A stretch of DNA of 64,000 bases, from contig NZ_JAUSXM010000001.1 in NCBI RefSeq assembly GCF_030815985.1, positions 682,001 through 746,000 on the forward strand, written 5' to 3'. The first letter of the stretch is position 1; every line of letters starts with the position of its first letter. The position numbers and the translations under genes are program-made. Below, one piece after another: positions 1 to 64,000 of this stretch. Under the pieces are notes generated by a model that had not been told where the DNA came from, made no database searches, and worked only from the letters and a program-made list of their open reading frames with translations. Source of the stretch: Paenibacillus sp. W2I17 (GTDB lineage: Bacteria > Bacillota > Bacilli > Paenibacillales > Paenibacillaceae).

Positions 1-523
1 ATGGGGCGCTCATGGAAGAAATGTTTATGACAGTGGCGGGAATATCGCGCTCTATCATATGTTTTGCAAAGATCTGAGTAGGTATGAGAGAACCGACAAA
101 ATTCAGATCCATCACCTGACGAAATCCCTCTACACTTACATCGAAAAATGTAGTGACATCGCTCTTTTCCAGATCTTCCAATCTGAAAATTTCCTTCGTG
201 GTGTTGGCACTGGCATTATTGCCACCGGCGCCATTAATAAGAATGTCGCATGGTCCAAGCTGTTCCAGTACAGCATCTGCCGCAGCTTGCACACTATCGG
301 CCTGGGTTACGTCACAGGCAATAGCAATCGCTCTGCCACCGGCAGCTTCAATCGCAGCTACAACTTCCTGCCCCTTGGACACAGTACGGTTCAGGATGGC
401 TACACTTGCACCGTGCCGAGCGAGTTCTTCCGCCATGGAGCGGCATAATACTCCAGCACCTCCGGTGATTACAGCCGTTCTGCCTTTGAGACGAGATGAG
501 CGTTCATATTGGTGTTCACTCAT
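1..523 (-). CDS. SDR-family oxidoreductase, likely D-mannonate oxidoreductase (partial, C-terminus outside window)
   Basis: About 174 N-terminal residues are present and the reading frame runs off the left edge. The N-terminus carries the Rossmann nucleotide-binding segment TGGAGVL (about residues 20-26), followed by CDVTQAD (near 70) and NGAGG (near 97), which are typical of classical short-chain dehydrogenases. The catalytic Ser region (NISSMSAP) lies at the window edge; the Tyr-x3-Lys is not visible. The ATG at 521-523 overlaps the stop of the mannonate dehydratase gene (ATGA), so the two are translationally coupled. In Bacillus-type hexuronate pathways an SDR (UxuB/YjmF type) converts fructuronate and mannonate, so this neighbour role is a strong inference, not proven by sequence. 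The start is fixed by the ATGA overlap. Confidence 0.85.
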
Positions 524-1587
524 GCTTTTGCCCTCCTTTGCAGGGAATCCCAGACGCCCCAGAGATACATGATCCCCAAAGCCCGGTCATAGAGTCCATA
601 ACCAGGTCGGCACTGTTCTCCCCAGAGGTGACGACCGTGGTCGGGTCTTGCATAACCTTCATAACCGATATCGTGATAAGCCTCAACAACCCCTGCAATA
701 TCAACACTGCCATCCTGACTGCGATGTGAGGTTTCGATAAAGTCGCCGTTTTCGTAGATTTTGACATTACGAATGTGGGCAAATGGAATCCGATCCTTGA
801 ACTCGTGTATCATCCCGATGATGTCATTATCAGCATTCGCTCCCAAAGAGCCACTGCATAGTGTCACGCTATTGTAAGGGCTATCATAAAGGTTCAGATA
901 TTTCCGAACATTCTCCTGACTTGTAATAATCTTTGGTAATCCAAAGATTGGCCATGGCGGGTCATCCGGATGGATGGCCATTCGAATCCCCAGCCGTTCG
1001 GCTGTAGGCATAATCTCTTGTAGGAAATAACGTGCGTGCTCCCACATATGATCCTCGGTTACATCCTTGTAGGCTTCGAACAGACCTGTTAAATATTGCA
1101 ATCGCTCCGGTTCCCAACCTGGCATGGTGAGTGCGGAGTTTTCCGTAATGCGTCGAACGAGTTCTAGAGGTTCTATATCTGCGAGTTTACTGTGCTCATA
1201 GAAGAGGGCAGTTGAGCCATCCTCCATTTCCTTGTGCATATCCGTGCGAAGCCAGTCGAAGATTGGCATAAAGTTGTAACAGATGACCTTCACACCAACC
1301 TGGGCAAGTTTCTCCATCGTTTTAATGTAGTTTGCAATGTATTTATCTCTTGATGGCAGGCCCAACTTGATATCCTCATGGATGTTCACACTCTCAACGA
1401 CATCCAGATGTAACCCGGCCTTGTCTGCTGCCGCTTTGACCGCGAGTATTTTGTCCATGGGCCATTCCTCGCCAGCAGGAACATCGTGCAGTGCCCACAC
1501 AATACCTTCAACACCCGGAATCTGCCGGATATGATCCAGCGTTACCGTATCATTGCCTTCGCCGAACCAGCGAAAAACCATTTTCAT
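520..1587 (-). CDS. uxuA: D-mannonate dehydratase
   Basis: About 355 residues, the normal length for UxuA. The enzyme dehydrates D-mannonate to 2-keto-3-deoxygluconate in glucuronate catabolism, in the cytoplasm, using a divalent metal. Recognisable features are the N-terminal MVFRWFGEG, the [13 protein letters not shown] motif near residue 205, CSGSLG near 243 and HIRN near 270, which supply the metal-binding His/Cys/His residues in this family. I prefer the ATG at 1587, because the upstream GTG at 1596 overlaps the GAGGTG ribosome-binding site. The gene follows the GntR regulator by about 40 bp and overlaps the downstream SDR by 4 bp, forming one operon. Glucuronate released by the nearby GH67 enzyme is a plausible source of substrate. 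Confidence 0.95.
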
Positions 1588-1627
1588 CACGTTCACCTCA
1601 TCATGAATAGTAGGAAGAAAAATTCAG

Positions 1628-2362
1628 TCATTGAAAATAGGACGGATATGTATCCTGCAGGACAGCCAAATCGGTGACAGTTAAATGCAAGTGTTCCTGC
1701 ATCAGTCGCTCTGCTGTGTCGGCATCATGCTGCTGAATGGCCATGACCATGGATCTATGCTGTTCAATCAGGTGATCCCACTGATGGTCCGAGGACAGGC
1801 GTAACATGCGACTTCGATTCAAATGTACATTCATCTGCTGGATAACAGTCCAGGTGTTGCTTTTGTTGCAGCCTGCAAAAAGAGTGCTATGGAATTCCTC
1901 ATCCAATTGGAACATTCGTTCATCATCCGGTTTGACCCTGCATTCCTGTTGCCACGCAAGGTTCTGTTCAAGAGCTACCATCTGTTCGTTCGGAAAGCTC
2001 TCGCAGGCGAGCCTGATTACGGCTCGTTCGAGCTGTTCACGCATGAACCGTGCTTCCTCAACGAGATCGACCTGAATCAGAGAGACGTATGTGCCACGCT
2101 GTGGATACACTTCCAGCAGACCTTCCTGAGCAAGCCTTACAAAACTTTCTCGAACAGGTGTCCGGCTTACCTGGAACTCCAGCGAAATTTCCTTCTCAGA
2201 AATAGCTGTTCCCGGAGGCATTTTCAGACTCAAAATGAGTTGTTTCAGCGTGAAGTAAACGACATCTCGCGTTGAGTAAGATTGCTTATTATTCATGGAA
2301 GACATATTGCTCGCAACAGGCAACAAACCGGCTTTGGATGATAACTTTGGGGTATATTCCAC
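1628..2362 (-). CDS. GntR-family (FCD-type) transcriptional regulator of the uxu operon
   Basis: 244 residues. The N-terminal winged helix-turn-helix spans about residues 32-100 (EKEISLEFQVSRTPVRES is the recognition region), followed by an all-helical FCD ligand-binding domain with acidic and histidine residues (DEEFH near 155, HRSM near 203) as expected for metal-assisted acid binding. It is the first gene of the minus-strand uxu operon, so it is likely autoregulated. A perfect palindrome (2383-2410) lies just upstream of the start. The start is a GTG at 2362, preceded by AAGGAG at good spacing. By context it probably responds to a uronate intermediate, as UxuR/ExuR-type proteins do; the exact ligand cannot be read from sequence. 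Confidence 0.85.
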   Translation of the reverse strand: MEYTPKLSSKAGLLPVASNMSSMNNKQSYSTRDVVYFTLKQLILSLKMPPGTAISEKEISLEFQVSRTPVRESFVRLAQEGLLEVYPQRGTYVSLIQVDLVEEARFMREQLERAVIRLACESFPNEQMVALEQNLAWQQECRVKPDDERMFQLDEEFHSTLFAGCNKSNTWTVIQQMNVHLNRSRMLRLSSDHQWDHLIEQHRSMVMAIQQHDADTAERLMQEHLHLTVTDLAVLQDTYPSYFQ

Positions 2363-2382
2363 AACTTCAACTCCTTCAATGA

Positions 2383-2410
2383 CATACTACCATACTTGTA
2401 TGGTAGTATG
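2383..2410. promoter_or_regulatory. Perfect 28-bp palindrome, probable GntR operator of the uxu operon
   Basis: Two perfect 13-bp arms (CATACTACCATAC and GTATGGTAGTATG) flank a TT centre. The element lies 21 bp upstream of the GTG start of the GntR gene. FCD-type GntR regulators bind short palindromes of the TNGTNNNACNA kind near their own promoters, and an inner part of this element (CTTGTATGG) fits loosely. Position and symmetry make it the likely operator. Confidence 0.7.
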
Positions 2411-2422
2411 GAAGCGCTTTAT
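2409..2422. promoter_or_regulatory. Possible cre (CcpA) site next to the uxu operator
   Basis: TGGAAGCGCTTTAT contains the cre core AAGCGCTT and abuts the right arm of the palindrome. It mismatches the usual cre consensus at three outer positions. Carbon catabolite repression of a uronate operon would be expected in Firmicutes. The call is by motif and context only. Confidence 0.4.
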
Positions 2423-2493
2423 CGGTTTTGTTTTAAATTTAGTTGATGGTTCACTTGCAGTTCAAGTGATTAAAGAGTACAATTCAGTTATTA

Positions 2494-2514
2494 GGTTCGA
2501 ATGTTTAAACGAAC
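2494..2514. promoter_or_regulatory. ArsR-type operator candidate, copy 1
   Basis: GGTTCGAATGTTTAAACG followed by AAC forms a partial inverted repeat (GTTCG / CGAAC) 62 bp upstream of the ArsR gene. The same sequence framework, GGTTCG-N-A-N-GTTTAAACG, recurs at 2919-2937 upstream of the aldehyde dehydrogenase. Two copies bracketing the regulator gene suggest that it controls both itself and the dehydrogenase. Confidence 0.55.
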
Positions 2515-2576
2515 AGACTCAAACAGAGAAAATGTACGTAGAAATAATGAAGAAGAAATAGTATAGAGGTGAAACT

Positions 2577-2879
2577 ATGGGACAAAAAGCAATTAGCGTT
2601 TTTCAAACCTGTATTCCGTTATTTCAGGTGTTAAGTGACAACCATCGTCAATCTATTTTGCTGACACTTACCGAGAAGGGCAGAATGACGGTGAATGAAA
2701 TTACCGAACAATCCAGCCTATCCCGGCCAGCCATATCTCATCATCTCAAGCTGTTGTTAGAGAAGGGGCTTATATCTGTGGAGCAGAAGGGCACACAGCG
2801 CTATTATTCGGCTTCATTGAATGCATCAGTGGAACTGCTGAAGGAACTGGTAGCTGCTTTGGAAGAAGAGTGTTTGTAG
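2577..2879 (+). CDS. ArsR/SmtB-family helix-turn-helix regulator
   Basis: 100 residues, the usual length for a compact ArsR-type winged-helix protein. The HTH covers about residues 40-75, with SSLSRPAISHHLKLL as the recognition segment, followed by the beta-hairpin wing (GLISVEQKGTQRYYS). The canonical metal motif ELCVCDL is absent, so this is probably not a metal sensor of the classical kind. The ATG at 2577 is preceded by GAGGTG. The next gene, an aldehyde dehydrogenase, starts about 90 bp downstream and has a copy of the putative operator in between. Likely a local repressor; the inducer is unknown. Confidence 0.85.
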   Translation: MGQKAISVFQTCIPLFQVLSDNHRQSILLTLTEKGRMTVNEITEQSSLSRPAISHHLKLLLEKGLISVEQKGTQRYYSASLNASVELLKELVAALEEECL

Positions 2880-2918
2880 ATTAATAGTGATAAAACATGC
2901 TTTTGCATGTGCCTTATA

Positions 2919-2937
2919 GGTTCGTAAGTTTAAACGC
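2919..2937. promoter_or_regulatory. ArsR-type operator candidate, copy 2
   Basis: GGTTCGTAAGTTTAAACGC matches copy 1 at 16 of its first 18 positions (GGTTCG-N-A-N-GTTTAAACG). It lies 33 bp upstream of the aldehyde dehydrogenase start and just after a small hairpin (ACATGC / GCATGT, about 2895-2910). Confidence 0.5.
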
Positions 2938-2969
2938 TTGATCAATAATGAGTAGAGGAGTATGTATAT

Positions 2970-4373
2970 ATGACAACGACTATACAGGAAGTAACCAGTC
3001 AGGAAGTTGAACAGATTTTGGAGCAGCAACGACAGTTCTTTAGTTCCGGGGCCACAAGATCGGCAGAAGCTCGAATTGCACGTCTGACCCAACTGAAGCA
3101 GGCCATTCAAAAGTACGAATCCAGACTGACAGAAGCTCTCTATAAGGATTTGGGCAAAAGTGAGTTCGAATCCTACACAACCGAGATCGGATTTATGATG
3201 GATAGCATCACACACACCATTCGTAAAGTGAATAAATGGGTGAAACCCGTTAAAGTGAAAACGCAAATGGCACTCCTTGGTTCGAGAAGTTATATCATAC
3301 CCGAACCCTACGGGGCGGTTCTGATTATCGGACCGTTTAATTATCCTTTTCAACTCTTAATCGAACCATTGGTAGGTGCTATTGCAGCAGGTAACACAGC
3401 CGTGCTCAAAGCGTCAGAGAATACACCTGCGGTGTCCGCTGTTGTACGTGAAATGATTGCGAGTGTGTTCGAACCGGCATACGTACAAGTGCTCGATGGT
3501 GCAAAAGATACAACAACAGCGCTGATTAACGCGCCATTCGACTATATCTTTTTTACAGGCAGTGTACCGGTAGGCAAGATTGTGATGGAGGCAGCTGCCA
3601 AAAATCTCGTTCCCGTTACGTTAGAACTTGGAGGCAAGAGCCCTGTCATCGTGGATGAACAGGCGGATATCAAAGTAGCAGCTGAGCGCATTATATGGGG
3701 CAAACTGCTCAATACAGGACAGACCTGTATCGCACCCGATTATTTACTTGTGCATGAGCGCGTGAAGGAACCGTTAATTACAGAGATGAAGGCAGCAATC
3801 GTGTCTTTCTTTGGTTCGGATATCCAGCACAACAAGGACTATGGGCGAATCGTGAACAAGGGACATTTTAAACGTCTGACGACTTTGATTGAGCGGGATC
3901 AGGCCAAAGTGATATATGGGGGAGCTTCGGATGAGGAAGATCGCTTCATTGAACCTACACTGATTGATGCGGAGTCCTGGGATGCAGCAACGATGGAAGA
4001 TGAGATTTTTGGACCGATTCTGCCGATCATTAGCTATCGTAACTTGGATGAAGCCATTGTAGAAATCGTCAAGCGGCCGAAACCACTCGCTTTGTATCTG
4101 TTTACTTCCGACACCCAGATTCAGGACAAAGTGCTGCGCGAAGTTTCTTTTGGAGGCGGCTGCATTAACGATACGATCACGCATGTTGCGAATCCGCGTC
4201 TGCCGTTTGGCGGTGTTGGTCATTCCGGTATTGGTTCGTATCATGGGCAATACAGCTTCGAAACCTTCTCTCATCTCAAAAGTGTACTGAAAAAAAGCAC
4301 CAAATTGAATCTGCCGATTCTATATCCACCGTATGATAACAAGCTGAAGCTGATTAAGCGTTTGTTGAAATAA
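2970..4373 (+). CDS. Class 3-type aldehyde dehydrogenase
   Basis: 467 residues, the length of the short class 3 group (B. subtilis YwdH/AldX and coniferyl aldehyde dehydrogenase relatives), which oxidise aldehydes to acids with NAD(P)+. The general-base Glu is in TLELGGKSP (about residue 220) and the catalytic Cys in GQTCIAPDY (about 252). The cofactor-binding FTGSVPVG segment is also present. The C-terminus (PYDNKLKLIKRLLK) is typical of this group. The start is the ATG after GAGGAG. It lies downstream of an ArsR regulator and shares an operator-like sequence with it, so induction by some aldehyde or related stress is plausible. The actual substrate cannot be assigned. Confidence 0.92.
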   Translation: MTTTIQEVTSQEVEQILEQQRQFFSSGATRSAEARIARLTQLKQAIQKYESRLTEALYKDLGKSEFESYTTEIGFMMDSITHTIRKVNKWVKPVKVKTQMALLGSRSYIIPEPYGAVLIIGPFNYPFQLLIEPLVGAIAAGNTAVLKASENTPAVSAVVREMIASVFEPAYVQVLDGAKDTTTALINAPFDYIFFTGSVPVGKIVMEAAAKNLVPVTLELGGKSPVIVDEQADIKVAAERIIWGKLLNTGQTCIAPDYLLVHERVKEPLITEMKAAIVSFFGSDIQHNKDYGRIVNKGHFKRLTTLIERDQAKVIYGGASDEEDRFIEPTLIDAESWDAATMEDEIFGPILPIISYRNLDEAIVEIVKRPKPLALYLFTSDTQIQDKVLREVSFGGGCINDTITHVANPRLPFGGVGHSGIGSYHGQYSFETFSHLKSVLKKSTKLNLPILYPPYDNKLKLIKRLLK

Positions 4374-4391
4374 AAAATAAGAAAGACAAAC

Positions 4392-4428
4392 AGCCTGCTA
4401 ATGGACCTTATTCCTGAGCAGGCTTTTC
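4392..4428. terminator. Hairpin between convergent genes
   Basis: Arms AGCCTGCT (4392-4399) and AGCAGGCT (4417-4424) are followed by TTTT. The hairpin sits between the aldehyde dehydrogenase (plus) and the AraC regulator (minus, stop at 4408), so it overlaps the end of the latter. The 17-nt loop is long, so efficiency is uncertain. Confidence 0.5.
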
Positions 4429-5319
4429 CTGTCGGTAACGGGAGGGTGACATGCCGGACCAGCGCTTGAATTGACGACTGAAATGGGCAATATCCTTATA
4501 ACCAAGCATGACAGCAATATTTTGAACGGACAGCTTCGGGTTGCCCAGAAGAAGCTTCGCTTCATGCAAAACCAACTGGGACAATACAGCACGAGGAGAC
4601 TGACCGAACACCTCCTTGAACACGCGATTACAGTGAGAAGAACTGATGCCCAGCTCTGCTGCAATATCATCAATGCCATAGTGACCGTTGGACTCGTGTC
4701 CCTGTTTGAATTGCTGACTCATCAGGCCTTGCAATCGATTACGAATCTGGTGGGCGAGTTCGATCTTTTCGTGTCCGTCGGTAAACCATTGCGCTGCCTC
4801 TTGCGAGACCGCCTCCCACAGATGGCCAAATAGTTCAAATACCGCAGATTGCAGCTGCATACGCTGAACCATCGTATTTGCTGTTTCATCATCCGCAGAT
4901 GACATCAATTTGCGCAAAACAGGCTCAATCTGCTGTGTAACTGGACTATCCGCACTGAATCGTACTTGTTTGATACGTGCAAGCAACGATAGGAACAACT
5001 GATCATCAATGTCAAAATGCATGCAAAAATACGTGAATCCCTTGCCGTTATGGCTCTGGCTGGAATGAATGCTTCCCGGAGGAATCAGGAGCAGTTCGCC
5101 AGCCTTTTGAATATATAAGGTACCGTTCACCATCATGCGTTGCTCGCCTTCCGTGACATAATTCAATTCATATTGAGGGTGCTCATGCGCCGGATAATCC
5201 CAGTCCATACCCACACTTCGTAAATGAATGGCGAACAGATTGACCGTTGTTTGCACATCTGGATAAAAAACTTCATAGACACTTTCTCCCAAAGTAGGAG
5301 GCAAATACGTTGAAGACAT
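4408..5319 (-). CDS. AraC-family regulator, probable activator of the xylan operon
   Basis: 303 residues from the ATG at 5319, which follows AAGGGGGAT. An N-terminal cupin sensor domain (about 40-110, with HEHPQYELNYV and PPGSIHSS) is followed by a C-terminal double HTH (about 205-300; IDDIAAELGISSSHCNRVF and the conserved GYKDIAHFSRQFKRWSG). It is divergent from the GH52/GH67 operon with a 220-bp intergenic region, the common arrangement for AraC activators of sugar-use genes. It probably senses xylose or a xylo-oligosaccharide; this is inference from the neighbours. Confidence 0.9.
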   Translation of the reverse strand: MSSTYLPPTLGESVYEVFYPDVQTTVNLFAIHLRSVGMDWDYPAHEHPQYELNYVTEGEQRMMVNGTLYIQKAGELLLIPPGSIHSSQSHNGKGFTYFCMHFDIDDQLFLSLLARIKQVRFSADSPVTQQIEPVLRKLMSSADDETANTMVQRMQLQSAVFELFGHLWEAVSQEAAQWFTDGHEKIELAHQIRNRLQGLMSQQFKQGHESNGHYGIDDIAAELGISSSHCNRVFKEVFGQSPRAVLSQLVLHEAKLLLGNPKLSVQNIAVMLGYKDIAHFSRQFKRWSGMSPSRYRQEKPAQE

Positions 5320-5396
5320 GGAAGATCCCCCTTCATAGAGGTTGTTCAAAAAAATGTGATTTTGATTACGCACGTATATAAAATGGAATGGTTTTG

Positions 5397-5410
5397 TGTA
5401 ACCGCTTTAA
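5397..5410. promoter_or_regulatory. Probable cre (CcpA) site for the xylan operon
   Basis: TGTAACCGCTTTAA matches the Bacillus cre consensus TGWNANCGNTNNCA at all but one defined position. It lies in the divergent region between the AraC gene and the GH52 gene, 130 bp upstream of the latter. Carbon catabolite repression is the expected control for xylan-degrading genes. Confidence 0.5.
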
Positions 5411-5539
5411 TCCATTATAGTCTATCAGCTTGATTTGGGTAAATATCCGATTGATTTGATCATGGTCTGAGGTGGAACCACGTGTTAGGATGGGGCTAAT
5501 GAAAACGTATGCATTCCATTCTGAGAGGGGTTATGATTC

Positions 5540-7729
5540 ATGAGCACATTCAAATCCATCTTTTATAATGCCCATCACGCACCGATTGGTGCTTTTGCGA
5601 GTTTTACACTGGGTTACAAAGGAGCCAAAGGAGGGCTGGGTCTTGAACTCGGCAAGCCGGCAGACCAGAACATATATATTGGATTACAATCTCGCGATGG
5701 CGAAAATTATCAGGCGCTTCCTTTTTATGAAGCTTCCGAGGATGAGAGCAGCCGCTATGATGTAGAGAAGTTGGAGAATGGGGACACGGCGTCGACAAAC
5801 GCGACCAAAGCTCCACAACCTCTTATTACGGCTTTTCGCGATGAAGATATTACACGTGAATTTACCTCAGGTACGGATACGTGGACTGCTGGAGATCTGA
5901 CGTTCCGTATCTACTCGCCTGTACGTCCAGTACCTGATCCAACGAATGGGGATCGTGAAGAATTAATGGATGCACTCGTACCTGCCGTATTGGTTGAGAT
6001 GACGATTGACAATACGGAAGGTCAACAATCCCGCAAAGCCTACTTTGGTTATCAGGGCAATGATCCGTACTCTGCGATGCGTCTGATTGGGGGACCGGAA
6101 GGTGGCTCCATCACAGGTGTGGGACAAGGTCGACTTACAGCAATTATGTCTGCAGATGACGGAGTGTGGCCCGCCCGCGGATTTACGCTGGAGAAACTGT
6201 TGCAGGAGAAACATCGGGAGAATCTGGCTTTTGGACTTGGCTCAACCGCTGCACTACTGATGGAGGTTCCGGCTGGAGAGAAACGTACGTATCAATTCGC
6301 AGTATGTTTCTATCGCGGGGGCATTGTGACGACAGGAATGGACACAACGTATTGGTATACGCGGTACTTCTCCGATATTCAGGCAGCAGGAGAGTATGCA
6401 CTACAACGCTTTAGTGAGTTGACTGCATCCTGTGGAGAGGTTGAACAGCGCCTTGGATCGGCTGCTTTGACCGAAGATCAATCATTCATGCTTGCTCATT
6501 CCATTCACAGCTATTATGCCAGTACTCAACTGCTGGATGCCGATGGTGAGCCACTCTGGGTGGTGAACGAAGGGGAGTATCGGATGATGAACACACTTGA
6601 TCTGACGGCTGATCAGTTGTACTTCGAGCTTGCCTTGAATCCATGGACGGTTCGTAATGAGCTGGAGTGGTTTGTGAAACGATACAGTTATACGGATCAG
6701 GTTCGTTTCCCGGGGGAAGAGAAGTTATATCCGGGCGGAATTACCTTTACCCATGATATGGGTGTTGCCAATGTGTTCTCACGCCCTGGACACTCGGCAT
6801 ATGAGCTGGTTGGCATTGACGACTGTTTCTCACAGATGAGCCACGAGGAGCTGGTGAACTGGCTCTGCTGCGCGACAGTATACATTGAACAGACACAGGA
6901 TCAAGCTTTTGCGAAAAACATGTTGCCTGTTATCCAAGATTGCTTCGAAAGCATGCTTAATCGTGACCATCCCGACGCTGAGCAGCGTAACGGTCTGATG
7001 GGTCTTGATAGTAGCCGTACCCAAGGTGGAGCGGAGATTACAACTTACGACAGCCTGGATGTGTCACTTGGTCAGTCTCGCAATAATATCTATCTGGCGG
7101 GTAAATGTTGGGCGGTCTATGTTGCATTGGAGAAGCTGTTCGCAACTGAGAAGTTGGCCGATCTGTCCCATCAAGCTGGGCTTCAAGCGGATCACTGCGC
7201 TGCCAGTATTGCTGCACAGTTGACTGATGGCGGCTACATTCCAGCTGTTATTGCAGAAAATAATGATTCTCGAATCATTCCGGCGATTGAAGGTTTGGTG
7301 TTCCCGTACTTTACAGGCTGTGAAGCAGCACTGGATGTCAATGGTCGTTTTGGACCTTATCTGAAAGCACTCCAAACTCATCTGAAAACGGTTCTTGTAC
7401 CGGGAACATGTCTGTTCGAAGATGGAGGCTGGAAACTGTCCTCAACAAGCAATAATTCGTGGCTGAGCAAAATCTATTTGTCACAGTTTATCGCTAGAGA
7501 GCTGCTGGGTGTGGAATGGAACGAGACAGGCAAGGCAGCAGACGCGGCTCATGTCAACTGGCTGCTGCATCCGGAGGAATCCTACTGGTGCTGGAGTGAC
7601 CAGATCCTGTCTGGTGTGGCGGTTGGCAGCAAGTACTATCCGCGTGGTGTAACGTCGATTCTATGGCTACTCGAAGGAAAAGGGAATCACCTTGGGCAGA
7701 TCTATGCCAGCAAGGAGGCGGTACAATGA
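5540..7729 (+). CDS. GH52 beta-xylosidase
   Basis: 729 residues, close to the roughly 700 of known GH52 enzymes. It matches the Geobacillus stearothermophilus XynB2 family throughout, from the N-terminal [18 protein letters not shown] to [14 protein letters not shown] near the end. The catalytic nucleophile Glu lies in [11 protein letters not shown] (about residue 345) and the general acid Asp in [10 protein letters not shown] (about 502). No signal peptide, so it acts in the cytoplasm on imported xylo-oligosaccharides, cutting xylose from the non-reducing end with retention. The ATG follows AGAGGGG at slightly long spacing. The stop overlaps the start of the GH67 gene by 4 bp. It is controlled by an AraC gene and a cre-like site upstream. 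Confidence 0.96.
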
Positions 7730-9873
7730 GCCAATCCGTCATTCAATCTGCCTTGTCAGGTCCACAGTATGATGCGTGGCTGGGGTATCACTCCGAATTG
7801 CCAGAAGCGAATGGACTTGTCCAAAAGACGGCCCCTACATGGAGCAAACTGATACTGGTGGAAGAGAACCATGGAGTGATCACAACAGCTCTGACCGAAC
7901 TTTCACGGGGACTGGAGAGGTTATATGGCGTGAAACCGTCGGTCAGTCATCTGGCTGATGCTCAGGAAAGTGAACGGGACAATCACGCTTCCGCTCCCGC
8001 AATACGAATCGGCACTTGGACAGGGAGCAATTCCGTGGCTGGGTTGTTCAGCGAGACAGAGCGTTCAACTGTACAAGGGGAAGGGTACATCATTCGTGAG
8101 AACGAGACCGAAGGTGTACTGGTCATTGGATCAGAGACCCCCCAAGGTGTGCTGTATGGTGCATTCCATCTGCTGCGAGAGCTGACAATGGATCAAGGAA
8201 GTGCACATGAGGCGGATGAAGCTGTGAATAAGTGGAGCTTCATTACAGAGCAGCCAACCAATGCGCTACGGATGATTAATCAGTGGGATAACGTGGACGG
8301 CAGCATTGAGCGTGGGTACGCAGGAGAATCCATTTTCTATGATAACGGGGAATTCACGCTGGACTTGGGACGCATCCGGGATTACGCACGTTTGCTCGCT
8401 TCCACGGGAATCAATGCTATATCGATCAACAACGTCAATGTACACCGCCGTGAGAGTCTGTTTCTGACAGAACGTTATCTTAGTGATGTGGCGAAGGTTG
8501 CCGCTGAATTCAGAGCGTATGGCATTCGATTGTTCCTGAGCGCCAACTACGCAAGTCCAATTGAGATTGGTGGTTTGCGTACGGCTGATCCGCTGGATGC
8601 GCAGGTACGGGAATGGTGGAACATTCAAACGGCCAAGGTGTACGCAGCGATTCCGGATTTTGGCGGTTACCTGATCAAGGCAGACTCCGAGAATCGTCCG
8701 GGACCATTCACGTATAACCGTGATCATGCCGATGGTGCGAACATGCTGGCTGAAGCCCTTCGGCCATTCGGTGGATTGGTCATCTGGCGTTGCTTTGTCT
8801 ATAACTGCAAGCAGGACTGGCGGGATCGTTCCACTGACCGTGCACGTGCAGCCTATGACCACTTTACGCCGCTGGACGGGCGTTTTGCCGACAATGTCAT
8901 TTTGCAGATCAAAAACGGGCCGATGGACTTTCAGGTGAGAGAGGCGGTATCCCCGCTGTTCGGTGCCATGGAAAATACAAATCAGGTGATTGAATTTCAG
9001 ATTACACAGGAGTATACGGGGCAACAACGTCATCTCTGTTATCTGGTTCCCCAGTGGAAAGAAGTATTGGACTTTGACACATACGCCAAAGGCGAAGGTT
9101 CAGAGATCAAGCGAATCGCGGACGGTTCTCTGTATAAACGACCATGCAGTGGCTTCGCCGCAGTATCCAATATTGGTGCAGATGCCTGTTGGACAGGACA
9201 TCCACTCGCGCAGGCGAATCTATATGGATACGGAAGACTTGCGTGGAATCCGGAGCTGACCGCGGAAGAGATTGCCGATGAGTGGGTGAGACTCACATTT
9301 GGACATGAAGACGAAGTTGTGCGGCAGGTTACGGGCATGCTTTTGACTTCACTAGATATCTATGAGAATTATACGGCGCCTCTCGGTGTGGGTTGGATGG
9401 TTAATCCGGAACATCACTATGGGCCGAATGTAGATGGATACGAGTATTCCAAATGGGGAACGTATCACTTTGCCGATTGTCATGGCATTGGTGTAGATCG
9501 AACCGTGAACAGCGGTACAGGATATACTTCACAGTATCACCCTGAGAATGCTGATCGTTATGAGTCCGTTGACACCTGTCCGGATGAGTTGATCTTATTT
9601 TTCCATCACGTGCCGTACACCCATGTTCTGCATTCGGGTAAAACGGTCATTCAGCATATTTATGATACACACTTTGAAGGTGTTGCGCAGGCAGAGGCGT
9701 TAGCCGAGACATGGAGAGGGCTGGAGGGTAAAATCGACCCGGTCATTTTCAGTAAAGTTGCTTCATTACAGGACAACCAGGCCGAACATGCGAAGGAATG
9801 GCGGGACATGATCAATACGTACTTCTATCGCAAGAGCGGCATTGCGGATGAACAAGGTCGAACTATCTATTGA
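7726..9873 (+). CDS. GH67 alpha-glucuronidase
   Basis: 715 residues from the ATG inside the ATGA overlap with the GH52 gene, preceded by AAGGAGG. The enzyme removes (4-O-methyl)glucuronic acid from the non-reducing end of aldouronic acids. The catalytic residues of the family are recognisable: general acid Glu in [10 protein letters not shown] (about 322), Asp in GPMDFQVRE (about 402) and Glu in QITQEYTG (about 429). There is no signal peptide, so it is intracellular. Its products fit both neighbours: xylo-oligosaccharides for GH52 and glucuronate for the uxu genes at the left end of the window. Confidence 0.96.
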
Positions 9874-9954
9874 TTGGTGATGTGAAGAAAGAAGATACCT
9901 TGTTTTCTTTGATGTACAATAGACAGCATGGACATACATGAGGAGGAGAACCGT

Positions 9955-11022
9955 ATGGGACAACATCAACTGCCCGAGACCATGAAAGCTGCTATCATGA
10001 CAGAGCCAGGACACATTATTATTGAGGAACAACCCGTCCCGCAACCGGAAGCGGATGAGGTGTTAATCCAAGTGATGGCTGTCGGGGTGTGTGGCTCGGA
10101 TGTGCATTATTTTGAACATGGACGCATTGGCAGATTTGTGGTGGAGAAACCGATCATTCTGGGTCATGAGTGTGCGGGGATCATTGCTGCTGTTGGCTCG
10201 AACGTATCACGTCTAAAAACAGGGGATCGGGTTGCTATTGAGCCTGGGGTGACTTGCGGACGTTGCACGGCATGTAAGGAAGGTCGCTATAACCTGTGTC
10301 CTGATGTACAATTTCTGGCGACCCCTCCGGTGGATGGAGCATTTGTACAATACATGGTGATGCGTGAAGATATGGTATTCCCAATCCCGGATCATCTGTC
10401 TTATGAGGAAGCAGCTATGAACGAGCCATTCTCTGTCGGTATTCACGCTGCACGCCGCAGCAAACTGGCTCCGGGTACAACCCTGGCGATTATGGGCATG
10501 GGTCCCGTTGGACTCATGGCCGTGGCAGCTGCCAAATCTTTCGGTGTAGAGAAGATCATAGTAACGGATCTGGAGGAAGTTAGGCTGGAAGCAGCTCGCC
10601 GCATGGGTGCCACGCATACCATTAATGTGCGGAATGAAGATGCGCTGGCTGTGATTCGCGAGTTAACAGGTGGCGTGGGTGTAGATACCGCATGGGAAAC
10701 AGCGGGGAATCCAAAGGCGTTACAATCTGCTCTGTATTCACTTCGACGTGGAGGAAAACTTGCGATTGTGGGCCTGCCTGCACAGGACGAGATCGCACTC
10801 AATGTTCCCTTTATTGCGGACAATGAAGTTGATATCTATGGCATATTCCGTTATGCCAATACGTATCCGGCAGGAATTGAATTTCTGAGCTCCGGTCAGC
10901 ATGACGTGATGTCCCTGATTACAGATCGTTATTCACTCGAAGAGACACAGCAAGCGATGGAGCGTGCATTACACAATAAAAGCGGCAGTCTGAAGGTCAT
11001 GGTATATCCGAACGGTATGTAA
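9955..11022 (+). CDS. Zinc-dependent polyol dehydrogenase (sorbitol/xylitol dehydrogenase type, MDR family)
   Basis: 355 residues from the ATG after GAGGAGGAG. It is a medium-chain dehydrogenase with catalytic-zinc ligands in GVCGSD (about 46) and GHECAG (about 70), the four-cysteine structural zinc lobe CGRCTACKEGRYNLC (about 101-115) and the NAD-binding GMGPVGLMA (about 181). Members oxidise polyols such as sorbitol, xylitol or L-iditol to ketoses. It lies 80 bp downstream of the GH67 gene and may be part of the same xylan transcript; a strong terminator follows it. Exact polyol specificity cannot be decided by reading. Confidence 0.9.
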   Translation: MGQHQLPETMKAAIMTEPGHIIIEEQPVPQPEADEVLIQVMAVGVCGSDVHYFEHGRIGRFVVEKPIILGHECAGIIAAVGSNVSRLKTGDRVAIEPGVTCGRCTACKEGRYNLCPDVQFLATPPVDGAFVQYMVMREDMVFPIPDHLSYEEAAMNEPFSVGIHAARRSKLAPGTTLAIMGMGPVGLMAVAAAKSFGVEKIIVTDLEEVRLEAARRMGATHTINVRNEDALAVIRELTGGVGVDTAWETAGNPKALQSALYSLRRGGKLAIVGLPAQDEIALNVPFIADNEVDIYGIFRYANTYPAGIEFLSSGQHDVMSLITDRYSLEETQQAMERALHNKSGSLKVMVYPNGM

Positions 11023-11034
11023 GAACAACCTGGA

Positions 11035-11066
11035 AGAGTCCTGCGGTATAGGACTCTTTTTTTTTT
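11035..11066 (+). terminator. Rho-independent terminator of the xylan operon
   Basis: Perfect 8-bp stem AGAGTCCT / AGGACTCT with a 7-nt loop, followed by a run of ten T (11057-11066). Confidence 0.95.
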
Positions 11067-11182
11067 GCAAAAAAAGTATGGGTCAAGCTCCCATAACATG
11101 GTATAATTCATGAAGATTTTAATATATAAATGGATACACACCATATTGGTGAATAAGTACTTAGCGAAAGGAACCGAAGGTT

Positions 11183-11449
11183 GTGAGAGTACATGAATTT
11201 ATGATACACGCTGATTTTCATCGGGATGATTTGATGTCGGTATCTTCTCAAGCGTCACGTTTTTCCTCGGATATTATTTTGTCGTATATGGAGTCTGAGC
11301 ATGAGCATCGTGTAGATGTCAAAAGCCTGCTTGGAATGGCGTTACTACCCATTCGATATGGTAGTGTTGTCAGATTACAGACAAGAGGCAGGGATGAACT
11401 GGAGGCTTTAGAGTACATGTTGAATGTACTGGAGAAAGGGACGGCTTGA
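11183..11449 (+). CDS. HPr-like phosphocarrier-fold protein with altered active site
   Basis: 88 residues, the length of HPr. Aligned by eye with HPr/Crh, the segment HRDDLMSVSSQASRF places His13 at the HPr His15 position, and VDVKSLLGMALLP places Ser48 at the regulatory Ser46 position; EALEYMLNVLE is the usual C-terminal helix. However, the normal HARP context is missing (Arg and Pro after the His are not conserved) and the loop between the two sites is about four residues longer. It may therefore act in regulation rather than PTS phosphotransfer. The start is GTG 11183 with a poorly placed GAAGG. It stands alone, between the xylan operon and rpmE2. Confidence 0.6.
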   Translation: MRVHEFMIHADFHRDDLMSVSSQASRFSSDIILSYMESEHEHRVDVKSLLGMALLPIRYGSVVRLQTRGRDELEALEYMLNVLEKGTA

Positions 11450-11593
11450 CACCTGATTAGGTGCAAAATCACAGATATCATATTTTTTTTAGCTATTCCT
11501 CAAAACCTGCTGGTACTTTGTCCAAAAAAAGAGTATAATAAAATGTAGTTTGATTCTAAAGAAGTACCCATATTAAAGGAGTGTAAATAGATT

Positions 11594-11845
11594 ATGCCAA
11601 AAGTTGACATCCATCCAAAGACACAACTCGTAATTTTTTACGATGCAAGTGCTGATTTCAAATTCCTGAGTTCTTCCACGAAGTTCTCTAACGAAACTAT
11701 GGAATGGGAAGACGGTAACTCTTACCCAGTAATCCGTGTGGACACTAGTTCCGCATCCCACCCATTCTTCACTGGTAAACAAAGAAACGTGGATATCGGT
11801 GGCCGTGTTGATAAATTTAACCGTAAATACAACATCACCAAATAA
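11594..11845 (+). CDS. rpmE2: 50S ribosomal protein L31, type B (zinc-independent)
   Basis: 83 residues, typical of type B L31. Recognised by [14 protein letters not shown], the [14 protein letters not shown] block and [12 protein letters not shown]. There are no cysteines, so it is the non-zinc paralogue that replaces the CxxC type during zinc limitation in Bacillus, where it is Zur-controlled. I see no clear Zur box upstream. AAAGGAG precedes the ATG at 11594. Single gene with its own terminator. Confidence 0.96.
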
Positions 11846-11862
11846 GTTTGTCCATACATTAC

Positions 11863-11896
11863 AAAAAAACCTCGGGATTTGTCCTGAGGTTTTTTT
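11863..11896 (+). terminator. Rho-independent terminator of rpmE2
   Basis: A-rich left arm ending AAACCTC (to 11873) pairs with GAGGTTT (from 11886), followed by a T run (11890-11896). Symmetric A and T runs could allow bidirectional use. Confidence 0.92.
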
Positions 11897-11994
11897 GTGT
11901 ACATTAAAAATTAATTCAACCAATTATTGCGCTTACAACACATTCGGATGTACACTAGGAAACGAGTACGAACATATTGGAGGAGGAAATAGAG

Positions 11995-12300
11995 ATGAGC
12001 AGCATCACACATATGGTAACGTTTACACTTTACGCGGGTAAAGATACACCGGAGGCCGAAGCCTTTTTGAAGGAAAGTTCGGATGCACTGGCTGTCATTC
12101 CTGGCGTAGAGCAATTTCAGGTTCTGAAACAGGTAAGTGAGAAGAATGAGTTCGATTACAGCTTCTCGATGGTCTTTGCAGATCAGGCTGCGTATGATGC
12201 ATACAACAATCACCCGGTTCACCGTCAATATGTAGAAGAGCGTTGGGAAAAGGAAGTCAGTCGCTTCCAGGAAATTGATCTTATTCAACATCATAATTAA
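11995..12300 (+). CDS. Dabb (stress-responsive A/B barrel) domain protein
   Basis: 101 residues from the ATG preceded by GGAGGAGG. The whole protein fits the Dabb fold: a first strand with HMVTFTL, a helix with EAEAFLKESSDALAVIPGV, a second strand FQVLKQV and the closing HPVHRQYVEERWE segment. Dabb proteins are small dimeric ferredoxin-like barrels; their biochemical roles vary and are mostly unknown in bacteria. It is followed by a palindrome (12335-12362) and then an SDR gene. Confidence 0.85.
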   Translation: MSSITHMVTFTLYAGKDTPEAEAFLKESSDALAVIPGVEQFQVLKQVSEKNEFDYSFSMVFADQAAYDAYNNHPVHRQYVEERWEKEVSRFQEIDLIQHHN

Positions 12301-12334
12301 TAGTCTCCACATATAGTAAAAAAGTTGAACTACC

Positions 12335-12362
12335 ATATACAGCATTGAACAATGCTGTATAT
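12335..12362. promoter_or_regulatory. Perfect 12-bp inverted repeat downstream of the Dabb gene
   Basis: Arms ATATACAGCATT and AATGCTGTATAT with a GAAC centre. No T run follows, so it fits an operator or an inefficient terminator equally well. Confidence 0.45.
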
Positions 12363-12406
12363 ATCTCTGAATAACGCGTAATTAATGAACAAAAATAACA
12401 TATTTC

Positions 12407-12420
12407 CGAAATCGTTTTCG
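12407..12420. promoter_or_regulatory. cre-like / LacI-type operator candidate
   Basis: CGAAATCGTTTTCG is a near-palindrome around a CG centre and matches the cre pattern except at its two end bases. It lies 41 bp upstream of the SDR start. It could bind CcpA or another LacI/GalR protein. Confidence 0.4.
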
Positions 12421-12460
12421 ACTATTTCGACCAAATAAATTCAAGGAGGTTTTCGCTGTT

Positions 12461-13222
12461 ATGCAATTGGATCTCTCAGGAAAAACGGCTCTGGTTACAG
12501 GCGCAACCGGACAGCTGGGGAGAGTCATCGCCCGCACGTTGGCAGCCTGTGGCGCCAATCTGGCTCTACATTACATAAATAATGATACCAAGGCTCGGGA
12601 GCTTCAGGGTGAGATTGAAGCACTCGGTCGTCAGGCTGTTATTGTACAGGGAGATATTACAAAGCAGGATACAGCATTTCGGATGCGTGATGAGATTCAG
12701 TCTGTCCTCGGCGGAGTGGATATCGTTGTTGCCAATGCGGTCATTCAATATGAATGGACAACGGTGTTGGAACAGTCTCCTGAAGATTACTTGAGCCAGT
12801 TTGAATCCTGTGTCATGCAGAGTGTGTATCTTGCCAAAGCTTTCATTCCACATATGCAAGATATCAGAGCCGGTCGGTTCATTGGCATCAATACGGAATG
12901 TGCGATGCAAAACTTCGCTCATCAATCGGCCTACACCGCTGGTAAGCGTGGAATGGATGGTGTATATCGCGTGCTTGCCAAGGAGGTTGGTGAGTATCAG
13001 ATTACCGTAAACCAGATTGCACCTGGATGGACAATTAGTGAACGTGATCGTTCCAGTGAGCCTGGACATGATGAGGCATATACGCGTACTGTGCCGCTGA
13101 AGCGCAGGGGGGAGGATCAGGAGATCGCCAATGCGGTAGCTTTTCTCGCTTCGGATCTGTCCTCATTTATCACTGGTGCCTATATCCCGGTAAGTGGTGG
13201 CAATGTGATGCCTGCTATCTAG
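12461..13222 (+). CDS. SDR-family oxidoreductase (glucose/ribitol dehydrogenase-like)
   Basis: 253 residues, standard classical SDR size. The nucleotide-binding motif TGATGQLG is at about 14-21 and the active-site Tyr-x3-Lys is in SAYTAGKRG (about 156-160). The C-terminal VAFLASDLSSFITG block is typical. Two usual motifs are altered: NAG is replaced by ANA (VVANAVI), and the catalytic Ser region reads INTEC, where a Ser is expected. Catalysis may therefore be modified. AAGGAGG precedes the ATG at 12461. Substrate unknown. Confidence 0.85.
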   Translation: MQLDLSGKTALVTGATGQLGRVIARTLAACGANLALHYINNDTKARELQGEIEALGRQAVIVQGDITKQDTAFRMRDEIQSVLGGVDIVVANAVIQYEWTTVLEQSPEDYLSQFESCVMQSVYLAKAFIPHMQDIRAGRFIGINTECAMQNFAHQSAYTAGKRGMDGVYRVLAKEVGEYQITVNQIAPGWTISERDRSSEPGHDEAYTRTVPLKRRGEDQEIANAVAFLASDLSSFITGAYIPVSGGNVMPAI

Positions 13223-13277
13223 TGTCTGATTTGGATTCGGGGAATCACATAAAAATGAATAAACTGAGTTTAACCGT

Positions 13278-13309
13278 AATCCGTTTGTCATTCGACAAGC
13301 GGATTTTTT
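13278..13309 (+). terminator. Rho-independent terminator after the SDR gene
   Basis: 12-bp stem AATCCGTTTGTC / GACAAGCGGATT (one T-G wobble), 4-nt loop, then TTTTTT. Confidence 0.9.
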
Positions 13310-13477
13310 GGCATTTTGCTAACAATGAAATAACGGTTCAAGGGGCAGGTTTTTGTTTCATATATCCAGACATACATATGAGTTGGTTCGGTTTTCGGAA
13401 GATTGGGGTATAAGAATAGGTATATTAACAGAGTGGAAACATAATCAAAATGAGCAATTAAAGGAGACCCATCACTT

Positions 13478-15205
13478 ATGAAAAAAACAGTCGCGGACGT
13501 TCTGGTTGAATCCTTATTGAACGCTGGCATCAAACGTATATATGGCATTGTTGGAGACTCCTTGAATGCGGTACTCGACTCCATTCGTCGTTCTGGGAAG
13601 ATTGAATGGATTCATGTACGTCATGAAGAAGTAGCTGCATTTGCTGCTGGGGCGGACGCTCAGGTCAGTGGAAGTATCGCTGTCTGCGCAGGTAGCAGTG
13701 GTCCTGGTAATATGCATCTGATCAATGGTCTGTACGATTGTCACCGCAATCGTGTTCCTGTACTCGCCATCGCTGCACATATCCCAAGTGACGAGATTGG
13801 CAGTGAATATTTTCAGGCGACCCATCCGGAGTATCTGTTTCAGGAATGTAGTGATTATTGTGAAGTCATTACAACAGCAAAACAGATGCCGCGTTCTCTG
13901 ACGATGGCCATTCAGACAGCAGTTGCACGTTCAGGTGTGTCCGTCGTTGTATTGCCGGGCGATGTAGCAGGACTTGAAGCAGCGGATCTGCCTGTGCCTG
14001 AGCACGTGTATCATGCGACTAATCCCGTGGTACATCCTTCTGAGCCTGAACTCGTGAAACTGGCGGAGTATCTGAATCAAGGCAAGAAAATTACGTTATT
14101 GTGCGGTGCAGGCTGCGCGGGCGCTCGGGAACCCCTTATGCAGCTCTGTGATCGCTTGAAATCCCCGATGGTTATTGCGCTACGAGGCAAGGAATATTTG
14201 GAGTATGACAACCCCTATTCCTTGGGTCTTACGGGTCTAATTGGGTATTCATCCGGTTATCATGCCATGATGGACTGTGATGTACTATTGATGCTCGGAA
14301 CGGATTTCCCATATCGTCAATTCTATCCTGAAGATGCGAAAGTCCTTCAGGTCGACATTCAATCTTCCCATTTGGGTCGGCGCACGAAGCTGGATTACGG
14401 CGTATGTGGGGATGTAAAAGCGACCATTGAAACTTTGCTTCCTTATCTGACAGAGGAACACAGTGACAAACATCTGCGTAAAAGTGTGGATCGTTATGTG
14501 AAAGTACGCAAAGATCTGGACGAGCTGGCCGTTGGAAAACCGGGTAAAAAGCCCATCCACCCGCAGTACCTGACCAAGGTCATTAGTGATGCCGCAGCTG
14601 AAAATGCCATCTTTACCTGTGATGTCGGTACTCCGACAGTATGGGCGGCCCGTTATATCGAGATGTCTCGTAATCGCAGACTGCTCGGTTCATTCAGTCA
14701 TGGTACGATGGCAAACGCTTTGCCACAGGCAATTGGCGCTCAGGTCGCTGATCCGGGCAGACAAGTCATCTCTTTGTCGGGTGATGGTGGTATTACGATG
14801 CTGATGGGTGATCTGTTGACATTGAAACAGCATAATCTGCCGATTAAAATTGTGGTGTTTAATAATGGAGCACTCGGTTTTGTTGAGCTGGAGATGAAAG
14901 CTGCCGGATTCCTGGAATCGGGAACAGAGCTTGTCAATCCCAACTTTGCGATGGTTGCTCAAGCCATGGGCATGGAAGGTATTCGGGTTGAGGATCCGGA
15001 TGAACTGGAAGGAGCTGTGCAGCGTGCGCTTCAGCATGATGGTCCTGTGTTAATTGATGTGGTGGTGAATCGTCAGGAATTGTCCTTACCTCCGAAGATT
15101 GATATCAAACAGGCGGAAGGATTCACCTTATGGATGATGAAAGCCGTGCTCAACGGACGCGGTGACGAAATTATTGAATTGGCAAAAACGAATTTGCTGC
15201 GTTAA
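13478..15205 (+). CDS. Thiamine-diphosphate-dependent pyruvate oxidase
   Basis: 575 residues, like PoxB of E. coli and YdaP of B. subtilis. The family converts pyruvate to acetate and CO2 (or acetyl phosphate) with FAD and TPP at the membrane or in the cytoplasm. Three domains are evident: N-terminal PYR with the cofactor Glu in VRHEEVAAFAAGA (about 50), central FAD domain, and C-terminal PP domain with the TPP/Mg motif GDGGITMLMGD ending in VVFNN (about 433-461). AAAGGAG precedes the ATG. Single gene. The family is often stress- or stationary-phase-induced, but no convincing SigB promoter was seen. Confidence 0.92.
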   Translation: MKKTVADVLVESLLNAGIKRIYGIVGDSLNAVLDSIRRSGKIEWIHVRHEEVAAFAAGADAQVSGSIAVCAGSSGPGNMHLINGLYDCHRNRVPVLAIAAHIPSDEIGSEYFQATHPEYLFQECSDYCEVITTAKQMPRSLTMAIQTAVARSGVSVVVLPGDVAGLEAADLPVPEHVYHATNPVVHPSEPELVKLAEYLNQGKKITLLCGAGCAGAREPLMQLCDRLKSPMVIALRGKEYLEYDNPYSLGLTGLIGYSSGYHAMMDCDVLLMLGTDFPYRQFYPEDAKVLQVDIQSSHLGRRTKLDYGVCGDVKATIETLLPYLTEEHSDKHLRKSVDRYVKVRKDLDELAVGKPGKKPIHPQYLTKVISDAAAENAIFTCDVGTPTVWAARYIEMSRNRRLLGSFSHGTMANALPQAIGAQVADPGRQVISLSGDGGITMLMGDLLTLKQHNLPIKIVVFNNGALGFVELEMKAAGFLESGTELVNPNFAMVAQAMGMEGIRVEDPDELEGAVQRALQHDGPVLIDVVVNRQELSLPPKIDIKQAEGFTLWMMKAVLNGRGDEIIELAKTNLLR

Positions 15206-15280
15206 AGTGTTTCAATAAGCGGATATGCACCGTTTGAAGTTGTAGAGATACCGACTTAAAAAATATTGTATATGTAAAAG

Positions 15281-15317
15281 AGGAGCATGCAACAAGACGT
15301 AATAGTTGTGTGCTCCT
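15281..15317 (+). terminator. Hairpin after the pyruvate oxidase gene
   Basis: 13-bp stem AGGAGCATGCAAC / GTTGTGTGCTCCT with two wobble pairs and an 11-nt loop. The T run is short (TTCAATAAA), so it may be a weak terminator. Confidence 0.6.
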
Positions 15318-15528
15318 TCAATAAAAATGCTGAAAATGTGACAGGTGATATAGTATGAATACATATTATATGATTTGTTTTTATGTCGAAAGTCTATTAG
15401 AATAGGTAAAGTCAGGAAGGTTTTATGCCATTTTTGACCTACATATTGCATCATTGCATGTAAGTACGTTTCATATCGTATTCATCGATCCAATCACAAG
15501 ATGACACACACACATGGAGGAGATCAAC

Positions 15529-16284
15529 ATGAGTCACGCAGGAAAAGTAGCCATTATTACTGGAGCAGGAAGTGGATTGGGCCAAGCAGCAGCGCTAAAG
15601 CTGGCTGAGAAGGGCGCATCCATTGTTGTTGTGGATCTTGTCGAAGAGACAGGTCTTGAAACCGTTAAGCAGATTGAGAAGCTGGGCAGTAAAGCTATTT
15701 TTGTACAAGCAGATGTGAGTAAAGCACCTGAAGTTGAGAATTATGTGAAAAAAGCGATCGAAGAGTTCGGACGAATCGACATGTTCTTTAATAATGCAGG
15801 TATTGCAGGTCCTGGTATTAAGCTGATTGAACATACGATTGAGCAGTTTGACCAGATCATTGATATTAACCTGAGAAGTGTATTCTACGGGTTGAAGTAT
15901 GTAATTACTGAAATGCTCAAAACAGGTGGAGGTTCCATTCTGAACACGGCCTCCACAGCCGGTATTGTTGGTGTACCTGCAGTTGCACCTTACGCAGCAA
16001 CCAAACATGGCGTGGTCGGCTTGACGCGTACTGCTGCAATTGAATATGGCAAGGACAACATTCGTGTAAATGCGATTGCTCCAGGTACAATTGAGACGCC
16101 GATGGTCATTCAGTTCGGTAAAGACAACCCTGAAGTGTTCAAGGCAACTGTTGACAGCATTCCATCCGGACGTCTGGGCAGACCGGAAGAGATCGCGAAT
16201 TTGGTTTCTTTCCTGCTTGGAGATGAAGCGCCGTATATCAATGGTGCAGTATATCCGATCGATGGTGCAGTTACGGCCCAATAA
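15529..16284 (+). CDS. SDR-family oxidoreductase
   Basis: 251 residues from the ATG after TGGAGGAG. A canonical classical SDR: TGAGSGLG (about 12-19), DVSKAPEV, NNAGIAGPG (about 87), catalytic Ser in NTASTAG (about 140) and YAATK (about 154-158), then APGTIETPM. The C-terminal GRLGRPEEIANLVSFLLGD is standard. NAD(H) preference is suggested by the Asp in VVVDLVEE. Resembles glucose 1-dehydrogenase or 3-oxoacyl-reductase-like enzymes; the substrate is not deducible. Monocistronic, with its own strong terminator. Confidence 0.9.
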   Translation: MSHAGKVAIITGAGSGLGQAAALKLAEKGASIVVVDLVEETGLETVKQIEKLGSKAIFVQADVSKAPEVENYVKKAIEEFGRIDMFFNNAGIAGPGIKLIEHTIEQFDQIIDINLRSVFYGLKYVITEMLKTGGGSILNTASTAGIVGVPAVAPYAATKHGVVGLTRTAAIEYGKDNIRVNAIAPGTIETPMVIQFGKDNPEVFKATVDSIPSGRLGRPEEIANLVSFLLGDEAPYINGAVYPIDGAVTAQ

Positions 16285-16325
16285 GAGTTCTGCTTATCGG
16301 TAATAGAATAGCCGTTAAAATGGTT

Positions 16326-16364
16326 AAAGAGAGGCCACTGTATGCATACAGTGCCTCTCTTTTT
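16326..16364. terminator. Strong bidirectional terminator
   Basis: Arms AAAGAGAGG-C-CACTGTATG and CATACAGTG-CCTCTCTTT with a single bulged C and almost no loop. T runs occur on both strands. It separates the plus-strand SDR from the minus-strand MFS gene. Confidence 0.92.
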
Positions 16365-16392
16365 GGTTTGTTTTTTGTACTACGAATTCATA

Positions 16393-17577
16393 TCAGGCAA
16401 TGTTGTGTGAAGCAGTGGTTTTTTTACTTTTCGTAGATGCTGAACGATACGAACTTATAACGATGATTATGGCAACAGCAACCCCGACAGCGCCAATCCA
16501 GGTAATGGATGACAATGAAACGCTGCTGACCGCGATTCCGCCAATACCTGCGCCGGCAGCCATCGCCAGTTGCATCACCGAACTGTTGAGGCTTAGCATA
16601 ATGCCTGAGGATTCCGGAGCCATGGTGACCAGGTTATATTGCTGAGTTGGACCTGAGGACCACGCGGCAAAAGACCACAAAATCAGAACAAGGAAGACAG
16701 CGAGATGAGAGCTTGCCGTTATATTCAACAGGACCAGACTCACGATATGCAATGTCATGCCTGTGATCAGCGTTCGTTTGACACCCAATCTGTCAGCACT
16801 GAATCCTCCAACTTTTGAACCGATCAGACTTGCAATGCCAAATGCGAGTAAAGCTGAACTGAGTAGTGCTTCGCTCATTCCTGAAACGGATACAAGGTAA
16901 GGTGAAATATACGTGTAGGCAATGGAATACCCACCTAACCAGAAAAATGTCACCAGCAGTGCCAATACAATTCGTGGCTGTTTGAGCAAAGACAGTTGTT
17001 TCTTCAGTGGAACAGGCGCTTCTGCTTTGGAAGGCGGAATGGCGGCCGCGATCACCAGCATGGCGAGAATGCCAAGAACGGCGATACCTGCGAAAACAAG
17101 CTTCCAATCCCAAGATGCAGCCACAAGCCTTCCGAGCGGAACGCCAACGATCAAAGAAGCCGTAAATCCAGTGATTACTGTGGCGATTGCGCTAGCTTGT
17201 TTGCCCTCAGCCGCTATTTGGGAAGCAACCGTTAATGCCGTGACAACAACAACGCCCGCGCCTAAAGCCATCAACACGCGTGCTGCGACGAACAGTCCAT
17301 AACCCGGCAACAGATAGGCAAGAACATTAGCCACAACGAATAGACCGAGGAAGTATAGCAACAGCTTGCGACGGTCCCAGCGCGAAGTCAGTGCAATAAT
17401 GACAGGTGTACCTAGCGCATATACGAGTGAAAAAATCGTAATGAGCTGTCCGGCAGCGATTAAAGAGATATTCATGGTATCTGCAATACGATCCAAAATG
17501 CCGGCAATGACATATTCGGACGTTCCTACAAGGAAGCTGACCAAGGCAAGAACATAGATTTTGAGCGTAGAAGACAT
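16393..17577 (-). CDS. MFS transporter, DHA1 family (arabinose efflux/YdhP-like)
   Basis: 394 residues with about twelve hydrophobic helices, the size of DHA1 drug/sugar exporters. The N-terminal LVSFLVGTSEYVIAGIL and the loop motif SRWDRRKLLLYFLGLF (motif A) after TM2 are typical, as is RVLMALGAGVVVVTALT in TM4 (motif B region). It is probably a proton-driven efflux pump in the cytoplasmic membrane. The start ATG follows AAAGAGG. An ArsR-type regulator is encoded directly upstream in the same direction, and a repeated operator-like sequence occurs 34 bp and 195 bp upstream of this gene. Confidence 0.9.
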   Translation of the reverse strand: MSSTLKIYVLALVSFLVGTSEYVIAGILDRIADTMNISLIAAGQLITIFSLVYALGTPVIIALTSRWDRRKLLLYFLGLFVVANVLAYLLPGYGLFVAARVLMALGAGVVVVTALTVASQIAAEGKQASAIATVITGFTASLIVGVPLGRLVAASWDWKLVFAGIAVLGILAMLVIAAAIPPSKAEAPVPLKKQLSLLKQPRIVLALLVTFFWLGGYSIAYTYISPYLVSVSGMSEALLSSALLAFGIASLIGSKVGGFSADRLGVKRTLITGMTLHIVSLVLLNITASSHLAVFLVLILWSFAAWSSGPTQQYNLVTMAPESSGIMLSLNSSVMQLAMAAGAGIGGIAVSSVSLSSITWIGAVGVAVAIIIVISSYRSASTKSKKTTASHNIA

Positions 17578-17610
17578 GGAAACATAACCTCTTTCTGATT
17601 ATAATTATTA

Positions 17611-17632
17611 TATTTTTAGAAATATAGAAATA
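17611..17632. promoter_or_regulatory. Operator copy C of the ArsR-MFS unit
   Basis: TATTTTTA-N6-TAGAAATA, one mismatch from the perfect inverted repeat at the two other sites. It lies immediately upstream of the MFS gene. Confidence 0.6.
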
Positions 17633-17771
17633 AAGACGATAGAACAAGACATGAATGCTCTGAATGCAACCGATCTACGAACGGTGATGTTACAACTTAG
17701 ATAATGAATAATGGTATAAGCGTAAACTTAGGTGACCTAGTTCTACTAATAAATATTGTACATTGTTTCAA

Positions 17772-17793
17772 TATTTCTAATTATATAGAAATA
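17772..17793. promoter_or_regulatory. Operator copy A of the ArsR-MFS unit
   Basis: Perfect inverted repeat TATTTCTA-N6-TAGAAATA in the gap between the ArsR stop and the MFS start. It is the same sequence and spacing as the site upstream of the ArsR gene. Confidence 0.65.
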
Positions 17794-17806
17794 TAACTCA
17801 AATTTT

Positions 17807-18091
17807 TTATTTATTTAGCAGATAGGGAACAAACTTTTGTGCGGTCTCCGTGTTCAGGCTGTAGTAGATATAAGTACCTTTCTTTTGCGATGTAAGCAGG
17901 CCGCAATCGGACAGCTGTTTCAGATGATGAGACAGAGTCGATAGGGCAACCGTAACAAGGCGGCTCTCCAGATCGGCGGGACACAGGTTGCTTTCGCTCG
18001 ATAAAATCTGAATGATTTTGTAGCGTGTTTGCTCGCCCAGTGCTTTATGAATTTTGACGACTTGTTCAATCTCATTCGAGTTTGATTGCAT
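17807..18091 (-). CDS. ArsR/SmtB-family regulator of the adjacent MFS transporter
   Basis: 94 residues. The winged HTH spans about residues 15-80, with the recognition helix in TVALSTLSHHLKQL and the wing in GLLTSQKKGTYIYYSL. A CPADLE sequence sits where metal-sensing ArsR members carry ELCVCDL, but only one Cys is kept, so it is unlikely to be a classical arsenic sensor. The inverted repeat TATTTCTA-N6-TAGAAATA lies 29 bp upstream of its start and recurs twice in front of the MFS gene, which points to repression of both. Confidence 0.9.
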   Translation of the reverse strand: MQSNSNEIEQVVKIHKALGEQTRYKIIQILSSESNLCPADLESRLVTVALSTLSHHLKQLSDCGLLTSQKKGTYIYYSLNTETAQKFVPYLLNK

Positions 18092-18119
18092 AATGATCTG
18101 TCCTTTCGTCTTTATTTCT

Positions 18120-18141
18120 TATTTCTAGTAATATAGAAATA
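18120..18141. promoter_or_regulatory. Operator copy B of the ArsR-MFS unit
   Basis: Perfect inverted repeat TATTTCTA-N6-TAGAAATA upstream of the ArsR gene. Confidence 0.65.
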
Positions 18142-18262
18142 ACAGTAGCATATGTCGTTTGAAAAGTAAACTCTCGGACGAAGATACCATACTTTCTACT
18201 GCGTCTGTGTTAACAGCCGAAAGTCTGGAGTAACTTCCCCCGAGAGTTATGTGAGTTGTATA

Positions 18263-18604
18263 TTACCGATCTAGGGAATCAACATAGTCTTTGGCTTCCT
18301 TCAACGAAAGACCTCGGGCTTCACGCAGTCGTTTGATCGCCATAATTTTTTTCCCTTGTTGTATAAGTGTGAGCAGTTCCTGATCCAGATCCGTTTGGGC
18401 TGGTTGGCTTGTGTGGGAAGGAGATGCTTCCTGCGGCGACAATGTGTAATTGAAGTCAGAGCGGGCGCTGACTGTTGAACCGTTCTCCAGACGCTCCACA
18501 TCACTTTTCAATTCATTTAATTGGCGTTGCAGACTGGTGACTCTGACCAGTAACACAAGGATCAGAAGCAGCAGAACGATCCATACCAAGGTGTTCATTT
18601 CCAT
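18263..18604 (-). CDS. Membrane-anchored protein with ribosomal L7/L12 C-terminal-like domain
   Basis: 113 residues. One N-terminal membrane helix (about residues 5-23, LVWIVLLLLILVLLV) is followed by a short coiled-coil stretch (LQRQLNELKSDVERLE), a low-complexity linker rich in Ser, Thr, Pro and Gln, and a C-terminal segment (about 80-112, QGKKIMAIKRLREARGLSLK then EAKDYVD) that matches the helical hairpin of the L7/L12 C-terminal domain. Not a ribosomal protein: the anchored architecture is different. Such small proteins are common in Firmicutes with no known function. It lies 36 bp downstream of the P450 gene on the same strand. Confidence 0.8.
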   Translation of the reverse strand: MEMNTLVWIVLLLLILVLLVRVTSLQRQLNELKSDVERLENGSTVSARSDFNYTLSPQEASPSHTSQPAQTDLDQELLTLIQQGKKIMAIKRLREARGLSLKEAKDYVDSLDR

Positions 18605-18640
18605 GATGTAATGTGCCTCACTTTCAATTATTCATAGCCA

Positions 18641-19846
18641 TTATTTAAGTTGAACCGGGATTTCCTTGACACCACGAACAATCATACCAGGTCTCCATTC
18701 GAGTTCATTTACGTCAGCCTGAAGCTGCATATTTGGAAAACGATTCAGAAGTGTGCTGACCGCAATTTCACCTTCCAGACGAGCAAGGGGCGCTCCGAGG
18801 CAGAGATGAATGCCTGTGCCAAATGCCAGATGCGAACTCTTCTCGCGGGTAATATCAAAGACATCAGGATCTTTGAACTGCTCCTCATCCCGGTTAGCGG
18901 AATCAAGCGCAACGATAACAAGTTCACCTTGAGCAATATGCTGTCCACGGAATTCGATATCTTCCAAAGCCCATCGAGAAGTACTGAACTCCACCGGACC
19001 ATTGTAGCGCAACATCTCTTCAATGGCGTTGTGAATAAGCTCCGGCTGCTTGATGAGCAGTTCGCGTTGCTCAGGGTGCTCCAACAGAGCAAGTATCCCA
19101 TTGCCGATGAGATTAACAGTCGTTTCATGGCCCGCGATGACTAACAAGGAGACCACGCTAAGCAGTTCTTGTTCAGTTAACTGCTGCCCGGATTCTTCTG
19201 CAATGACGAGCTGGCTGATCAGATCAGTGCCGGGATATTTTCGTACTTTTTCGAACCAGGCCGTAAGGTAATCCGTAAACTCCCTGGCATGCTGCTCAAA
19301 CAGTTCGGGGCTTTCGGCTGTGGAAGCATCGATTACCGTATTGGACCACATGCGGAATTTGTCACGATCCTCAAGTGGTACTCCCAGAATTTCACTAATG
19401 ACAATGATGGGCAGCGGGAAGGCAAAGTCATCGATCAGATTCATTTTTTCCTGTGACGGGAGGTTGTCCAGCAGTTCATCAGCAATGTCCTGAATATGGC
19501 TACGCATGTCTGCGACCAGTTTGGGTGTGAATGCTTTCTGCACAAGTCCCCGAAGACGTTTATGATCCGGCGGATCGGAGAACAACATATTATTGGAGAA
19601 GATGCTTTGATTGTCAGCACCGTAACGTCGGACCATGTCTTTGCTGAAGCGAGGATCTTTCAGGATCTGGACTGCATCCTCGTATCGCGTAATAATCCAG
19701 CCGAATTCCCCATGAGGAAACATGACTCTGAAAACAGGCTCCTCGTTTCTAAATTTTTCATATACCGGGTAAGGGTTGCGTGTGAATTCTTTCGTGAAAA
19801 ACGCTGGCTTTGAGGACTCGTTGGGTTCATTCGGGTTCAAATGCAA
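18641..19846 (-). CDS. Cytochrome P450 (CYP107-like)
   Basis: 401 residues, soluble bacterial class I P450. The I-helix oxygen-activation motif AGHETT (about 238), the ExxR region (EEMLRYNGP) and the heme-binding loop FGTGIHLCLGAPLAR (Cys at about 350) are all intact. It would hydroxylate a hydrophobic substrate using electrons from separate redox partners, none of which is encoded here. The start is uncertain: TTG at 19846 or TTG at 19840, both after AGAGGAG. It is divergent from an aldo/keto reductase gene. Confidence 0.95.
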   Translation of the reverse strand: MHLNPNEPNESSKPAFFTKEFTRNPYPVYEKFRNEEPVFRVMFPHGEFGWIITRYEDAVQILKDPRFSKDMVRRYGADNQSIFSNNMLFSDPPDHKRLRGLVQKAFTPKLVADMRSHIQDIADELLDNLPSQEKMNLIDDFAFPLPIIVISEILGVPLEDRDKFRMWSNTVIDASTAESPELFEQHAREFTDYLTAWFEKVRKYPGTDLISQLVIAEESGQQLTEQELLSVVSLLVIAGHETTVNLIGNGILALLEHPEQRELLIKQPELIHNAIEEMLRYNGPVEFSTSRWALEDIEFRGQHIAQGELVIVALDSANRDEEQFKDPDVFDITREKSSHLAFGTGIHLCLGAPLARLEGEIAVSTLLNRFPNMQLQADVNELEWRPGMIVRGVKEIPVQLK

Positions 19847-20029
19847 AATCTCCTCTCATATTCCTGCATAATACCTGCACCCTCTATATATTCAATACAC
19901 AAGCTTTTGAAACCTTGTTTTTTCTTCATATGGATGATAGAGCAGGAAAATAGAGGAAGATGGAAGAAGACATGGTAGAGAGAATCGGTTATTATGCTTG
20001 GTAAAAATGAAAATGAGGTGAACGCTGAC

Positions 20030-21007
20030 ATGTCTTACGCACAACTTCCTTTGCATCACCACCAGATTCCGGCAAGTCGAATGGTTCTTGGCTGTATGCG
20101 GTTTGGCGGTGAATGGGATGGTCTTCCCATTACTTCAGATCTTGTTGTGGAAGGGCATCGAGCGGTAGAAGCAGCTATTGAAATCGGCATTAATCACTTT
20201 GATTTAGCGGATATTTACACACGTGGTAAGGCAGAGCATGTATTGGGGCGAGTTTTATCCGAAACTCCTGGTTTGCGTGAACAGATCATTATACAGTCGA
20301 AATGTGGTATACGTCTTGTGGGTGATGATGAAGGACCGCAGCGTTATGACACCTCAGGTGCACATATCCTAGCGAGTGTGGACGGTATCCTGAAACGGCT
20401 CGGTATCGATTACCTGGATATTTTGCTGTTACACCGCCCTGATCCGCTCGCCCATCCGCAAGAGATTGGAGAAGCACTGGCTGAGCTGCATCATTCCGGT
20501 AAAGTGCGCCATTTTGGTGTGTCCAATATGGGTTCTGAACAGATTCGCCTTCTTCAGCTTCATAGTAAAGTACCCCTGATTGTGAACCAGTTAGAGATGA
20601 GTTTAGACAAAATTGGATTCGTAGAAGCCGGTGTGACGGTAAATCGTCCTCAAGCGAGAGACAACGTGTTTCCCTATGGCACGATGGAATATTGTCAGGC
20701 AGAGCATATTCAACTGCAAGCTTGGGGTCCACTTGCTCAAGGGCGATTTACTGGCAGGGTAGTTGAGGGACAGCGGGCGGAGATTGAGCATACGGCTCAA
20801 TTGGTTGATCGAATGGCTAAGGAGCGTGGGGTGACACCGGAGTCTATTGTACTGGCTTGGTTAATGAAGCATCCAGCAGGGATACAACCTGTCATTGGTT
20901 CGATTCGACCAGAACGTATTCTGGCCTGTCGTGATGCAACGAATATTGAGCTTACCCGTTATGAGTGGTACGAGCTGTATTCGGCTTCGTGTGGGCGTAG
21001 AATGTAA
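20030..21007 (+). CDS. Aldo/keto reductase (YdhF-like)
   Basis: 325 residues from the ATG at 20030, which follows GAGGTG. The AKR tetrad is present: Asp and Tyr in FDLADIYTRGKAEHVLG (about 57-62), Lys in IQSKCGI (about 90) and His in LLLHRPDPL (about 134). The NADPH-binding tail GSIRPERILACRDA is at about 287-300. YdhF-type enzymes reduce carbonyl compounds; the natural substrate is unknown. Monocistronic, with a perfect terminator. Confidence 0.92.
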   Translation: MSYAQLPLHHHQIPASRMVLGCMRFGGEWDGLPITSDLVVEGHRAVEAAIEIGINHFDLADIYTRGKAEHVLGRVLSETPGLREQIIIQSKCGIRLVGDDEGPQRYDTSGAHILASVDGILKRLGIDYLDILLLHRPDPLAHPQEIGEALAELHHSGKVRHFGVSNMGSEQIRLLQLHSKVPLIVNQLEMSLDKIGFVEAGVTVNRPQARDNVFPYGTMEYCQAEHIQLQAWGPLAQGRFTGRVVEGQRAEIEHTAQLVDRMAKERGVTPESIVLAWLMKHPAGIQPVIGSIRPERILACRDATNIELTRYEWYELYSASCGRRM

Positions 21008-21076
21008 TTAGTTAATTCTGAGAGATTGGTTAGTTACGATCAAAATTCATAGATGTTGGGTGAAATTTGAACATAT

Positions 21077-21113
21077 AAGAAGACACAGGCTGCTAATGGC
21101 CTGTGTCTTCTTT
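21077..21113 (+). terminator. Terminator after the aldo/keto reductase gene
   Basis: Perfect 14-bp stem AAGAAGACACAGGC / GCCTGTGTCTTCTT with an 8-nt loop (TGCTAATG). The T run is short but overlaps the stem end. Confidence 0.85.
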
Positions 21114-21421
21114 GTAATAATCGGCTTCATTTGGTTGAAACACATGATCGAAAGTGTAATGATTCCTAAGTTCATATGGCCTACAATGCGTTTACATGGG
21201 TAATAAGCATGCTGATTCGGATCCGAAACCAATGTGTTGGCACGGCTGTAAGGATGTTTACCTTCATATTTGCGCTAGAGGCTATGTCCATGGACTTAGG
21301 AAGAGTGCTGATAAGAAGGACGTTTCAACCATTTTTATCGTTTTACGGGGTAGTTGTTCGAGGGCTGTGATAAAATGATAGGAATAAGAACATACGATCT
21401 GTTTACGTGAGAGGAGACACC
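21114..21421. other. Intergenic region upstream of the MoxR operon
   Basis: No convincing gene. A 60-codon plus-strand frame (21196-21378) rich in Cys and His (CWHGCKDVYLHIC) has no ribosome-binding site and no recognised family. The operon promoter must lie here or just before the GAGGAG at 21411, but no clear -35/-10 pair was found. Confidence 0.5.
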
Positions 21422-22528
21422 TTGACGATGGAGATGCTTAAACCACCCGCCGAGACATTATATGAGGTTGAATTACGTGCACTGCGAGAGGAAGATCAGG
21501 GGAAACGTCCCCCTAACTGGCTGTTATCTCCCGCCTATGTGCGCGATTTTATTATTGGCAGGGATAAGCCTGCGTTATTAAATGGAGAAGAAATCTCGAT
21601 TACCCGCAAATTCTATGGCAATGACGTGTTAATTGAACGTGCAGTGGTTACTCTGGCAGGCAATCGAGGATTAATGCTCGTGGGAGAACCCGGGACAGCC
21701 AAGACCATGCTTAGCGAACTGCTGACCGCAGCGATCTCCGGTACCAGTCTAAACACGATTCAAGGTACAGCAGGCACGACGGAAGACATGATCAAGTATT
21801 CCTGGAATTACGCCATGCTGCTTGATAAAGGCCCTTCGGAAGCTGCGCTTGTGCCATCACCGTTATATAACGGCATGAAGAAAGGCATTCTTACCCGTTT
21901 TGAAGAGATTACACGTTGTCCCGCGGAAGCGCAGGATAGTCTGATCAGTATTCTCAGTGACAAGGTCATGAGCATTCCGGAACTGGATGGTGGTGTACTG
22001 TTTGCCCAGCCAGGATTTAACGTCATTGCTACAGCCAATATTCGGGATAAAGGTGTTAACGAAATGAGTGGTGCATTGAAACGTCGGTTCAATTTTGAAA
22101 CGATCAAGCCCATTCATAACGTAAAGATGGAAGCCAAAATCATTGAATCCCAGGCAAGAAGCCTGTTATTACATAGTGGAATTGATATTGAAATTAACCC
22201 GGATGTGGTTGAATTGCTGGCTACAACATTTATGGAATTGCGCACCGGCATGACACGGGAAGGATACAAGCTTGATACCCCTCAAGCATCCATGAGTACG
22301 GCGGAAGCGGTGTCTGTCTATGTTCAGAGTGCGATGACTTCCTATTATTACGATGATAAAGCTATTGCACTGGATCGGTTGGTGCAAAACATGCTGGGGA
22401 CCATTGCAAAGGAAAACGACAAGGATATGTCCATTCTCAAAACCTATTTCTCCAAGGTCGTAAAAGAGCGTTCCAGAGAAGAGGGAATGTGGAAGGACTA
22501 TTATGAGGAGAGAAAATGGATCGGTTAA
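21422..22528 (+). CDS. MoxR-family AAA+ ATPase (YehL-like)
   Basis: 368 residues from the TTG at 21422 (five bases after GAGGAG); the ATG at 21428 is the alternative start. The AAA+ core is complete: Walker A GEPGTAKT (about 87-94), Walker B region ILTRFEEITRCP, sensor 1 IATANIRDKG and the arginine-finger segment ALKRRFNFE. MoxR ATPases act as chaperones or remodelling factors together with VWA-domain partners; a VWA protein is encoded two genes downstream. The gene order resembles E. coli yehL followed by yehM and yehP. It is the first gene of a tight seven-gene operon and overlaps the next gene by 13 bp. Confidence 0.93.
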   Translation: MTMEMLKPPAETLYEVELRALREEDQGKRPPNWLLSPAYVRDFIIGRDKPALLNGEEISITRKFYGNDVLIERAVVTLAGNRGLMLVGEPGTAKTMLSELLTAAISGTSLNTIQGTAGTTEDMIKYSWNYAMLLDKGPSEAALVPSPLYNGMKKGILTRFEEITRCPAEAQDSLISILSDKVMSIPELDGGVLFAQPGFNVIATANIRDKGVNEMSGALKRRFNFETIKPIHNVKMEAKIIESQARSLLLHSGIDIEINPDVVELLATTFMELRTGMTREGYKLDTPQASMSTAEAVSVYVQSAMTSYYYDDKAIALDRLVQNMLGTIAKENDKDMSILKTYFSKVVKERSREEGMWKDYYEERKWIG

Positions 22529-24984
22529 GAGCAGTACTGGACCCTGATGTTGATCAGTTACAATCCTTGTTCGAATCCCAGGTATATAACCTGAGTAATC
22601 ATACGGTCTATTATCCTATTAGACATCACAGCCCTGCATGTTCGTATCACTTGTTACGATTAATTGGAGAGTACAAGCCGGATATTATTCTGATCGAAGG
22701 ACCAGAGAGTGGCAATCCGTTAATTCCGGTGCTGAGTGATGAGGCAACCTTACCTCCTGTCAGTCTGTACTATACCTACGAGAGTGAATTGGAGAGAGAA
22801 GCCTGCTATTATCCGATGCTTCGGTATTCGCCTGAATATGTAGCTTTGAAAGAAGCAAAACGGTTGGATATTCCGGCGAAGTTTATTGACTTGGACTATC
22901 AACACTTCTCCACTCGTGCATCCAAATCCGGCCAGACAGAACAAAAGGAGATCTCCATCCAGGACGAAACCTTGCTTGCGGGGTCTGACTTCATTAACCG
23001 GTTGTGTCAAAAAACAAACTGTCGCAGTTTTGATGAATTGTGGGAAAAGGTGTTTGAGATCGGTGGTCTGGAGAAATCCACTCAGGCATTCGTGCAGGAT
23101 GTATTCACGTATTGTACTTTATCCCGAATGTGCTATTCCACGGAACGATTACAATCTACAGGTGATCTGGCAAGAGAAGCACATATGAGACAACGTATTC
23201 AACAAGCGGTGCAGGAACATGACCGTGTGCTTGTCATTACCGGTGGATTTCATACGTATGGACTGTTGATGTCAGAGAAACATGAATCCCAATTGGAACA
23301 GCCAGAAATGGATAAACAGCATGCAGACCAACGTTTGGATGGACAAGGTAAACCAGGTACGTCTCAACTTAGTTCGGTTAATCCAGATACGGTTCACCAA
23401 CAAATGTACCCGATGGTCTATACCTTTGCTGAAGCGGATCGGCTCAATGGATATGCGAGTGGCATGCCTTATGTAAATTATTACGATCAGATCTGGAACC
23501 AGCTGCTTCGCAAAAAGAGTACACCATATAATCTAACGGCTCTGGACTTGTTATCCCGGCTGATGCGCCAATTACGGGACGGACACGAGCATGTATCAAC
23601 CAGTGATGCAATTGAGGCATACAGTATGATTCAAGGTCTTGCCGGGCTTCGGGGTAAAAGGGAAGGCGGCGTCTATGAGTTGATGGATGCAGCACTCTCT
23701 TCCTTTGTGAAGGGGGAGCTTACCTTGGCGACCGATAAACCGCTGCAAGAGCTGCAGCAGTTATTGACAGGAGACGTCATTGGAAGTGTGGCTCCCAATT
23801 CATTCAGTATTCCCATCGTGGAGGACTTCAAGGCGCGTTGTACAGAGTACAAACTGCAGATTCGTACAACAGGTCAACACAAGAAAGTGCTGGATCTGTA
23901 TGCGAAACCGGAGCATCGTCAGATAAGCCAATTGATTCAATGCATCACCTATCTGGTTCCGGAATTCGCGAAACGGCAATCGGGGCCGGACTGGATCGCA
24001 GAGCGTGACATGAATCTCGTACGTGAAACCTGGGTTTATATGTACTCCTCCCGTATTGAAGCCAGATTGATAGAAAACTCTCTCTATGGCGGAACACTTG
24101 CTGGAGCGGCTACGCGCAAAATGGAAGAACAAATGCAAGAAATACCGGATCATCATAGCGGTGAACTTGCCCGACTCATGCTTCAAGCGCTGCTCATGGG
24201 ACTTCAGGACACAGCGATGAAACTTTATGAACAGGTGCGCTCAGCGCTGAGAATCGACGGGAATTTCCTTTCCTTATGTAACAGTCTACATGTCTTGAAC
24301 CGAATTCATCAACACCGCAGGCTACTGGGACTATCTGACGAGCAACAACTCCCTGAGCTGGTATCCGAGGCTTACAGGAATGCCGTAGACAAGCTGCTAC
24401 AGCTCTCCAGAGCCAATCCGGATGAACATGAAGCCATTATTCAGGGATTGAAGCTGTTAGCCATGCTCGCGGAGTCATCGGAGGAGCATTTTCAGGATGA
24501 GACATTCCGAATACATCTGAATGAGCTTCTGTCTGATCACCAGCTTCCGGCTCAGCTGGAGGGTGTGTGTGTGGCTATTTCCTCAGGGCTCGGTGACAGG
24601 CCCAGAGATGAGATTGTTGATCGTGCTCGCGGGTATATCCATGGTACACCGGATCAGACCCGTCAAACGGCACTTTTTTTACAGGGAGTATTCACTGTAG
24701 CACGTGACGCTTTTTTGTATGAAGATCAGCTCTTGTCTGAGTTGAATTATCTGATTGAACAGCTGTCATACGACGACTTCATCAGTATGGTACCGGAATT
24801 ACGGTTGGCATTCACCTACTTTACACCAATGGAGACGGGCTTGATTGCTGAACGGGTGGCGAGTCTGCATCAGGTTGAGCCAGAGGAAATGTTGAGGCCT
24901 GCGGTGGATGAGCAGATGCTGACTCAGTCCAAAGCATGGGACGAAGCGCTTCGAAAGGAGTTTGCTGCATGGAAGCTAATATGA
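22516..24984 (+). CDS. DUF5682 protein (YehM-like)
   Basis: 822 residues, a large protein without a signal peptide. The N-terminal part has YPIRHHSPAC (about 34), LIEGPESG (about 59) and TGGFHTYGLL (about 241). These His/Glu/Gly motifs recall the TraB/ChaN-like fold, where they are catalytic or metal-binding; that link is inference. The rest is predicted mostly helical. In E. coli YehM occupies the same position next to the MoxR ATPase. The ATG at 22516 follows GAGGAG and overlaps the MoxR stop, so translation is coupled. The sequence QSGQTEQKE at about 135 looks like a surface linker. Function unknown. Confidence 0.85.
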   Translation: MDRLRAVLDPDVDQLQSLFESQVYNLSNHTVYYPIRHHSPACSYHLLRLIGEYKPDIILIEGPESGNPLIPVLSDEATLPPVSLYYTYESELEREACYYPMLRYSPEYVALKEAKRLDIPAKFIDLDYQHFSTRASKSGQTEQKEISIQDETLLAGSDFINRLCQKTNCRSFDELWEKVFEIGGLEKSTQAFVQDVFTYCTLSRMCYSTERLQSTGDLAREAHMRQRIQQAVQEHDRVLVITGGFHTYGLLMSEKHESQLEQPEMDKQHADQRLDGQGKPGTSQLSSVNPDTVHQQMYPMVYTFAEADRLNGYASGMPYVNYYDQIWNQLLRKKSTPYNLTALDLLSRLMRQLRDGHEHVSTSDAIEAYSMIQGLAGLRGKREGGVYELMDAALSSFVKGELTLATDKPLQELQQLLTGDVIGSVAPNSFSIPIVEDFKARCTEYKLQIRTTGQHKKVLDLYAKPEHRQISQLIQCITYLVPEFAKRQSGPDWIAERDMNLVRETWVYMYSSRIEARLIENSLYGGTLAGAATRKMEEQMQEIPDHHSGELARLMLQALLMGLQDTAMKLYEQVRSALRIDGNFLSLCNSLHVLNRIHQHRRLLGLSDEQQLPELVSEAYRNAVDKLLQLSRANPDEHEAIIQGLKLLAMLAESSEEHFQDETFRIHLNELLSDHQLPAQLEGVCVAISSGLGDRPRDEIVDRARGYIHGTPDQTRQTALFLQGVFTVARDAFLYEDQLLSELNYLIEQLSYDDFISMVPELRLAFTYFTPMETGLIAERVASLHQVEPEEMLRPAVDEQMLTQSKAWDEALRKEFAAWKLI

Positions 24985-26192
24985 ATGAAGCGAATCGGAC
25001 AACGGAAGGAACCGGAGAAATCAATGAAAGTTCCAATCCGGATGGAAACAACCGAGGGGATCAACATTCTGCTGAAACCTTAAATCGATGGCGTCTGATT
25101 CTCGGTGAATCCGCTGAAGAAGGGTTGTGTAATACAGACCAATACACTTCGGCTGAATTTCAATATACGGAAATCGATGAGATTCTGGGGTATCTGTATA
25201 ACCGTGAATACGGTGAAGAACAAGGTTACCGAAAAGAGGGAGGACGCGGTGCGTCTAATCTGACTGTACCAAAATGGCTGCACAAAGTAAGGGATCTATT
25301 CCCCAAACCAACGGTAGAAATATTGGAAAAACAGGCGCTTGATCGTTATAGGCTGACAGAATTGTTAACGGACAAAAAGCTGCTTGAATCCCTTGAACCC
25401 AACATGAATCTGCTCAAGAACATTATGCAGTTCAAAGGACGGATGAAAGGTGAGGTGTTAAAGAGCGCCAAGGATATCGTGCGAACCGTGGTTGAAGAGT
25501 TACGCAGTAAGCTGGAGTCTCAGACCCGAGCGAGTATCATGGGCAAGCGCAGTCGCTATACCTCAAGTTCAGTACGATCCTTGCGCAATCTGAATTTCAA
25601 GCGAACTATCACCAAGAATTTGAAGAATTACGATAAAAACAAGCGCAGGTTTGTGATTGATCGTCTGTATTTCGACGGGAATATACAGCCCCATAACAAG
25701 TGGAACATCATCATTGGTGTGGACGAAAGTGGCAGTATGCTGGATTCAGTCATCTACAGTTCGGTGATGGCGAGCATCTTCTATCGATTGAATGCGCTGC
25801 GTACGAAATTATTCATATTTGATACGCAGGTTGTTGATCTGAGCGACAGGCTGGAAGACCCCGTAGACGTGCTCATGAATGTACAGCTCGGCGGGGGCAC
25901 ACATATTACGAAAGCGTTGCGTTATGGCGAGACGTTAATCGATAATCCAGGCAAAACCATCTTTATTCTGGTCAGTGATCTGGAGGAAGGGTACCCGATC
26001 GCGCAAATGTATAAAGCCTGTAAAGATATTATCGATGCAGGATGCAAGCTACTGGTTCTCACCGCGCTCGATTTTAACGGGGATTCAGTCTATAACAAAC
26101 ATGCCGCACAGACATTAACCAATATGGGGGCACATGTAGCAGCAATTACGCCTAACGAACTCGCGGATTGGATTGGCGAGATCATCACTTAA
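24969..26192 (+). CDS. VWA-domain protein (YehP-like)
   Basis: 407 residues from the ATG at 24969, eight bases after AAGGAG; the gene overlaps the DUF5682 end by 16 bp. The C-terminal half is a von Willebrand factor A domain with an intact MIDAS: DESGS (about 250-254), Thr in GGGTHIT and Asp in LVSDLEEG. The N-terminal part is highly charged and helical (LEKQALDRYRLTELLTDKK). VWA proteins of this type partner with MoxR ATPases and load metal-dependent clients. Cytoplasmic, no signal peptide. Confidence 0.92.
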   Translation: MEANMNEANRTTEGTGEINESSNPDGNNRGDQHSAETLNRWRLILGESAEEGLCNTDQYTSAEFQYTEIDEILGYLYNREYGEEQGYRKEGGRGASNLTVPKWLHKVRDLFPKPTVEILEKQALDRYRLTELLTDKKLLESLEPNMNLLKNIMQFKGRMKGEVLKSAKDIVRTVVEELRSKLESQTRASIMGKRSRYTSSSVRSLRNLNFKRTITKNLKNYDKNKRRFVIDRLYFDGNIQPHNKWNIIIGVDESGSMLDSVIYSSVMASIFYRLNALRTKLFIFDTQVVDLSDRLEDPVDVLMNVQLGGGTHITKALRYGETLIDNPGKTIFILVSDLEEGYPIAQMYKACKDIIDAGCKLLVLTALDFNGDSVYNKHAAQTLTNMGAHVAAITPNELADWIGEIIT

Positions 26193-26211
26193 ATTCAAGG
26201 AGGAATGTGTA

Positions 26212-26529
26212 ATGCTTACCGCAGACCGCGCAGTTGAAACTTTGGTGGAGAAATTCGCAGTAACCTGTTCGAACGAGTATTCATTAAAAACAGATCGCAG
26301 CTCCGAAATTATCGATTACGTCTTGGGAACGACAGACAAGTTCCCGGATATGTTGGGAAATTCGAGTCATTATGTGTATCAAACGATTGATCTGCTCATG
26401 AAGCTTGCCAAAAAAGACGATGGAGATATCTTTTACCGTGCCGGGGCTATTGTGATATATCTGGAATCCAATTATTCCAAAAGAAATTCATGGAGAACGG
26501 ATGCCCTTTACTGTCTGTATGGGAAATGA
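26212..26529 (+). CDS. Small helical protein of unknown function, MoxR operon
   Basis: 105 residues from the ATG at 26212, which has a near-perfect AAGGAGG seven bases upstream. No family is recognised. The protein is compact and mixed in charge, with predicted helices (TADRAVETLVEKFAVTCS, VYQTIDLLMKLAKK) and no membrane segment or signal peptide. It lies 19 bp after the VWA gene and overlaps the DUF4132 gene by 29 bp, so it is an integral member of the operon. I know of no counterpart in the E. coli yeh set. It could be an adaptor or a small regulatory subunit. Confidence 0.75.
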   Translation: MLTADRAVETLVEKFAVTCSNEYSLKTDRSSEIIDYVLGTTDKFPDMLGNSSHYVYQTIDLLMKLAKKDDGDIFYRAGAIVIYLESNYSKRNSWRTDALYCLYGK

Positions 26530-29500
26530 CTCCGAAGCCTACGGATTAAGCGGGAAGAGCAAAAGTGCTGATCGCATGGATGGATTGTTGTCCCGGTTGG
26601 AGAAGATCAAACAGTTTGCAGGCGAGAACGAAATTTCGACTGAATTAAAGAGTAAATTAAAGCGTGCCCAGTGGCTTTTTGATTCCAAAAAAGCGGACAG
26701 TCAAGGGGATTACCGGGATGTGATTAATGCATTAATGCTGCTTCAACTATATTCAAGACTCAGTGACACGGCTTCTCATCTTGCAGAGGTTCAATCTTCT
26801 GTTCAATCGTTACCAGTGTTGTTTCAACATGTGATGGCTAATGATGCAGATAAGTTGCGGGACGAGCTACATACGTTGATTGAACCTGTAGTGGTCAGTA
26901 ATATTCAAGGAAAACATAACGGATCTTCCCAAGAATTGAAGGATGAATTCCTCAAGGAGAAGCGTAGTCAGCTCATAGCTGAACTGTATCCCAATACGTC
27001 TTTCTCTTCAAAAGAGCAATGTTCAAACACTGTATTCCATCAAACTATGGTGCTTGTGAGTGGTGCCTTGTTGTACCTGATTAACATTAGTGGAGGTAAA
27101 CAACGGTTCCTTGATACAAATAGTGAGATTGGGCAAGTTTTGCTTCACACAATACATCAATTACATGAGATTTATCCACTTGAAGTTCGCCGTTACTTGC
27201 TGAGTATGGACCCTAGAGCCAAGAGCCCAAATGATCTGCTTGCTGGACTTGTGCCTCTGGATGAGCCTTATCAGTTGGTTGAAATGTTGCGGGACGAGCT
27301 TAATTCGTACACGGTATCTTGGAACATGTTACAATCTGCGATCGCGAATCGTCCTGAACAAGCGATTCGAGCATACGAGATTATGAAACCGCCATTCCTG
27401 AAACTCTGCATTCAGAAATTCATGGAGGATCAGGGATTGACATTGCCTAATGCGGAGGGGTCACTGGAGCAAGCGGTATTTAACGCTCTTCGGCATCCTT
27501 TGGACGGGGGACGTCAAGGACTGGCGATTGCAAGATACTTAAATGGGGAAAACAACCTGGAGGAATATTGGGAGGACCCGAATAGTCGCGGGTTGTTTAA
27601 TCAACTGAATCGGGATAAGAAGCGTGTTCACAACCTCATTAGTATTAGTTTTCTGCCCTTGGACTCGGAGGCGATGCGCAGGTTCGCAATCCTGACCACT
27701 CATCCCGATTGGACACTGGATATTATCTCGGACATGTACAATTCATACGCGTTTAGTGGAGAGCAGCTGCTTCAACGTTATGGGCAAGATCCTGAGGTGC
27801 AACGTGAGAAATTGCTAACCAGCCTGATCTCACTTAATGGCATGACCGACTACAGATACAAATCCATGCCGCATGACGAATACCGCCGAATCATTCAGCA
27901 GAATCTGGACTATGCACTGACACAGTACAAGAAACTGCCAACAGATACGCGCATTTTAATTCTGGAGATTACCTTTGAACAGCGTGATGAGTTATCGAAG
28001 AAAATATTGGCCGAAGCGATTCGTGCCGGATTGCAGGATTCTTCCAAAAAGGCCAACGGCGTGGCGTTAGCGGAATTCAACCGTATTCCTGATCATGACT
28101 TGTATACGCTCGTCTACCTCTCGGAGAAAAAAGTGGGAATCAAAGAAATGGCTCTGACCGCAATCCGCAGTCTGGAAAACAGCAAGGAGCTGTACGGTGA
28201 GCTTTTGAAGAAAGAGAAGTCCGATGAGTGGAAGAGCTTGATCCAAATTCTGCTGGATACCGCAGATCTAAGTCCAGAGTATGCCCATGCTGCACTCGCT
28301 GATCAGGCGGATGCCAAAAAGTTGTCGAGACTGAGTTGGTTGTCCTTGAAAGATCTCCCTTCACTGATACGTATTGAAGACAATCAGCCTTTAGATGACC
28401 GGATTAAACAGTATGCTTTGGTCCAATCATTGGATCATACATCCGGTCCTAATGAACGGTTGAATGAATTACGAGATTACGTAAGTGAGGCATCGCTCGC
28501 TCGTTTTGCAAGTGAACTGCTTCAGGTCTGGATTCAGGAAGGTGCTCCTGCGAAAGAAAAGTGGGTGATGTATGTTTCAGCACTCTTTGGCGATATTCAG
28601 ATTGTGAATATTTTGGCTCCGCAAATTAAGGAATGGACAGAAAACAGTCGTGGCGCGATTGCAGCAGATGCTGTAAAAGTGCTCGCTTATCTGAAAGATC
28701 CATCCGCTCTTATGGCGATTGATAAAATCAAACGTGGCGTGAAGAACCGTCAGGTGAAAGGTGCAGCAGAAGAAGCATTGCAGCTTGCAGCGGATAATAT
28801 GGGACTTACCCCGGAACAACTGGAGGATCGGTTAGTCACCACGCTTGGTTTTGATGAAAAAGGAACCATGCAGCTGAGTTACGGAGAGCGTTCCTTCCTG
28901 GTTAAGGTTAATGGAGACTTGCAAGTGGTTGTTCTCAATGAAGAAACGGGCAAATCCGTGAAGAGTCTGCCTGCTCCTGCACAGAAAGACGATCCTGAAT
29001 TGGCAGCGCAGTCCAAGGCACGTTTCACACAGCTGAAAAAAGATCTCAAATCCATGGTTAACATTCAGGCGCAGCGTCTGGAAGAGTCATTGTCCAAGCA
29101 ACGTCTGTGGTCTGCCGATGAGTGGAAAGCACTGTTTGTACAAAATGTAATCATGCAAAAATTTGCTGTTGGTCTGATCTGGGGAACGTATGAGGATGGT
29201 GCACTGATCAGCACCTTCCGTTATATGGAGGATGGCACCTTCAATTCTGTGGATGAAGATGAGGTTGATCTGCCTTCGGGTGCGCAAGTGGGACTTATAC
29301 ACCCGCTGGAACTGGATCAGGCGACGCTTGAAGGTTGGACAACGCAGTTGGAGGATTACGAGATCAAGCAGCCATTTGAGCAACTGAATCGTGAGATTCA
29401 CCAGCCTGAAGATGAGGACAAGACAAAGAGTGAATACGATCGTCTGCCTGAGTCTGATTTCTCACCAACGGCTTTCCCCAAAGCACTGGAGAAATACGGT

Positions 29501-29770
29501 TGGATCAAAGGACCGGCACAGGACGGCGGCTGGTATCATGAATTTTATAAAGAGTACGGAGATCTTGTTGCGGAATTGCAATTCAGTGGTACGAGCATCA
29601 CGTATTACGAAGGACTGGATGATATTACACTCGAATCCTTACATTTCTTCAAACCGAGTAGCAAGCAACATTATTACTATGGTGACAACAAATCCATTGC
29701 TCTGGGCAACGTTCCAGGTCGCGTGTTCAGTGAAACGATCTACGATATTCTGAGAGCAACGGGGCGTTGA
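26501..29770 (+). CDS. DUF4132 protein with HEAT-like helical array (YehI/MolR-like)
   Basis: 1089 residues, one of the largest proteins in the window. The middle (about 350-750) consists of repeated helix pairs such as EAIRAGLQDSSKKANGVALA and VGIKEMALTAIRSLENSKE, which read as HEAT-like repeats. The C-terminal part (about 870-1089) matches the DUF4132 region of E. coli YehI, including LPESDFSPTAFPKALEKYGW and YYEGLDDITLESLHF. No catalytic motif is evident, suggesting a scaffold. The ATG at 26501 follows GGAG five bases before; a second ATG at 26519 is possible. It overlaps the small gene upstream and is followed by the SWIM gene after 4 bp. Confidence 0.85.
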   Translation: MPFTVCMGNDSEAYGLSGKSKSADRMDGLLSRLEKIKQFAGENEISTELKSKLKRAQWLFDSKKADSQGDYRDVINALMLLQLYSRLSDTASHLAEVQSSVQSLPVLFQHVMANDADKLRDELHTLIEPVVVSNIQGKHNGSSQELKDEFLKEKRSQLIAELYPNTSFSSKEQCSNTVFHQTMVLVSGALLYLINISGGKQRFLDTNSEIGQVLLHTIHQLHEIYPLEVRRYLLSMDPRAKSPNDLLAGLVPLDEPYQLVEMLRDELNSYTVSWNMLQSAIANRPEQAIRAYEIMKPPFLKLCIQKFMEDQGLTLPNAEGSLEQAVFNALRHPLDGGRQGLAIARYLNGENNLEEYWEDPNSRGLFNQLNRDKKRVHNLISISFLPLDSEAMRRFAILTTHPDWTLDIISDMYNSYAFSGEQLLQRYGQDPEVQREKLLTSLISLNGMTDYRYKSMPHDEYRRIIQQNLDYALTQYKKLPTDTRILILEITFEQRDELSKKILAEAIRAGLQDSSKKANGVALAEFNRIPDHDLYTLVYLSEKKVGIKEMALTAIRSLENSKELYGELLKKEKSDEWKSLIQILLDTADLSPEYAHAALADQADAKKLSRLSWLSLKDLPSLIRIEDNQPLDDRIKQYALVQSLDHTSGPNERLNELRDYVSEASLARFASELLQVWIQEGAPAKEKWVMYVSALFGDIQIVNILAPQIKEWTENSRGAIAADAVKVLAYLKDPSALMAIDKIKRGVKNRQVKGAAEEALQLAADNMGLTPEQLEDRLVTTLGFDEKGTMQLSYGERSFLVKVNGDLQVVVLNEETGKSVKSLPAPAQKDDPELAAQSKARFTQLKKDLKSMVNIQAQRLEESLSKQRLWSADEWKALFVQNVIMQKFAVGLIWGTYEDGALISTFRYMEDGTFNSVDEDEVDLPSGAQVGLIHPLELDQATLEGWTTQLEDYEIKQPFEQLNREIHQPEDEDKTKSEYDRLPESDFSPTAFPKALEKYGWIKGPAQDGGWYHEFYKEYGDLVAELQFSGTSITYYEGLDDITLESLHFFKPSSKQHYYYGDNKSIALGNVPGRVFSETIYDILRATGR

Positions 29771-29774
29771 TGAC

Positions 29775-31607
29775 GTGAGTGGATTCAAGGAAAAATTCCG
29801 GATTTTTTCGAAGCTGTGTACGGAGGATTATCTGATTCGGTATGCCAACAAGGGGTTGTACAAAAGGTCTTTGAAAGAGTTGGACAATGGTGTAAGTGTA
29901 AAGTACACATGGAATGTATCATCGGTGAGTTGTCAGCTCAGTGACGGGACACAATGTACGCTTGAGAATACACTAGATCATTGGGAATGCTCCTGCCCAG
30001 CCGATCATATCTGCAAGCATGTGCTGATTGCAATTCTGTATGATCAACGGGAATATACGGCAGAGGATTCAATGAATGCAGACGAGAAGCATGCGCTGGA
30101 TAAGGACTTAGGGATATCGGATAATGATCGGTTGGACGTACCAAAAGACTTATCAGTAACAGAATCATCATCAAACTTAGTATCAAATGTGGACGATCCA
30201 AGCGAAATTCCGCATACGGTATCACGTGAGATCGAGTCTCGCTTCCGCTGGATGACGGAGTCTGACCTTACCGTGTTAATTAAATCGTATAGTTCTTCCA
30301 TGATTGAGGAAGTTGTTTTCCGACTGAGATACCCAGAGGAAATTAAGATCTTTGAAGATTCACTTCTTACGGTTCATCTGACCACTCAGAATATCGAGGT
30401 GTCTTTTACTGAGGAACCGAACCTTGCAAAAGCACTATGTAAGGTGCAGCAGACAGCTGGGAAAATCGCCAAGCTTGAAGCTTTGTTACGGTACCGGAAC
30501 CTAAAAGGCCTGGATGATACGGATGCATTAAGTGGACGGGTGTACGAAGCCAAGTTCTCTCTTCAGACGGTGCAGGAATGTCGGGTTATGCTGGCAGGAT
30601 TGTTGAAGACGGGACTGGCCCGCCTTCCTCAGTCCTATATGGCACAACTGGAGACCTTGGCAATCGCTGCTCATAGTGGCAACCTGCCTGACATAGAACG
30701 CAGTTTACGAGGGATTCAAGGAGAACTACAGTTGTTTTTCAACAGACATATACGTTTCTCCATGCAATCCATGTTGGATCGGGTAAGCAAGCTGTATCTT
30801 GCACTCCAGGTTCTTGAAGAAGAAAAGGTATCTGTCATTCAGCAGAGTCAGCTCATTGGCAGTTTTCGAAGTAAATACTTTACCGTTCCTTCACTCCACC
30901 TGTATGGACTGGGAGCTGATGCGTGGGAGACACGATCCGGTTTCCGTGGAATCACCTATTATTTCTATTGTTTTGATGATGAGGAAATCTACACCTATAG
31001 CGATGTACGTGCTTTATATTACGATGATCAGCAGTTCTCATATACAGAGCATTATGGTGCATTCACACCATGGCTGCCTAATCTGACCTTTCGCCAGTTT
31101 GTGGGTGAAGAAGTTCAATTCCATTCAGTTAAAGTGAATGAAGAACGCCGGATCTCTTCCGGGGAAGGTGCCAAACTTGCTATTTTGCCACGAACGGGTG
31201 TGGAAACGTTGAATCTGGGCAAAACCATGCAAGATGTAACGTCTGTACTTCAAGAGGAATCGCGATCGTTCGACTTGTTTGCTGCTCCCAAAGAACGATT
31301 GGCTGTAATCAAAGTTGCTCGAATCGTGGACCATAACTTTGTCAAACAAACGCAGGATCTTGTCCTGACGGTTGAGAGTGCCGAAGGAGAACGATTGGCA
31401 CTTACTCTCCCGTATTCAACTGATTGGCAATCGATGATCCAAAGACTGGAGTCAGGATATGGTGCTCAATCGCTTGAGCACTTCTATGCCTTTGTGCGTG
31501 TGGAACCAAAACGGATTAGCCCAATCAGTTTCCTGAAGGGTCAAACGGTGCTCAGTCTGAAACTGGATATCGGTAATGGGAGGATGGGCAGACTTGGAAG
31601 AATATAA
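29775..31607 (+). CDS. SWIM zinc-finger protein (YehQ-like)
   Basis: 610 residues from GTG 29775, five bases after the DUF4132 stop. The SWIM motif CSCPADHICKHVLI (about 73-84) has the C-x-C-x(n)-C-x-H pattern for zinc and nucleic-acid or protein binding. The rest is long, mostly helical and unannotated, with a Tyr/Phe-rich block near 380-420 (ITYYFYCFDDEEIYTYS). E. coli YehQ is a SWIM protein next to the VWA gene yehP. A nucleic-acid role is possible from the SWIM finger alone; it is not demonstrated. Confidence 0.88.
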   Translation: MSGFKEKFRIFSKLCTEDYLIRYANKGLYKRSLKELDNGVSVKYTWNVSSVSCQLSDGTQCTLENTLDHWECSCPADHICKHVLIAILYDQREYTAEDSMNADEKHALDKDLGISDNDRLDVPKDLSVTESSSNLVSNVDDPSEIPHTVSREIESRFRWMTESDLTVLIKSYSSSMIEEVVFRLRYPEEIKIFEDSLLTVHLTTQNIEVSFTEEPNLAKALCKVQQTAGKIAKLEALLRYRNLKGLDDTDALSGRVYEAKFSLQTVQECRVMLAGLLKTGLARLPQSYMAQLETLAIAAHSGNLPDIERSLRGIQGELQLFFNRHIRFSMQSMLDRVSKLYLALQVLEEEKVSVIQQSQLIGSFRSKYFTVPSLHLYGLGADAWETRSGFRGITYYFYCFDDEEIYTYSDVRALYYDDQQFSYTEHYGAFTPWLPNLTFRQFVGEEVQFHSVKVNEERRISSGEGAKLAILPRTGVETLNLGKTMQDVTSVLQEESRSFDLFAAPKERLAVIKVARIVDHNFVKQTQDLVLTVESAEGERLALTLPYSTDWQSMIQRLESGYGAQSLEHFYAFVRVEPKRISPISFLKGQTVLSLKLDIGNGRMGRLGRI

Positions 31608-31872
31608 TCAGTTCATGCAGAGAATTAACGGCTGGTCAGAAGAGTTGCTCCTGCGTGGGTTATCTCAGTTTACGATCCGGGATATTGAGGTACTTGAGCA
31701 GCTCGCAGCGGAATCCTTACGGTTGCAGATGAGTTTCCTGCATGAGTTGTTGAATCACCTCATCAAGGAAGGGCTTAGCGTGGCTCTTGGACAAGGTAAT
31801 GAAGAGTTGCTGTTATTTCAGTATTGTCGTCTCACCCAATATGTGCAATTGATTGTGCAAGAAGAAGCGTAA
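31576..31872 (+). CDS. Second small protein of unknown function, MoxR operon
   Basis: 98 residues from the ATG at 31576, overlapping the SWIM gene by 32 bp; TTG at 31594 after GGGAGG is an alternative start. Entirely helical in appearance, with strong leucine spacing (EELLLRGLSQF, LLNHLIKEGLSVAL, LLLFQYCRLTQYVQLIVQEE), so it may form a helical bundle or bind another operon product. No recognised family. It closes the operon; a terminator lies 75 bp downstream. It has no E. coli yeh counterpart that I know of. Confidence 0.7.
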   Translation: MGGWADLEEYNQFMQRINGWSEELLLRGLSQFTIRDIEVLEQLAAESLRLQMSFLHELLNHLIKEGLSVALGQGNEELLLFQYCRLTQYVQLIVQEEA

Positions 31873-31946
31873 TATTGGTTAGTATTCCAAGCGAAGGTAC
31901 ATGAAGCGATATGATGTAATAAATAAGATGTATTATAGGATATAAG

Positions 31947-31987
31947 AAGATTTGCAGAAGGCCACAAGGTCACTGCAAATCTTTTTT
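31947..31987 (+). terminator. Terminator of the MoxR operon
   Basis: 11-bp perfect stem AAGATTTGCAG / CTGCAAATCTT, 15-nt loop, followed by TTTTTT. Confidence 0.9.
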
Positions 31988-32093
31988 ATCGTGGAGTAAG
32001 TAAAAGTCATTTGTTAAACGAATATAGGTAGGTAGCACGAATCAATACGAGGATTCGTGATCATATGAGCATGGAAGGGAGGTACATGTAATC

Positions 32094-32636
32094 GTGGAAG
32101 AAGAACAGATACGGAAGGCAGTAGCGAATCGTGATCCTGAGGCCATGGAATGGGTGATGAACCACTACGCAGGTTTGTTATGGAAGATTGCTCATTCCAT
32201 CCTACATCATGCATCTACAGAAGAGATTGAAGAATGCGTAGCAGATACATTTTTTGCTTTTTGGCAGAATCCGGATGCATTCCAATCTGGGCGAAGTAGC
32301 TTGAAAAATTACCTTGCAACAATCACAAAACATAAAGCGATTGATCGCTACCGGAAACTCAATCGAAGAACTGAGCTTACATATGAAGAGGAGATTCATT
32401 CGGTGCAAACGGATGATTTGTTGGTTCAGATGATCAGTAAAGAGACATATACGGAACTTAATCAAATGATTGAATCTTTTCCAGAACCGGAACGTGAGAT
32501 TATGAAACGTCGGTTTTATGAAGGACAGAGACCCCATGAGATATCAGAAGCATTGTCCCTACACGTTAGGCAAGTCCATAACAAGCTTTATCGCTCCAGG
32601 CAACGATTGAGGACATGGTGGATGAACAGGAAATAA
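32094..32636 (+). CDS. ECF-type RNA polymerase sigma factor
   Basis: 180 residues with region 2 (about 20-85, containing EECVADTFFAFWQN and HKAIDRYRK) and region 4 (about 115-175, with FPEPEREIMKRRFYEG and the HTH PHEISEALSLHVRQVHNKLY). The start is GTG 32094, nine bases after GGGAGG. It lies 13 bp upstream of a DUF4179 membrane protein, the standard partner that holds such sigma factors inactive. Target promoters are unknown; autoregulation is likely but no promoter pair was identified. Confidence 0.93.
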   Translation: MEEEQIRKAVANRDPEAMEWVMNHYAGLLWKIAHSILHHASTEEIEECVADTFFAFWQNPDAFQSGRSSLKNYLATITKHKAIDRYRKLNRRTELTYEEEIHSVQTDDLLVQMISKETYTELNQMIESFPEPEREIMKRRFYEGQRPHEISEALSLHVRQVHNKLYRSRQRLRTWWMNRK

Positions 32637-32649
32637 AGGAGGGGATCAA

Positions 32650-34014
32650 ATGCGAAAATCCGAAAAAGAATTCACTGAGCAGAACCTCTTTAATATTAAA
32701 AAGTTGTTCTATGATAAATTGGCGATGAATGAACCACAAACCCTTACGAGATCAGATACATCATTTTATCCACCTGTATTATATCCATCCGATCCATCCG
32801 CACAGACAAAGAAGTCCATGAATAAAAGAAAAAAGTATCGCAAAGCCATCTATATTCCTGTAACCGCTGCGTTATCGTTATGTCTTGTTACAGGTGCAGC
32901 TGCATCGGTGGGCATCATTGACCTGCCTTCTATTCTTCATTTTCTAGGTGCAGATCGGATTGGCATTCTTCAGCCTGTTCATCAGGTGAGTGAAGATCAA
33001 GGGATTCGAATGGAGGTTATAGGTGCTGTCAGGGACGGAGATACAACGGAAATCTATGTTTCATTATCGGATCTGACGGGTCATCGCATTGACGATACAC
33101 TGGATGTATATGATTACAGGGTAACCGGAGGTAATGCAAACAACGCTCAGATTATTCATTATGATGATGCGAATCAAACGGCTATTGTCCGATTCCTCAT
33201 TCAAGGAAAAGTCAGCAAAAATCGAATTACAGTTCAGATTAATACGCTGATGTCGGGTACATCTCTTCAAGAGGGTTACAACGTACAAGTGGACTGGGAG
33301 AAGTTGCTACAAGAAAAGCAAATCAATAGCTATGATATCCTGGATCGAAATCGTATAAGTGGCTGGGGAGGTGAAACTGATATTCAAATGGAAACCGATC
33401 CAATTCCGGTATTGCATCAGGATGTAACGAATATCCCAGTTGAGGGTATTGATTGGATGCATATTTCCAATATGGGTTTTGTGGATGGCAAGTTACACAT
33501 TCAGATTAATCCGGATAATGAGATTGGCGAGTATAATCATGGATACTTCTACTTCACGGATGAGCAAGGCCAAAAGCTCGATATTACCCAATATTCCATT
33601 AGCTACGGGAGATACATGAAAAATGGAGTAGACATTGGTGGGGATTACATTGAGTTTGTGTATGATCTGTCTGCTGTTGACCAATTAGATAAACTTAGAC
33701 TCCAAGGCAGCTTTACAAGCATTAGTGAAGTTGTGCAAGGGAATTGGAAAACGACCTTTAACTTAAGTCAAAATGCTTTGAGAAAAACAGGAGACGTTCA
33801 GCTTGATGCAAATGGAGGCTTACAGGCAAATGTTACTCTTTCCTCGGTTGGCGTCACGCTTACAGGTGAGGCACTGAGCAAGATTCGGATGGAGGACTTG
33901 AGTATTGAAGTTCACCTGAAGGATGGTACAAAGTTGTCTGACAAATCTGGTTTCCTCCAGCTGGATCAGGATCTCATTAAGTGGATATCCCCTAAGACCA
34001 TTCCGGGTGAATGA
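32650..34014 (+). CDS. DUF4179-type anti-sigma factor, C-terminus apparently frameshifted
   Basis: 454 residues as read. A cytoplasmic N-terminus (about 1-70) precedes one membrane helix (about 73-95, IYIPVTAALSLCLVTGAAAS) and a large extracellular beta-rich region containing the DUF4179 domain. It would bind the ECF sigma factor encoded 13 bp upstream. The frame ends with KTIPGE at 34014, but the next frame continues immediately as VNDVSYLLINGEKVTLQDE and stops at 34066. This is the usual VNDV...INGE closing strand of the family. A one-base difference in CCGGG (34003-34007) therefore truncates the last 20 residues or so. It could be a mutation or a sequence error. Confidence 0.88.
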   Translation: MRKSEKEFTEQNLFNIKKLFYDKLAMNEPQTLTRSDTSFYPPVLYPSDPSAQTKKSMNKRKKYRKAIYIPVTAALSLCLVTGAAASVGIIDLPSILHFLGADRIGILQPVHQVSEDQGIRMEVIGAVRDGDTTEIYVSLSDLTGHRIDDTLDVYDYRVTGGNANNAQIIHYDDANQTAIVRFLIQGKVSKNRITVQINTLMSGTSLQEGYNVQVDWEKLLQEKQINSYDILDRNRISGWGGETDIQMETDPIPVLHQDVTNIPVEGIDWMHISNMGFVDGKLHIQINPDNEIGEYNHGYFYFTDEQGQKLDITQYSISYGRYMKNGVDIGGDYIEFVYDLSAVDQLDKLRLQGSFTSISEVVQGNWKTTFNLSQNALRKTGDVQLDANGGLQANVTLSSVGVTLTGEALSKIRMEDLSIEVHLKDGTKLSDKSGFLQLDQDLIKWISPKTIPGE

Positions 34015-34232
34015 TGTGAGCTACCTGCTAATCAATGGAGAGAAAGTAACTTTGCAAGATGAATAACTAAAAGGTGAATCAAAAAGATAAGTGCGATCGG
34101 AAGTTTGTTCTGTCATCGGAGTGGTAAGTGTGAATATTCTTTAGTTCAACTTATATAAAATGAATTACATGTCATATCCCGATTTATGACGCATACCATT
34201 AGGCGAATGCGGTCATAAGGGAGGAAACTGAG

Positions 34233-36740
34233 ATGTCCATGAGCGAATCGCTGTTAACGCAAATTGTAAATCAACATATTCCGGCTGGTGCAACGGTCGT
34301 CACTATTGATAAACCTGTTCAACATCCAGCGATCTATGCGGCAGATCTTACCGGTGACGGTATGCCGGAGATTGCTGCAGTCTATCAGTTGAATGGTGAG
34401 CTGTATTTGCTCATTCTGAAATTTTTTCAAGGACATTGGATCAAGATGGCACTAATTAAGGGATTGGGGTATGGGGTGACTTTAATGACTGCAGCCCCTG
34501 TAACTTCAACTGCAAGGAACAATCTTATTATCGGTTGGCGGATTGGTTCTATTTGGTCTAAGCTTGCCGTATATGAGTGGACGGAATCAGGGCTCAAAGA
34601 TCTGGCGCCTGACGATCTATATTATAGCTATGCAGAGATTATAGATATGCCTGGTCCGCATGGTCGAGATGGGAAAGTGGAGATTGCACTCTGGATACAT
34701 GACACAGGTGAAGCCTATCGTGTGGAGATTATCCGATGGCAGAATGGGAAATGGGTTCCTGCACCGGACGTATATGCAACCTATTATCCAAAAGTGGTGC
34801 AATATTACGAGCAACTAACCCAGCAATATCCTGATTATATCTTTTACTGGTATTACCTTGCGGATGCTCAGTACCACGCGGGCCAGTATCCGGCAGCACT
34901 CGCTTCAGTTCAGAAGGCACTCAGTTTCCCGGAAGCGTATCCTTCCAGAGAGGTACTACAAGAGCTGGAAAAGAAAATTAAGCAGGCGATGGTCCCTATA
35001 AGCCATACCCGGGTAGCGACATGGTTATATCCTGTCTCCGTTCGAACCACAAGTGGGACGCGTTGGGGGTATATGGATGCCCAAGGCCACATTCGGCTTG
35101 AGCCGGTACTGGATGACGCGCAAGAGTTTCAGCCCAATGGATTGGCTGTGGTTGTGAAGGATGGTCGTGCCGGCGTTATTAATCTTCAGGGGCAGTATGT
35201 CGTTCAACCTGTATACGATTCCATCAATTCCTTTTCCGAAGAACGGGCGATAACAATTGATTCTCAAGGATTTAAGATGATTAATGAACAAGGTACAGTC
35301 CTGACCAAACGGGCGTACCCGTATATCTCAAATATGAACGACGGTCGAGCGTTATTTTACGATTCTAATCCTGGTCAGTCAGATGGTTCGGTGAGTCGGT
35401 ATGGTTATCTGGATGCGTCGGGCAATGAGGTGATTCCGGCACAGTTCGCTTCGGCGAATGATTTTCAAGATGGTAAAGCGGTTGTGCAGATTAAGGACAA
35501 TGAATATGCGCTCATTAATCGCAATGGACATCGGCTCGCAACGTATCCATATGCCTATGTGGGACCACTGGGGGATGGACTGCTTGCTTTTCAAAAAGAA
35601 ACCTCGGGGAAATATGGATACATCGACGAACGGGGTAATATTCGCATTCAGCCCAAGTTTTCATCGGCATTTCCTTTTAGCGGCGGGCAAGCGATTGTTA
35701 ATACAGCGGAGGATTACAAATCGAACTATGGTGTCATTAATACGGAGGGATCGTTTATCATTCAACCCGCCTATAATGACATCCGCGAACTAGGCGAGCA
35801 TCGTTATGCGCTGGGGCAAGCGATTAACCCGGAGCAGCCTTATATCGGCTCTGTGTATGCGATTGCAGATACCAACGGTAGAAGGCTTACGGAGTTCCTA
35901 TATCGCGAAGTAGGCAATTACAAAAACGGCCTTGCTTCCGCATCGGATGGCAGACAAACCTATCTGTTGGATCTGAGTGGAAGGCCTGCAGCTGGGTATC
36001 CTCATGTTGAAGGTTCGGGTACGCTGGAGGTCGTGGCACCAGATCTGATTAAGGCCTATGTAGACCAGCGCTTATCTTATGTGAATCGGGCCGGACAGAT
36101 CATCTGGCGGCCAAATACAATCGTTCCGCTTCATCCACCGTACCGTGTACGCGAAGAGAAGTACAAACCAAACAGGGACTACCTCGTATATTATCCGCAG
36201 GTGGAGGGATTAACGAACCAAGCGGAGCAGCTTGCGCTGAATGCCAAGTTGAAGCAACTCTCCCAGGTTAAACCGATCCCTGCGGATCAGCAGCTAGATT
36301 ATACGTATACAGGTGATTTTGATATAACGTTTTATCAGCAGCAATTGCTGCAACTGCAACTCACAGGTTATAACTACCCGGCGGGTGCAGCGCATGGTAT
36401 GCCTACGATGATCTATGCGATCATTAATCTGACGAATGGTCAGTTGTATGAGTTGAAGGATTTATTTAAACCAAATAGTGACTATGTAAAAGTGTTGAGC
36501 CAGATTGTGGGGGATCAGATCAAAAATGATCCTCAATACTCGTATGTGTTTCCGGACACCTATACGGGGATTAGTGCGGATCAGCCGTTTTTTGTCACAG
36601 CGGATGCTCTACATCTCTACTTCAATCCATATGACACCGCTCCCTATGCGGCAGGGTTTCCAACGTTTACGATTCCTTTTGTCCAGATCAAGGATATCAT
36701 TAATACAGAAGGTTCGTTCTGGAAAGCTTTCCATGAGTGA
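34233..36740 (+). CDS. WG-repeat protein with DUF3298-like C-terminus
   Basis: 835 residues. The N-terminal part (about 1-180) looks like an FG-GAP/VCBS-type propeller segment (YAADLTGDGMPEIAAVYQ). A short TPR-like stretch follows (DAQYHAGQYPAALASVQKAL). At least seven WG repeats occupy about 270-620 (RWGYMDAQGHIRLEPVLDDA, KYGYIDERGNIRIQPKFSSA and others). The last 190 residues resemble the DUF3298/RsiV-like domain (YPAGAAHGMPTMIYAIINL, FPTFTIPFVQIKDII). No signal peptide is evident, which is odd because DUF3298 is usually extracellular. ATG 34233 follows GGGAGG; ATG 34239 is possible. Role unknown; it may be a protein-binding scaffold. Confidence 0.85.
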   Translation: MSMSESLLTQIVNQHIPAGATVVTIDKPVQHPAIYAADLTGDGMPEIAAVYQLNGELYLLILKFFQGHWIKMALIKGLGYGVTLMTAAPVTSTARNNLIIGWRIGSIWSKLAVYEWTESGLKDLAPDDLYYSYAEIIDMPGPHGRDGKVEIALWIHDTGEAYRVEIIRWQNGKWVPAPDVYATYYPKVVQYYEQLTQQYPDYIFYWYYLADAQYHAGQYPAALASVQKALSFPEAYPSREVLQELEKKIKQAMVPISHTRVATWLYPVSVRTTSGTRWGYMDAQGHIRLEPVLDDAQEFQPNGLAVVVKDGRAGVINLQGQYVVQPVYDSINSFSEERAITIDSQGFKMINEQGTVLTKRAYPYISNMNDGRALFYDSNPGQSDGSVSRYGYLDASGNEVIPAQFASANDFQDGKAVVQIKDNEYALINRNGHRLATYPYAYVGPLGDGLLAFQKETSGKYGYIDERGNIRIQPKFSSAFPFSGGQAIVNTAEDYKSNYGVINTEGSFIIQPAYNDIRELGEHRYALGQAINPEQPYIGSVYAIADTNGRRLTEFLYREVGNYKNGLASASDGRQTYLLDLSGRPAAGYPHVEGSGTLEVVAPDLIKAYVDQRLSYVNRAGQIIWRPNTIVPLHPPYRVREEKYKPNRDYLVYYPQVEGLTNQAEQLALNAKLKQLSQVKPIPADQQLDYTYTGDFDITFYQQQLLQLQLTGYNYPAGAAHGMPTMIYAIINLTNGQLYELKDLFKPNSDYVKVLSQIVGDQIKNDPQYSYVFPDTYTGISADQPFFVTADALHLYFNPYDTAPYAAGFPTFTIPFVQIKDIINTEGSFWKAFHE

Positions 36741-36744
36741 TTGA

Positions 36745-36875
36745 GGGTACAGCCAACATTTTAACGAAAATATACGCTAAGGACGTTAAGGCGCAAAGAC
36801 AGCGAATTTTTCCTGCTTTAAGCAAATGTCCGCTGATACTTAGCGTATAAAACAGTCAAAATGTTGGCGCTACCC
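36745..36875. repeat. 131-bp foldback element with long imperfect terminal inverted repeats
   Basis: The 36-bp ends match at 28 positions when the right end is reverse-complemented. Identical blocks are GGGTA, GCCAACATTTT and TATACGCTAA. The centre (36781-36839) is unrelated to the flanking genes. It sits between convergent genes, where it could also act as a terminator, but the outer stem has no T run. Length and terminal symmetry resemble a MITE or a dispersed structured repeat. Confidence 0.6.
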
Positions 36876-36894
36876 CATATAGAACTACTATAAA

Positions 36895-37368
36895 TCAATC
36901 ATTCCATCCTTTACATACATCAATCCACTCTGAATAACTAGAGTATTTTTCTAATTGTTTTATTGTAAGTTCAATAGCACTATTACTACTCCCGCAAGCT
37001 GGATAGATTGTCTCAAAACGTTTTAGAGATATGTCTAGATAAACAGAAACATCATTTTTAATAGCAAATGGACAAACACCTCCAATGGCATGACCAACCA
37101 TATCAATGGCTTCATCAGGAGAAAGCATTTTTGCTTTTGTTTTGAAATACTCTTTGAATTTTTTGTTATCCACTTTTGCATCCCCGGCGGCAACTACTAA
37201 AACCGCTTGTCCATTCACCATAAAAGAAAGTGTTTTTGCGATTCTCTCCGGCTCACAACCTAATGCAGATGCAGCCAAATCCACGGTTGCACTAGAAACT
37301 TCAAATTCTTTAATTTGAGAATCCATACCATATTGTTTAAAAAAATCTTTTACTTTTTCAATTGCCAT
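36895..37368 (-). CDS. YbaK/EbsC-type aminoacyl-tRNA deacylase
   Basis: 157 residues. The YbaK/ProX fold is recognisable from the catalytic Lys region (ERIAKTLSFMV), the KVDNKKFKEYFKTK helix and the substrate-loop GHAIGGVCPFAIK. Such enzymes clear mischarged tRNAs (for example Cys-tRNA-Pro) in trans. The ATG at 37368 is spaced well from GAGGTG; upstream GTG/ATG codons at 37377 and 37374 are less likely. It follows an XRE-cupin regulator by about 50 bp, and a 14-bp sequence repeated in the regulator's own promoter lies at its translation start region. Confidence 0.92.
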   Translation of the reverse strand: MAIEKVKDFFKQYGMDSQIKEFEVSSATVDLAASALGCEPERIAKTLSFMVNGQAVLVVAAGDAKVDNKKFKEYFKTKAKMLSPDEAIDMVGHAIGGVCPFAIKNDVSVYLDISLKRFETIYPACGSSNSAIELTIKQLEKYSSYSEWIDVCKGWND

Positions 37369-37380
37369 AATCATCACACC

Positions 37381-37394
37381 TCATTTTAAAATAT
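37381..37394. promoter_or_regulatory. 14-bp repeat upstream of the YbaK gene
   Basis: TCATTTTAAAATAT is identical to 38006-38019 in the promoter region of the XRE-cupin gene. It contains the palindrome ATTTTAAAAT. Confidence 0.45.
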
Positions 37395-37422
37395 TTTCTA
37401 GAAGATCATAGATGAAACTTGT

Positions 37423-37980
37423 CTATGTTCTTGGGTAAAAAATCATGTTGTAAATGACACATGGTTCTTGATAGGGATTATTATAGGAATGAAAAACATT
37501 AGCACGAAAGCGGAGTGCTTGATTTTCTTTTAGAACAATTTTTTTTGTGTTGACTACCATTTCTAACTTACCTTGTACCACAAAAACATATTCTTCCACA
37601 CCTTCAAGGTGCCTTTCAGATGGATGGTGACATCCAGGATCAAATTCGATATAGAATATTTCAACGTTACGGGTAGGGTCAAAAGGAAAAACAGGAAATG
37701 CTCTCATTTTTCCATCATTTTCAAAGATAGCGTCTTTGGACCGTGTATCAACCATACTGCACTCATCTTCTAGCTCTTCCAATAATAAAGATAAAGGAAC
37801 TTTTAAGCCGACTGCGATTTTCCAAAGAGTTGTAATCGTTGGTGAAGACTGTCCTCTTTCAATTTGTCCAAGCATAGGCTTACTTACATCAGTAAGTTTA
37901 GAAACATCTTCAAGTGTAAGATTTCTAGTTGCTCGTATTTCTTTTAACCGTTCTCCAATAGTTAATACTGGCGATTGCAT
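37423..37980 (-). CDS. XRE-family regulator with C-terminal cupin
   Basis: 185 residues. The N-terminal Cro/C1 HTH covers about 8-65 (LTLEDVSKLTDVSKPMLGQI is the recognition region) and the C-terminal cupin_2 domain about 105-180 (HHPSERHLEGVEEYVFVVQG). This architecture (SutR/PuuR-like) is typical of local metabolite-sensing repressors. The ATG at 37980 follows AAGGAG. The YbaK gene is downstream on the same strand. An 11-bp inverted repeat lies directly upstream and shares an inner sequence with the YbaK leader. Confidence 0.9.
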   Translation of the reverse strand: MQSPVLTIGERLKEIRATRNLTLEDVSKLTDVSKPMLGQIERGQSSPTITTLWKIAVGLKVPLSLLLEELEDECSMVDTRSKDAIFENDGKMRAFPVFPFDPTRNVEIFYIEFDPGCHHPSERHLEGVEEYVFVVQGKLEMVVNTKKIVLKENQALRFRANVFHSYNNPYQEPCVIYNMIFYPRT

Positions 37981-37995
37981 TGCATCACTCCTTTT

Positions 37996-38031
37996 GTATG
38001 TTATATCATTTTAAAATATAATATAACATAC
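37996..38031. promoter_or_regulatory. Inverted-repeat operator candidate of the XRE-cupin gene
   Basis: Arms GTATGTTATAT (37996-38006) and ATATAACATAC (38021-38031), with the palindrome ATTTTAAAAT in the spacer. It is 16 bp upstream of the start codon. Confidence 0.6.
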
Positions 38032-38380
38032 TAACAGTTGGATTCAATAGGCGGCAGTTTAATGATGTAAGTAACTCCTTCACATATTTATCCATACTAA
38101 ATGGAAAATATTACGGGAGTTACAGATCAAAGAAGTCATATTTATCTATACAAGCAAAAAAACGAAAACTTTCTACAACAACACTTCTTTTGCTTGGCGA
38201 GAATGTAAATACTTCACCAGTCATTCTCAAGTTACGCAACGAGGTCATATATCCAATAGGGCTTATAAGATGCTGTGAGACAACAATAATCCGTGATGAG
38301 GTATTATTGCTCCGTGAAGAGGTAGTGATCATTCAGGGCTTTATGAGATATTAATGTGCGTATATAGCACTGCGCTATAT
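38032..38380. other. AT-rich intergenic region without a recognised gene
   Basis: Several short frames on both strands lack ribosome-binding sites and family signals. The right end holds an inverted repeat TATAGC-N5-GCTATA (about 38363-38379), which directly abuts the Fur box. Confidence 0.5.
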
Positions 38381-38395
38381 TGAGAATGATTATTA
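38381..38395. promoter_or_regulatory. Fur box upstream of the ABC transporter operon
   Basis: TGAGAATGATTATTA matches the Bacillus 7-1-7 Fur box TGATAATNATTATCA at all but two positions. It lies 18 bp before the start of the first ABC gene, so iron-dependent repression is likely. Confidence 0.8.
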
Positions 38396-38412
38396 ATATC
38401 AGGAGGGGTGAG

Positions 38413-40212
38413 ATGAACAACACATCGGAAGTGTCCGGACTAATGCAAGTAACGAAGGAGCGCAAAGGTCTGCTGATTACAGCAAGTATCTTCTCGACCC
38501 TGTCGAGTCTGTTGCAGATTGTTCCTTTTGTCGGAGTGTATAAGATCGTCGAGGAACTGCTAACACATGCGGGCCAGCCCTCTGCCATGGACAAAGATCT
38601 GTTGATCTATTGGGGGATCGTCGCATTCGTAGCCCTGATTGCAGGGCTTGTTGCGCTCTATATCGGAGGGATGTGCTCACACATCGCTGCGTTCAACATT
38701 TTGTACCAGCTCAGAGTGAGACTTGCGGAGCATGTTGCCAAAGTACCCATGGGCTATCATACTCGGACGGCAACCGGTGAGCTGAAGAAGATCATCGAAG
38801 TCAGTGTGGAGAAAATTGAGAAATTTATCGCCCATCAGTTGCCGGATCTGGTGAGTGCGATCGTTATTCCGTTAATGCTGCTGGGTTACTTGTTCTGGCT
38901 CGATTATCGGATGGCGCTGGCGCTGTTGGTTCCGATTGGAATCGGGTTTTGGCTCCAAAGTCGCCTCTTCCGCAGCGAAAAAGGCCGTCAGGCTTATCGT
39001 GATTTTCAACTTGCCATCGAAGAGATGAATGCTACGGGTGTTGAATACGTGAGAGGTATGCCAGCGGTGAAAGTATTTGGGATAACAGCCGATTCGTTTC
39101 TGACGTTTAAACAGGCGGTGACGCGTTATCGGGATATTTCGTTGAGAATAACAGATCTGTGTAAAACATCTTACGGGCTGTTTTTTGTGATCATGATCTC
39201 GTTGTTTACCTTCATCGTTCCGGTGGGTATTCTGCTGTCGAGTGGAAATGCAGGCAATCAGTCGTTTGCGATCACGTTTATTCTGTTTCTGATCATTACC
39301 CCGAGTCTATCTGCGCCGTTATTGAAGTTAATGTATCTGGGTAGTGGGATGCGAGAGATTGTGGAAGGACAGAAACGGATTGAATCGGTATTTGCCGAGC
39401 CGGTTGTACAAGAACCTGAGTTGCCTAAAGTTCCGGATACATATGAGGTTGCTTTTCGGCAGGTATCTTTTGCTTATGAACGTAAGGAGAGCGAAGCATA
39501 TAAACCTGTACTTGATCAGATTGATTTTGTAGCCAAAGCAGGCGAGATGACTGCACTTGTCGGACCCTCTGGCGGAGGGAAGTCAACCATTGCAAACCTA
39601 TTGCTTCGTTTCTGGGATGTGCAGGAAGGTGAGATTACGATTGGTGGAATTCCGATTCAGGAGATGGGTACGGAGAAACTGATGGATACCGTGTCCTTTG
39701 TATTTCAGGATGTACATCTGTTCTACGATACGATTGAAGAAAATATTCGGATGGGCAACACATCAGCTTCACGACAGGACGTTATAGCTGCGGCTCAAAC
39801 TGCTTGCTGTCATGAATTCATTGAGAAATTGGATGCCGGTTATGACACCAGAATCGGAGAAGGCGGTACGTATCTATCTGGCGGTGAAGCACAAAGAATA
39901 GCAATTGCACGAGCATTGCTCAAAAATGCTCCCATTCTGGTCCTGGATGAAGCGACGGCCTACGCGGATGCAGAGAATGAGCACAAGATCCAGCAAGGTC
40001 TGGCCCAATTGGTTCAAGGCAAAACAGTACTGATTATTGCTCATCGTCTAACAACGATTCGTGCAGCCGAGCAAATACTCGTGATCCGCAAGGGAACGAT
40101 TGCCGAGCGTGGGACACATGATCAATTGCGTGCATCAGGCGGAGTATATGAGCACATGTGGCAAGCCCATATCAGTGCGGCTTCCTGGAAGCTTGGAGGT
40201 GCAGTACGATGA
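38413..40212 (+). CDS. ABC transporter, fused membrane-ATPase subunit, YbtP/IrtA-like
   Basis: 599 residues from the ATG at 38413 after AGGAGGGG. About six membrane helices (15-310) precede an ATP-binding domain with Walker A GPSGGGKST (about 384), signature LSGGEAQRIA (about 488) and Walker B ILVLDEAT (about 509). The EATAYADAENE segment is characteristic of the exporter-like iron-siderophore importers (YbtPQ, IrtAB). Its partner is encoded next with an ATGA overlap, and a siderophore-binding lipoprotein follows. A Fur box lies just upstream. Import of a ferric chelate is the likely role. Confidence 0.9.
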   Translation: MNNTSEVSGLMQVTKERKGLLITASIFSTLSSLLQIVPFVGVYKIVEELLTHAGQPSAMDKDLLIYWGIVAFVALIAGLVALYIGGMCSHIAAFNILYQLRVRLAEHVAKVPMGYHTRTATGELKKIIEVSVEKIEKFIAHQLPDLVSAIVIPLMLLGYLFWLDYRMALALLVPIGIGFWLQSRLFRSEKGRQAYRDFQLAIEEMNATGVEYVRGMPAVKVFGITADSFLTFKQAVTRYRDISLRITDLCKTSYGLFFVIMISLFTFIVPVGILLSSGNAGNQSFAITFILFLIITPSLSAPLLKLMYLGSGMREIVEGQKRIESVFAEPVVQEPELPKVPDTYEVAFRQVSFAYERKESEAYKPVLDQIDFVAKAGEMTALVGPSGGGKSTIANLLLRFWDVQEGEITIGGIPIQEMGTEKLMDTVSFVFQDVHLFYDTIEENIRMGNTSASRQDVIAAAQTACCHEFIEKLDAGYDTRIGEGGTYLSGGEAQRIAIARALLKNAPILVLDEATAYADAENEHKIQQGLAQLVQGKTVLIIAHRLTTIRAAEQILVIRKGTIAERGTHDQLRASGGVYEHMWQAHISAASWKLGGAVR

Positions 40213-41958
40213 AGAATTATTTATACAATATATCTGGCGGTAACCCGCGTAGTTTGCTTCCTTCGGTAATTGCAGCGATTCTGGACGGGATTGCAAAGAT
40301 TGTTCCTGCGGCGCTGCTTGTGGATATATTCAATACGATCTATAAATCTTTCGCTGATCCAGACAAAGGACTGGATATCAACCGAATGTGGATTGTATGC
40401 TGCATCCTGTTTGCCTGGCTTCTGGTGGAGTATGCGGCTTACGCTTCACTCTATGATAAGACCTATCGGGCAGCATATAGCCTCGCGGCTTCAGGAAGGT
40501 TGAAGCTGGCGGAACATATTCGCCATCTGTCGTTAGGATTTTTCGGAAAACGTGATCCTGGGGATCTGACGAACCTGATCCTGAGTGATTATGGTCAGGT
40601 CGAGCATACGATCTCTCACAATCTGTCACAGCTGATCAGCGCGATTGTGCTTCCGGTGCTTGCTTTTGTCGGACTTCTGTTGGTGGATTGGAGAATGGCC
40701 GTAGCCATGTTTATTGCGGTTCCCTTAGGTGTGGCGCTGTTATGGCTTACGGATTCCATTCAGGCACGACTGAGTGAGAACCATGTTCGAGCCAAAAATG
40801 AAGCCGCCAGTCGGCTGCAGGAGTACCTGAGCGGTATTCGTGAGATTAAGGCCCACAATATGGGGGGCAAACGTTTTGAACGGCTGCGTCGTTCTTTTGA
40901 CGAATTGAAATCCGCTTCTATTCGGTTGGAAGGTATCATGGGACCGATGATCATGGGGGCGATGTTGCTCGCAAGATCAGGGATGACGTGGATGATTCTG
41001 GTAGGCAGTTATTTGCTTGCAGGCGGTGAGTTGTCCTTACCGGTATTTCTGTTATTTTTGCTGGTAGGTACAAAGGTATTTGAACCGTTAACGGTTGTAC
41101 TGATGAGTTATGGGGAGATGCGGTATTCTGCGTATAGTGCTAGACGCATTATGGATGTGCAGCAGGAAGCCCCGATGGCAGGAACGGGAGATGTACAGCC
41201 CAATCAGGCGATTTCATTTGACCAGGTGACCTTTGGATATGATGATCAACAGCCGGTGTTGAAAGACTTGTCCTTTACGATTGAGCCGCATACCATTACT
41301 GCCTTGGTTGGCCCATCCGGTAGTGGTAAGAGTACAGTCACACGTCTCATTGCCCGCTTCTGGGATGTACAGCAAGGCACCATTCGCCTTGGTGGCAAAC
41401 CCGTTGATAAGATGGACCCGGAGAAGCTGTTGCAGGATATCTCTGTGGTCTTCCAGGACGTGTATCTGTTCCAGGATACGATCGGTAACAACATTCGTGT
41501 AGGAAGAGAAAGACGCTTCGCAATTCGAGATTGAGGAGGCAGCACGCAGAGCTTGTTGTCATGAGTTTATCTCCAGTTTACCTCAAGGGTACGATACGCT
41601 CGTTGGCGAGGGTGGATCGACGTTATCTGGTGGGGAGAAGCAACGTATCTCCATTGCACGTGCTTTGTTGAAAAATGCATCGATCGTTTTGCTCGACGAA
41701 GCCACCGCTTCACTTGATCCGGAGAACGAAGCCGCGGTGCAGCAAGCGATTAATGAGCTAGTCGCGGACAAGACTGTTATTTTGATTGCACACCGATTAA
41801 AGACCATTCAAAATGCCGATCAGATTATTGTATTGGACAAAGGTCAGCTCGTAGAGCAAGGAACTCATGCGCATTTATTAGATCACTCAGGCATCTACGC
41901 TCGGTTGTGGCAATTACAACAGGATGCAGAAGGCTGGCAGGTAAAAGTGAACGGATAA
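40209..41958 (+). pseudogene. ABC transporter partner subunit, YbtQ/IrtB-like, interrupted by a frameshift
   Basis: The first frame (ATG 40209 inside the ATGA overlap) covers the membrane part and Walker A GPSGSGKST (about 367), then runs into a stop at 41534. The rest of the ATP-binding domain, with LSGGEKQRIS and IVLLDEATASLDPENE, continues in the next frame to 41958. Removing one A from the run at 41509-41511 restores a continuous protein of about 582 residues (VGREDASQFEIEEAARRACC). No slippery heptamer is present, so programmed frameshifting is unlikely. If real, the heterodimer would lack one functional ATPase; a sequence error is an equally good explanation. Confidence 0.85.
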
Positions 41959-42041
41959 TGAGTTCGATGAGATAGATAAAGTAACTGAAGCAAATAAGCC
42001 TAATGTGGCTAATGAACTGACATAAAAGGAGAATGACAACG

Positions 42042-43004
42042 ATGTTTAAACGAATTCCTTTATGGATTGCACTATGCTGTATGCTCACGTTGGCGGCCTG
42101 TGGAACGACCCAGACGACCAATGAAGTGGCGAGCTCCTCAGAGGCAACCACACAAGCGACGACCAAAATGATTACTAACCCGAATGGAGAAGAGATTACG
42201 ATCCCTTTGAATCCAGAGCGCATTGTTGATCTATCCGGCTCTACAGAAGAGCTACTGATCATTGGGAAAACACCTGTGGCCACGATGAGCGCGGATTACG
42301 GTAACCCGGAGGAAATCACACCAACCATTAAGGATCAGCTGAGTGCAGATACCGTTAATCTGGGCTGGTATGGTTTCCCGTTCAGTATTGAAGCTATAGC
42401 GGGTGCTAATCCGGATCTGATTATTCTGGGAAAGGATTTTAACACGGATCAATATGAAACTTTATCAAAAATTGCACCTACAATTGCATTGCCTTACTCT
42501 TACTATGATTGGAGAGAACGCCTGACATTCTTGGCAGATACGTTTGGAGAAGAAAGCAAGAAAGATGAATATCTGGCCAAGTATGATGCGAAATCTGCAG
42601 AGTGGAAACAAAAGCTTGAGGCGGCTGTACATGGTGAATCCTTTGCCGTAATTGAGACATATCCCAACAACCTGGTCATCTATTCCAATAAAGGTGCAGC
42701 TGAGATGTTATACAGTGAATGGGGCCTGAAGCGCACAGATGGTATCCCTGATCCAGAGGGCTGGGGAGGCAAAGAGATCGCACTGGAGGCACTAGTTACC
42801 GTTAATCCGGATCGTCTGCTATTGATGGAGAATAGCGAGAATAAGATGGTAGACAGCAAGGTGTGGAATAACATGAATGCAGTGAAGAATGAAAAGATCT
42901 ATAAAATCTCTAATGTCGATAATTACAATTATTCGTACACAGCGATGGGGAGAATGGAGCTTATGGACCGTTTGGGCACGATGATCCTGGAAGGCCAGAA
43001 GTAG
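42042..43004 (+). CDS. Iron-siderophore ABC transporter substrate-binding lipoprotein (FecB-like)
   Basis: 320 residues from the ATG at 42042, ten bases after AAAGGAG. The lipoprotein signal ends at LTLAACG, with the lipidated Cys at about 19. The periplasmic-binding-protein type III fold is recognisable from ERIVDLSGSTEELLIIGK, ANPDLIILGKD and VNPDRLLLMEN. It would capture a ferric siderophore outside the cell. Usually such proteins work with FecCD-type permeases; none is encoded here, and the only permease nearby is the YbtPQ-like pair upstream, 75-85 bp away. Confidence 0.92.
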   Translation: MFKRIPLWIALCCMLTLAACGTTQTTNEVASSSEATTQATTKMITNPNGEEITIPLNPERIVDLSGSTEELLIIGKTPVATMSADYGNPEEITPTIKDQLSADTVNLGWYGFPFSIEAIAGANPDLIILGKDFNTDQYETLSKIAPTIALPYSYYDWRERLTFLADTFGEESKKDEYLAKYDAKSAEWKQKLEAAVHGESFAVIETYPNNLVIYSNKGAAEMLYSEWGLKRTDGIPDPEGWGGKEIALEALVTVNPDRLLLMENSENKMVDSKVWNNMNAVKNEKIYKISNVDNYNYSYTAMGRMELMDRLGTMILEGQK

Positions 43005-43288
43005 TCGTTGGATTAGGGCAATTGAAACGATAGATTAAATTTAACAATTAACAGAACCTAATAACGCCTATGTGTAATTGTGTAATTTGTTCGAAATCAT
43101 GTAACTTGAGCGGTTCTGGCTGCGTTTAGACATTGGGGTGATCTGATGTTCGTGAACGCGGTTCAACGGTACATGGTATTAGAAGTTATATTTATCGGGA
43201 TCTTCTTTACAGACTCATCGTTCTTGAAAGGATTGAAGGATACCATATTACAACGACAGAGTATTACGGTTTACGTAATCTAGGGGGC
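43005..43288. other. Non-coding or degenerate stretch after the siderophore-binding gene
   Basis: No terminator was identified. A 47-codon frame from ATG 43146 has no family signal. Nothing else is supported. Confidence 0.4.
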
Positions 43289-43578
43289 TTGATATATATT
43301 TTGTCGCTTTTTATGTTGTTATTCTTAGCCCGATCTCATGGCTGCTGCGGAAATATGTATGCTTTCCTATGGTGAAAAATTTCATCTATATGATCGGGTT
43401 TGGATGGGGCGGGCTGTGGGTTTTTGATCTCATGTACAATCCATATTTCGTGAATGGATACCATCTGAACCAAATGACATCGATATGGATCTTTGCCATT
43501 GCTGGTGTAGTATATGGCATCTTGGAGAATAAGATTTGGCGAAGAGGGCAGATGCAGAACGAACAGAAGGCTACTTAA
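43289..43578 (+). pseudogene. Small membrane protein, probably frameshifted
   Basis: The open frame 43369-43578 (69 residues) begins inside a hydrophobic protein: the same frame reads upstream as VVILSPISWLLRKYVCFPM without any start codon, back to a stop near 43276. A TTG at 43289 in another frame gives MIYILSLF and would join it if one T were added to the T5 run near 43308-43312. The intact part has about three membrane helices (MVKNFIYMIGFGWGGLWVF, MTSIWIFAIAGVVYGIL). Function unknown. A terminator follows, which supports a once-real gene. Confidence 0.45.
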
Positions 43579-43599
43579 CAAATGTTGAGTAGCTTTTTT
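43570..43599 (+). terminator. Terminator after the small membrane protein
   Basis: 10-bp stem GCTACTTAAC / GTTGAGTAGC (one wobble), 4-nt loop, then TTTTTT. Confidence 0.88.
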
Positions 43600-43889
43600 G
43601 GTTAACATAATTATTATGGTGTTTTCATTGGAGACTCAGAAGCTAAATATATTAAAAAGGATTATGTAATAGTAAGTAGTAAACATGAACAGCGGTTAAG
43701 TTAATTCGATAGCTTGTTACAAAATTCACAAAGGATGCAAGTAAAATGAAATAGGAGTTTTATCGTAAAAAGGTAAAATTCTCTGTTATACTATTTGAGT
43801 TGTTTACATAAAGTTAGATATTTTAATGAAGGGAGTTCATGAAGTAAATTAGCCGTTTAGTTTAAAATTGTAGTTTGGAGGAAAGCATT
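43600..43889. other. AT-rich intergenic region
   Basis: No gene seen. It carries the leader of the RDD gene; the sequence is rich in A/T runs but no clear promoter pair could be fixed. Confidence 0.4.
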
Positions 43890-44288
43890 TTGTATAAAGC
43901 AGGTTTTTGGATTAGATTAGGAGCAGGTGTATTGGATAGTCTTATTATTTCAATTCCGTTAGTGATTATTGCAGGTGTGCTGACGGGTAACTTTGATACG
44001 GATGAGCCGATTGCCAAACTACTTAGTGCGTTATACTCAATTTTATTGCCAGTTTACTGGTATGGTCGAACCATAGGAAAACGCATATGTGGAATTCGAA
44101 TCCGCCAATACGATACACACGAACCGCCAAAAATTGGTACGATGCTGATGCGAGTTGTTGTAGCTGGACTTGTGTACGTATTAACTTTGGGTATCGGAGT
44201 TATTGTGAGTGCTTTTATGGTCGGTATGCGTGAGGATCGACGTGCGATTCATGACTTCGTAGCAGGAACAGAAGTAGTTTGGGATTAA
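43890..44288 (+). CDS. RDD-family membrane protein
   Basis: 132 residues from the TTG at 43890, eight bases after GGAGG; the in-frame TTG at 43875 would precede that site and is unlikely. The RDD pattern is visible: Arg in FWIRLGAGVLDSLII (first helix), the second Asp-containing helix, and RRAIHDFVAGTEVV near the end. Three membrane helices. RDD proteins are small membrane proteins, some linked to ion transport in alkaliphiles; the role here is unknown. Followed by its own terminator. Confidence 0.88.
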   Translation: MYKAGFWIRLGAGVLDSLIISIPLVIIAGVLTGNFDTDEPIAKLLSALYSILLPVYWYGRTIGKRICGIRIRQYDTHEPPKIGTMLMRVVVAGLVYVLTLGIGVIVSAFMVGMREDRRAIHDFVAGTEVVWD

Positions 44289-44309
44289 CTCGAAGATTAT
44301 AAAGAATTG

Positions 44310-44343
44310 GCTGTACAGGGGTAAAAATCACTGTGCAGCTTTT
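44310..44343 (+). terminator. Terminator after the RDD gene
   Basis: 9-bp stem GCTGTACAG / CTGTGCAGC (one wobble), followed by TTTT. Confidence 0.85.
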
Positions 44344-44599
44344 AAATCATTACAACTGTTTCACAAAACTCGTATTTTGTACATATGTCTATGACATGTT
44401 CATGCGATTATAAAACTTTTCATGATTCCATACAAACACGTCATCTCTGCAAATTCCATCTTGGGCTACTGGAAACGCAAACAAATCACCAATACCACTC
44501 TCAGCAGAAAACTAGATTTTCAAATGGCATATAATACTCCTCTAAAAAACCACTTCTATAGTGTCTGTTTTCATTTATTATTCGGTCCAATGGCCAAAC
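44344..44599. other. Degenerate intergenic stretch
   Basis: No supported gene on either strand. Short frames lack ribosome-binding sites. It precedes a gene remnant. Confidence 0.4.
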
Positions 44600-44878
44600 C
44601 AGTCCAAGATCATAACTCCCTTTCACTCCATTCAGATTGTCGAGGCCATAGGCCGCATAACTAACCGAACTATTCCTTACGTTCAAGTTCCGTTGGACGC
44701 GTTGCGCCAGCATAATGAAATCTTGGCCGGCGTGTTTCAATGGTTAAACGAAGAAGGCCACGAGGTCGATATTTCTGTTGTACGCAAGGCTTTCCCCGAT
44801 CTTACGGATTTCGATACCTGGGTGGAAAGGCAAGGAAAAGTGAAGTTTGAGACATTGTTTCTTACAGAGCTTGCATGA
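44600..44878 (+). pseudogene. C-terminal remnant of an NmrA-like NAD(P)-binding protein
   Basis: About 85 residues match the tail of NmrA/NAD-dependent-epimerase-like proteins: IVEAIGRITNRTIPYVQVPL, a helix with EILAGVFQWLNEEG, and FPDLTDFDTWV. The Rossmann-binding N-terminal two thirds are absent, and the upstream in-frame sequence does not continue the family. No ribosome-binding site precedes it. It is therefore a truncated relic. Confidence 0.7.
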
Positions 44879-44954
44879 GATTGTTTGTTGACAGGTCTGG
44901 CAATCGAAAAGCTCAGTCGTAGCCATCGTCTTAATTTGTGGTGGTTTCCATCAA

Positions 44955-44975
44955 GAGGCTGTCCCATAAGTAACC
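44955..44975. mobile_element. Insertion-sequence end-like relic
   Basis: GAGGCTGTCCCATAAGTAAC closely resembles the terminal inverted repeats (GAGGCTGTCCCA...) of several transposon families in Firmicutes. No transposase gene or opposite end is seen. It separates two gene remnants, which fits a decayed insertion or deletion junction. Confidence 0.45.
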
Positions 44976-45042
44976 CCGACTTGATGCGACAATGATCACG
45001 GTCGACGGCTCTTGGACGGCTCGCTAAGGGTTTCGAACGAAA

Positions 45043-45075
45043 TAAAACGCCAAGGAAGGCGCATGCCTCCTTGGC
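45043..45075 (-). terminator. Orphan terminator on the minus strand
   Basis: Stem GCCAAGGAGGC / GCCTTCCTTGGC (one bulged base) read on the minus strand, followed by GTTTTATT. It would terminate the gene remnant ending at 45087. Confidence 0.75.
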
Positions 45076-45086
45076 TGTTCTTCGTA

Positions 45087-45170
45087 CTAGACTTCAATCG
45101 ATTGAATAAGGCCCTTCAGCTTCTCGGCCGACTTGTGCAACAGCGCCTTCTCGGAATCCGAAATCTCCAG
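45087..45170 (-). pseudogene. Short C-terminal gene remnant, possibly lactate/malate dehydrogenase-like
   Basis: The minus strand reads LEISDSEKALLHKSAEKLKG then LIQSIEV and a stop, with a proper terminator right after. The helix with EKALLHKSAEKLK resembles the last helix of L-lactate or malate dehydrogenases, but upstream the frame (RRRDWDAYLWLK) no longer fits. The assignment is weak; that it is a gene tail is better supported. Confidence 0.35.
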
Positions 45171-45321
45171 CTTCAGCCACAAGTACGCATCCCAATCTCT
45201 TCTTCGAGCTATAATTTCAAGTGGTCAAAGTGAGTTGCGAAAAGAAGAAACAAGTCATTTTTAATACTACTTATTTCAAATCATAAGCTCACTTTATATG
45301 AAGGTATAATTCGGTTTGGAC

Positions 45322-45867
45322 TTAAAAAGTTGGAGGCGTCGACACGGCAATCACCAAGGTCTCACCTTTATATACATTCTTATAGCTATGCGGTGTCTTG
45401 GCATCGAAATATATACTATCTCCCTCTTCTAACGTATATCTATCATTCCCAAGCATGAACTCCAGGCAACCAGAATGGACATACAGAAACTCCTCTCCTT
45501 CGCTGTGTCCTACGCCAACATCACCAGAAGTCGCACCTTCTTCAAGCACCCCCCAGATTGGTCCCATCTTATTTTTACTTCCCTCGCTAAGGGAATACCA
45601 TGTAATACGTGAGCCTTCAGAATGTAACAACGGTTTACGTTCGTTTTTTCTCACAACGATGCTTTGTTCTTTCTCTCCAAATAGATCAGTAAAATTCACG
45701 TTTAACGCATTGGCAATCCTTTTTAGGACACTTATCGACGGATTCGCTTTGTTCCGTTCAATTTCGCTGAGAAAAGATACTGAGATAGATCCTGCTTTTG
45801 CCACTTCTTTAAGAGTTAATTTTTGCTTTTTGCGGGTATTTCTAATGACCTCGCCTATAGAATTCAT
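45322..45867 (-). CDS. XRE-family regulator with C-terminal cupin, divergent from the hydrolase pair
   Basis: 181 residues. The HTH at about 5-60 (LTLKEVAKAGSISVSFLSEI) and the cupin at about 110-178 (VGHSEGEEFLYVHSGCLEFM, PHSYKNVYKGET) give the same architecture as the regulator at 37423-37980, but the two are clearly different proteins. The start ATG at 45867 follows AAGGAG. It is divergent from the metallo-hydrolase gene, and a near-identical 20-bp sequence lies upstream of each, so it likely represses both itself and the hydrolase operon. Confidence 0.9.
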   Translation of the reverse strand: MNSIGEVIRNTRKKQKLTLKEVAKAGSISVSFLSEIERNKANPSISVLKRIANALNVNFTDLFGEKEQSIVVRKNERKPLLHSEGSRITWYSLSEGSKNKMGPIWGVLEEGATSGDVGVGHSEGEEFLYVHSGCLEFMLGNDRYTLEEGDSIYFDAKTPHSYKNVYKGETLVIAVSTPPTF

Positions 45868-45896
45868 CTCTCATGTCTCCTTTACATTTAAATTTT

Positions 45897-45916
45897 TTTC
45901 GCTCTCAGCGAAATTT
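45897..45916. promoter_or_regulatory. Shared operator, copy at the regulator gene
   Basis: TTTCGCTCTCAGCGAAATTT contains the inverted repeat TTTCGCT-CTC-AGCGAAA. It is 30 bp upstream of the XRE-cupin start. Confidence 0.65.
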
Positions 45917-46084
45917 ATAATTTGATAATAATTAAAATATCTAGCAATAGCAAGCTTTCTTACGGTCGTTCAATTTCGGTGTAAAAACGTTGATTTAAGA
46001 AGATTATTGGATTAATATTTTAACAAGGCTGATGTGCAAATACGTTCCCGGGACATGTACACATAATTCTTTTTAAATATAGAA

Positions 46085-46104
46085 TTTCATTTCCAGCGAA
46101 ATTT
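46085..46104. promoter_or_regulatory. Shared operator, copy at the hydrolase operon
   Basis: TTTCATTTCCAGCGAAATTT matches the other copy at 16 of 20 positions, with ten identical bases on the right (AGCGAAATTT). It lies directly before the ribosome-binding site of the metallo-hydrolase gene. Confidence 0.6.
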
Positions 46105-46116
46105 TCAAGGAGGGCG

Positions 46117-47019
46117 ATGAGCTATATGACTAAGCTACCTAAGATTTACACCGTAGGCGATACTACTGTTACCCGAGTCACCGAAATGGTAATCAGTGGT
46201 GTTCCACCAGAAATTTATTTCCCAGGTACGTGGGATCCCTCTGTATTAGAAGAGAATCAACAATTCTTCCCTGAGGGCTTGCTTGACGAAAATTCGCAAC
46301 TCATCGTGAGTATTGGCACCTGGGTCGTGAAGACACCCCATCATACGATTCTTATTGATACAGCTTCAGGTAACGATAAAAACCTGCCACTAAATCCCGA
46401 TCTTGCCAATCTGCAGCTACCTTATCTCGAGCGACTTCAAGAGGCAGGCGTTACTCCTGAAGAAGTCGATTACGTATTACTAACTCATTTGCATGTGGAT
46501 CACGTCGGTTGGAATACGAGGCTAGTTGACGGCATATGGGTACCTACATTCCCCAATGCCAAGTACGTATTCCCTATTAAAGAACAAGAGTATTACTCCA
46601 GCGAAGCGAGCCATAACAAAGAAAATGAAGCAAATTTCAATGTTTATGAAGAGAGTGTACTTCCTATCGTTGAGGCAGGCTTGACGGAAACTATCGGACC
46701 AGAAGGCGGAAAGTTTCTAGATATATTTACATTCATTCCGACTCCAGGTCACAGTATCGGACAAATGTCTATTCGTCTTTCATCGGGTGGTGAAGAAGCT
46801 TTGTTCGGCGCCGATATCATGCATCACCCATTCCAAGTTATGCGACCGGATTGGAATTCTATGTACTGTGAATTTGGCGATCAGGCCCGAATCTCACGCC
46901 GCTGGGCTTTGGAATATGTTGCCGATCGTCCAATTATCTATTTCAGTACGCACTTCCCAGAGAGTTCAGCGGGATACGTCACCCGAAGCGAAGACGGCTT
47001 CAACTGGCGCTTTATCTAA
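46117..47019 (+). CDS. Metallo-beta-lactamase-fold hydrolase (AHL-lactonase/MBL family)
   Basis: 300 residues. The zinc motif HLHVDH (about 123-128) is followed by further ligands in TPGHSIGQM and GADIMHHP, giving the two-zinc MBL site. No signal peptide. The family covers lactonases, phosphodiesterases and other hydrolases; lactonase-like members share this size and motif spacing, but the substrate is not determined. ATG 46117 is only three bases from AAGGAGGG; ATG 46126 is the alternative. It is followed closely by an alpha/beta hydrolase, suggesting a two-step degradation of a single compound class. Confidence 0.9.
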   Translation: MSYMTKLPKIYTVGDTTVTRVTEMVISGVPPEIYFPGTWDPSVLEENQQFFPEGLLDENSQLIVSIGTWVVKTPHHTILIDTASGNDKNLPLNPDLANLQLPYLERLQEAGVTPEEVDYVLLTHLHVDHVGWNTRLVDGIWVPTFPNAKYVFPIKEQEYYSSEASHNKENEANFNVYEESVLPIVEAGLTETIGPEGGKFLDIFTFIPTPGHSIGQMSIRLSSGGEEALFGADIMHHPFQVMRPDWNSMYCEFGDQARISRRWALEYVADRPIIYFSTHFPESSAGYVTRSEDGFNWRFI

Positions 47020-47045
47020 TACATTGAAGAGAGGTGAAAAATATA

Positions 47046-48047
47046 ATGTCTAACAACACATTCAACAAATCTATCTCCATCGTATCTGAGAACTTTAACA
47101 TAGCTAGCGATACGCCTGGTATTGAGCTATCGGTCCTTAATAAACGTCCTACATCTATGAATGTCTTCTCTAATGAGAAAACGATCGTCATGGTCCACGG
47201 TGCTACTTATCCAATTGGCAGCCTATATGATGTTGAGCTAGACGGTTTCACCTTCCTTGATTACCTCGCAAGTCACGGTTATGACGTCTATGCAGTAGAT
47301 GTTCGTGGCTATGGTGGATCCACAAGACCGCCAGAAATGGAGCAACCTGCTGATCAGAATCCTCCGCTTGTCCGTACAGAAACCGGAGTTCGTGACTTTG
47401 GCTCGGCCGTAGACTTCGTCCTAAAGCATCGAAATCTATCGAAGGTCAATGTACTTGGGATGTCTTGGGGCGGTACGGTGGCTGGGGCATATACAAGCCG
47501 TAATAATAACAAAGTGAACAAGTTAACCCTTATTGCTCCTCAGTGGCTGAGCAACAAACCAATCCCTATTGATACAGGCGGCCCGCTTGGCTCTCATCGC
47601 CTTGTGCCCGCAGCTACTACTAAAGAACGCTGGTTAAGTGCTGCTCCTGAAGGAAAACGTGACAACTTGCTCCCTGAGGGTTGGTTTGAAAAATGGGTTG
47701 AAGCAACGCTGGCCTCCGATCCTAATAACAAGACCGTACACCCTGAGCATATCCGCGCTACCAACGGACCGATTCTAGACATACGTGAATATTGGACGGT
47801 TGGCAAAGCCTTCTATGAACCTAAAGATATCACCGTACCTGTACTCCTCATTCATGCGGAGTGGGATATCGATGTACCATTAGATTTGGCACAAAACTTC
47901 TTTACTTCCTTAACTGGAGCTGCTTATCGCCGTTGGGTGGAAATCGGAGAAGGTACTCATATGGTACTGCTCGAAAAAAATAGAGTTCAAGCGTTCCAAG
48001 CTGTTCAATCATTTCTAGACGAGAATTACACACCAGCGGGTCAATAA
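47046..48047 (+). CDS. Alpha/beta hydrolase
   Basis: 333 residues from the ATG at 47046, after GAGAGGTG. The fold is complete: oxyanion region MVHGATYPIG, nucleophile elbow GMSWGG (Ser at about 139), acid Asp in HAEWDIDVP and catalytic His in GEGTHMV. No signal peptide. It lies 26 bp after the MBL-fold gene and shares its promoter. The pair is probably a catabolic or detoxification unit controlled by the divergent XRE-cupin regulator. Ester or lactone substrates are plausible; none can be assigned. Confidence 0.9.
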   Translation: MSNNTFNKSISIVSENFNIASDTPGIELSVLNKRPTSMNVFSNEKTIVMVHGATYPIGSLYDVELDGFTFLDYLASHGYDVYAVDVRGYGGSTRPPEMEQPADQNPPLVRTETGVRDFGSAVDFVLKHRNLSKVNVLGMSWGGTVAGAYTSRNNNKVNKLTLIAPQWLSNKPIPIDTGGPLGSHRLVPAATTKERWLSAAPEGKRDNLLPEGWFEKWVEATLASDPNNKTVHPEHIRATNGPILDIREYWTVGKAFYEPKDITVPVLLIHAEWDIDVPLDLAQNFFTSLTGAAYRRWVEIGEGTHMVLLEKNRVQAFQAVQSFLDENYTPAGQ

Positions 48048-48164
48048 CGACGCGATTAGCGGATTTTAATACAATCTCGCACACGCAGCTTATTACTGCG
48101 GGTTCTTTATTAAGCGAACAAAAACGACAATCATTCTATATTCATTAAAGGAGGAAAATTCACC

Positions 48165-48188
48165 ATGAATCATACTATGGTGAGCTGA
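48165..48188 (+). pseudogene. Truncated gene start (seven codons) with a strong ribosome-binding site
   Basis: AAAGGAGG is followed at good spacing by ATG and the peptide MNHTMVS, then TGA. The stop lies at the junction with the truncated methyltransferase remnant. It looks like the 5' end of a deleted gene, the third member of the hydrolase operon. Confidence 0.5.
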
Positions 48189-48519
48189 TCACCACATCAA
48201 ATTGTCAGGATGCAAAATCAATATCCTCAATCGCCATACGCTGGTACTCGATATGAGGGTCATCCGTCATCTCGCGTGCACGCTGCAACATATTCTCGGA
48301 CAAATCCACGCCAATTACAGAACGTGCACCTTGCTCACGTGCATATCAGCAGTGCCAGCCAAAGCCGCACCCGAGGTCCAGTACGCTCTTGCCCTTCAAA
48401 ACCTGCAGCATCGTTTGCAATTCATGCCACTCGCCAGCAGCCTCCAATCCCTGTGTCGATCGGGCCATCTGACTGTAATTTCCGAAAAATTCGGCTTCAT
48501 CGTATTTATTTTGCTTCAT
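48183..48519 (-). pseudogene. SAM-dependent methyltransferase remnant with two in-frame stops
   Basis: The minus strand starts properly (ATG 48519 after GGAGGG) and reads MKQNKYDEAEFFGNYSQMAR, then the SAM-binding motif VLDLGCGFGWHC. A TGA (48346-48348) interrupts it, the frame resumes with ARSVIGVDLSENML, a second TGA occurs at 48205-48207, and the coding match ends at FDVVISS near 48183, where another gene's start is fused. Both stops can be explained by C-to-T type changes of Arg/Gly codons. It is class I methyltransferase-like, decayed and truncated. Confidence 0.85.
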
Positions 48520-48591
48520 AAAGATCCCTCCGTGTTGTCATCCAAAATAATCCATTCATTAACTCTACCATAATAAACGTATTAACAAGCT

Positions 48592-48630
48592 AAAGACCCG
48601 CCTGATCCGCAAGGATCCGGCAGGTCTTTT
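48592..48630. terminator. Strong hairpin terminator
   Basis: AAAGACCCGCCTGATCC / GGATCCGGCAGGTCTTTT with GCAA loop and two mismatches. T-rich on the plus strand and T-containing on the minus strand, so it can end the long minus-strand glycan operon. Confidence 0.85.
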
Positions 48631-48732
48631 ATTGGCCGAATGATATTTGAATATCTATAAATCGCTTTGCGAGATTCGAGCCTCCGATTGCTTTGAAGAC
48701 GGCCCAAAGGTCCTTAAGCTCACTTTGACATC

Positions 48733-50778
48733 TTACTTGGACAAGCCGTACGCTTTTCGGATCAGCGAGAAATATTCGTCCGCCTTAACCACCTGGAACT
48801 CGGCTCCAAGAGATTCCGTAATCGCCAGCACATCCGATGGGGTCATGCTCCATGCATTAATCCCAACCGAAATAAACGTTGGAGATTTGCCATCCCATTC
48901 GGTCTTGGTACGATTCAAAATATCTTTACCATCCTGCACCGTTGAGATGCCTCGCAGAATGGAAACCGGAAAGCTGCCAATCATGATTTGAACATTGGCT
49001 TTGTCCTCGCCTGCGAGGAACAGGCCTGGAAGTTTATAGTTCTTCTCGTACGCAGCTGCAATCGAATCACTCAGCGGAACGTCTTTTCCAAGTTCACGAT
49101 TGAGTACAAAAGGGTACGACATGTTAGTTTTCTTCAGATAAGAGAAGGTTTGTTTCAGATACTCCGGGAATGTGCCTGTTGGCCAGACATTTGGATTGAA
49201 GTAACCCACTCCGGATGGGCCTGCAACAAGCTGATCATTTGGTGTCGCGGTTGAACGGTAATAGTTTAGGATGGCAGGAGCTGCATCATAGAGCAACGGA
49301 CTAGAAGTCCAGTTGATAGGCACTTTACCCCGAGCGGGATCAGCCCACAGGTTGCGCATATGATTCTGATCGTATTGCATGTTGTCACCTTCGCCAAAGG
49401 TATAGGTTACATAGATTTTGTTCTCTAGATTGGATTTTACCGGTTTGGGAGCAGGCTGTTGTTTTACGTTTGTTCCTGAAAATACGGTCATGTTATGGAA
49501 CCAGTCGGAAGGAACAACATAGACACCATGACGAGATGTGAGTTCTATGCCAGCAACTTCGCCTTCAAAATCATTGTCGAACCAACCCAGATAAGGTGTC
49601 CCTGGCTTTACATCAGACAGGATCTTCTCGAACAGCGCCTTTTCCTCTGGCACACTGGTAGACAACCAGAACACCATGGCTTTGTTCGCTACGGCATAAT
49701 CGCGGAGATAGCCATAAGGTTCCTTTTCTTCAGACGAGAGTGGTTGAACATTGCTCGCAGATACCTTGTATTGGTTCCACATCTCGATCGATACGGTTAG
49801 TTGCTTTATGTCCGCTGCAGGCTTAAATTCGTATACAAAGTAGTTTCCATTATCTGCGAAGCGGTGATCGCTTCCAGGCAAAAATTTGGAGTTATGTCGG
49901 TCATAGAGAAACGCTTCTTCCTCAGAAGAACCCGTTTTGAAATCCGCAATAATCTGTCCATCTGCTTTCACCGTCACTTGATGAACGGCAGGTCCCCAGC
50001 CATCCTGAGGAAAGGCATCATTAAAGCGGAGGTAGACCGCTTCTTTTCCCAAATAGGATGACAAGTCATAGTCATAGGTCTTCCTGTTGCTTGCATCACG
50101 AACCTGTTCCTTCTCGACTCCAACCGTTTGGAATGAATCAAAATTTCCGGACGGAATCGGGATGGAGGTGTCTGGACTCAATCCGACCAACATTCGTTGA
50201 GTGGTCTGGCTCCAGAGATGCTCATACTGCCAGTTGTATGCATCCATACGATTCTTGAACTTGCCCTGCAGGTCTTCGATTACCGACAGGTTATACGGTG
50301 CAGCAGTCAATTGTTGAGCCAGTTCAGGACTGGCAACAACAGCATTTTTGAGTCCGGCAAGTGTCGTTGCCACGTTAATGGAGTCCGGCAGCTGCGGATC
50401 ATATACGATAATGCCTTTGATCTCTTTCGCATATTTCTTGAGAACATCCAATACGTTGTCATGCTGCTTATAAGGGACGTTCAAGTCCTGCAGCCAAGGG
50501 TCCACTTTATTCTGTTGAATGTAAATTCGTGGTTTTTCCCGATTGATAACCCCTTCAAGCGTCGTCAAAAGCAATTTGATATCGCCAGATTCCTCATATA
50601 CATTCGCCACATCCAAACGTTCGACTTTATTGAAAGTTGGAAGCGCTTGATTTTGAGGCCACTTCAAAGAGTTTGTATGTTTCAACTCATCTGTGGCAGC
50701 AAATGCACTAGCCGATAACACGGTTGTACAGACCAGGGCAACACACAAAACGGTTAATTTACGAATCATAAAGTTCAT
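48733..50778 (-). CDS. Secreted GxGYxYP-domain protein (putative glycoside hydrolase)
   Basis: 681 residues. A Sec signal peptide (about 1-28, ending SASAFAATDEL) exports it. The family motif appears as GPSGVGYFNPN (about 478), and the N-terminal region carries the partner domain that usually precedes GxGYxYP. Family members are assigned to glycan-use loci but their activity has not been established to my knowledge. The ATG at 50778 is very close to AAGGAG; ATG 50769 is possible. It is the last gene of the minus-strand operon and the only clearly secreted enzyme, so it may act on the polymer outside. Confidence 0.85.
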   Translation of the reverse strand: MNFMIRKLTVLCVALVCTTVLSASAFAATDELKHTNSLKWPQNQALPTFNKVERLDVANVYEESGDIKLLLTTLEGVINREKPRIYIQQNKVDPWLQDLNVPYKQHDNVLDVLKKYAKEIKGIIVYDPQLPDSINVATTLAGLKNAVVASPELAQQLTAAPYNLSVIEDLQGKFKNRMDAYNWQYEHLWSQTTQRMLVGLSPDTSIPIPSGNFDSFQTVGVEKEQVRDASNRKTYDYDLSSYLGKEAVYLRFNDAFPQDGWGPAVHQVTVKADGQIIADFKTGSSEEEAFLYDRHNSKFLPGSDHRFADNGNYFVYEFKPAADIKQLTVSIEMWNQYKVSASNVQPLSSEEKEPYGYLRDYAVANKAMVFWLSTSVPEEKALFEKILSDVKPGTPYLGWFDNDFEGEVAGIELTSRHGVYVVPSDWFHNMTVFSGTNVKQQPAPKPVKSNLENKIYVTYTFGEGDNMQYDQNHMRNLWADPARGKVPINWTSSPLLYDAAPAILNYYRSTATPNDQLVAGPSGVGYFNPNVWPTGTFPEYLKQTFSYLKKTNMSYPFVLNRELGKDVPLSDSIAAAYEKNYKLPGLFLAGEDKANVQIMIGSFPVSILRGISTVQDGKDILNRTKTEWDGKSPTFISVGINAWSMTPSDVLAITESLGAEFQVVKADEYFSLIRKAYGLSK

Positions 50779-50797
50779 ATCTCCTTTTAATGTTTTT

Positions 50798-53700
50798 TTA
50801 TGATTTGTTGTGATGTTGCGTCTGTGATGTTCTTCGCGTTCGTCGGATTAACCTCACCTGTCCATTAATTCCTGATGTCAGCGCTGACTTTCCATACAAA
50901 TTCTCCAGTGTATTTGCGGCATGTAAGTTCATTTCATTCAATCCTTCTTGAATATATGGCGTTATGTTCCATTGGTAAGGCGGCCATAAACGAATACCTA
51001 CTTCAATATCATTTACATATAGGCTTGCTGTCTCCCTTATATCATCGGCTACCAGCCATAGCTCCTCATTTGCAGATAAGTTTACGTTAGACAGATCCAC
51101 CTGCTGCGAGTAGACACCCGTACCTGAATAATAAGGATAGCCAGCAGTATTCCAACATCCACCCCATTGTTCCACATCGGTATTTAACGTCGTATGGTTT
51201 TCTATCGCGAACGGACCAATCAGAAATGCTGGGAATGAAATAGCAGGCATCGGCTCCAATAACGAAACCGTCAGAATTTCCAGCTCATTCTCGCCAGCCA
51301 ACAAATGTGGAGTGAGATCTACACTGTCATAATCACCATCCTGCCACGAAGAGCGTCTTAACGCTTCCTGACGTACCCCATTGACGAATATTTCCAGATT
51401 ACGCCTACGCTGCAAAAATCCGATATGGGATGGAATGTTCTGATCTACATCATCCAGAATCAATTCCATCCTGCCCCATGATTCTTCTCCCGCCTTACCG
51501 GAACGATCCGTACCACGCCGGGATTGAAGCCGTTCAATCAATTTTGGCGCCATGCCAAACGTCGTGCGATACGTATTTACTTGCCCGGGCATGGTCGCGT
51601 TCATCCTGGAATGTCGGTCATTCAATGTGACATGCCATTGATCTAGCAGAAGAACGTTGGGGCCTGCGGTCCTGAACCGCCACTGCTCATCCAGAATGAC
51701 CTCTACCACATTCGTGGAAAAAGATTTATCTCCCAGGCACGCTTGCTCTGTATGCTCCGCATGATCCGTACGTTCTTGCGGAAAAGAGGAGCTCTCTTGA
51801 GGGCTTACCGACAGCACACGCAGCTCTCCGGGTACGAACGAAAGGAACGATTCAGCGTCAATGCTGCATACTCTTCCACTCTCCAACTCCCACTCTTCCA
51901 AGTGACCTTTCTTTTCATCGCAAATGAGCCTAATGGTCACGGAGTGCTCTGACCAATTCATCAGCCATACATACACCAGATTTCCAATTCTGCGTTCGAC
52001 GCTAATCAAATCGTCAGACTGACCTTCAATCCAATCCCATCGTATTACCGGTGGTTCTCTAATCAACTCCCCTAATTGAATACAAAACGCTTCGAGTTGA
52101 TCCAGACGCTGACTCTGACCGCCTTGATGAACAGCGTCATCCATGGAATAAAAGAGGCTGTGCCCCTTGCCAACAGCACGTAATTTTCCGTGCGGCGGAT
52201 CGGAACCAAACAGCTGCTGGATATCCTTCAACAACACCGGATCATGCCGCAAAGATTCACTATGCTGCGGAATCGTACCTATCGCAATTAACGTGCCGCC
52301 CTGGTTAACAAAGGATACAAGCCTGGCTGCAACATCCCTTGACATCACCTCTATTTCCGGCATAACGAGGATCGAATATCCATGGCCATCAAATTGCAAA
52401 CCCTCTCCTTCAACAAGGAGCGCTTCGCGAAGCTGGCATTCATCCACATAGTCGTAGTCGATAGATGATCGCAGCAAGCGATCTGACAAAAGCGAGAACA
52501 GCACATCTGATGAAGGATGCATATCCGCTTCGCCTGATGTGAACATGGTTTCATATACCGTATGGATAGGCGATAACAGCAGAACTTCCGGCGTTCGTTT
52601 TCCTTTTGCTCCAAGCAAACTCAATCGCCCTATATAATCGGCAAAAGCACGATAATGCAGCCAATGGGGTGCATGTTTGAATTCAGTCGGTGGAAAGTCG
52701 GTCTTCCGATACCCGGCAAACGAATAATAGAATGCATGCGGAATAAACAGATTAACTCCCAAAAAGGCCATAAAATTGGCATCAAGTCGCCGCTGGCGCA
52801 TGGAATAACCGTGACCACTTGCACCAAAGGCTTCACAGATCACTCGTTCCTTCCTGTTCAGCTGCGCGACAGAAGCCGCCGTCTTGACGGACACAATGCG
52901 ATGCGGATTCGCCTTTGACCCGATGCCGGGAGTGAGATAATCCACGCCTGCATAGTGGAATTGCTGCAATACCCGGGTCTGATTGCCTTGAGATCGAGCC
53001 TGCCCCCAGACAGGCTCCTCCAGCGTATGACCGATATAGAGCAGACCGGATTGTTCACACCATGAACGAATCCCGGCATGATATCCCTCCACATACCAAC
53101 GGGTGATCGTATCATAATATTGCTGCCTTGTGGATCGGCTGCCGTCTGCCACTCGATACAACAATGCACCTAACCGCGGGATTAGATCATACCCGTTCTC
53201 TTGCTGATATCGTTCGACCATCCCCTCAGTCCAAGCGAAGACGAGCCCAGGCAAAGTAGCCTCCACATCATGAACTGCGGTTCGGATTGCCTCCACGCCG
53301 AAGAAACCATCATGAATCATAAGCCCCGGCTCGTCTGTAAATACCCCTTGGATGGTTGAGCCATAATATGGCTTTAATGCAAGAAACGGTTCATAAGACA
53401 TCTGAATGAAAGACTGAACCGCTTTCGGGTTCAATGTATCCAGGTAATACCCTTTAGCGAAGGTGATTCCCTCGGCAATCTCACATGACCAGCAAGCGAG
53501 AACAATATAAGAATCATGGGCGTGACCCGGACTCCACTCCTCTCCCCAACAATACGTGATATTTTCCGGTTCATCATGAAGCAACCACTCTCCATCGCGG
53601 TTAACCGCGCGATAGGCCAGGATGGCAATCAGCTCATTGTGATCATGGGAGGCAAAATCCAGCTTCAAGCTTTCCTGCGGCGCATCTCGCACATATCGCT

Positions 53701-54079
53701 TTTCCTCTATTCTCAAATAACGCATGCGATATTCCGGTTGTTCCCGTGTCAGTCTGCCGCCCAAGGTTCCGCTCGGCCAATTCTCCTCATCGTACAGCCA
53801 GACGACCATATTCCGTTTCTTGCATTCTGCTGTGCAAAACTCCAGCACATCCATAAATTCCGGCGAGAGATATGGGATTAGCATTCCGTGCCGGGCATGC
53901 AGAACCACACCGCCGACACCCGCTTCATACATGGATTGAATCTGACTCTCCAGTTCGGTCTTCTCCAGCGCATGATTCAGAAACCAGAAAGGCTGCGGAC
54001 GATACGTTGCATCCGGATTCGCAAATTGCTGCTTGAGCTGCTGTAAATGATCACAGACTTCCTCTGCGCCTGCCTTCAT
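50798..54079 (-). CDS. Large glycoside hydrolase, GH106-like
   Basis: 1093 residues from the ATG at 54079. The N-terminal motifs PFWFLNHALEKTELESQIQS and GGVVLHARHGMLIPYLSPEF and the LYDEENWPSGTLGG segment fit large TIM-barrel enzymes related to GH106 alpha-L-rhamnosidases. The C-terminal region (about 960-1080) is a beta-sandwich with LWLVADDIRETASLYVND, as in carbohydrate-binding or GH2-type accessory domains. No signal peptide, so it works inside on imported oligosaccharides. The gene overlaps the DUF4965 gene by 29 bp. Precise linkage specificity is unknown; rhamnose is only suggested by family likeness. Confidence 0.75.
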   Translation of the reverse strand: MKAGAEEVCDHLQQLKQQFANPDATYRPQPFWFLNHALEKTELESQIQSMYEAGVGGVVLHARHGMLIPYLSPEFMDVLEFCTAECKKRNMVVWLYDEENWPSGTLGGRLTREQPEYRMRYLRIEEKRYVRDAPQESLKLDFASHDHNELIAILAYRAVNRDGEWLLHDEPENITYCWGEEWSPGHAHDSYIVLACWSCEIAEGITFAKGYYLDTLNPKAVQSFIQMSYEPFLALKPYYGSTIQGVFTDEPGLMIHDGFFGVEAIRTAVHDVEATLPGLVFAWTEGMVERYQQENGYDLIPRLGALLYRVADGSRSTRQQYYDTITRWYVEGYHAGIRSWCEQSGLLYIGHTLEEPVWGQARSQGNQTRVLQQFHYAGVDYLTPGIGSKANPHRIVSVKTAASVAQLNRKERVICEAFGASGHGYSMRQRRLDANFMAFLGVNLFIPHAFYYSFAGYRKTDFPPTEFKHAPHWLHYRAFADYIGRLSLLGAKGKRTPEVLLLSPIHTVYETMFTSGEADMHPSSDVLFSLLSDRLLRSSIDYDYVDECQLREALLVEGEGLQFDGHGYSILVMPEIEVMSRDVAARLVSFVNQGGTLIAIGTIPQHSESLRHDPVLLKDIQQLFGSDPPHGKLRAVGKGHSLFYSMDDAVHQGGQSQRLDQLEAFCIQLGELIREPPVIRWDWIEGQSDDLISVERRIGNLVYVWLMNWSEHSVTIRLICDEKKGHLEEWELESGRVCSIDAESFLSFVPGELRVLSVSPQESSSFPQERTDHAEHTEQACLGDKSFSTNVVEVILDEQWRFRTAGPNVLLLDQWHVTLNDRHSRMNATMPGQVNTYRTTFGMAPKLIERLQSRRGTDRSGKAGEESWGRMELILDDVDQNIPSHIGFLQRRRNLEIFVNGVRQEALRRSSWQDGDYDSVDLTPHLLAGENELEILTVSLLEPMPAISFPAFLIGPFAIENHTTLNTDVEQWGGCWNTAGYPYYSGTGVYSQQVDLSNVNLSANEELWLVADDIRETASLYVNDIEVGIRLWPPYQWNITPYIQEGLNEMNLHAANTLENLYGKSALTSGINGQVRLIRRTRRTSQTQHHNKS

Positions 54080-56108
54080 ATTCACCACCTGCCTTCACCC
54101 ATTCGTCTGCAGACTGCTGCATGAGTAATTGAATAAAGAACCCGCCAACCACAGAACGATTCTGAAAGTTCATTTGCTTTGCGGTGATCGTATCATACCA
54201 ATCCGTTACGGGAACACGAGATGAGGTTTCGTTCATGAAATCCCACAGCGGTGAAATGAACGATTCAAACTGCGCTTTCGTTGCACTCATAGAGGCACAC
54301 CAGACCAGCCAATCGGATTTGGTATACGTTTCACGACTATCCAAGGGCAGACCATAGCGGTTTTGTTTGTTCATGTAATATTCGATTTCTGCAGCAGCAA
54401 CGTCTTTGGGGAACAGGTGCAGGTCGAGCAGATGGTCCCACACAAGATTGTACTTCATGCTCCATGACTCGGTCGGACTGTCAAACGTCAGCTTATAGTG
54501 ATCCCCGGCATCTGCCATGGCCACCCACTCCTGTGCCATTTTTCGAGCTCCCTCAAGGTATGTCGCCCCTTCCTTCATTCCGAGCCTGTCACACATATAG
54601 GAATAAGCAGCAATGCCCAATATGGCCTTAATCGATAAATTGGTATTGTGCGCCAGATGCCCGGCGAAGTCATCCGTGCACAGCTGGTTTACAGGATCGA
54701 GTCCATTGTGCAGCAAATAATCTGCCCATCGCGTAAGAGGTTCCCAATGCTGCCGAGCAAATTCGATATCTCCCTCATATTTGCTGACCGCCGCAGCCAT
54801 CAGCAGCATATTGCCGCATTCCTCAATCGGCATCTGGTATTCCAGCTTATTCTCTCCATACACCTGACCGTTGGCCCTAGGGTAGGTTCCTACATCATGA
54901 GGAGCAAAATCAAACGTCCAATCCGGGCTCATCGCATACTTGTAAATTGGACGCATCATGCCCTTGATCAGTTCAGGGTTGTATCTCAGGAATAATGGGA
55001 TCGAAGGGTAACTGACATCCACCGTAGCGATACATCCGTTGCTGAAATTCTCTTTGGAGAAAAATAAAACATTTCCCTCGTCATCGGCAGCCAGCTTATG
55101 CGCCGCAATCGCCTGTCTGTACGTCAGGGCCACCATATCCCGATATTTATCCCCGCCTGCGTCCTGGCTCTCTTCCAGGAGCTCCAGGTTAAAACGATCA
55201 CAGCGCTGCTGAATCTCTTCGTATTGTTGAGCTGCCATCAACAGCATTTCATGAAATGTTAATCCACTTCGCTTCCAATACGCAGGCAGCGGTTGTTGAA
55301 AATATTCAATCGCATGGATATCGTCATACGCAAGCATTAGATATTCGGATATCGGTTCGTCCCGGACAGCCCCCAGATCGATCTCGGCGGCCATAACCGG
55401 CATGTTGTCCGATACAGCTCGCGGCTGAGGATGATCATCTTCGATCGGCAATTGTCCAGTGCGTGCATACTGCTCACGGCCTGTTACTGAATGAATGGCC
55501 GTCTGGATATCGGAAGATTGGGGAACAGCCAGAACCATATATCCCCAATCGATTCGTGTATCATCACCGGCAAGCTGTAATACGGGCTGATCCACAGTGC
55601 CCATGGACATGACATTCCATTGCCCCTCAATCACATGGCGTTCCCATGTAATGTGTTGGTCGGATGTGTTTACACACCATTCACCTGTCACATCAAAATA
55701 TATTTTGACTTGATGGGATGCCCCATCGATGGATTTGGCCTGAAAAGTCAAATACGTCACCGGCCTGGATAACAGGTCCAGATCATCCAGCAATAAAGGT
55801 GTATTGAACTGAACATGAAGTTCAATTCCTTCCCCTTGAAACGTATATCGAGTCGTTACGGGCTGGACAGTCAGGTTGGTCTGCACCAGCACTTCAGGTT
55901 CCTGGACAGCTGTACGCTCCTCCGATCCCACTTTCCCCATAAATCGTCGAAGCTTTCCATCGATCACCGCCAAGCCCACCATGCCATTCGTTTTGTTCGT
56001 CCAATGCCGGGTATGATCTTCATACAGATGGTCCGCGGCCGACCATACGCTAAAATAAGGGTCCACAGTAACCAGAGGTACGGAAGGCGGTCTGAACTCA
56101 GTCGTCAT
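54051..56108 (-). CDS. DUF4965/DUF1793 family protein (glutaminase A-like)
   Basis: 685 residues from the ATG at 56108 after GAAGGAG. It matches the family of Aspergillus glutaminase GtaA: the start RPPSVPLVTVDPYFSVWS, the central NVLFFSKENFSNGCIATVDV and PLFLRYNPELIKGMMRPI, and a C-terminal (alpha/alpha)6-barrel-like region. No signal peptide. In bacteria such proteins occur in glycan-use operons and may be glycosidases rather than glutaminases; this operon setting favours that. Activity unassigned. Confidence 0.85.
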   Translation of the reverse strand: MTTEFRPPSVPLVTVDPYFSVWSAADHLYEDHTRHWTNKTNGMVGLAVIDGKLRRFMGKVGSEERTAVQEPEVLVQTNLTVQPVTTRYTFQGEGIELHVQFNTPLLLDDLDLLSRPVTYLTFQAKSIDGASHQVKIYFDVTGEWCVNTSDQHITWERHVIEGQWNVMSMGTVDQPVLQLAGDDTRIDWGYMVLAVPQSSDIQTAIHSVTGREQYARTGQLPIEDDHPQPRAVSDNMPVMAAEIDLGAVRDEPISEYLMLAYDDIHAIEYFQQPLPAYWKRSGLTFHEMLLMAAQQYEEIQQRCDRFNLELLEESQDAGGDKYRDMVALTYRQAIAAHKLAADDEGNVLFFSKENFSNGCIATVDVSYPSIPLFLRYNPELIKGMMRPIYKYAMSPDWTFDFAPHDVGTYPRANGQVYGENKLEYQMPIEECGNMLLMAAAVSKYEGDIEFARQHWEPLTRWADYLLHNGLDPVNQLCTDDFAGHLAHNTNLSIKAILGIAAYSYMCDRLGMKEGATYLEGARKMAQEWVAMADAGDHYKLTFDSPTESWSMKYNLVWDHLLDLHLFPKDVAAAEIEYYMNKQNRYGLPLDSRETYTKSDWLVWCASMSATKAQFESFISPLWDFMNETSSRVPVTDWYDTITAKQMNFQNRSVVGGFFIQLLMQQSADEWVKAGGEYEGRRRGSL

Positions 56109-56152
56109 ATGAATGCAACTCCTTCAAATTAAAAGTAAGAATATGGAGGTGA

Positions 56153-57808
56153 TCAGTTCGGCATCTGAACGGTAACTACGTCTTTCCCTTTCAAGTTTTC
56201 GTTCGTAAACTGCATGGCTTGATCATATCCGGTCTTTCGAAGCTGCTCGCGAAGCTCGTTGATAATGCCCAACGCCGCTTCATCCGACTTTGCAAAGATT
56301 GCTTCCTTCCAGGCATCACCCATCCGGTCCATGGAAGGCTTCAGCATCTCCCATTCCGGTGCTTTGGTAATCACATCGCCCGGGTTATAGGCTGTAATGA
56401 CATGAATGCCATTAGGACGCAGAATTTTTCTGGCTTGTTCCATGGCATCAAGCCGTTTCTGATCGGCCCAGATATCTCCGCCTGCGACCGAATTGATTTG
56501 ATCAGGCCCCGTGATGGATTCCAGACCAATGGAAATGCCTTCGTTCTTGCGAACTTTACCCGATTGATCTGCCGTAAATTTATCGAACCACTCCTTATTG
56601 GCAACAGGTTTACCCTCCTTCATATCCCAATGAACGCCCTGCACTCCGTATCTTGCCAGCATAAATCCTTCATCGGAAGCCATGTAATCGAGGAACTTCA
56701 GCGCCGCATCTACACATGCGCCCTTGCAGTTTTTGGTGATCGCTGTTACGTTGTTGCCCTGAATGCCCAGATCCGCAGGGCGATTCGGTTCAACATCTGC
56801 ACGCTCCAAAGGGCCGATCGGGATGTAATCGCTTCCAGGGTGTGAAGTAATATATTCTTTGGAGGCATCCAGAATGGCCGGATAGTGTGCGGCCAGAATG
56901 GCGATGCGGCCCTGATTGATTTTCTCCTTGGCGATCGGGTCAGTCTGGGTGAATGCTTCCGGGTCCATTAACCCTTCTTCAACCAGTTTCCGATAGAACA
57001 GGGTGTATTCTTCATAACCTTTGGTGAAAAAGTTATGCTCTACCGTTCCGTCACCTTTGTCAACATAACTGCCACCCGAATTGAACATGGTATTGCCGAT
57101 GCCGACGGACCAGCCGTTGCTGAAGCCACCCAGTGGAAAGACCGGCTGCCCGTTCTCTTGCAGATTGGCATCCTTGATTGCTTTGAGGAAGTTATAGAAT
57201 TCCTCCTTTGTCACGACCGATTGAGGGTCTATACCCACCTTATCCGCGATATCCTTGCGAACATAGAAGCCGTACAGCCAATCCATGCCATCTTCATTCT
57301 GGGCAGGCTGGTTTTGCAGGAGTAGATATTTTTTGCCGTCATAGGCATTAATCGCTTTTTCATAGAGCGCTGGGGGTACATTTTCTTTAGCAATGGATTT
57401 CGCGAGGTTAGGATAGTCCCCCAATTTGTCGGAAATATCGACGAGCTGCCCTTCTTTGGCCGCCTTGATAATGCCATCCAGCTCACCACCCCATGCGGGT
57501 CCGGTATAGATATCCGGCAGATCCTGCGTGGCAAATATCTGGTTTACCTTCTCGGTCTCACTGCCTTTGGTATACTCCCAATCCAGCGTGACGCCAGTCT
57601 TCTCCTTGATGACTTCTTCCACAGGCGTTATTCCGTTATCCGAACCACCCGAACCGTTCCAGTTGTGCAATATTTTGAGCTCGTATGAACCATCAGCTGC
57701 TTCTCCGTTATTCCCGTTTCCTGATGAATCCGTGCATCCGCTCAACGATCCTCCAACCAAGATGGACACGAGTAATACGGATACGCCTTTCGACCAAATT
57801 CGGTTCAA
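56153..57808 (-). CDS. Sugar ABC transporter substrate-binding lipoprotein (LplA-like)
   Basis: 551 residues. A lipoprotein signal ends at GGSLSGC (Cys at about 25), followed by a low-complexity Gly/Asn linker. The size and features such as LDWEYTKGSETEKVNQIFAT and RKLVEEGLMDPEAF are typical of the large LplA/YtcQ-type binding proteins of Paenibacillus, which bind oligosaccharides outside the cell. The two permease genes come just upstream in the transcript. No ATPase gene is present; these systems commonly share a general MsmX-type ATPase encoded elsewhere. Confidence 0.93.
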   Translation of the reverse strand: MNRIWSKGVSVLLVSILVGGSLSGCTDSSGNGNNGEAADGSYELKILHNWNGSGGSDNGITPVEEVIKEKTGVTLDWEYTKGSETEKVNQIFATQDLPDIYTGPAWGGELDGIIKAAKEGQLVDISDKLGDYPNLAKSIAKENVPPALYEKAINAYDGKKYLLLQNQPAQNEDGMDWLYGFYVRKDIADKVGIDPQSVVTKEEFYNFLKAIKDANLQENGQPVFPLGGFSNGWSVGIGNTMFNSGGSYVDKGDGTVEHNFFTKGYEEYTLFYRKLVEEGLMDPEAFTQTDPIAKEKINQGRIAILAAHYPAILDASKEYITSHPGSDYIPIGPLERADVEPNRPADLGIQGNNVTAITKNCKGACVDAALKFLDYMASDEGFMLARYGVQGVHWDMKEGKPVANKEWFDKFTADQSGKVRKNEGISIGLESITGPDQINSVAGGDIWADQKRLDAMEQARKILRPNGIHVITAYNPGDVITKAPEWEMLKPSMDRMGDAWKEAIFAKSDEAALGIINELREQLRKTGYDQAMQFTNENLKGKDVVTVQMPN

Positions 57809-57889
57809 ACCAATCGCCTCCTGAAATATGATGATGAATGATCTGGGTCAAGCCTGGTAAAAACTCAGCAAATTCCGGGTCAGGATCAC

Positions 57890-58789
57890 CTAACCTTTCA
57901 CCGAACCGATCATCACTCCTTTTACGAAATATCGTTGCAGGAACGGGTAGATACACAGGATCGGGAAGACCGTAATGACGAGCAAAGCCATACGCAGGGA
58001 TTCGGGTGTCGCACCCGCTCCGCCTGAACCGCCAATCGTCTGCCCGCCCTGTTGTGCTGCGCGCTGCATCGAATTGGACAGCGACTCCGCTTCGGTCAGC
58101 ATCTCCTGCAAGAGGGTTTGCACCGGAATCAGATCCTTGTTGGATACATAGTAGGCACCCGAGAACCAGTCATTCCAGTGGGCGACCCCAATGAAGAGGG
58201 AGATGGTTGCCAGTACGGGTCCCGAGAGAGGCAGAATAATGCGAATGAAGATTTGAAAATCCCCATACCCGTCAATGTGGGCTGATTCTTCCAGCTCTTC
58301 CGGAATTCCTTGCAGAAAGGTCCGGATAATGATGATATGCATGAAGTTGAATAACAGCGGTAAGACGTACACCCAGAAGGTATTGATCAGATGCAGCTTC
58401 TGAAGCGTAATGAAGAACGGGATGAATCCGGCACTGAAAATCGTAGGCAAAAAGATGTAAAAGGTGAAAAATGAACGGCCCGGCAATGATTTCTTCGAGA
58501 GCGCGTAAGCCATCAGTGTACCCAGAATCACATGAAGGAACGTACCCAGCACGGTTCGCATGATGGTGATCTGGTACGCCTTCCAGATGCGTGCGTTATC
58601 AAATACCTGGGCATAGTTCTCCAGTGTAAATTTTCGTGGAAGGAAATAGATCGCGCCCTGCATGGAATCTTTGCCGTCATTCAGCGAGTACGCCAGGATG
58701 TAAATAAACGGGTAGATCATGGAGAATCCGACCAAAGCGAGAATGGTATAGTTTATAACTGAAAATAAGGACCATTTGCGTGTCATCAC
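57890..58789 (-). CDS. Carbohydrate ABC transporter permease (LplC/YtcP-like)
   Basis: 299 residues with six membrane helices. The EAA loop that contacts the ATPase reads EELEESAHIDGYGDFQIFIR (about 183-202). The C-terminal LCIYPFLQRYFVKGVMIGSVKG is typical of LplC/AraQ-type permeases. It forms a heterodimer with the product of the preceding gene and works with the lipoprotein encoded 80 bp downstream. Confidence 0.94.
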   Translation of the reverse strand: MMTRKWSLFSVINYTILALVGFSMIYPFIYILAYSLNDGKDSMQGAIYFLPRKFTLENYAQVFDNARIWKAYQITIMRTVLGTFLHVILGTLMAYALSKKSLPGRSFFTFYIFLPTIFSAGFIPFFITLQKLHLINTFWVYVLPLLFNFMHIIIIRTFLQGIPEELEESAHIDGYGDFQIFIRIILPLSGPVLATISLFIGVAHWNDWFSGAYYVSNKDLIPVQTLLQEMLTEAESLSNSMQRAAQQGGQTIGGSGGAGATPESLRMALLVITVFPILCIYPFLQRYFVKGVMIGSVKG

Positions 58790-58798
58790 ATCACCTCC

Positions 58799-59713
58799 TT
58801 AGAACAGGGATACATCACTGACTTTGCGGGCAATCCGGTTGACCGTTAGCACCAAAATCAGCCCAATTACACTCTGGAACAGCCCCACAGCTGCCGCGTA
58901 ACTCAGACGCCCTTCGCGGATACCCGAGTTAATGGCGTGCACGTCGAGTACACTGCCCATGCCAGCAGTCGCAGGTCCATTCAGGAGAAGCAGCTGCTCA
59001 TAACCCGCGCTCATCAAGTTACCCACGGCGAGAATAAATAATATAATGGCGACATTACGGATACCCGGCAGGGTCACATGCCACATCTGTTGGAAACGCC
59101 CTGCACCATCGATCTTGGCAGCTTCATATTGCTGCTGGTCAATTCCGGCAATCGCAGCCATGAATATGATGGAGTTCCAGCCGATGTTCTTCCAAATATC
59201 CGATCCAACAATCATCTGATAGAACCAGGTGGGATTGTTCAGGAATTGGATTGGATCAGTTCCGAACGACCCCAGCAAATCATTAACTGGCCCGCCGTAT
59301 GGCGTGAGCAATCTCTGCATCAGGGTGACAACCACAATCCAGGATACAAAGTAGGGTAAATAGGAAAGTGTCTGAACGGTTTTCTTGAACCTGATCATGC
59401 GTATTTCGTTTAAAAGAATGGCAAGAATGATTGGCATCGGAAAGCCGATTAACAGCTTCATAAGACTGATAATCACCGTGTTGCGGATGATATCACCGGA
59501 TTGATAATAGTTAAAGAACTGTTGAAAATACTTGAAGCCTGCCCAGGGACTTCCGGTAAAACCGCCAACGAAGGTATAGTCCCTGAAGGCAACCTGAATT
59601 CCATATAAGGGAACATAAGAGAATAGGAAGAACCAGATGATGCCAGGTAACATGAACAAGTAAAAGAGCTTATGCTTCCAGATTCGCTTCATTAACACAC
59701 TGTTCTTAATCAC
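58799..59713 (-). CDS. Carbohydrate ABC transporter permease (LplB/YteP-like)
   Basis: 304 residues, six membrane helices, EAA loop in QQYEAAKIDGAGRFQQMWHV (about 195-214). The N-terminal HKLFYLFMLPGIIWFFLFSYVP and PLYGIQVAFRDY are hallmarks of the LplB group. The GTG start at 59713 lies downstream of AAAGGAG. Separated by only 9 bp from the second permease. Probable substrate: an oligosaccharide containing mannose, judged from the GH38 gene upstream. Confidence 0.94.
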   Translation of the reverse strand: MIKNSVLMKRIWKHKLFYLFMLPGIIWFFLFSYVPLYGIQVAFRDYTFVGGFTGSPWAGFKYFQQFFNYYQSGDIIRNTVIISLMKLLIGFPMPIILAILLNEIRMIRFKKTVQTLSYLPYFVSWIVVVTLMQRLLTPYGGPVNDLLGSFGTDPIQFLNNPTWFYQMIVGSDIWKNIGWNSIIFMAAIAGIDQQQYEAAKIDGAGRFQQMWHVTLPGIRNVAIILFILAVGNLMSAGYEQLLLLNGPATAGMGSVLDVHAINSGIREGRLSYAAAVGLFQSVIGLILVLTVNRIARKVSDVSLF

Positions 59714-59766
59714 ATTCCCAACGCTCCTTTCCCTTGCGGAAGGTTGAAACCGTTATTCTTGCTAAC

Positions 59767-62700
59767 CTAACCTTTCAATCGCAGTGAGATGATCTCGAAT
59801 GGTGTAAAGGACAAAACTACGTCGGCTTGATCCTGAAGCTCCAGCGATGAAATGTTATTCTCCATGAGATCCACTTCCCAGACTTCTTCAGCATTCCAAC
59901 CGATTGACAGTTTCGTTTTGACCCGGGTTCCCGAGGTCTCATACAGACGGACGATAATGTCATTGCTGTCCTCGGCTTTTTTGATTGACTCCACCATGAT
60001 GTGCGGATGATCCGGCTGCAGGAATGCTTTCGTGTAAGGTAGCTTTTCCTCTTCTACATCCATTGAAGGTGCAGACAAGGAACTCAGGCGCAGCGGAATA
60101 TTGAGCTCATTGCCTCTTCGATAAATTTCAGCCTGAACATGGTTCCCCTGATGCGGATATAACGAATAGGTGAATTGGTGCTCTGCACGATCCGCCACCG
60201 GATCTGGGTAGGAACTGCTGCGCAGCAAATGAAGGTCAAGTACATTGTTAATGGCTCGATGTCCGTATTTGCAATCGTTGAGTAAGGCGACTCCGTAATC
60301 CGGTTCTGATATATCCACCCATTGGTGAGCGCAAATCTCATCCTTGGCAAAGTCCCACATCGTATTGCGGTGAGTCGGCCTGCTCAGGCTGCCAAACTGG
60401 ATTTCACAGTGAACCTGATCGGTACGAATCTGCACCGGGAACGAAGTGCGTAACATTTTACCGTATTCCTGCCAATCCACGACCGTTTCAAAATCAATAC
60501 GCCGACTGCCCTCAGTTAAAATAACGGTTTGGGTTAGAGACGACTCGCCGTAGCTGTAATCAAAAACCAACCCAACTCTTGGACCATCCCGAAACTCATG
60601 GATATCATTCAGAATTAATGGCATCCCTACTTGCGCTGAATAATCATGGCGGAAATCCCAGGCATCGCCTTCGTCATGATATACACGAAGATCGTTCCCC
60701 CGCTGTCCTTGCAGGATGATTTCACGGGACTCCAGTTTATCCAGGATCGAGGTAATGCCGCCATTGGGGTCAAATTTCACGATGAGAATGTCATTCTCCA
60801 TACTGTACTCCTTGGCTGTGTCACGGAAATCTGTTTCCAGCGCAGCAACATCCGTTTCAATACCAGTTGCGATCTCCCCCATGACCTCCTGATCTTCATG
60901 ATCAGATACCACGGTGTAGCCCATGGATGGAACCTGCACCTTATGCCATCGTCCGTGGAGGTGCAGCCACTCCTGACGTTCCCACGGTAGTGAGTTGAAT
61001 ACCACAGTTGAATTGGAGCTTTCCTCTTGGGAAGAGATATAATCTGTAATATAGCTGTAGGTTTCGGTGATCATGCCTTCCGTCTGCTGGAGCAATGCTT
61101 CATACCGTATTAACGACTCATCATATACTCGCTTAATCGAAGATCCGGGGAGGATATCATGAAACTGGTACAGAAGCACTTCCTTCCAGATCGTCTCCAA
61201 TGCTTCGGCCGGATAAGACTTGCCCATGCGGGCAGCCAGTACAGCAGCAAATTCCAGCTCGCGCAGAGCTTTCTCCATCTTGCGGTTATACCACTTGCTC
61301 CGTGCCTGACTGGTCAGGGTTCCTTGGTGCTTTTCGAGATACAACTCCCCACGCCAGGTCTGGAATCGCTCTCTTTCTTCATTCAATCGTTCAAAAAATT
61401 TCCAGGAAGGTTCCTGCACAACAGGCGCCAGACCGAGCAGGTTCTTCTCCCGCTCCAACCGTTCCAAATGCTCTTCTCCCGGCCCGCCGCCGCCGTCTCC
61501 AATGCCGAAGAGCATCAATGCGTGGCTGGAAACATTTTTGTCCAGATACTCCCGCTCTGCTTTGGCAATGGAACGTGGGGCGGCCGGACTGTTGTACGTA
61601 TCCTCAGGTGGCATATGTGTTAACACCGAGGAACCGTCGATCCCTTCCCACAGAAAGGAATGGTGAGGATGGCGGTTGTACTCACTCCAGGAGAGCTTCT
61701 GGGTCATCATGTAATCTACACCGGATTTCTTCAACAACTGCGGCAAGCTTGCGGAGTAGCCAAATACATCTGGCATCCACAGCGACTTCATCTCCATTCC
61801 AAATTCCTGTTGGAAATAACGTTTGCCGTACAGAATCTGGCGTACAAGAGATTCGCCACCCGGCACATTGGTATCCGATTCCACCCACATGGCCCCTTGC
61901 GGTTCCCATCTGCCTTCCTGCACCCGTTCATTGATCTGGTCATACAGCTTGGGATAGTGCTGCTTCATCCAATCGTATAGCTGAGGCTGACTCGCTCCGA
62001 ATACATAATCGGGATAACGCTCCATCATGCGAAGCACCGTGGAGAATGTTCTTGCGCCCTTTCGGATCGTCTCACGGATCGGCCATAACCAGGCCAAATC
62101 AATATGAGCATGCCCAACCGCACTTATGTTCAGCACAGGATCGCCGCCACGACGTGATAATTGTTCGTTCAATAATAGCTTGGCGCGATGTATGCGGTCA
62201 GGCGTTAATTCCGTCAATACTATGGAAGCGTCATACAGGGATTGAAGAATCCTTTCTCTGCGCGCCATGTTGACAGGAAGGTGTTCTGCCGTCTCCAGAA
62301 GCACTTCGGTGTCGTAATACAACCTTCGTATATCTTCACGACAATGTGCCAAAATCGCTTCTTTTACCGTACCGCCCTGGTATTTTCCAAATAAGTCGTT
62401 ATTGCCGGCGTCAGCCCACAGTTCGAATGCTCCGTCCGTCACCGTTATCGACGAATGGTCCAGTTCAACAACTCTTTTCCCAGGGAGACCCAGTGTGAAT
62501 TCAAACTCTGAATTAATCGTTGTCAATCCCTGTACAGGCGTTCCTTCGTGGTCCACCAGACAGAGTTCGCCGTTCACGTCCAGCAGAAGAACAGCCTTGG
62601 CGTCACTACCGGACGGTGGAATGCTCCCTGTAAAACAAAACCAGGCACAATCCCATAACTTCCCCCAACGCTCGCCCTGTGAAAGAGTGATTTGCTGACC

Positions 62701-62841
62701 TGACATTCTTTCCTCGAATGGAACAGGCTCCGGGGTAACCCATGCCGTCACATTCAACTTGGCAATGGGCTCATATATGGCTTCACGGAGTTTGGACAGC
62801 ATTTGATTCAAATGTCCGAGTCTAATCGGTTCATATGGCAT
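59767..62841 (-). CDS. GH38 alpha-mannosidase
   Basis: 1024 residues, standard GH38 size. The zinc-binding motif GHAHIDLAWLWP is at about 241, the nucleophile Asp in WVESDTNVPGGE (about 322) and the family segment MPDVFGYSASLPQLL at about 355. The long C-terminal beta-sandwich region follows. No signal peptide, so it is cytoplasmic and acts on imported mannosides. It is the first complete gene of the operon seen here; a partial gene precedes it by 27 bp. Confidence 0.96.
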   Translation of the reverse strand: MPYEPIRLGHLNQMLSKLREAIYEPIAKLNVTAWVTPEPVPFEERMSGQQITLSQGERWGKLWDCAWFCFTGSIPPSGSDAKAVLLLDVNGELCLVDHEGTPVQGLTTINSEFEFTLGLPGKRVVELDHSSITVTDGAFELWADAGNNDLFGKYQGGTVKEAILAHCREDIRRLYYDTEVLLETAEHLPVNMARRERILQSLYDASIVLTELTPDRIHRAKLLLNEQLSRRGGDPVLNISAVGHAHIDLAWLWPIRETIRKGARTFSTVLRMMERYPDYVFGASQPQLYDWMKQHYPKLYDQINERVQEGRWEPQGAMWVESDTNVPGGESLVRQILYGKRYFQQEFGMEMKSLWMPDVFGYSASLPQLLKKSGVDYMMTQKLSWSEYNRHPHHSFLWEGIDGSSVLTHMPPEDTYNSPAAPRSIAKAEREYLDKNVSSHALMLFGIGDGGGGPGEEHLERLEREKNLLGLAPVVQEPSWKFFERLNEERERFQTWRGELYLEKHQGTLTSQARSKWYNRKMEKALRELEFAAVLAARMGKSYPAEALETIWKEVLLYQFHDILPGSSIKRVYDESLIRYEALLQQTEGMITETYSYITDYISSQEESSNSTVVFNSLPWERQEWLHLHGRWHKVQVPSMGYTVVSDHEDQEVMGEIATGIETDVAALETDFRDTAKEYSMENDILIVKFDPNGGITSILDKLESREIILQGQRGNDLRVYHDEGDAWDFRHDYSAQVGMPLILNDIHEFRDGPRVGLVFDYSYGESSLTQTVILTEGSRRIDFETVVDWQEYGKMLRTSFPVQIRTDQVHCEIQFGSLSRPTHRNTMWDFAKDEICAHQWVDISEPDYGVALLNDCKYGHRAINNVLDLHLLRSSSYPDPVADRAEHQFTYSLYPHQGNHVQAEIYRRGNELNIPLRLSSLSAPSMDVEEEKLPYTKAFLQPDHPHIMVESIKKAEDSNDIIVRLYETSGTRVKTKLSIGWNAEEVWEVDLMENNISSLELQDQADVVLSFTPFEIISLRLKG

Positions 62842-62868
62842 AATTGTTTTGTTCTCTCCTCTCGTTCA

Positions 62869-64000
62869 TCAAGCTTTTGCTTTTGCATTCTCACGATCCC
62901 ACCTTACTTGAATCTCCACCTTGTTCTTGCTGCCATGCTCATAGTTCAGCAGTACGGTTTTCGATTTTGAATCCCATTTCCATTCGGCAGGTACAGTCTG
63001 GTGTTGATCTATACTGCAAACGGATATGGGTTCAAATGGGCAATAGAATCTGGCAGTGGCCTGCATGTTGGTCGGACCCTTGGCTACACATTGAAAACCT
63101 GTATTCGTTATCGTCAGATCTTCAATTCTGGAAGAGGCAGAGATCAGGCTCACCTTGTCTTGCTGTGGCCTTCCGGCCGTAATGTCGTATAACAGTGCTT
63201 GCTCACCAGGAGCCAACCTTACTTCTTGCCGAACATGCAGGTCAGGATCGAACAAGTCCACCACCGGACCTGGGATAACCAGTGGTTCTTCGGATATGGA
63301 CTCTTCCAGGACAGAGGCTATGATGTAGGGCCCACGTTTAATTTTAAAATAATGCTTGGCTTCCCAACGGAAGTTGGAATCCTGTAGTCTCTCCCATGTT
63401 TCTTTCACAGTCTGGCGAAGTTGATCTGCACTCGCTTTACTTGACGTACATGCAGCCGGATGTACAGGAAGCCAATGCACCGCCCCTTTGCCCACAGGAT
63501 GAATCCCTTCCTGTTCTACCTTAAGCCCTAGCTGTTCAAACAAGTGCTCGCGTGGTGAGGTATATATGGTATTCGTGCTTTCCCTGCGCTGGTCATCATT
63601 CCACCATGCCCGGATGTTGTGATAGGGGTCGCTGTCGTCTCCCACATAGATCAACGCACCACCGTCCTGTACCCATTGGGCCAGTGCATAATGGATATCG
63701 GAGTGCTCCGGCTTCATGTACTCATAACTCAACAGCAGGACACGATATGGAGCCAGGTAATGTGGATAGCGCCTCACATTATCAAGCTGGACGGGTCTCA
63801 CAGGTATTCCGTGTTTAAGCAATGGCAGAGCAAGACCATAGAATGAAGAGAAATCCAGCAGCTCCGTGTCGCCATCCGCTTGGAATCCTTCCGGATCTGT
63901 ACCGTCATATTTTCCAGCATTCGGTGCCTCCGGCTCAGGCTTCATGCGTTGAAACATGGCCGAGTCGGCGATCAATGCACCAATGCGGGGAGATTCACCA
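62869..64000 (-). CDS. Partial protein of unknown function, upstream of GH38 (N-terminus outside window)
   Basis: The open frame continues through the right edge (…GESPRIGALIADSAMF at 63999-63955 continues the same reading), so the visible TTG at 63975 is not the start. At least 376 residues are present. LLSYEYMKPEHSDIHYALAQ and WVQDGGALIYVGDDSDPY suggest a GATase/beta-galactosidase-trimerisation-like domain, a type found in glycoside hydrolases of several families; the C-terminal part is beta-rich. No catalytic domain is visible, so the enzyme family cannot be fixed. It belongs to the mannoside operon by strand and spacing. Confidence 0.7.
   Translation of the reverse strand, partial: GESPRIGALIADSAMFQRMKPEPEAPNAGKYDGTDPEGFQADGDTELLDFSSFYGLALPLLKHGIPVRPVQLDNVRRYPHYLAPYRVLLLSYEYMKPEHSDIHYALAQWVQDGGALIYVGDDSDPYHNIRAWWNDDQRRESTNTIYTSPREHLFEQLGLKVEQEGIHPVGKGAVHWLPVHPAACTSSKASADQLRQTVKETWERLQDSNFRWEAKHYFKIKRGPYIIASVLEESISEEPLVIPGPVVDLFDPDLHVRQEVRLAPGEQALLYDITAGRPQQDKVSLISASSRIEDLTITNTGFQCVAKGPTNMQATARFYCPFEPISVCSIDQHQTVPAEWKWDSKSKTVLLNYEHGSKNKVEIQVRWDRENAKAKA

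Follow-up and report, generated by a model that had tools for sequence, protein, structure and literature searches.

The operon described here encodes a copy of the YehL-DUF5682 system, a machine conserved among bacteria, and its possible regulation through a LexA-box-like site is the clearest new lead of the analysis. It lies in a window of 64,000 nucleotides (the whole stretch of Paenibacillus sp. W2I17 DNA that was analysed), where the genes for its five parts, namely MoxR, DUF5682, VWA and SWIM proteins and a scaffold, are adjacent, as in E. coli. As judged from their genes, the five families were shown to travel together across phyla, with the predicted nucleotide-, metal- and zinc-binding motifs kept.

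Organization of the Operon

The ORF list of the window contains seven same-strand ORFs at 21407/21422-31872 that overlap or are separated by gaps of a few bases (Table 1). An earlier note on this DNA had described a seven-gene operon closed by one terminator. The single unit was borne out, and a strong hairpin followed by a T run lies 3' of the last gene, a hairpin absent from the output of a simple terminator/promoter scan. The gene number was not, because the DUF4132 frame breaks at or just 5' of the overlap of two ORFs (26501-26529), leaving six genes. The first "small" ORF matched the DUF4132 start of one relative in a residue-by-residue comparison, and DUF4132 was one unbroken ORF of 1171-1371 aa in 38 of the 39 Paenibacillaceae type A loci; we therefore rejected the small ORF as a gene. 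The 34 closest database relatives of the DUF4132 protein are 1171-1187 aa long. The second small gene predicted by the note proved real: the protein was found in all 39 Paenibacillaceae type A loci (26-195 bits) and has 54 database homologues, the named ones from Paenibacillus. The annotated VWA start is probably too far upstream, since many relatives carry stops in those first codons; the true start probably lies near 24969.

Table 1. Features of the operon and its upstream region (positions in the window)
Feature	Position	Strand	Remark
GTCCATGGAC, palindrome 5' of operon	21286..21295	.	vicinity partly conserved in genus (alignment)
GGACGTTTCAACCATTTTT, conserved upstream element	21318..21336	+	
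TGATAAAAT, extended -10-like sequence	21368..21376	+	conserved in upstream alignment
GAACATACGATC, LexA-box-like candidate operator	21388..21399	.	between -10-like sequence and start codon
MoxR AAA+ ATPase, YehL kind	21422..22528	+	AAA_5; ORF open from GTG 21407
DUF5682 protein	22516..24984	+	predicted N-terminal EreA/ChaN/TIKI-like domain (about residues 1-335), mostly helical remainder
VWA (CoxE-like) protein	24936..26192	+	VWA_CoxE; MIDAS motif
N-terminal piece of DUF4132 gene	26173..26529	+	set off by frame break; no separate gene
DUF4132 protein, main piece, YehI counterpart	26501..29770	+	C-terminal DUF4132 domain
SWIM zinc-finger protein, YehQ counterpart	29775..31607	+	CxCxnCxH motif
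Small protein (small2), last in operon	31576..31872	+	no known family
Intrinsic-terminator-like hairpin, T run after	31942..31985 (about)	+	folding energy -25.9 kcal/mol for 76 nt (z -7.0)

The frame break in DUF4132 is most likely an assembly error. It stands in the assembly, and a close relative (G427) is broken in DUF5682, VWA and DUF4132, as would be expected if the window copy were a decaying pseudo-operon and the break a true mutation. However, the second, unlinked DUF4132 gene is likewise shortened in both assemblies (1488 and 1284 versus ~1660 aa), which suggests assembly indels, and the remaining operon genes are intact, with 96-99% identity to their closest relatives. We consider decay rather unlikely. 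A DUF4132 region is described as disrupted in some ST131 strains in the available text of PMC9334617.

Conservation of the Five Families

The system occurs in two types, type A with DUF4132 as the scaffold and type B with a HEAT/DUF5691 protein in that role. The earlier note had proposed that a MoxR-VWA pair forms the core of a conserved machine of several subunits. Consistent with this, genes for the VWA, DUF5682, SWIM, operonic DUF4132 and YehL-type MoxR proteins were all present in the same 40 of 60 genomes of the genus, so that the set co-occurs as a whole, the reverse of the pattern by which the note would have dismissed it. Type B loci have the order SWIM-HEAT/DUF5691-MoxR-DUF5682-VWA, and 70 of 80, from several phyla, carry all five parts. 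When the profiles of DUF4132 and the type B HEAT protein were compared, they did not match (prob 1.8), and homology of the two scaffolds is therefore unsupported.

The five E. coli counterparts named in the note (YehL, YehM, YehP, YehI and YehQ) were all matched by sequence, with identities of 48% for MoxR-YehL (364 aa, E 4e-113), 41% for VWA-YehP, 33% over 92 residues for the SWIM protein and YehQ, 30% for DUF4132-YehI and 25% for DUF5682-YehM. YehL is a named subfamily of MoxR ATPases, and the window protein is nearer to YehL than to RavA (E 0.047), has the Walker motifs and is linked to a gene for a MIDAS VWA protein. In the MoxR tree it fell with yehL in type A; the split between types A and B was supported 100/100, with long branches flagged.

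The individual proteins kept their motifs. AAA_5 in the MoxR protein scored above the Pfam cut-off (E 4.8e-35); the bpMoxR match in the operon reached 20.2 bits against a cut-off of 27. Of the 37 type A rows, 36 have Walker A and all have Walker B, and both were present in 19 of 19 type B rows. Midasin was the sole match among solved structures found by sequence (E 2.4e-7). VWA_CoxE was likewise above the cut-off (E 2.8e-42), and the MIDAS DxSGS was found in all 57 VWA rows. SWIM was sub-threshold in Pfam (E 0.068); the CxCxnCxH zinc motif was found in the window protein, in agreement with the note's assignment, and in 37/37 type A and 20/20 type B rows. By sequence, neither the VWA nor the SWIM protein matched anything among solved structures. 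The DUF4132 domain was above the Pfam cut-off (E 1e-49), and its profile matched an augmin subunit alone among solved structures (E 4e-4 and 0.07).

LexA-box-like Sites Upstream of the Operon

The Gram-positive LexA box is GAACn4GTTC, from which GAACATACGATC differs by one mismatch. GAACRYRYGATC was found upstream of Paenibacillaceae type A operons (37 of 39, compared with 1 of 818 control regions) and perfect GAACn4GTTC upstream of type B operons (11 of 95, compared with 3 of 818); the Fisher test takes the loci as independent and ignores kinship. Eight of the 11 boxed type B operons fall within one genus-level group (Saccharibacillus and kin), and the perfect box was missing from 66 of the 77 type B upstream regions that come mostly from Bacillota. 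Within the genome, GAACATACGATCTGTT has a single exact occurrence, and CGAACn4GTTC is not over-represented (36 places versus 85 for the reversed control). The second DUF4132 gene had no GAACn4GTTC-like site (at most one mismatch) in any of the five genomes fetched, and thus the LexA-like site goes with the system. Elsewhere in the upstream region, GGACGTTTCAACCATTTTT was matched at 16 or more of 19 positions in 20 of the 39 Paenibacillaceae type A loci, those 20 belonging to the genus itself, and the candidate TGATAAAAT was absent from the promoter scan output.

No GAACn4GTTC-like site was found upstream of the type A operons of E. coli, Iodobacter, Rhizobiaceae, Nonomuraea, Proteus and Streptomyces, and CTGTn8ACAG was not enriched upstream of the operons. 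GAACn7GAAC is the alphaproteobacterial LexA form; exact copies of it were present in 3 of the 48 type A regions, namely locus L073 and two Streptomyces (expected 0.1), and in 2 of the 102 regions of type B (expected 0.5). In the L073 and Streptomyces regions this is not the form expected there.

Other lineages carry damage-box-like sites of their own kinds. A CTG-CAG LexA-like site ends 7 bp before yehF in the E. coli yeh cluster; a second, equally scoring site in the scanned region lies away from the yeh genes. Upstream of a Deinococcus copy is a DdrO-like site matching 13 of 15 positions, with two other places in the stretch at 12 of 15; the motif was used in the form printed in the available text of PMC8533742. 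The same text gives data on Deinococcus DRA0166 that bear on induction by damage, DRA0166 being treated here as a putative member of a complete five-part system.

Taken together, these sites lend moderate support to the inference that DNA damage may activate some copies, with LexA as the mediator in Bacillota and E. coli and DdrO in Deinococcus. The earlier note had speculated on a conflict or stress role; the LexA-box-like sites favour the stress half.

DUF5682 as a Predicted Enzyme

DUF5682 scored above the Pfam cut-off (E 6e-94). Helical repeats dominated the fold search with the whole model, and the N-terminal domain was therefore predicted alone. With Foldseek, neither model had a significant match (best E values 0.034 and 0.024), so that the fold assignment rests on a second structure aligner, whose best matches for the predicted domain were EreA/ChaN-type folds, consistent with the ChaN-like protein supposed in the note. 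The top match was a Tetrahymena complex IV chain, and we take the matched PDB entries to be members of one EreA/ChaN-like fold. No related solved structure was found by sequence for the TraB protein of the same genome.

The TIKI/TraB signature combines two GX2H motifs with a conserved Glu. The second GX2H and the Glu were invariant in 33 DUF5682 rows; the first appeared as GxRH in at least 90% of rows and as PxRH in the window, with P replacing G. The predicted fold suggests that DUF5682 is probably an enzyme, hydrolase-like in kind, and DUF5682-VWA gene fusions point to a possible direct contact of the two proteins.

Proposed Mechanism and Alternatives

We tentatively propose, at slightly less than an even chance, a damage-linked, ATP-driven MoxR-VWA machine that controls DUF5682. 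The MoxR ring would dock via the MIDAS VWA protein and spend ATP on loading, opening or switching DUF5682. The N-terminal domain of DUF5682 would be a hydrolase fold of the EreA/ChaN/TIKI kind, in which R-H, E and H residues are invariant. The scaffold and the SWIM protein may deliver to this enzyme a client, probably a protein bound to nucleic acid. It is possible, if doubtful, that the system is a formerly unrecognised pan-bacterial damage-response machine, in which a MoxR-VWA motor, a ChaN/EreA-fold hydrolase, a SWIM protein for aiming and a HEAT-like scaffold would clear or process damaged nucleoprotein under each lineage's own repressor, whether LexA (Bacillota, E. coli) or DdrO (Deinococcus).

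A MoxR-vWA system for anti-phage defence or conflict, in which the pair would sense invasion and free DUF5682 as a toxic hydrolase effector, is unlikely. Kaur et al. 2020 describe conflict systems driven by such pairs (available text of PMC7159879), effector and toxin folds are among those that the modelled DUF5682 domain resembles, and the distribution across the phylum is patchy, with 4 carriers among 199 Bacillota genomes. Plasmid copies were found with the window DUF5682 query (31 of 72,556 records, several of them chromosome-sized) and with a type B query (37 plasmid records), and one copy lies beside a type I restriction system. However, when four flanking genes of type A loci were checked by Pfam, the own-genus flanks were mostly syntenic and ordinary (of 21 loci, 19 have the WG-repeat gene, 17 the P450 gene, 13 an aldo-keto reductase and 10 a sigma factor). 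The part list was constant in the 40 carriers among 60 genomes, with no variable effector; PADLOC matches in the operon reached at most 16 bits; and of the 145 PADLOC models with matches among 144 flanking proteins, the best represented of the 25 listed matched 3, 2 and 2 proteins. Short-pattern scans of viral contigs for VWA and for the DUF5682 alignment found no relative. Two candidates were discarded, the PDC-S24 match of DUF4132 (PADLOC, 16 bits) as proof of defence, and a single phage-collection match, an unverified faecal contig holding the type B triad that is probably bacterial DNA. The evidence for defence is weak, and the conflict half of the earlier proposal is not upheld.

The VWA match to the CoxE family and the haem-bound ChaN among the structural matches of the modelled DUF5682 domain would fit a metallocofactor or haem insertion chaperone like CoxD-CoxE or NorQ-NorD, with DUF5682 as a ChaN-like cofactor carrier; the available text of PMC3893208 gives enzyme maturation as the presumed task of MoxR proteins. 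Against this, no metalloenzyme was seen as a constant neighbour: in a search of flanking-ORF clusters for a neighbour shared by different phyla, the 45 clusters listed were for the most part limited to related species or made up of broad families. The 144 flanking proteins matched 169 Pfam families, and the 25 most frequent of these are general, MFS and AraC for example. In the available text of PMC8533742, the Deinococcus molybdate genes did not respond together with the DUF4132 gene. We regard the chaperone reading as quite improbable. Maintenance of RNA or ribonucleoprotein, acting on damaged RNA, appears very unlikely: the SWIM zinc motif would suit it, as would a TROVE-VWA gene and WYL regulator near four type A loci, but this link is confined to one relative group (4 of 39 type A loci) and may be local synteny. 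Our preferred reading remains the damage-linked machine.

Comparison with Known Systems

The MoxR-vWA ternary conflict systems share an AAA+ MoxR and vWA core with a third component, as here, but have variable effector modules, of which the 40 carriers have none. Pfam found no VMAP, iSTAND, FtsH or beta-propeller third component in the operon, and MolR, SWIM, Yeh, WGR and DUF4132 go unnamed in the available main text of Kaur et al. 2020 (PMC7159879). RavA-ViaA of E. coli also pairs MoxR with a VWA partner, but hardly resembles the window pair in sequence (RavA E 0.047, ViaA E 0.03), and no DUF5682, SWIM or DUF4132 gene is annotated within the 14 kb viewed. The jumbo-phage MoxR system has a metallopeptidase-vWA fusion with the hydrolase-like domain N-terminal, comparable to the DUF5682-VWA fusions, but the hydrolase is another one and a virion assembly role is proposed (available text of PMC7824862). 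With EreA/ChaN/TIKI proteins (ChaN 2g5g, EreC 6xcq), DUF5682 shares the predicted fold and conserved H, E and H positions of the kind typical of the group; it differs in its long helical remainder and in being coded in a MoxR operon.

DUF5682 and DUF5691 were unnamed in the open literature searched, and DUF4132 was named in three papers. No function of yehL, yehM, yehP, yehQ or yehI was among the literature matches listed; yehM and yehQ are mentioned in copper and butanol evolution papers, with no function shown in their available text (PMC12409786, PMC6442406). The E. coli K-12 locus yehF-yehH-yehI-yehK-yehL-yehM-yehP-yehQ encodes the same five families as the window operon and is type A by HMM and by the MoxR tree. 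Unlike the window operon, it places DUF4132 first, carries the WGR gene yehF and the yehH pseudogene, has no matched small2 counterpart and shows the CTG-CAG site in place of GAACRYRYGATC. The genes yehL, yehM, yehP, yehQ and yehI of E. coli K-12 MG1655 are one end of a five-part, multi-phylum system, and a string of DUFs becomes a set of testable predictions: a five-part system, a probable enzyme and recurring damage-repressor-like sites.

Results

The window occupies positions 682001–746000 of a single-contig genome of 7.0 Mb, and the closest named relative of its DUF5682 protein is from Paenibacillus sp. FSL H7-689 (97%). Seven plus-strand ORFs that overlap or almost abut make up the operon, and the last of them is followed by a strong hairpin and a T run. 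MoxR (AAA_5), DUF5682, VWA_CoxE and DUF4132 scored above the Pfam cut-off and the SWIM protein under it; neither small ORF had a Pfam match. ARAGORN found no tRNA in the window, and Rfam found no family at gathering score.

The operon with a DUF4132 scaffold (type A) was present at 39 Paenibacillaceae loci, in 38 of which DUF4132 is one unbroken ORF of 1171–1371 aa; its 34 closest database relatives are 1171–1187 aa long. Residue-by-residue comparison with one relative showed that the N-terminal stretch of the intact protein corresponds to the first small ORF of the window, and the unbroken ORFs rule out this small ORF as a gene of its own. The last small ORF is present in 39/39 loci and is a real gene. 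The seven-gene operon described in the earlier note was soundly observed, except that one gene was wrong and six remain. The operonic DUF4132 is in two pieces in the window and in a close relative (G427). Both genomes also have a shortened second, unlinked DUF4132 (1488 and 1284 aa, where relatives have about 1660 aa), which makes indels of assembly the more probable explanation. The window sequence was analyzed as assembled, with no base restored at the frame break.

Coordinates of the operon, its upstream elements and related genes
Feature	Position	Description
Conserved upstream elements	window 21286-21336	GTCCATGGAC and GGACGTTTCAACCATTTTT, 5′ of the operon in the genus
Candidate LexA site of type A	window 21388-21399	GAACATACGATC
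Operon, seven ORFs	window 21407/21422-31872	plus strand
First small ORF	window 26173-26529	N-terminal stretch of DUF4132
DUF4132, main piece	window 26501-29770	
Last small ORF	window 31576-31872	
WG-repeat + DUF3298 protein	window 34233-36740	3′ of the operon
Second, unlinked DUF4132 gene	G000:C1:3567824-3572812 (L193:9824-14812)	split into two ORFs, 173 + 1485 aa; unsplit and about 1660 aa long in relatives
LexA-like protein	G000:C1:3917177-3917368 (L211)	124 aa; LexA-type DNA-binding domain, without visible peptidase part
G000, genome of the window.

DUF5682 searches gave matches in 4 of 199 Bacillota genomes and in 104 of 196 genomes of the window's own family, one of the latter under the cut-off. 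Among 60 genus genomes, VWA, DUF5682, SWIM and the operonic DUF4132 had exactly the same 40 carriers, and MoxR was found in those 40 and as two weak matches. The second DUF4132 has a distribution of its own, and ten genomes that lack the system carry it. These shared carriers, together with the E. coli K-12 counterparts yehI–yehQ, bear out the earlier suggestion of a conserved set. Mean genome size was 6.85 Mb in carriers (n = 40) versus 5.5 Mb in non-carriers (n = 20), which may be a clade effect only. The flanks were mostly kept in 21 genus loci (P450, 17/21; aldo-keto reductase, 13/21; sigma factor, 10/21; WG-repeat, 19/21). The operon of Deinococcus taeanensis likewise has a WG-repeat gene nearby, and at four loci of one group of relatives (L062, L063, L067 and L070) genes for a TROVE-VWA (Ro-like) protein and a WYL regulator are found near the type A operon. 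Five relatives (L059, L064, L068, L069 and L074) have an extra ORF of ∼200 aa between DUF4132 and SWIM; the one of these tested had no Pfam match.

DUF5682 family-search scores fell into two sets, 75 matches at about 460–530 bits and 39, including the window, at about 300–350 bits. Twenty high scorers that were fetched showed a second arrangement (type B) of MoxR, DUF5682 and VWA, with SWIM and HEAT-repeat proteins directly 5′ of the triad in 19; the exception, L085, had neither there. Pfam recognized both in one type B pair, HEAT just under the cut-off, and the HEAT protein is DUF5691 in annotated records. Of 539 loci confirmed in a scan of named genomes, the best 80 were taken, and 70 of these had all five families, two with broken frames (L122 and L141). 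At least one family was missing in the other ten (L138, L142, L152, L159, L161, L162, L164, L166, L174 and L176), five of which sit on DNA of less than 6 kb. Hosts among the loci listed included Bacillota, Bacteroidota, Planctomycetota, Verrucomicrobiota, Thermodesulfobacteriota and Pseudomonadota; further records added Fusobacteriota, Deinococcota and Alphaproteobacteria, and type A was additionally found in Iodobacter, Rhizobiaceae, Proteus, Nonomuraea and Streptomyces. DUF5682 has invariant H/E residues, and its fusion to VWA in Streptomyces would predict the face at which the two proteins dock. In a MoxR tree (45 rows plus RavA) the A/B split was fully supported, with a rooting that is unsafe because branches are long. 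Profiles of the two types matched for MoxR, VWA and DUF5682 (probability 100) and moderately for SWIM (76.6); the DUF4132 and HEAT scaffold profiles did not match (1.8). In a Prevotella MAG (L125), MoxR-DUF5682-VWA is on one strand and the SWIM and HEAT genes are on the other; the unit can thus consist of two divergent blocks. A type B triad is also carried by MT835988.1, filed as a faecal bacteriophage and probably mis-filed bacterial DNA.

That the system is a conflict system of MoxR-vWA type keeps some weight because such pairs are described as driving proposed conflict systems (PMC7159879), the enzyme fold predicted for DUF5682 recurs in toxins, and a few copies are on plasmids, one adjoining a restriction system. 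However, the part list is invariant, the flanks are ordinary, and pattern-based viral-contig scans found no relative; PADLOC was run on 144 of the 263 ORFs nearby, and among 25 of its 145 matching models the best-represented ones matched 3, 2 and 2 proteins.

Alignment of 21 genus upstream regions revealed a block, GAACATACGATCTGTTT or a near variant, that lies 3′ of an extended −10-like sequence and 5′ of the start codon. GAACRYRYGATC was found in 37/39 Paenibacillaceae type A loci, in four genus-level groups (missing from L060 and L066), versus 1/818 control upstream regions, which came from the whole set of type A and type B loci studied. Its four central bases vary with the R-Y pattern kept. 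GAACn4GTTC is the form of the Gram-positive LexA box; judged by sequence, the type A site is a LexA-like box of this kind that departs from it at one position in the right half. The 124-aa LexA-like protein could recognize a variant LexA box. In the window genome, lexA has GAACn4GTTC at −58 and −215, and CGAACn4GTTC was not over-represented genome-wide (36 places versus 85 for the reversed control).

Of 95 distinct type B upstream regions, 11 had a perfect GAACn4GTTC and most had none, versus 3/818 controls; in a mostly-Bacillota subset of 77 regions the figures were 11 versus 1/460 controls (Fisher 2.9e-9, kinship ignored). Eight of the 11 belong to one genus-level group (five Saccharibacillus, L084, L133, L143, L144 and L153; Paenibacillus dauci, L126; and two further genomes, L082 and L085) and three to Paenibacillus sp. 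JJ-223 (L080), Priestia koreensis (L168) and Metabacillus iocasae (L175), and thus represent about four lineages. The type A copies of E. coli, Iodobacter, Rhizobiaceae, Nonomuraea, Proteus and Streptomyces had no GAACn4GTTC-like site in front of them.

In E. coli, a 13/20 match to the LexA consensus ends 7 bp 5′ of yehF, the first gene of the yehF-yehH-yehI run; a second 13/20 site lies elsewhere in the same 24 kb, and shuffles average 0.17. Across 26 kb of Deinococcus taeanensis, the published DdrO motif is best matched (13/15) by a site that starts 35 bp 5′ of the operon, and two other places score 12.

Discussion

The operon is part of a broadly conserved, barely described system: in the open-access literature searched, no paper mentions DUF5682 or DUF5691 and three mention DUF4132. 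Candidate repressor sites before some copies point to possible regulation by DNA damage. In Deinococcus, drA0165-drA0166 (DUF4132) and dr2173 (WGR) are given as DdrO regulon members, and mitomycin C raises the DRA0166 and DR2173 proteins in an irrE-dependent manner (PMC8533742). The same paper mentions MolR as described to be in the LexA regulon. The proposal of a damage-linked system that drives an enzyme is a new one and could be tested directly in E. coli K-12, which has the same families as yehI-yehK-yehL-yehM-yehP-yehQ.
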